Origin: Lentibacillus sp. Marseille-P4043
Lineage (GTDB): Bacteria > Bacillota > Bacilli > Bacillales > Amphibacillaceae
Assembly: GCF_900258515.1 (NCBI RefSeq)
Contig: NZ_LT984884.1
Span: forward strand, 50,404-69,244
Reading direction: 5' to 3'
DNA: 18,841 nt
The stretch's first letter is position 1. Every line of letters starts with the position of its first letter. The notes under the pieces were generated by a model. That model had not been told where the DNA came from. It made no database searches and was given only the letters and a program-made list of their open reading frames with translations. Positions 1 through 18,841 of this stretch are shown in pieces. Both the position numbers and the translations under genes were made by a program.

Positions 1-31
1 GAGATTTCTGGTTCTGCTACAAATGGCCGCT

Positions 32-147
32 CCAGAAAAACACTGCGCTTTCCGTGGGCGGCTGATGAGCCTCCTCGTGCTGTCGCACTGCGGGGTCTCA
101 CCTAGGCCTCTTCTCCCACAGGAGTCTCCGTGTTTTTCTTCCGCTGG
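32..147 (-). repeat. Dispersed long-hairpin repeat, copy 1
   Basis: This copy shares long blocks with the copy at 18660-18775, such as CTGCGGGGTCTCACCTAGGC and CAGGAGTCTCCG. Its ends are complementary: AGAAAAACAC near the left end pairs with GTGTTTTTCT near the right end, so the whole unit can fold into one long hairpin. The type (an 'actcctgcggg ... cccgcggaaagcg' core) is familiar from intergenic regions of Bacillaceae, but I cannot give it a firm name. No ORF is associated with it. It lies 50 bp from copy 2, in the opposite orientation. Confidence 0.8.
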
Positions 148-196
148 ATAGCAATCAGGGACAACAATTTTAAGTTAGATAATCTTAACTAGCGTA

Positions 197-360
197 GGCA
201 GAATACGTAGACTCCTGCGGGAACAGCACGTGTCCGAAGACCCCGCAGAGTGATTGGAAAGGAGGGTCGACTAAAACCGTCCTTTGCGGACAACGTCGAC
301 ATACCCCTCGCCGGGGCAAGGAGGCTGAGGCCGTGCCCGCGGAAAGCGAAGTATTCTGCC
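197..360 (+). repeat. Dispersed long-hairpin repeat, copy 2 (enlarged)
   Basis: This is the same family as copies 1 and 3 in the opposite orientation, with GACTCCTGCGGG near the left and CCCGCGGAAAGCGAAG near the right. The ends GGCAGAATAC (197-206) and GTATTCTGCC (351-360) are perfect inverted repeats, yet differ from the ends of the other copies. The centre is about 50 bp longer than in copies 1 and 3; the extra sequence around 240-320 contains a GTCGAC at each side and its own inverted repeats. Copies 1 and 2 together form an imperfect large inverted repeat. Confidence 0.75.
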
Positions 361-584
361 GAAGCGGTTTTCCAGCACTAAATTAAGCGAGGATGTGAGA
401 GTCAACAATATAAAATTTATGTCGTCCACAATCGGAACCGACCCTATTTGATTTCCACTTGTAAAATAACTGGTAGTTTATCAAATAAAATAGCAGAGTG
501 AGAATATCTATTCCCACTCTGCTAAAGTTATTGCTATTTATCATGCTATTTTAACCAACAAATAGCCAAATGCATTGATATAAC
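361..584. other. Gene-free AT-rich spacer with one hairpin
   Basis: No credible coding region is seen on either strand. The one clear structure is a near-perfect hairpin at 491-524: TAGCAGAGTG pairs with CACTCTGCTA, then one mismatch and GAAT pairing with ATTC around a short loop. It could end transcription leftward, because the minus strand continues into TTTTATTT, but the T-tract is interrupted. The rest shows nothing recognisable. Confidence 0.5.
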
Positions 585-626
585 TACAAAAATAAGGGTG
601 CGATACTGTATGTGATTTTGCACCCC
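585..626 (-). terminator. Possible terminator downstream of yfhH
   Basis: GGGTGC at 596-601 pairs with GCACCC at 620-625. On the minus strand the stem is followed by TTATTTTTG. The 18-nt loop is long, and the site lies about 140 bases past the yfhH stop, so this is a tentative call. Confidence 0.4.
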
Positions 627-767
627 ATTTATATTGTTATTTGTTGTTTTGCAACCTTAAAGAGAACCCGTTATACTAGCAGAGGTCAGCCCTTTTTTCT
701 ATTCGGATCCGGCTCTAAAGCCAGACCTAAATTTCTCGCTTCCGAGCATCGAAAACCGTTCATTATC

Positions 768-1100
768 TTATTCGACTTTATCTCCCAAGATTGAAATTGG
801 TATTGCCTCTTCTTTTTCATACGTCTCATCAAGCAAGTTGATCCGGTGCCCCCATGCAAACACACCATTAATATAATTAATTTTAAATCTATGTCCGGGG
901 TCCCCGTTCATTTCATGGATGTCGTTCGCATGGAAATCTTCTGGATTCAAGGTATATGCCATTGCTACTTGCATCTTGCGTTCATTTATTGCCACTTCAC
1001 TAATATTTCCAAGCTGCTCCGCTTTTTGTGCCTTTTCTTTCAATCGGCCAATTTCCTGGCGCAGCTGTTCAACTGTAAAATCACTATATCGGTAATCCAT
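768..1100 (-). CDS. yfhH: YfhH family protein (DUF1811)
   Basis: This 110-residue soluble protein matches the Bacillus YfhH family in sequence character and in its place beside recX. The N-terminal half is a charged helix (about residues 8-40, rich in E, K and R). The C-terminal half is beta-like and ends in a short acidic tail. There are no membrane segments, signal peptide or catalytic motifs, and the function of the family is not established. The ATG at 1100 follows AAGGGAGAATAAGGA, a good ribosome binding site. It is transcribed divergently from the SDR gene, with a 97-bp intergenic region that must hold both promoters. The family call is by recognition; the role is unknown. Confidence 0.85.
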   Translation of the reverse strand: MDYRYSDFTVEQLRQEIGRLKEKAQKAEQLGNISEVAINERKMQVAMAYTLNPEDFHANDIHEMNGDPGHRFKINYINGVFAWGHRINLLDETYEKEEAIPISILGDKVE

Positions 1101-1197
1101 TCCTTATTCTCCCTTCATCTGCCTATTTACATTTTACCAATAGTTTAGGACAATGGAAATGATCGTGATCACTTTTTGAACAAGGGAGAGAAAAATC

Positions 1198-1857
1198 ATG
1201 CCAAATGTTGCGATAACTGGTGCAGGGAGCGGACTTGGCAAAGCGCTTGCACTTCAATATGCAAAAAATGGTTATAACGTGTTTTTACTTGGACGAACAG
1301 ATAATAAATTACATATTGTCCAGCATGAAATAGAAGCAACAGGCGGTCAGGCCGAAATTGTTTTATGTGATGTGCGTCAAGAAGCATCTGTTGGTATTGC
1401 TTTTCAACAAATCGGTGAACTTGACGTTTTTATTAACAACGCGGGAATCGGTATTTTCGGGCCGGTAGAAGACTATGATATCAATCACATTGATGAAACA
1501 CTTGATACAAATGTTAAAGGAAGCATCCTGACCGTACAAGCTGCCTTGCCTTTGATCAAAGAAAGCAAGGGACGGATTTTGACGATCATCTCAACAGCTG
1601 GACTCCGGGGAAAAGTTAATGAATCAATCTATTGTGCTAGCAAATTTGCTGTTAGAGGGTTTACCGAAAGCTTGCAAAAAGAGTGGGAAAATAAACCATA
1701 CAGCATTACCGCTGTCTATATGGGCGGAATGAACACACCATTTTGGGATAATTCTACCCATGTAAAAGATGCTTCCGGCTTAAAAGGTCCGGAAGTAGTT
1801 GCGGAACAAATTTTCCGAGAAGATGACGGACGGAAAGAGATTTTTGTAGATAGATAA
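1198..1857 (+). CDS. Short-chain dehydrogenase/reductase (classical SDR)
   Basis: This is a 219-residue NAD(P)-dependent oxidoreductase of the classical SDR family. Visible motifs are the Rossmann glycine motif TGAGSGLG (residues 7-14), NNAG near residue 80, a catalytic Ser in the IISTAG segment and the active-site YCASK (YxxxK). It is shorter than the usual 240-260 residues because the C-terminal substrate-binding part is brief. The substrate cannot be read from sequence. The ATG follows AGGGAGAG at a spacing of about 7. It lies between yfhH and recX, an added gene relative to the B. subtilis order as I remember it. It runs toward recX and shares a bidirectional terminator with it. Confidence 0.9.
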   Translation: MPNVAITGAGSGLGKALALQYAKNGYNVFLLGRTDNKLHIVQHEIEATGGQAEIVLCDVRQEASVGIAFQQIGELDVFINNAGIGIFGPVEDYDINHIDETLDTNVKGSILTVQAALPLIKESKGRILTIISTAGLRGKVNESIYCASKFAVRGFTESLQKEWENKPYSITAVYMGGMNTPFWDNSTHVKDASGLKGPEVVAEQIFREDDGRKEIFVDR

Positions 1858-1898
1858 AGTGGAATCTTTCTACTCACTGTTGACGGGATAAATAAATT

Positions 1899-1927
1899 GA
1901 CCGAGAATATATTGGAGGTTCTCGGTC
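1899..1927. terminator. Bidirectional terminator between the SDR gene and recX
   Basis: GACCGAGAA (1899-1907) and TTCTCGGTC (1919-1927) form a perfect 9-bp stem with an 11-nt loop. The flanks are A/T-rich on both sides (AATTTATTTATC on the minus strand, GGTAATTTATTC on the plus strand) but hold no long pure T-run. Its position between convergent genes supports termination in both directions. Confidence 0.65.
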
Positions 1928-1933
1928 GGTAAT

Positions 1934-2749
1934 TTATTCTGTAATATGTTCATCTAAAAATTGATTTATCAGTTCAAGGGAAAACCCCTTACGATAAAGC
2001 GCCTCTTTTACTTTTTGCCGCAATTCATAGCCCATTAATTTCGCTTGATGTTTTCGTACTAATTTTTCGCCATGATGAACGAGTGCATCCCATTCCGCGT
2101 CGTTATCCTTTTCATCGTCGACATCAGCTAATGCTTCCTTAATAACATCCTGTTGAAAACCTTTTTGCATTAACGTTGCTTGAACCTGTTGAAGTTGCTT
2201 GCGAAAGGAGTGCTTACTATTGTGGTTTAATTTCTTTTCCACCCATTTCTGTGCTTTTTCATATTGAATAGCATATGTATACTGTTCAACCGCTTGACTA
2301 GCAATAACAGCTGAAACACCCTTGTCCTGCAGCTCTTTTTTTACAAGCATTGGTCCTTTATTCGATGTATTGATACGTGTTTGCACAAAAGCATTCGCAA
2401 ACTGTTGATCATCAAGTAAATTTTCGTTTTGCAGGCGCTCGATAATTTTCGTTATATGCTCAGCTTCTACTTCTTTTTTCACTAAATAATCGTAAACTTC
2501 TTTTTTTGTACGCATTCGGTAGCTTAAATAGTTGATCGCAAGGGTATATGACTTCTGTAAGGTATCTTTTTTGACAAGTGTGGCAATCATGGATTCATCT
2601 AATTCGAGTCCTTTATGTAATCGATACTCAATCAGCACAGCTTCGTCCACACTAAAGCCATATGCTTCACCCTTATCCGTTTCCAAATAAATATTGTAAC
2701 GATGCTTCTGTTTTTTCTGTGTCGTGATCCGGGTAATCTTTTTAGTCAT
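1934..2749 (-). CDS. recX: Recombination regulator RecX
   Basis: RecX binds RecA filaments in the cytoplasm and modulates recombination and SOS activity. The 271-residue length fits the long Bacillus form (about 264). The protein is almost all alpha-helical, with repeated three-helix RecX modules: a segment containing YLSYRMRTKKEVYDYL is followed by LLDDQQFANAFVQTR and NKGPMLVKKELQDKGV, and a final module contains YELRQKVKEALYRKGF. I start at the ATG at 2749 because AAGGGGGA sits just upstream; the frame stays open to 2824, but that extension lacks a ribosome binding site and looks unlike the family. It is divergent from yfhF, as expected for this locus. Confidence 0.92.
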   Translation of the reverse strand: MTKKITRITTQKKQKHRYNIYLETDKGEAYGFSVDEAVLIEYRLHKGLELDESMIATLVKKDTLQKSYTLAINYLSYRMRTKKEVYDYLVKKEVEAEHITKIIERLQNENLLDDQQFANAFVQTRINTSNKGPMLVKKELQDKGVSAVIASQAVEQYTYAIQYEKAQKWVEKKLNHNSKHSFRKQLQQVQATLMQKGFQQDVIKEALADVDDEKDNDAEWDALVHHGEKLVRKHQAKLMGYELRQKVKEALYRKGFSLELINQFLDEHITE

Positions 2750-2897
2750 TGTTATCCCCCTTTTTATAAATTTTAACAGAATACGAGTACAAGCGCCCAT
2801 TAAATATGCAAAGTGCCCTAACACAAGTTGGTATCGTTACTGTGATTTATTCATATCTTAAAAATAAATAACATCATTTACCCTAGGAGTGAGTACG

Positions 2898-3788
2898 TTG
2901 AATGTATTGTTAACCGGTGGGACCGGCTTTGTTGGACAACACCTGACAACGGAATTAACGAAACAAGATCACCATGTTTACATACTTACACGCTTTCCTG
3001 AAAAACATCTAGACACATCTAGCTGTACATTTATTGGATACGACCATAACGTCAGCGACCTTTCCGTTATCCACGCTGTAATTAATCTGGCTGGCGAATC
3101 ACTTTTTGGCTATTGGTCAAAAAAGAAAAAGCAAGCGATCGAAACAAGCAGGCTTAACACAACACAATTGTTGATTGATTGGATGAAGCAAATGTTCCAA
3201 AAGCCATCCGTGTTCATTAGCGGGTCTGCCATTGGGTTTTACGGAACGTCAGAAGATATAATTTTTACGGAGGAGTCGACCAAACCTGGTGATGATTTTT
3301 TAGCCCATGTGGTGGTGGAATGGGAAAAAACAGCTAGTCAAGCAGCAGATATGGGAATCCGAACTGTCTATACCCGCTTTGGCGTCATTTTAGGCGAAGC
3401 AGGAGCACTCCCTTATATGGGCCTGCCTGTTAAATTGTTTGCTGGCGGGAAAATTGGCAACGGCGAGCAGTGGGTTTCCTGGGTACACGTGGAAGACGTC
3501 GTTCATCTCATTCTTTTCTGTTTACAAAACGAACAGGTCACGGGCCCTATAAATGTGACAGCGCCAAATCCAAAGCGCAACAAAGACTTCACTAAAATAT
3601 TGGCACATGTGTTAAAGCGACCACATTGGCTCCCTACCCCATCTGTATTAATGCGGATTAGCATCGGAGAAATGAGTCATCTAATCACAAAAGGGCAATA
3701 TGTTTTGCCGAAAAAAGCGGAGGTAAACAATTACACCTTTGCATATCCTGATGTAGAGCATGCATTAAAGCAAATCTTTCAGAAATAG
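2898..3788 (+). CDS. yfhF: YfhF-like epimerase-family protein (SDR39U1/TIGR01777 type)
   Basis: This is a 296-residue extended SDR of the TIGR01777 'epimerase family', with the nucleotide-binding motif TGGTGFVG at residues 6-13 and the typical segments VINLAGESLFGYWSKKKK, FISGSAIGFYGT and WVSWVHVEDVV. The C-terminal segment (NPKRNKDFTKILAHVLKRP) is the family's DUF1731 tail. The substrate is unknown. The frame opens with a GTG at 2889, but that codon lies inside the ribosome binding site AGGAG (2885-2889), so I choose the TTG at 2898, giving MNVLLTGGTG as in relatives. It is divergent from recX. No terminator is seen before the downstream GNAT leader. Confidence 0.88.
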   Translation: MNVLLTGGTGFVGQHLTTELTKQDHHVYILTRFPEKHLDTSSCTFIGYDHNVSDLSVIHAVINLAGESLFGYWSKKKKQAIETSRLNTTQLLIDWMKQMFQKPSVFISGSAIGFYGTSEDIIFTEESTKPGDDFLAHVVVEWEKTASQAADMGIRTVYTRFGVILGEAGALPYMGLPVKLFAGGKIGNGEQWVSWVHVEDVVHLILFCLQNEQVTGPINVTAPNPKRNKDFTKILAHVLKRPHWLPTPSVLMRISIGEMSHLITKGQYVLPKKAEVNNYTFAYPDVEHALKQIFQK

Positions 3789-3826
3789 CAACATATCGAT
3801 TGTCATAATTTGGCTGGAGAAAGTTA

Positions 3827-3855
3827 TTTTCATTTGTAAAAATCCAGTGTAAACT
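3827..3855 (+). promoter_or_regulatory. Candidate sigma-A promoter of the GNAT leader
   Basis: TTTTCA (3827-3832) and TAAACT (3850-3855) are separated by 17 bases, with 4 of 6 consensus matches in each box. A start near 3862 would give an untranslated leader of about 178 bases. The boxes are moderate, so this is tentative. Confidence 0.45.
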
Positions 3856-3861
3856 AAAAGC

Positions 3862-4039
3862 AGAACAGAATTAAATAGGGAAGGCAAATGGTGCGCCACC
3901 AGTAGTTACTGGTTCTAGTGGGTTCGATTCCCACCCCGGATTTTTGTTGAACGCTAACTAAAAATTCGTGGGTGGTCCTTACTACTGATTCCCTGTCTAA
4001 CTTGAGGATACCCACCTGTAAATAAGGAGGGTATTTTTT
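3862..4039 (+). promoter_or_regulatory. Structured 5' leader with switch-like alternative hairpins
   Basis: About 180 non-coding bases precede the GNAT start and are rich in complementary segments. An outer stem pairs ATAGGGAA (3875-3882) with TTCCCTGT (3989-3996). Inside it are TGGTG/CACCA (3889-3901), CCAGT/ACTGG (3899-3912) and GTGGG/CCCAC (3918-3934). GTGGGTGGTCC (3968-3978) can pair with GGATACCCAC (4006-4015), with one bulge. That second segment can instead pair with the ribosome binding site (see 4008-4039). GGGTGG (3970-3975) can also pair back to CCACCC (3931-3936). Such competing pairings are typical of a riboswitch or attenuator. I recognise no known class. Ligand, fold and function are inference. 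Confidence 0.6.
4008..4039 (+). promoter_or_regulatory. Hairpin hiding the ribosome binding site, with terminator-like T-run
   Basis: ATACCCACCT (4008-4017) pairs with AGGAGGGTAT (4025-4034): nine of ten bases pair, with one central A-A mismatch and a 7-base loop. The right arm contains the AGGAGG ribosome binding site of the GNAT gene and runs straight into T4034-T4039, directly before the ATG at 4040. It could therefore block translation, end transcription, or do both. Confidence 0.6.
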
Positions 4040-4597
4040 ATGCTAAAAACGCGCGATTTACATGAGGTGCCTGGATTATTCGAATTGCTTGTGCACCCGG
4101 AAGTATTTCCATATGTAAGACAAAAAGCAACAACAAGTGATGAATATTATTTCATTACTAAACAAACGATGGAAGCAGAAGAAAATGGAGAGTTGATTTC
4201 TCGAACGATTTTAGACGAATTTGGGCACCCGATTGGTACGATAAATTTGTTTGAAATTCAGGACAATCACGGGTTTTTAGCCACCTGGATCGGCAAACCT
4301 TATTTCGGGAAAGGATATAATAAACGAGCCAAAGAGCAATTTTTTGCGGAGTTATTTTTTGACTATCCAATTGAAGCTATTTTCATGAAAGTAAGAAAAA
4401 CAAATACCCGTTCCCTAAAAGCAGTCTTAAAATTGCCCTATGTAACGCTAGGAAACACGCTTTATGCAGAAGTTTATCAACAGATTAATCCACAAGAAGA
4501 AATTTATGATCTGTTTGTTATCACGAAAGAACATTACCTAGCATATCAGCAATTTTCCAATGCTGACCCTACATCAAGTGGTGAGGAAGTTTCCTAA
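4040..4597 (+). CDS. GNAT family N-acetyltransferase
   Basis: This 185-residue protein looks like a RimJ/RimL-type acetyltransferase that would move an acetyl group from acetyl-CoA to an amine. The core beta-strands run through RTILDEFGHPIGTINLFEI. The acetyl-CoA-binding turn is weak (YFGKGYNKRAKEQ, containing GKGYN), followed by the NTRSLKAVLKL segment that matches the family's NxxS helix. The substrate is unknown. The ribosome binding site AGGAGG sits 9 bases before the ATG, inside a hairpin that ends in a T-run. No other gene follows closely; a dispersed repeat lies downstream. The elaborate leader implies conditional expression, a clue that the substrate or product may be sensed. Confidence 0.8.
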   Translation: MLKTRDLHEVPGLFELLVHPEVFPYVRQKATTSDEYYFITKQTMEAEENGELISRTILDEFGHPIGTINLFEIQDNHGFLATWIGKPYFGKGYNKRAKEQFFAELFFDYPIEAIFMKVRKTNTRSLKAVLKLPYVTLGNTLYAEVYQQINPQEEIYDLFVITKEHYLAYQQFSNADPTSSGEEVS

Positions 4598-4633
4598 TTG
4601 ATGTATGTATAAATATCCCTTAACAGGCAAATC

Positions 4634-4855
4634 CTAAGAACAAAAGCGTAAGCGCCCGTTTAGCGACGTACGGACTGGACTGAGCCGTAGGAGATAAAGG
4701 AAACACGGTAAGCGGAAGCGAACCGATGTTGACTTATCGGACGAAGGTGAGGGAAGTCTCGCTAGTCGCTGGGCGCTGGAGCTGGACGTAGCTCATCCTG
4801 CCCAAGAACAGATTAGAGCTAAAATTTTATACTTTCTAATCTAAGAACAAAAGCG
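4634..4855. repeat. Dispersed repeat with inverted ends, flanked by 15-bp direct repeats
   Basis: A roughly 190-bp unit sits between two identical copies of CTAAGAACAAAAGCG (4634-4648 and 4841-4855). Near its ends AGCGCCC (4651-4657) with AGCGAC (4662-4667) is complementary to GTCGCT with GGGCGCT (4765-4777). The 'agcgcccgtt ... tcgctgggcgctgga' pattern is one I recognise from Bacillaceae intergenic repeats. It carries no ORF. Its right end lies directly upstream of the yfhE ribosome binding site, so it may have brought in or replaced the local promoter. Confidence 0.65.
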
Positions 4856-4865
4856 AGGGATGTTT

Positions 4866-5000
4866 ATGAAGAAGAACCCAAAGCATGATCATCAAGAAGA
4901 AAAATTTCTTTCGAAGACACAAGAGGTACTTTATCAGCGGGAATTTAAAAGTGCGGATAAAGTGTATAACCAATTTTCCCAAAAAGGAACCCGGAGATAA
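4866..5000 (+). CDS. yfhE: YfhE family small protein
   Basis: This 44-residue, highly charged protein contains the segment LSKTQEVLYQREFKSADK (residues 15-32), which matches the short Bacillus YfhE family. Its function is unknown. The ATG follows GAGGGATGTTT. The last codons and the stop lie inside the left arm of a strong terminator, so the C-terminus (about KGTRR) is partly dictated by the hairpin. It sits in the yfh locus as in other Bacillaceae, separated from yfhF by the GNAT gene and a repeat. The downstream frame at 4885-5124 is not real. Confidence 0.8.
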   Translation: MKKNPKHDHQEEKFLSKTQEVLYQREFKSADKVYNQFSQKGTRR

Positions 5001-5020
5001 TCAATCCGGGTTCCTTTTTT
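4981..5020 (+). terminator. Intrinsic terminator of yfhE
   Basis: GGAACCCGGA (4986-4995) pairs perfectly with TCCGGGTTCC (5005-5014) around a 9-base loop, followed by TTTTTT and preceded by AAAAA. The left arm overlaps the end of the yfhE coding region. The T-run leads directly into the first DnaA-box-like 9-mer. Confidence 0.95.
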
Positions 5021-5190
5021 ATCCACAAGAGAAGATCTGCATGTTAATAAGTCCCCAAAACCTTGTCAGTGGACCGGCACTTATTCACAATAAAGTTGTT
5101 GATAACTTCCCTGTGTCTTGTTGATAATGTTGATAAGTCCATTCGATCTTTATAAAATGGTCTATTGTTTGTTGATAACTCTGTGAATAA
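5019..5190. promoter_or_regulatory. Cluster of DnaA-box-like 9-mers
   Basis: Seven 9-mers close to the DnaA box TTATNCACA lie in 172 bp. Plus strand: TTATCCACA at 5019-5027 (perfect) and TTATTCACA at 5081-5089. Minus strand: TTATCAACA at 5097-5105, 5119-5127, 5128-5136 and 5170-5178, and TTATTCACA at 5182-5190. A weaker TTATTAACA lies at 5042-5050. The boxes at 5119 and 5128 abut directly. No dnaA or dnaN is present, so this is not recognisably oriC. Dispersed DnaA-box clusters that titrate DnaA are known in B. subtilis; the same role here is inference. Confidence 0.7.
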
Positions 5191-5200
5191 CTTCGTGGCC

Positions 5201-5530
5201 TTAATATGCCAGTTTATATGTTTCGGTTTCCTCTTTCACGTGAAAACCCTTTTCCTCTTCGGCAATCCGTTTAAATAGGACTTTCGTTGCTGCTTTTTCG
5301 GCATCTTTCTTTCGCTTACCATACCCATATCCTGTCATAATATTGGTTGATTCAAAATCCATTGCTGCTTGCCAGACTTCAGCCCTTTCCACATTCCATA
5401 AATAAATACTAACCGTGTTGTTTCCCGATACATGTATTTCAAAATCTTCACTGTTGAACATTGCACGTAAGATGAAACATTTTGTAAAGCTCGTGATGGT
5501 ATGATGATATAAAATCAGACAATTAACCAT
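5201..5530 (-). CDS. Small protein with a dsRNA-binding-like C-terminus
   Basis: This is a 109-residue protein I cannot name. The C-terminal part (about residues 63-92) reads as a glycine/basic loop, GYGYGKRKKDAEKAA, followed by a helix; this resembles the last loop and helix of double-stranded-RNA-binding domains, where a KK-AE-AA pattern is typical. The preceding beta-rich stretch (about residues 24-62) fits the sheet of that fold. No membrane segments are seen. The ATG at 5530 is supported by GGAGGGAG nine bases upstream; an internal Met at residue 24 has no comparable site. The C-terminal end reaches within 11 bases of the DnaA-box cluster. The fold assignment is inference. Confidence 0.65.
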   Translation of the reverse strand: MVNCLILYHHTITSFTKCFILRAMFNSEDFEIHVSGNNTVSIYLWNVERAEVWQAAMDFESTNIMTGYGYGKRKKDAEKAATKVLFKRIAEEEKGFHVKEETETYKLAY

Positions 5531-5702
5531 GACACTTTGCTCCCTCCGTACGTTCTGTTTAGGAACATATTACTACATGTTCAAGATAAGAACAACAATA
5601 AGCGTTTCTCGACTTCTTGTCATGATAGGATTAAAAGTATCTTAAGGATAGCTATAAGGTCCCGTCTTTTATCCTAATTTTATTTGTTAGAGTGTGATAA
5701 TC

Positions 5703-6119
5703 ATGAATTTGGAGCAGATTGCGTATAATATAAAATTTTTACGTGAACAGAACGAGTGGACACAAAAAGAGCTTGCGGAAAAGCTATCAACCTCACGTTC
5801 TGTTATCGCTAAATGGGAGAACAATGTGGTCACCCCTGACGTACCATCACTAATTGAGCTTAGCATGGTATTTGACGTAACGATTGATCACATCGTTGGC
5901 AACTATACATTACGGGAAGATCTGCTGAAAGATTTCAAACGAGTATATAGTTCCAAAGCTCGACCATTCGATGTTGAGGTGATGGAGCTAGTTGAGTACT
6001 TAATGATGCATCCACTTCTAAAGGAACAAATCTATCAACTAAAAAAACTTCCGATGAAAAAACAAAAATCATTGCACCTTTTATTTGCTACAATGATTGA
6101 AGAATATGAACGGTTGTAG
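5703..6119 (+). CDS. XRE-family helix-turn-helix transcriptional regulator
   Basis: This is a 138-residue DNA-binding protein with a Cro/CI-type helix-turn-helix at residues about 6-66: TQKELAEKL is the helix pair start and SRSVIAKWEN is the recognition helix, followed by TPDVPSLIELSMVFDVTIDHI. The C-terminal half is helical and charged and has no recognised domain. The frame also allows a GTG start at 5694, but I choose the ATG at 5703, which gives the usual short N-terminus; the ribosome binding site (GAGTG) is weak. It converges on the ABC operon and shares a terminator with it. Its target is not evident. Confidence 0.85.
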   Translation: MNLEQIAYNIKFLREQNEWTQKELAEKLSTSRSVIAKWENNVVTPDVPSLIELSMVFDVTIDHIVGNYTLREDLLKDFKRVYSSKARPFDVEVMELVEYLMMHPLLKEQIYQLKKLPMKKQKSLHLLFATMIEEYERL

Positions 6120-6124
6120 GTGCT

Positions 6125-6156
6125 AAAAAAGGGATGAACCTCTCATCCCTTTTCTT
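6125..6156. terminator. Bidirectional terminator
   Basis: AAAAGGGATGA (6127-6137) and TCATCCCTTTT (6143-6153) form an 11-bp perfect stem around a 5-base loop. An A-run on the left and a T-run on the right let it serve both the XRE gene (+) and the ABC operon (-), whose last stop is at 6159. Confidence 0.9.
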
Positions 6157-6158
6157 AA

Positions 6159-6860
6159 CTACCTCGCTATTTCTATCGTTATCTTCCGCAACATAATCCA
6201 TGAAAGACCATAAATCACAATACCAATTAACAATACTTCAACAAAAAACGTCATCGTCAGTGACAAAAATATATCGCTGAAAAAGTCGATAATCCACCCA
6301 TATGCTATCCCAAATAGCACTGTAATAACTAGTGCACCAACAACTGTCCCTCCACCTAATAAACCATATTTATAGAATAACAACCCGATTGCAAACATGA
6401 ATGCTAAGATAAAAAACATGACAGCGGTATCAATCGTAACGCGTGTCAACCATGTATCTGTCATTAATTGTGACGGATGGATAAAGCGAAATGTGTCAAT
6501 ACCTACTCCATTTGAAATCCATATGACAAGTGAGTGAATTGTATTTGCTAGCATTGCCTTTGCTAGCGCTAATCCCAGAAAGAAAATTCCTATACTCACA
6601 AACAAATTCTTTCTAGTTGCACCCATCTTGATCGAAAACGGAATCCCCTGTTTTACCGTAATAAAACCAAATATTCCACAGTAAATATAAATCGCCATCG
6701 ATAAGGCAAAAGTCATTCTTCCTTCATCAACATTCATTAAAAGGTACGCCCCTACAATACTCACAACTAATGAGCTAACCAAAATGGTCCAAAAAATAAA
6801 TAAGGAATGTTTGACATCCGTAACGAAAAAATAAAGTAACCCTTTCACTTGTCTACCCAT
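6159..6860 (-). CDS. ABC transporter permease subunit (ABC-2 like)
   Basis: This is a 233-residue integral membrane protein with about six hydrophobic segments, for example LFIFWTILVSSLVVSIVGAY near the N-terminus, then IYIYCGIFGFITV, GIFFLGLALAKAML, a segment around TAVMFFILAFMFAIGLLF, and two more to the C-terminus. No ATPase motifs are present. It is the third gene of the GntR-ATPase-permease unit and starts two bases after the ATPase stop, with GGGAG overlapping the end of that gene, so the two are translationally linked. Substrate unknown; ytr-type units often respond to cell-envelope antibiotics. Confidence 0.85.
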   Translation of the reverse strand: MGRQVKGLLYFFVTDVKHSLFIFWTILVSSLVVSIVGAYLLMNVDEGRMTFALSMAIYIYCGIFGFITVKQGIPFSIKMGATRKNLFVSIGIFFLGLALAKAMLANTIHSLVIWISNGVGIDTFRFIHPSQLMTDTWLTRVTIDTAVMFFILAFMFAIGLLFYKYGLLGGGTVVGALVITVLFGIAYGWIIDFFSDIFLSLTMTFFVEVLLIGIVIYGLSWIMLRKITIEIAR

Positions 6861-6862
6861 GT

Positions 6863-7720
6863 TTAGGCTCCCTTCTTGTTTTCTGTTAAGTAAATCATTA
6901 ATTCCTGAATTGGCACTCCTTCAACCGATAACCCTGCTGACTCTGCCTGTTGCTTACTCCCATAGACATATGCTGTCATCATCCCAGCTAGTTCCTTTTT
7001 GCTAATGACTTGCTTGTTCCTAATAAAAGCTTCCACTTCTTCTATACTCCCAGATACAGCACACGTATTATTACGTAAAACCTCTGCTTCTTCCTTCAGT
7101 ACAAGCTTGCCATCTTGAATGATCAATACTTCCTCAAACAACAAACTTACTTCGTCAATTAAATGGGTAGAAAAGATGATCGTACGCTTTTCTTGTTCAT
7201 ACTCTTCCAACAAGATCTCATAAAATTTCCTTCTTGCTGCCGCATCCAACCCGATATACGGTTCATCAAAAATGGTGATCGGTGCTTTACACGCTAAACC
7301 AACGATAATACCAAGCGCCGATGCCATCCCTTTTGATAATGCTTTTACCCGAGCATTCGGTTTTAGCTGATAAACATCCATCAGTTCGTCAGCTAGGTCT
7401 TGGTCCCATGTCGGATAAAATAGCGAATACATCCGTAGCACATTTTTAACCTTTAAATCACGTTTAAAGTTGTTACCCTCTTTAATTAAACAAATGGATT
7501 CTGTTAACCGCTGATTATCAAACGGCTTTTCCCCATCGATCAGAATTTCACCGGTTGTTGCTACAATATGGCCAGATAATATTTCCATAAATGTTGTTTT
7601 CCCTGCTCCATTACGGCCCAAAAGTCCATAGATCTTTGGTTCATCTAATGAAAATGAAATCGTATCAAGTGCTAATGTGTCTTTATATTTCTTTGTTACA
7701 CTTTTTACGTCAATTCGCAT
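6863..7720 (-). CDS. ABC transporter ATP-binding protein
   Basis: This 285-residue ATPase powers the adjacent permease. It shows Walker A GRNGAGKT (residues 35-42), a degenerate signature LSKGMAS, Walker B ITIFDEP with the D-loop GLDAAARR, and the switch histidine in IFSTH. The C-terminal extension of about 70 residues after the nucleotide-binding domain is common in export-type ATPases of the YtrB/EcsA/BcrA kind. The ATG at 7720 overlaps the end of the GntR gene by 11 bases, showing translational coupling. Which substrate it moves is not evident. Confidence 0.92.
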   Translation of the reverse strand: MRIDVKSVTKKYKDTLALDTISFSLDEPKIYGLLGRNGAGKTTFMEILSGHIVATTGEILIDGEKPFDNQRLTESICLIKEGNNFKRDLKVKNVLRMYSLFYPTWDQDLADELMDVYQLKPNARVKALSKGMASALGIIVGLACKAPITIFDEPYIGLDAAARRKFYEILLEEYEQEKRTIIFSTHLIDEVSLLFEEVLIIQDGKLVLKEEAEVLRNNTCAVSGSIEEVEAFIRNKQVISKKELAGMMTAYVYGSKQQAESAGLSVEGVPIQELMIYLTENKKGA

Positions 7721-8087
7721 TATTTGTCCCCTCCCATTTAATCATTTCCAGTAAATCTTGATCACTTAACCGTAATTTTTTTGCTTCACTCCTTAATGGT
7801 TGAATGAATTTTTCATAAAAATGTTCCTTTCGTTTTTCAATTAAAATTTCCTTGGCATCGTCTGTCACAAACATTCCAACCCCTCTTTTTTTAAATAAAA
7901 TGTTTTCATGAACTAGTTCATTTATGCCTTTAGCTGCGGTTGCTGGATTTATTTTATAAAAATTTGAAAATTCATTTGTTGATGGTACCCGTTCACCAGG
8001 TTTAATGGTTCCATTGATAACCGAATCTTCTAGTTGTTCTTTTATTTGCAGGAAAATTGGCCTGTTTTCATCTAGTGTGTATTTCAT
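7710..8087 (-). CDS. GntR-family transcriptional regulator, YtrA subfamily
   Basis: This is a 125-residue repressor-type protein. An N-terminal winged helix-turn-helix (about residues 10-75) includes PIFLQIKEQLEDSVINGTIKPGERVPS and the wing KKRGVGMFV. The short helical C-terminus, instead of a ligand domain, is typical of the YtrA subfamily that controls ABC transporters. The frame extends to a GTG at 8096, but that codon lies in the ribosome binding site GAGGTGG, so the ATG at 8087 is preferred. It is first in the operon, and an operator-like palindrome covers its promoter, implying autoregulation. Confidence 0.9.
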   Translation of the reverse strand: MKYTLDENRPIFLQIKEQLEDSVINGTIKPGERVPSTNEFSNFYKINPATAAKGINELVHENILFKKRGVGMFVTDDAKEILIEKRKEHFYEKFIQPLRSEAKKLRLSDQDLLEMIKWEGTNNAN

Positions 8088-8107
8088 GTTAACCACCTCG
8101 GTTGATC

Positions 8108-8157
8108 GGTTAATTACTTATGTAACTAACCATATAACCTGGCGGCGTATTTGTCAA
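8108..8157 (-). promoter_or_regulatory. Promoter and operator of the GntR/ABC operon
   Basis: On the minus strand, TTGACA (plus positions 8152-8157) and TATGGT (8129-8134) are 17 bases apart. Immediately downstream, overlapping the -10 box and start point, GGTTAATTAC (8108-8117) and GTAACTAACC (8122-8131) form an inverted repeat with 9 of 10 matching positions and a 4-base spacer. This is a likely binding site for the operon's own GntR protein. Confidence 0.75.
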
Positions 8158-8176
8158 TAACTTTTGCAAAACTTAT

Positions 8177-8218
8177 AAAAAAATAAGGTTTTGCCTATAA
8201 ATCACGTGCAAAACCTTA
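8177..8218 (-). terminator. Terminator of the SPFH/ribbon-helix-helix operon
   Basis: TAAGGTTTTGC (8184-8194) and GCAAAACCTTA (8208-8218) form an 11-bp perfect stem around a 13-base loop. On the minus strand the stem runs into TTTTTTT (8177-8183). It lies just past the small gene's stop and just upstream of the next promoter. Confidence 0.9.
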
Positions 8219-8225
8219 ATAACGT

Positions 8226-8405
8226 TTAATCTTCACCTATTTTTTTATCTTCTTTTTTTGGAAGCCTGCCAGCTTTCTTTGCTGCATCGCGTAACAAAAA
8301 TTCCACGTGACTATTGACACTACGGAATTCATCCTTTGCCCATCTTTGCAAAATATCGTATAACTTCGGATCTATACGTAATGGGAAATTCTTCTTCTTC
8401 GCCAT
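8226..8405 (-). CDS. Small ribbon-helix-helix (Arc-like) DNA-binding protein
   Basis: This is a 59-residue protein. Residues 6-12 (NFPLRID) form the beta-strand of an Arc/MetJ-type ribbon-helix-helix, followed by helix A (PKLYDILQRWAKDEF), the turn RSVNSH, and helix B (VEFLLRDAAKKAG). The tail is lysine-rich and acidic at the end. The ATG follows GAGGGATTCT. It is 30 bases downstream of the SPFH gene and shares its terminator, so the two are one operon. Its target is unknown; it could control the SPFH gene itself. A toxin partner is not seen. Confidence 0.85.
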   Translation of the reverse strand: MAKKKNFPLRIDPKLYDILQRWAKDEFRSVNSHVEFLLRDAAKKAGRLPKKEDKKIGED

Positions 8406-8435
8406 AGAATCCCTCTTTTACTAAGTTTAAAACTT

Positions 8436-9281
8436 TTATTGGTACAATGATCCAGTATTTATAACTGGTTGTGCGCCATGGTCGGATACAATTGAAACGA
8501 GTAAATTATTGATCATGGCCACTCGTCGTTCCTCATCTAAATCAACAATTCCTTCTTTTTCAATCCGTTCGATGGCATCCTGCACCATTCCTACTGCACC
8601 TTCAACAATTTGCCGGCGAGCAGATATGATTGCACTCGCTTGTTGACGCTGTAGCATCGCTTGGGCAATTTCCGTTGAATAAGCAAGATGGGTCAAACGC
8701 GTTTCAATTACTTCTACACCAGCAACGTCTAATCGCTCCTGTAACTCTGTTGCCAGTTGGTTGGACACGACATCGGCATTCCCTCTTAACGTCAATTCAA
8801 CATCTTCAAACGTATCGTACGGATATTTCGTTGCCACCGCCCGAATTGCTGTCTCACTCTGGATCTCCACAAATTGTTCGTAACGATCAACATCAAACAC
8901 TGCTTTTGCTGCATCAACCACCTTAAATACAATCACAGCAGCAATCTCAATTGGATTCCCATTGACATCGTTAACCTTCAATCGCTTACTGTTAAAATTT
9001 CGTACCCGTAATGAAATCGTTCTTCTGATGGAGAAAGGAACCGTAATAACAATCCCTTCCCGGCGGATCGTCCCCATGTATTTACCTAGAAAAATAACGA
9101 CAACAGATTGATTCGGCTGCACCAATGTAATACCACTACCAAGTGTAATGGCAACAACAAGACAAATTCCGCCAATAACAAATTGCTGGTTAATCAAGCT
9201 AAAAACGGCCCCGGCAACAAGTGCAGCAATTACGATTATCCCCAAAAACCCATTCATCGACCAAGCATTTCGTTCCTGCAT
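8436..9281 (-). CDS. Membrane-anchored SPFH/prohibitin-domain protein
   Basis: This 281-residue protein belongs to the SPFH (stomatin/prohibitin/flotillin) superfamily, whose members form membrane-associated oligomers. Two hydrophobic segments at about residues 11-30 and 34-53 anchor it. The SPFH domain follows, with VQPNQSVVVIFLGKYMGTIRREG at its start. A charged helical segment near ERLDVAGVEVIETRLTHLAYSTEIAQAML and QQASAIISARRQIVEGAV is typical of the family. The frame extends to 9296, but GGGAGGG lies between that ATG and the one at 9281, so the latter is preferred. It forms an operon with the downstream ribbon-helix-helix gene. Function in the cell unknown. Confidence 0.88.
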   Translation of the reverse strand: MQERNAWSMNGFLGIIVIAALVAGAVFSLINQQFVIGGICLVVAITLGSGITLVQPNQSVVVIFLGKYMGTIRREGIVITVPFSIRRTISLRVRNFNSKRLKVNDVNGNPIEIAAVIVFKVVDAAKAVFDVDRYEQFVEIQSETAIRAVATKYPYDTFEDVELTLRGNADVVSNQLATELQERLDVAGVEVIETRLTHLAYSTEIAQAMLQRQQASAIISARRQIVEGAVGMVQDAIERIEKEGIVDLDEERRVAMINNLLVSIVSDHGAQPVINTGSLYQ

Positions 9282-9386
9282 AGCAAGCCCTCCCATTATA
9301 TTATATTTATATTAAAATGATATCACTATTGTTTAAATTTGTAAAATAATTATTTTTATTTTCTGTCATTTATTTAATTACCAACT

Positions 9387-9425
9387 AAAAAGCAGTGCAG
9401 TTTCTTTTCCTGAAACCACACTGCT
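9387..9425 (-). terminator. Terminator of the metallo-beta-lactamase-fold gene
   Basis: AGCAGTG (9391-9397) pairs with CACTGCT (9419-9425), then a two-base internal loop, then GTTTC (9400-9404) pairs with GAAAC (9412-9416). On the minus strand the stem is followed by TTTTTAG. The AT-rich stretch 9297-9386 upstream of the SPFH gene contains only promoter-like TATAAT sequences. Confidence 0.85.
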
Positions 9426-9438
9426 CCAAAATGGAATA

Positions 9439-10302
9439 TTACCCCGCTTTTTCCGTCAATCCATCAATCGGTGTTTTTTCTGTCATGATAAAATAACCTT
9501 CTCCATCCGTTGAAATCGTAATATCACCAAAGACAGCCGTAGAATAAATGTTTGCGTTAACCTTTTGTAGATTACGTATTACCCGATCAACCGGATGACC
9601 ATAATCATTTTGTTTACTGTACGTAATAATCGCTACTTGTGGTTTGATAAGATCCACAAATTTATAAGACGTACTCGTGTTAGAACCATGATGCCCAACT
9701 TTATAAATTTCCGACTGGAGATCTTCTGTCTGAATTAACCGTTTTTCTTGTTCCCGTTCAGAGTCACCCATAAGCAAAAAATCGACTTCTTGAAAACTCA
9801 CCTTTAAAACAATGGACGATTGATTATTATTTTTATTTTCTTCATATGCATTTAAAATCTGTATGTTTACAAGTGGATCAATAGTGATCGTATCATTTTG
9901 CCTCGCGATTCCCACTGGTATTTTATTACTTTTAATTGCGTTAATATAACGCAAATATGTTTTCGTTGTATGCAATTTGCCTGAATCGATTATTTTCTTA
10001 ACCTTGAACGATTTCATTACTGCTGGCATTCCCCCAATATGGTCAATATCTGGGTGTGTTGCAATTAAAAGATCAATTTTTTTCACATCGTGTTTTTTAA
10101 GAAAATTAACCACTGTCTTACCAGCTTTTGGCGGACCAGCATCAATAAGAATTGTTTTTTCATTTGGTGTTTGAATAAAAATACTGTCACCTTGACCAAC
10201 ATCAATAAAATGTACCTTCATCTGGTCCAGTGGTTCGCTATAAATAATATCTTTAGGAAAAAGAAAAAATAGGACAAGCCCTATTAATGTAAACGTCCGC
10301 AT
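9439..10302 (-). CDS. Exported metallo-beta-lactamase-fold hydrolase, ComEC C-terminal type
   Basis: This is a 287-residue protein. Residues 1-22 (RTFTLIGLVLFFLFP core) form a signal peptide without a lipobox. The hydrolase domain follows, with VHFIDVGQGDSIFI (about 30-43), LIDAG, the metal-binding ATHPDIDHIGG (HPDIDH at 83-88), LLMGDSE, and VGHHGS. This is the domain found at the C-terminus of the DNA-uptake protein ComEC, here standing alone outside the membrane; a nuclease or phosphodiesterase role is possible but unproven. I choose the ATG at 10302, preceded by AAAGGA, over the one at 10311. It is a single-gene unit with its own terminator. Confidence 0.87.
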   Translation of the reverse strand: MRTFTLIGLVLFFLFPKDIIYSEPLDQMKVHFIDVGQGDSIFIQTPNEKTILIDAGPPKAGKTVVNFLKKHDVKKIDLLIATHPDIDHIGGMPAVMKSFKVKKIIDSGKLHTTKTYLRYINAIKSNKIPVGIARQNDTITIDPLVNIQILNAYEENKNNNQSSIVLKVSFQEVDFLLMGDSEREQEKRLIQTEDLQSEIYKVGHHGSNTSTSYKFVDLIKPQVAIITYSKQNDYGHPVDRVIRNLQKVNANIYSTAVFGDITISTDGEGYFIMTEKTPIDGLTEKAG

Positions 10303-10500
10303 ATGAAACATCCTTTTTACAATTGCTTTGGTTCTATTAGTTTTTTCAAATTCAGCGTGTATTATGAATGATGCGGATGAATTATTTTTTACTCAAGGCT
10401 CTTTTCGTAATGTTTGTTGTTTTTTAGGTTGATATAAACTGCGACACAGTGACAATTCCTGTTGTGACGCTTTCTTTCACCCTAATGAGGGCTGAGTATT
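10303..10500. other. Gene-free AT-rich spacer before the tandem array
   Basis: No gene is seen. A TATAAA at 10433-10438 (+) resembles a -10 box, but no good -35 lies at the right spacing. This is where any promoter for rightward transcription of the array would have to be. The region is clearly more AT-rich than the array that follows. Confidence 0.4.
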
Positions 10501-11121
10501 TGAACCCAAGCGAGAAAACATCAACCCGAATCGCGGAACATCGGCCCGAACGAGGAAACATCAACCCGAATCGCGAATCATCAACCCGAACGCAGAAATA
10601 TCAGCCCGAATCGCGAATCATCAGCCCGAACGAGGAAACATCGGCGCGAACGAGGAATCATCGGCCCGAATCGCGAATCATCAACCCGAACGCAGAAACA
10701 TCGGCCCGAACGCGGAAACATCGGCCCGAATCGCGAATCATCGGCCCGAATCACGAATCATCGGCCCGAAACCGAGAACATCAACCCGAATCGCGAATCA
10801 TCAGCCCGAACGAGGAAACATCGGCGCGAATCACGAATCATCAACCCGAACGCAGAAATATCAGCCCGAATCGCGAAACATCAACCCGAACGCAGAATCA
10901 TCGGCCCGAATCGCGAATCATCGGCCCGAAACCGAGAACATCGGCCCGAATCGCGAATCATCAACCCTAATCGCGAATCATCAACCCGAACGCAGAATCA
11001 TCGGCCCGAATCGCGAATCATCAACCCGAATCGCGAGAACATCAGCCCGAATCGCGAATCATCAACCCGAACGCGGAAACATCAACCCGAATCGCGAATC
11101 ATCGGCGTGAGTGCGAAATCA
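10501..11121. repeat. Tandem array of about 31 degenerate 20-bp units
   Basis: Units keep an exact 20-bp period from 10501 to 11040, then one inserted base, then four more units and a decaying edge. The commonest unit is TCGGCCCGAATCGCGAATCA. Variation is confined to a few positions: bases 3-4 (AA, AG or GG) and the second half (GAATCGCGAATCA, GAACGCAGAAACA, GAACGAGGAAACA). Variant blocks recur at distances of whole units: the 10621 block matches 10801 (9 units) and the 10581 block matches 10841 (13 units). There are no unique spacers, so it is not CRISPR. All three plus-strand frames of the consensus lack stop codons, which explains a long but meaningless ORF at 10449-10970. Confidence 0.95.
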
Positions 11122-11204
11122 TCGGCGCAGAGTGATTCCGGCGGAGAGCAATTCTATAGTTACTTCTCAGTTTTGGATATTGTGTAAAAACAATAACTGT
11201 CTTC

Positions 11205-11237
11205 GATGGGGCGAGTAATCGCAGTCCCCATCTTTTT
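11205..11237 (+). terminator. Rightward intrinsic terminator after the tandem array
   Basis: GATGGGG (11205-11211) pairs with CCCCATC (11226-11232), followed by TTTTT. The loop holds a nested CGA/TCG pairing. On this strand no gene precedes it except the repeat array, so it hints that the array is transcribed rightward. Confidence 0.75.
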
Positions 11238-11268
11238 AAAAAATTTTACTCAAACAATACCTACCTAC

Positions 11269-11304
11269 AAAAAAATCCTGCCCCGAAATTTTGGGACAGG
11301 ATTT
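11269..11304 (-). terminator. Terminator of clpE
   Basis: AAATCCTG (11273-11280) pairs with CAGGATTT (11297-11304), with a single mismatch and then CCC/GGG inside. On the minus strand a run of seven T's follows. It lies just past the clpE stop at 11313. Confidence 0.9.
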
Positions 11305-11312
11305 AATGAAAC

Positions 11313-13463
11313 TTATGCCTGTTTCACTGTTATTTGATTATCGATCATATCAACATTTATTGCTGTTATATCATTGTTTTCCAATAGCAAGTCGGTTAAT
11401 TGATCTTCTACTTTATCTTGGATAACCCGGCGTAATGGTCTTGCACCAAATCGTGGGTCATAACCAAGTCGAACCAATTCATGTTTTGCTGCATCAGAAA
11501 TAGTGATATTTAAATTATTCTCTTCCATATTTTGTGTTAAATCATGAAGCATTAAATCAACAATTTCTAATAAATTAGCTTCACTTAGTTCATTAAATGA
11601 AATAATCGAGTCAAACCGGTTTAAGAACTCTGGTTTGAAATAAGCACTCAAATTTTCCAAAATGGATACAGATTCATGCTCGGATCGGTTAAAACCAACA
11701 TTAATTTCTTTTATACCAGTTCCAGCGTTACTTGTCATGATAATAACTGTATCTTTAAAGCTTACCGTACGACCGTGTGAATCCGTTAAATGGCCATCTT
11801 CCATAATTTGCAGGAACATATTTTGTACATCAGGATGTGCTTTTTCAATTTCATCAAGCAAAATGATGGAATATGGATTACGACGGACACGCTCGGTTAA
11901 TTGTCCTGCTTCCTCATGACCTACATAGCCTGGAGGGGAACCGATAATTTTTGACACCGCGTGTTTTTCCATATATTCACTCATGTCCAGACGAATAAGT
12001 GCGTCACGAGAGCCAAACAACTCCTCTGCTAGTGCCTTGGTTAATTCTGTTTTCCCGACACCAGTTGGACCAACAAATAGAAATGATCCAATTGGACGGT
12101 ATTTTGATTTTAAACCTGCACGACTACGACGGATTGCTTTTGCAACCTTATCAACCGCTTGTTCTTGTCCAATTACTTTTTGCGATAGATTACTTGCAAG
12201 GTTTTTCATTTGTTCTTGTTCATCTTTTTGCAGTTTCGTAACAGGTATTCCTGTTTTTTCTTCAATAATTAATTGAATGTCTTCTAATCCTACATCAATT
12301 ACTTGTGCTTCATCTTTTGCTTTATCCAGCTGTTTCTGCAATTGTATTTCCTGATAACGCAAGTGAGCTGCACGTTCATAGTCTTCTTTTTCAGCAGCTT
12401 GTTCTTTTTCCTGCACTACTTCATTTAATTTTTGTTCAATGGAATCAGAATCTTTTTCGGCATTGGCAAGGTTTAAGCGTGAGCCAACTTCATCCATTAA
12501 GTCAATTGCTTTATCTGGTAAAAACCGATCTTGAATATACCGTTGTGATAAGGTTACAAACGAACGGATAACATCATCGGAATATTTTACTTCATGGAAT
12601 TTCTCATAACGCTCTTTGATACCATTTAAAATTTGTACAGCTTGTTCAACTGTCGGTTCTTTGACCATAATTGGCTGCAAGCGACGTTCAAGTGCTGCGT
12701 CTTTTTCAATATTGCGGTATTCTTTTAGTGTTGTTGCACCAATTAATTGTAGTTCACCACGTGCTAGTGCTGGCTTTAGAATGTTTCCCGCATCCATTTG
12801 TGAGCTTTCTGCTGTGCCTGCACCGACTAATAGATGGATTTCGTCAACAAACAAAATAACGTTTTTACGTGTTTGCAATTCCTGAACTAATTGCTTCATC
12901 CGCTCTTCAAATTGACCTCTTATGCCAGTGTTTGCAACGAGTGATGCTACATCAAGCAAATAAATTTCTTTGTTCATCAATTTTGTTGGAACATTACCTT
13001 CCGCGATTTTCACAGCTAATCCTTCCGCGATTGCTGTTTTCCCAACACCTGGTTCCCCAATTAAAACTGGGTTATTTTTATTTCGTCTATTAAGTGTTTC
13101 AATTACACGTTTCACTTCATTATCACGGCCGATCACTGGATCAATCAAGCCAGCGCGTGCAGCGTGTGAAACATTTTTTCCTAATTGATCAAGCAACCCA
13201 TTTCCTTGGTTCCCTTGTCTTTCTTGTGTTCTTGTTCCAGCTTGTTGTGCGCCATTTCCTTGGAAGAAATGGTTTGCAAAATCACCTTGTTGATCGGAAC
13301 CAAAACCTGAACCAGAGAAGAAGTTATTTGTTGGGTTTATCATTTGACCTTTTATTTCTTGAAAGCATTGATTACATACATGCAATTGCACTTTTTCATT
13401 ATTTATTTGCATTGACATATTAATGGTTGCTGGTTGAATACCACATTGTTGACATTTCATCAT
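11313..13463 (-). CDS. clpE: ATP-dependent Clp protease ATP-binding subunit ClpE
   Basis: This 716-residue Hsp100 unfoldase partners with ClpP to degrade misfolded proteins after heat stress. The N-terminal zinc finger (C4, C7, C30, C33), which marks ClpE against ClpC, is intact. It is followed by a Gly/Gln-rich linker, the first AAA+ module with Walker A GEPGVGKT (about residues 136-143) and Walker [10 protein letters not shown], a UVR-like coiled segment ([21 protein letters not shown]), and the second AAA+ module with GPTGVGKT and [14 protein letters not shown]. The ATG at 13463 follows AAGGAGG at spacing 6; the frame extends eight codons further without support. CtsR operators lie upstream. 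It is not in an operon. Confidence 0.96.
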
Positions 13464-13560
13464 GTCATTCCTCCTTGTGATTTTCATTAAATATTAGGTA
13501 CCTGCTTCTTAGTAACCATTAAGCCACTAGAAGTGATAGTAAAATCGTCTTTTATCAATG

Positions 13561-13622
13561 TTTGACTTTGACTATCTTTGACCTTGTAACTACATTATAC
13601 TCTGACCTTTTTTGACTTTCAA
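13561..13622 (-). promoter_or_regulatory. clpE promoter with CtsR operators
   Basis: On the minus strand TTGAAA (plus positions 13617-13622) and TATAAT (13594-13599) are 17 bases apart, a strong sigma-A promoter. A CtsR heptad repeat at 13567-13583 (GGTCAAAGATAGTCAAA on the minus strand) matches the published consensus RGTCAAANANRGTCAAA exactly and sits just past the start point. A second one at 13601-13617 (AGTCAAAAAAGGTCAGA) has one mismatch and fills the spacer. A lone extra TTTGAC at 13561-13566 may extend the first site. Confidence 0.9.
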
Positions 13623-13644
13623 GAGGTTTGGTTAAATTTTTTAC

Positions 13645-13675
13645 AAAAAACAGGTGCAGCTTATGAAGCCACACC
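13645..13675 (-). terminator. Terminator of the acyl-CoA synthetase gene
   Basis: GGTG (13653-13656) pairs with CACC (13672-13675) and GCTT (13659-13662) with AAGC (13666-13669), separated by a 2x2 internal loop. On the minus strand TGTTTTTTG follows. It separates this gene from the clpE promoter. Confidence 0.8.
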
Positions 13676-13689
13676 CATTTCTTCCTATA

Positions 13690-15267
13690 TTACAGTTTTG
13701 CTTTTTCTTTTTGTCTTAATTCAATTCTTCTAATCTTCCCTGATGTTGTTTTTGGCAATTCCTCAATAAATTCAATTTCCCTTGGATATTTATATGGAGC
13801 GGTTAGCTTCTTGACATGATCCTGTAACTCCTTAACCAACTCTGGAGTATTCTTGTCCACTCCTGCTCGCAAAACGACAAATGCTTTAACAATATTGCCA
13901 CGGACTTCATGTGGACTTGCAACTACAGCACATTCTTGGACAGATGGATGTTTGACCAATGCATCTTCCACCTCAAATGGTCCAATTGTATAACCGGAAC
14001 TGATAATAATGTCGTCACTGCGTCCTTCAAACCAAAAGTAGCCATCTTCATCCTTTGAAGCTTGGTCACCTGTCACATAATAATTGCCGCGCTGGGCTAT
14101 TTTTGTGCGTTCTGGATCTTTATAATATTCGCGGAATAGTGCAGGACAATCAAGTTGAACCGCAATATCACCTACTTCGCCGACCGCAACAGGATCACCG
14201 TTTTCATCGATTACCTCGACATCATTACCTGGTGTCGGTTTTCCCATTGAGCCTGGTTTGACCTTCATATCTTTCATAAAGCCTAGTAACAACGTATTTT
14301 CTGTTTGTCCATAACCATCGCGAACAGTTATATCAAAATAGTTGCGGAATGTATCAATTACTTCTCTGTTTAGTGGCTCGCCAGCAGATACCGCACTATG
14401 TAGCGCAGGCAGTTGATAATCAGATAAGTTATCTACCTTGGCCATGATCCGATATTCCGTTGGGGTACAACATAAGACATTGATCTCGTTATCCTGAAGC
14501 AATGATAAATATGTTTTGGCATCGAATTTCCCGTGATATACAAAGCCCGTTGCGCCAGATCCTAATACAGACAAGAACGGACTCCAAATCCACTTTTGCC
14601 AGCCTGGCCCAGCTGTCGCCCAAACGGTATCACCATCATTAATACACAGCCAATTTTCGGACGCTGTTTTTAAATGGGCATAACCCCAACCATGGGTATG
14701 TACAACGCCTTTTGGATTTCCTGTCGTACCAGATGTATATGGCAAAAAGGCAATGTCATCGCGTGTCGTATCTGCGATTGCCAATTTATCAGATGCCTCG
14801 TCCTTTAAGCGGTCTAAAAAGAGCCAGTCGTCCACAGGTTCGCCAACAACAAAACGTGTTAGTTCATTGTATTCGTTGATTTCTTTGTATTGATCAACAA
14901 ACGGATAATAGCTTACTACTCCACTGACTTCTCCATGACGAATCCGGTATTGTAAATCTTTTGTTTTCAACATTTCGGAGCTTGGTATAATGATAATCCC
15001 CGTTTTTAATGCGGCTAGATAAACTTCATATGCGGCAATCAATCGTGGGATCATAACTAAAATTTTGTCGCCTTTTTTTAAACCTTTTTCTAAGAAAACG
15101 TTTCCAATTTGGTTTACATTCTTCATCAACTGGGTATAAGTAACTATATCGTTATTCCCATTATCATCTTGCCAAATTAATGCCTTTCGTTCTGGATCTG
15201 TTGCATAACGCTCCATTTCCATTACAATATTATAATTTTTCGGAGCAACCAAGTCTTCTCTGTTCAT
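13690..15267 (-). CDS. mbcS: Acyl-CoA synthetase, MbcS-like
   Basis: This is a 525-residue AMP-forming ligase that would activate a short or branched-chain carboxylic acid to its CoA thioester. Motifs: the ATP-binding YTSGTTGNPKG (residues 177-187), the aromatic/adenine motif DGYGQTE, the hinge aspartate region TGDQASKDEDGYFWFEGRSDD, and the catalytic-lysine tail LPKTTSGKIRR. The overall sequence resembles Bacillus MbcS/YtcI, linked to 2-methylbutyrate-type precursors of branched-chain fatty acids; the exact substrate is inference. I choose the ATG at 15267 because GGAG lies nine bases upstream; the earlier ATG at 15282 has no ribosome binding site. It is a single-gene unit with promoter and terminator visible. 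Confidence 0.85.
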   Translation of the reverse strand: MNREDLVAPKNYNIVMEMERYATDPERKALIWQDDNGNNDIVTYTQLMKNVNQIGNVFLEKGLKKGDKILVMIPRLIAAYEVYLAALKTGIIIIPSSEMLKTKDLQYRIRHGEVSGVVSYYPFVDQYKEINEYNELTRFVVGEPVDDWLFLDRLKDEASDKLAIADTTRDDIAFLPYTSGTTGNPKGVVHTHGWGYAHLKTASENWLCINDGDTVWATAGPGWQKWIWSPFLSVLGSGATGFVYHGKFDAKTYLSLLQDNEINVLCCTPTEYRIMAKVDNLSDYQLPALHSAVSAGEPLNREVIDTFRNYFDITVRDGYGQTENTLLLGFMKDMKVKPGSMGKPTPGNDVEVIDENGDPVAVGEVGDIAVQLDCPALFREYYKDPERTKIAQRGNYYVTGDQASKDEDGYFWFEGRSDDIIISSGYTIGPFEVEDALVKHPSVQECAVVASPHEVRGNIVKAFVVLRAGVDKNTPELVKELQDHVKKLTAPYKYPREIEFIEELPKTTSGKIRRIELRQKEKAKL

Positions 15268-15300
15268 CTGTATCAACTCCATTACTAGTATGTAAGTTTC

Positions 15301-15329
15301 ATTATAGCAAATGTTGAGAAAACTTTAAA
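15301..15329 (-). promoter_or_regulatory. Sigma-A promoter of the acyl-CoA synthetase gene
   Basis: On the minus strand TTTAAA (plus positions 15324-15329) and TATAAT (15301-15306) are 17 bases apart, and TGC directly before the -10 box makes an extended -10 element. The leader to the ATG at 15267 would be about 27 bases. Confidence 0.75.
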
Positions 15330-15378
15330 TATATATTTTCACACTAAAATAAATTTCGATTTCTTTCGACAAAATGTA

Positions 15379-15407
15379 TTTCAATATCATGACCATTGAA
15401 CTATACT
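15379..15407 (+). promoter_or_regulatory. Possible promoter of the c-di-GMP gene
   Basis: TATACT (15402-15407) matches five of six -10 bases; TTTCAA (15379-15384) lies 17 bases upstream and is a poor -35 box. Weak call. Confidence 0.35.
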
Positions 15408-15463
15408 ATTGTTATAGGACAATGCATTTATATTTTTCAATTTATAAGTAGGGACGTGATAAC

Positions 15464-18460
15464 ATGGCCAAGGTTCCCCAGAAGAGGAACAGCAATTTCT
15501 TACGCTCAATTTTTAAACAAAACAATATAAAGACGGAGAACACATCACCTATTGAGAATGATATTTTATTAGATTACTATCAATCTTTGGCAAGTTATCA
15601 TCCAGATTTAATTGTTGTTCTTTCATTAGATGGTAAAATCATTTCTCAAAACAGAAAAAGTTTGAATGAATTTTTGGGGTATCATTCAAAAGATGATGTG
15701 AATTATAAAGATCTTATTCCTAAAGAAAGTCATCCAATCGTTCAATCGGCATTTTACGCTACATTAAAGGGTAAGCCCCAACGGTATGAGGTCATGATTC
15801 GAAATAAACATGAGGAATTATTAAATACAGTTTTAACATTTATCCCAATTAGAAAGACAAACGGCAATGTTGAGGGCATTTACATAATTATTCGCGACAA
15901 CACGAAACATAAACGTTTGCAGAACGAACTAGCATTGAATGAGCGTCATTTAACACATGCACAACAAATTGCCAATATAGGCAGCTGGGAATACGATATC
16001 ACGGAAGATAAGCTGTTTTGTTCGGATTATTTTTATGACATTTTTGGATTTGATAAATCGAAGACGGTCCCAAATATGGATAAACCATTTTCGTTTGTTC
16101 ATCCTGACGATAATGTGAAAGTGAGGAAAATTGTTGACGAATCCTGTCGAAAAGGAATCAGCTATGCAGTTGATTTTCGTATCTATCATGGGAAAACAAA
16201 CAAATTAAAATATATTAAAGTACAAGCAGAAGCAATTTGGAAAGAAAATAAACCCTATAAGCTTGTTGGGGTGATTAAAGATTATACGATTCAAAAAAAC
16301 TTGGAAAGTCAAATGGCAGAAACACAGAAAAGTTATCGGCACATTTTTGACCACTTAAATGTTGGTATTTGGCTGCGAGATCATGAATCAGGGAACATCA
16401 GCTACATTTCCAAAGGGATGGAATCTATTTTGCAGTACCCACTTGAAACGTTTTACAATAGGGATGGCTCCGCCGTTTGGAAAAAGCTGATTCACCCCGA
16501 TGACCGGGAAGCAGCATTGGAAAAACAAGCGCAATTGCAACATGGGGAAACATTATTACAACAATACCGTGTTATTTGTGGTGATGGTACAACAAAGTGG
16601 GTATTTGACCAAACTGTTCCATGGTTTGATGAAAATGGAAAGCTAGTTAGCGTGTTTGGCATGTTCGCTGATATCACACCAGAAATAGAGATGCAGCAGC
16701 AACTCGACTACTTTGCAACACATGACACATTAACAGGACTACCGAACCAACGTAGCCTGTATGAGAAGCTCGACCATTTATGTGCCGAGCGAACGAATAA
16801 AAAGTTTGCCTTGTTTTACCTTGATTTAGACCGTTTCCAAATGATTAATGATTCATTGGGCTATCAAATAGGTGATGAAGTACTGAAGCAAATTGCCAAT
16901 CGACTATTGTCCATATTACCGAACAATAGCTATGTAGCGCGAATCAGCAGTAACGATTTTGTCGCCTTAATAGATGATTATAATACAAAAGACGGCCTTT
17001 TCAAGCTGGCGGAAATTCTAATAGAAAAAACGATGGAGCCACTAACCGTTGAAGGCTACGGGTTACACATTACCACAAGTATCGGAATCAGCTTTTTTCC
17101 CGATGATGGTGAAACAAAACTCTCGCTAATTGAAAATGCGCATGCCGCTTTATACCATGCAAAAAATCTTGGCAAAAACAATTATCAGCTTTATTCATTT
17201 TCGCGTGATATCTCATCCTATAAAAAGTATGTCATTGAGAAAGATATGCGAAGAGCGATTGACAATGAAGAATTCGAAGTGTATTACCAACCACGTGTTG
17301 ATGCAAAATCTGGTGTGATCCGGGGAGCAGAGGCATTAATTCGCTGGAATCATGAAGAGTGGGGACTTGTCTCACCAGGTGAATTTATTCCGTTGGCAGA
17401 GGAAAACCACCTTGTCCACCATATAGGGGAATTTGTTTTGAAACAAGTTTGCTCCCAATTACGTACTTGGAGAGATAACGATGTCAAACTGCGCCCTATT
17501 TCTATTAACATTTCGCCACTCAGTTTTATGCGGTCAGGGTTAGTTGCCTTTATCGAAGAACAGCTAACAACGTATGATGTACCGGCAAAGTATTTGGAAG
17601 TAGAAATTACCGAGAGCTCTTTATTGCGAAGTGAGCAGCAAGTACTTGAAACATTACAAGGCTTGAAAGATTTAGGGATCAAAATCGCCATTGATGATTT
17701 TGGTACCGGATATGCATCTTTAAATTATTTACGTCAATTTCATGCAGATACACTAAAAATTGATAAACTATTTGTAGAAAAAATTTCCGCAGATAATAAT
17801 AAAAACGCCGCTATCATTTCATCCATTTTACATTTAGCAAAAGGTTTAGAGATGAAAGTAGTTGCGGAAGGTGTAGAGGAATATGAACAATTGGAATTCC
17901 TGCAACAGAAGGAATGCGAAGAAATTCAAGGCTACTTATTTTCCAAACCTGTTCCCATTGCTACATTTGAACAAATGCTGCAAACCGGCTTCATTAAACC
18001 AACAAAACAAAAACTGGTTAAACCACCAGAGGATGAGAGAAGAAGCTTCTACCGCTTTACTTTCCCTCAACATGTAGTTGGTAAAATGTCGATTACATCG
18101 GTCAACAAACGGAAAGTAAATCTCGGTTCTGCCGATGTTTTGGTTAAGGATATAGGCCTTGGCGGGATCAAAGTTCTCTCATCCTTGAATTTGCCAGTTA
18201 ATTCACCAATAAAATTGCAGTTTTCCATTCGACTGCTCGGAGAAAACTTTGATTTTGATGGTACATTGGTTTGGAAAAACGAAGCAAAGGGAGATACGTT
18301 CCATTACGGGATTAATTTTGATATTCATGAAGCTAATGAGGACAGGCTTGCGGTCGTCATTAATAAAATGACCGTACTGCAAAGATTAAATCAAGAAATA
18401 CCCGATACAAACTTTATTAAAGAAAGCCCTTATCTTTACTTAAAAAAGAATCATATATAA
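15464..18460 (+). CDS. PAS-PAS-PAS-GGDEF-EAL-PilZ c-di-GMP signalling protein
   Basis: This 998-residue cytoplasmic protein has three PAS sensor domains (about 39-150, 160-280, 285-410), a GGDEF domain (about 415-575), an EAL domain (about 585-838) and a C-terminal PilZ domain (about 858-970). The GGDEF signature is SSNDF (495-499), so cyclase activity is probably lost. The EAL site looks complete: EAL (623-625), NIS, the EITES segment, DD (744-745) in DDFGTGYASL, K765, E802 and Q822. It is thus likely a phosphodiesterase that breaks down c-di-GMP, with PAS input. PilZ keeps the RxxxR motif (R860, R864) but has DIGLGG in place of DxSxxG. No membrane segments. The start has only a weak ribosome binding site (AGGGACGTGATA). 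Confidence 0.92.
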   Translation: MAKVPQKRNSNFLRSIFKQNNIKTENTSPIENDILLDYYQSLASYHPDLIVVLSLDGKIISQNRKSLNEFLGYHSKDDVNYKDLIPKESHPIVQSAFYATLKGKPQRYEVMIRNKHEELLNTVLTFIPIRKTNGNVEGIYIIIRDNTKHKRLQNELALNERHLTHAQQIANIGSWEYDITEDKLFCSDYFYDIFGFDKSKTVPNMDKPFSFVHPDDNVKVRKIVDESCRKGISYAVDFRIYHGKTNKLKYIKVQAEAIWKENKPYKLVGVIKDYTIQKNLESQMAETQKSYRHIFDHLNVGIWLRDHESGNISYISKGMESILQYPLETFYNRDGSAVWKKLIHPDDREAALEKQAQLQHGETLLQQYRVICGDGTTKWVFDQTVPWFDENGKLVSVFGMFADITPEIEMQQQLDYFATHDTLTGLPNQRSLYEKLDHLCAERTNKKFALFYLDLDRFQMINDSLGYQIGDEVLKQIANRLLSILPNNSYVARISSNDFVALIDDYNTKDGLFKLAEILIEKTMEPLTVEGYGLHITTSIGISFFPDDGETKLSLIENAHAALYHAKNLGKNNYQLYSFSRDISSYKKYVIEKDMRRAIDNEEFEVYYQPRVDAKSGVIRGAEALIRWNHEEWGLVSPGEFIPLAEENHLVHHIGEFVLKQVCSQLRTWRDNDVKLRPISINISPLSFMRSGLVAFIEEQLTTYDVPAKYLEVEITESSLLRSEQQVLETLQGLKDLGIKIAIDDFGTGYASLNYLRQFHADTLKIDKLFVEKISADNNKNAAIISSILHLAKGLEMKVVAEGVEEYEQLEFLQQKECEEIQGYLFSKPVPIATFEQMLQTGFIKPTKQKLVKPPEDERRSFYRFTFPQHVVGKMSITSVNKRKVNLGSADVLVKDIGLGGIKVLSSLNLPVNSPIKLQFSIRLLGENFDFDGTLVWKNEAKGDTFHYGINFDIHEANEDRLAVVINKMTVLQRLNQEIPDTNFIKESPYLYLKKNHI

Positions 18461-18572
18461 TTAACACAACTTTCGCACCAATAAAATATGATCAAACAGT
18501 TAGCTGTGGCAAACTTTGAACACCTTTAATAATTGCCTTGACAACTCTGGTAAACATAAAGACTGTTAAGAT

Positions 18573-18597
18573 TGAGGCTGCGATTACTCGCCTTATT
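18573..18597 (-). repeat. Hairpin core shared with the array terminator
   Basis: CTGCGATTACTCGCC (18578-18592) is the exact reverse complement of 11210-11224. Here the flanks AGG and CCTTA can pair only weakly. No other feature is seen between 18461 and 18659; the c-di-GMP gene has no clear terminator unless this is it. Confidence 0.5.
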
Positions 18598-18659
18598 GAA
18601 AACATTTGTTGATTTATATACAAAATGTGTAATTACTAAAAAATTGCTCCTTCGCCGTT

Positions 18660-18775
18660 CCGGAAATACACTTCGCTTTCCGGGGGCGGCTGCTGAGCCT
18701 CCTTGTGCTAACGCACTGCGGGGTCTCACCTAGGCCTTTCCTCCCCCAGGAGTCTCCGCGTATTTCCTCCACTGG
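18660..18775 (-). repeat. Dispersed long-hairpin repeat, copy 3
   Basis: It aligns over its whole length with copy 1 at 32-147, in the same orientation. Its ends GGAAATAC (18662-18669) and GTATTTCC are self-complementary but differ from those of copies 1 and 2. No ORF. The remaining 66 bases of the window show nothing recognisable apart from a short TACTAC/GTAGTA inverted repeat. Confidence 0.8.
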
Positions 18776-18841
18776 TTTTGCATTTACTACCATTAACTGT
18801 AGTAGTATGTGTTCTACCAAGCCACATTCTACCGCTTCACT

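What the first reader, a model, noticed from the sequence alone, without database searches (positions are those of the whole stretch)
3862..4042. Riboswitch-like leader controlling a GNAT acetyltransferase
Seen: segment A GTGGGTGGTCC (3968-3978), segment B GGATACCCACCT (4006-4017) and segment C AGGAGGGTAT (4025-4034, the ribosome binding site) can pair as A:B or B:C, but not both. The B:C stem ends in a T-run directly before the ATG. A can also be drawn back to CCACCC (3931-3936), and an outer stem at 3875-3882/3989-3996 encloses the 5' domain. In the ON state A holds B and C is free; in the OFF state the 5' domain holds A and B hides C. It matches no riboswitch class I know, and an acetyltransferase is an unusual target. 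Ligand and mechanism are inference.
Basis: partly seen in the sequence, partly recalled or inferred. Interest (0 to 1): 0.85.

Follow-up and report, generated by a model that had tools for sequence, protein, structure and literature searches.

The report
tRNA-shaped RNA switch before an acetyltransferase
In most sampled relatives of this bacterium, one acetyltransferase gene is preceded by a highly conserved RNA that imitates part of a tRNA and looks able to turn the gene on or off by changing shape; it matches no curated RNA family searched here, and what it senses is unknown.

Summary
The leader is real. No Rfam 15 family matches it. Its core (3878-3937) is a small tRNA-like cloverleaf: 3-bp acceptor, D-arm with GG, variable 'anticodon' arm, T-arm with loop TTCGATT. 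Of 199 genomes sampled in the order, 161 have the GNAT and 158 of these have the leader; none has a strong leader hit without the GNAT. Helices covary. Next-best hits of a covariance model built from it are true tRNA genes, 24 of 24 loci checked. The 3' T-arm strand pairs with A in the OFF fold, so the tRNA-like fold is the ON state. Nearest known: the yjdF (azaaromatic) riboswitch, also reported as a tRNA-like ON switch; sequence differs and neither model finds the other. What binds (small molecule, protein, ribosome or nothing) was not tested.

The parts
3878..3880 (+). 5' strand of the 3-bp acceptor-like stem (GGG), pairs with 3935-3937
   Evidence: GGG in 122 and GGA in 4 of 126 distinct leaders; two pairs kept in 121 of 121 rows, the third in 117; no covariation, so the stem is not tested by it
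3883..3897 (+). D-arm-like hairpin GGC-AAATGGTGC-GCC with the GG of a tRNA D-loop; preceded by an invariant AA linker (3881-3882)
   Evidence: 110 identical, 12 and 4 of two further variants in 126 leaders, AA linker 126 of 126; the GGCAAATGGTGAGCC variant also sits in a true tRNA-Met gene of viral contig L298
3898..3913 (+). anticodon-like arm ACCAGT-AGTT-ACTGGT; loop variable in length and sequence
   Evidence: 4 of 6 pairs have changes on both sides; loop 2-14 nt, 107 distinct arms among 126
3914..3917 (+). 4-nt variable-region equivalent (TCTA)
   Evidence: TCTA 95, CCTA 26, others 5 of 126
3918..3934 (+). T-arm GTGGG-TTCGATT-CCCAC with a canonical tRNA T-loop
   Evidence: T-loop identical in 126 of 126; all 5 pairs kept in 121 of 121 rows, 3 of them with changes on both sides
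3935..3937 (+). 3' strand of the acceptor-like stem (CCC)
   Evidence: CCC in 126 of 126
3930..3937 (+). switch strand CCCACCCC: in the T-arm and acceptor (ON) or paired with A (OFF)
   Evidence: competing folds; of 12 leaders with a changed T-arm, 7 pair better with their own A than the consensus strand would, 5 worse
3938..3967 (+). A+T-rich hairpin GGATTTTT...AAAAATTC after the cloverleaf; extended by switch strand:A in the OFF state
   Evidence: helix 5
3968..3978 (+). segment A (GTGGGTGGTCC): pairs with B (ON) or with 3930-3937 (OFF)
4006..4017 (+). segment B (GGATACCCACCT): anti-Shine-Dalgarno strand
4025..4039 (+). segment C: ribosome-binding site AGGAGGGTAT, followed by a T-run up to the start codon (terminator-like only with B:C)
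   Evidence: 4 or more T within 11 nt of the start in 52 of 126 leaders
4040..4597 (+). GNAT acetyltransferase gene (Acetyltransf_3), RimL/SpeG/MccE-like fold
   Evidence: Pfam PF13302 41.8 bits; model pLDDT 91.5; PDB matches

Best explanation
It is a cis-acting ON switch, riboswitch-like, whose sensor is a shortened tRNA mimic. When the cloverleaf (3878-3937) is folded, its T-arm and acceptor hold CCCACCCC, A is free to pair with B, and the ribosome-binding site C is open. When the cloverleaf is not held, CCCACCCC pairs with A in a long hairpin, B is released and pairs with C, and translation is blocked; where a T-run follows, transcription may also stop. A ligand or factor that stabilises the tRNA-like elbow would therefore induce the GNAT, which may acetylate the inducing amine compound. 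Shown by comparison: the conserved structure, the tRNA likeness and the link to one gene family. Supported by folding calculations: the switch. Inferred: that something binds, its identity, and the direction of control in cells.
For: GNAT and leader co-occur: 158 genomes with both, 3 GNAT only, 0 strong leader only, 38 neither, of 199. Of 120 stretches found by a leader pattern, 118 are followed by the GNAT within 105-229 nt and 2 are cut by the locus end. Neighbour genes vary while the leader stays. Covariation on 121 distinct rows: 98.3% of cells paired; 7 pairs and 62 cells changed on both sides, shuffled means 2.8 and 13.9, 0 of 500 shuffles reach either; slid structures 26.9-57.9% paired. 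Next-best hits of the leader model are tRNA genes, 24 of 24 loci checked, aligned arm by arm in 5 printed alignments. Forcing the tRNA-like fold raises the mean unpaired probability of the ribosome-binding site from 0.28 to 0.56 over 126 leaders; by over 0.2 in 71, lower by over 0.2 in 0, against 13-29 and 1-8 per set of platform shuffles; the OFF fold is favoured by 4.2 kcal/mol (median), against -1.0 to -1.6 for shuffles. A:B native -14.3 versus swapped -12.2 kcal/mol, 0 of 2000 permutations, and 1.18 kcal/mol better than nearest-relative swaps (better in 85, worse in 40 of 126). Precedent: yjdF, where activating ligands are reported to stabilise a tRNA-like fold and free the ribosome-binding site (PMC9142559).
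Against: No ligand, protein partner or expression data. The leader precedes essentially one gene family, unlike many metabolite riboswitches. B:C pairs no better than after nearest-neighbour swaps (better 55, worse 61). In 12 of 126 leaders the ribosome-binding site is not more open in the tRNA-like fold, and in 55 of 126 the gain is 0.2 or less. Only 7 of 12 changed T-arms are matched by a better-pairing A. L103 lacks the long hairpin and its free fold is already the tRNA-like one. Energies ignore tertiary contacts, Mg2+ and co-transcriptional folding. Three genomes of the order sample keep the GNAT without the leader, as do a second copy in G962 and G026.
Confidence: 0.68

Rival explanations
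1. A protein, not a small molecule, reads the mimic: a tRNA-elbow-binding factor (for example a T-loop modification enzyme) or the GNAT itself binds the leader, as in mRNA leaders that mimic tRNA to bind tRNA enzymes.
For: The tRNA-specific features (D-loop GG, T-loop TTCGATT) are invariant while the anticodon-like loop varies freely, as expected if the elbow is what is read. Linked to essentially one gene family.
Against: If binding holds the cloverleaf, the GNAT binding its own leader would be positive feedback. The GNAT family is acidic (median pI 5.4 in 157 sequences). No binding data.
Confidence: 0.25
2. A constitutive translation enhancer: a tRNA-like element placed before the ribosome-binding site raises translation by contacting the ribosome, with no sensing.
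For: [quoted passage not shown]
Against: A pure enhancer does not need the A:B:C arrangement, yet it is above shuffled controls and A:B coevolves; the OFF fold is computed to be the more stable one.
Confidence: 0.12
3. A decaying tRNA gene, or a chance likeness to tRNA, upstream of the GNAT.
For: Among 48 distinct tRNA sequences from 30 own-genome loci, the best local match is tRNA-His (score 20 against a maximum of 19.5 in 300 shuffles), so descent from a tRNA is possible.
Against: No tRNA is called, no 7-bp acceptor, no fixed 7-nt anticodon loop, and the same shortened form is strongly conserved in 126 distinct leaders.
Confidence: 0.03

Closest known systems
yjdF (azaaromatic) riboswitch, Rfam RF01764
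   Same: mRNA leader; [quoted passage not shown] translational ON switch; in the OFF state P4/T-loop bases pair elsewhere and the ribosome-binding site is hidden; mostly one gene family; the 2022 paper notes acetyltransferases under some yjdF riboswitches (PMC9142559, passages).
   Different: Different sequence: the leader has no RF01764 match at E <= 10, and our model finds none of 9 yjdF loci at E <= 10. yjdF has an extended purine-rich J1/2 reported to bind the ligand; here the equivalent linker is 2 nt (AA). yjdF pairs directly with the ribosome-binding site; here a relay (switch strand, A, B, C) does. G096, G198 and G267 carry both, at different places.
tRNA
   Same: D-arm, anticodon-like arm, 4-nt variable region and T-arm in tRNA order; canonical T-loop; next-best hits of the leader model are tRNA-Gly, Asn and Gln genes.
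   Different: 3-bp acceptor without a free 3' end, no fixed anticodon loop, embedded in an mRNA leader; not called by ARAGORN.
Guanidine-IV riboswitch and its Gd4v variant
   Same: Some control GNAT acetyltransferases (PMC9788692, passages).
   Different: The word tRNA does not occur in that paper's main text. No Rfam match of any such kind here, though I did not check that Rfam 15 holds these families.
T-box riboswitch
   Same: Gram-positive leader built around tRNA features (recalled).
   Different: A T-box binds a tRNA; this leader imitates one (recalled). No Rfam T-box match.
tRNA-Other of Bacillus cereus
   Same: A tRNA-like element inside a larger RNA (PMC3399842, passages).
   Different: Has a Trp anticodon, flanks an island, lies next to a thioesterase gene; not described as the leader of a GNAT (0 occurrences of acetyltransferase).
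E. coli thrS leader (recalled, no call)
   Same: An mRNA leader that imitates tRNA and controls translation.
   Different: Mimics anticodon arms for a synthetase; here the elbow is kept and the anticodon loop varies.

Membership tests
yjdF / azaaromatic riboswitch (RF01764) | Matches the RF01764 covariance model | tested here: not met
   No match at gathering or at E <= 10; conversely R1 finds none of 9 yjdF loci at E <= 10
yjdF / azaaromatic riboswitch (RF01764) | Extended purine-rich J1/2 ligand pocket | tested here: not met
   The equivalent linker is AA, 2 nt, in 126 of 126 leaders; feature as described in PMC9142559
yjdF / azaaromatic riboswitch (RF01764) | tRNA-like fold that competes with hiding of the ribosome-binding site | tested here: met
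   By computation only:
yjdF / azaaromatic riboswitch (RF01764) | Binds azaaromatic compounds | not testable with these tools
   Needs binding assays
tRNA gene | Full cloverleaf with 7-bp acceptor and 7-nt anticodon loop, called by a tRNA finder | tested here: not met
   ARAGORN finds none in the window; not among the 80 own-genome RF00005 matches; loop 2-14 nt
tRNA-like structure | D-loop GG and canonical T-loop in a cloverleaf with covarying arms | tested here: met
   anticodon-like and T arms covary, D and acceptor stems do not vary; the D:T elbow contact itself is inferred
Riboswitch (functional class) | Conserved aptamer plus mutually exclusive expression platform in a 5' leader | tested here: met
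   By comparison and computation; that the leader is transcribed with the gene was not tested
Riboswitch (functional class) | Direct binding of a small ligand that changes expression | not testable with these tools
   No ligand known
T-box riboswitch | Match to the Rfam T-box model | tested here: not met
   No match at gathering or E <= 10; that Rfam holds a T-box model is recalled
Guanidine-IV / Gd4v | Match to a guanidine-IV model | tested here: inconclusive
   No Rfam match, but I did not check that the library holds this family
Spermidine acetyltransferase SpeG (for the GNAT) | Sequence or fold nearest to SpeG rather than to other GNATs | tested here: inconclusive
   Profile search: MccE 1.8e-7, a RimJ/RimL-family protein 1.2e-5, SpeG 1.3e-5; fold Z (rmsd, aligned) FdhC 18.3 (2.9, 169), RimL-type 1z9u 17.8 (2.6, 157), SpeG 6vfn 17.2 (2.9, 158), MccE 3r96 16.2 (2.7, 156); Foldseek lists SpeG first

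The most novel reading that the evidence does not exclude
A new class of regulatory RNA in which an mRNA carries a working imitation of the tRNA elbow and the cell's own tRNA-elbow machinery (a modification enzyme, another tRNA-binding factor or the ribosome), or a toxic compound that acts on tRNA or aminoacylation, sets its fold, so that an acetyltransferase is switched on according to the state of the tRNA pool.
Probability: 0.25. Interest if true: 0.92.

Novelty: new variant of a known kind. Interest (0 to 1): 0.82.

Why it matters
A leader kept almost letter for letter across most sampled genomes of the order, matched by no Rfam 15 family and not found in the papers searched here, is a strong orphan riboswitch-like candidate. 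Conventional sequence searches are reported not to have linked yjdF to tRNA (PMC9142559, passages), whereas the model of this leader finds tRNA genes directly, so it offers a second test of whether the tRNA fold can serve as a gene switch, and a route to the function of an acetyltransferase family for which no function was found here. Several hosts are ordinary soil or salt-loving species that can be grown safely (recalled).

Tried and rejected
Outer stem 3875-3882/3989-3996: not supported as a shared feature. With the T-arm forbidden, the 5' GGG pairs with the platform beyond A in 65 of 126 leaders (51.6%), against 58.3% of 252 shuffled platforms; five or more of the first eight bases do so in 56 of 126 (44.4%) against 39.7%.

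Transcription terminator as the general mode: rejected, 52 of 126 leaders have the T-run.

Descent from a particular tRNA: own-genome tRNA-His scores best, while the checked weak model hits elsewhere are 17 tRNA-Gly, 5 Asn and 2 Gln of 24; the disagreement means no claim is made.

Leader on other genes: 30 of 30 loci, 24 of 25 and 118 of 120 (sets overlap) have the GNAT behind the leader. The exceptions: 2 cut by the locus end (L112, L129), and G019 (L194), where the contig ends about 100 nt after the leader without the GNAT. One orphan third copy in G866 precedes an unrelated ORF. Phages: no match; plasmids: 1 record, before a GNAT gene; viral contigs: 1 match, a true tRNA.

Promoter scan: no plus-strand consensus promoter in 3780-4640. 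Substrate of the GNAT: not settled. Literature: 9 searches ran, over open-licence PMC papers only, and I saw this motif in none of their listings or in the passages read; prior work in subscription journals, preprints or supplements cannot be excluded.

Full report
What was checked. The window comes from a Virgibacillus-like genome: the GNAT's closest named homologue is from Virgibacillus sp. FSP13, 94% identical. Rfam 15 has no match in the window at curated thresholds; at E up to 10 there are 3 weak hits in 3780-4100, one of them the tRNA-Sec model at 15 bits over 3878-3936. That hint proved to be the key.

Conservation. GNAT orthologues were sought first by protein alone. All 30 loci fetched by that search, the window's own included, carry the same leader, its 5' end 132-194 nt before the start codon. 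In the 61 relatives, 40 genomes have the GNAT at E below 1e-50 and 40 have a strong leader hit (75.9-120 bits); 39 have both, G026 has only the GNAT (no leader upstream), and G019 has only the leader, about 100 nt before a contig end. In an even sample of 199 genomes of the order, 161 have the GNAT (E <= 1e-40) and 164 have a model hit, 158 strong (E 2e-13 or better) and 6 weak (1e-4 to 1e-3). Comparing the two lists: 158 genomes with both, 3 GNAT only (G249, G865, G931; no leader seen in the 260 nt before the gene), 0 strong leader only, 38 neither. This is by genome; adjacency was checked on the fetched loci. Among 398 genomes of the class, 34 have a strong hit (81-116 bits); among 398 of the phylum, 6 do, all inside the class. 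All the 80 that were listed with names look like Bacillales or are unnamed Bacillota by title. Upstream neighbours fall into several groups (one of 30 and one of 13 among 68 loci), and only 4 of 62 loci have a same-strand ORF of 70 aa or more within 60 nt downstream, so the leader is kept while its surroundings change.

What it is. The conserved part, 3878-3937, reads as a shortened tRNA: GGG / AA / D-arm GGC-AAATGGTGC-GCC / anticodon-like arm / TCTA / T-arm GTGGG-TTCGATT-CCCAC / CCC. In 126 distinct leaders the T-loop, the AA linker and the CCC never change; the D-arm has 3 forms; the anticodon-like loop runs from 2 to 14 nt, with 107 distinct arms. The leaders were gathered in part with patterns that require some of these letters, so their invariance is partly by selection; the first 30 loci, found by protein alone, show it without that bias. 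On 121 distinct rows, 98.3% of cells form standard pairs; 7 pairs and 62 cells change on both sides, where shuffling gives 2.8 and 13.9 (0 of 500 reach either), and sliding the partners drops pairing to 26.9-57.9%. The D and acceptor stems hardly vary, so covariation does not test them. Related sequences can inflate the shuffle test. RNAalifold on the first 30 sequences, left to itself, preferred a different arrangement that breaks the T-arm and forms part of the OFF hairpin, as expected if the two folds compete, but it is not independent support for the cloverleaf. The model R1 gave strong hits only to leaders as far as checked; 24 fetched loci of its weaker phylum hits (29.8-37.7 bits) all overlap ARAGORN tRNA genes at the match (17 Gly, 5 Asn, 2 Gln), and five printed alignments run arm by arm. 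Other weak hits were not checked one by one. The joint D-arm and T-loop pattern occurs once in the viral contig collection, in a true tRNA-Met gene whose D-arm equals a leader variant. The ordinary tRNA finder does not call the leader.

How it most likely works. CCCACCCC (3930-3937) is the hinge: it closes the T-arm and acceptor, or pairs with A in a long hairpin. A in turn pairs with B, and B with the ribosome-binding site C. Forcing the cloverleaf makes the ribosome-binding site more open in 114 of 126 leaders (mean 0.56 against 0.28), by more than 0.2 in 71 and less by more than 0.2 in none. When only the platform is shuffled, the +0.2 count falls to 13-29 and the -0.2 count is 1-8. The alternative fold is favoured by a median 4.2 kcal/mol, against -1.0 to -1.6 for shuffles, so A appears selected to compete with the T-arm. 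A:B energies are lower within species than after swaps (-14.3 against -12.2, 0 of 2000) and than swaps with the nearest relatives (1.18 kcal/mol, better in 85, worse in 40). Results against: B:C shows no gain over nearest relatives (better 55, worse 61); a ribosome-binding site that cannot vary would explain this, but it is not support. Of the 12 leaders with changed T-arms only 7 pair better with their own A than the consensus strand would, and the strand:A nearest-neighbour figure rests on those few. L103 has no long hairpin. One striking case is L118 (Oceanobacillus oncorhynchi), where T-arm, A and B change together (GCGGG:CCCGC, GGGCGGG, ACCCGCC). A T-run suited to termination is present in 52 of 126, so control of translation is the mode that can be common. 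From this the tRNA-like fold is the ON state, and something that stabilises it would induce the GNAT. That last step is inference.

Comparison with what is known. The yjdF or azaaromatic riboswitch is the nearest precedent: abstract, passages and one section of PMC9142559 describe a tRNA-like fold stabilised by activators that frees the ribosome-binding site, and cis tRNAs that raise translation. The 2024 crystal structure letter (PMC10987639, first of two parts read) describes a T-loop-like ligand pocket in yjdF and mentions tRNA mimicry only as one proposed mode. Our leader works like yjdF in outline but fails membership: no model match either way, a 2-nt linker where yjdF has its ligand-binding J1/2, and a relay platform. 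yjdF was found in 9 of 150 genomes of the order; G096, G198 and G267 carry both, at different places. Guanidine-IV/Gd4v shares the GNAT target (PMC9788692, passages). tRNA-Other is a different pseudo-tRNA (PMC3399842, passages). The passages seen of three RNA-discovery papers (PMC11109978, PMC8632094, PMC6429828) and of the 2016 yjdF paper (PMC4793209) do not describe it.

Verdict. A real, unclassified, tRNA-shaped leader that is very probably a cis-regulatory RNA; ON-switch logic well supported by computation; ligand open. New variant of a known kind, high interest.

Noticed in passing
window 4636-4830: A roughly 195-base dispersed repeat just after the GNAT gene: 50 matches, full or partial and the window's own included, in its genome at E <= 0.001.
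   Followed up: partly
window 10516-11103: A tandem array of 29.4 copies of a 20-base unit (79% matches), partly read as a repetitive ORF at 10449-10970.
   Followed up: no
L288 (G866:C23): A third, orphan copy of the leader in a genome with two leader-GNAT pairs; no GNAT match in the 1.6 kb fetched, and the next ORF looks unrelated. Possibly a lost GNAT copy.
   Followed up: partly
L291 (G962:C1:4558242): A second GNAT copy without a leader in a genome whose other copy has one.
   Followed up: partly
L298:1616-1690: A viral contig with a tRNA-Met gene whose D-arm equals a variant of the leader's D-arm.
   Followed up: partly
L299 (Cytobacillus spongiae 690-kb plasmid record, NZ_CP089998.1): The leader followed by a GNAT gene on a record annotated as a plasmid.
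   Followed up: no
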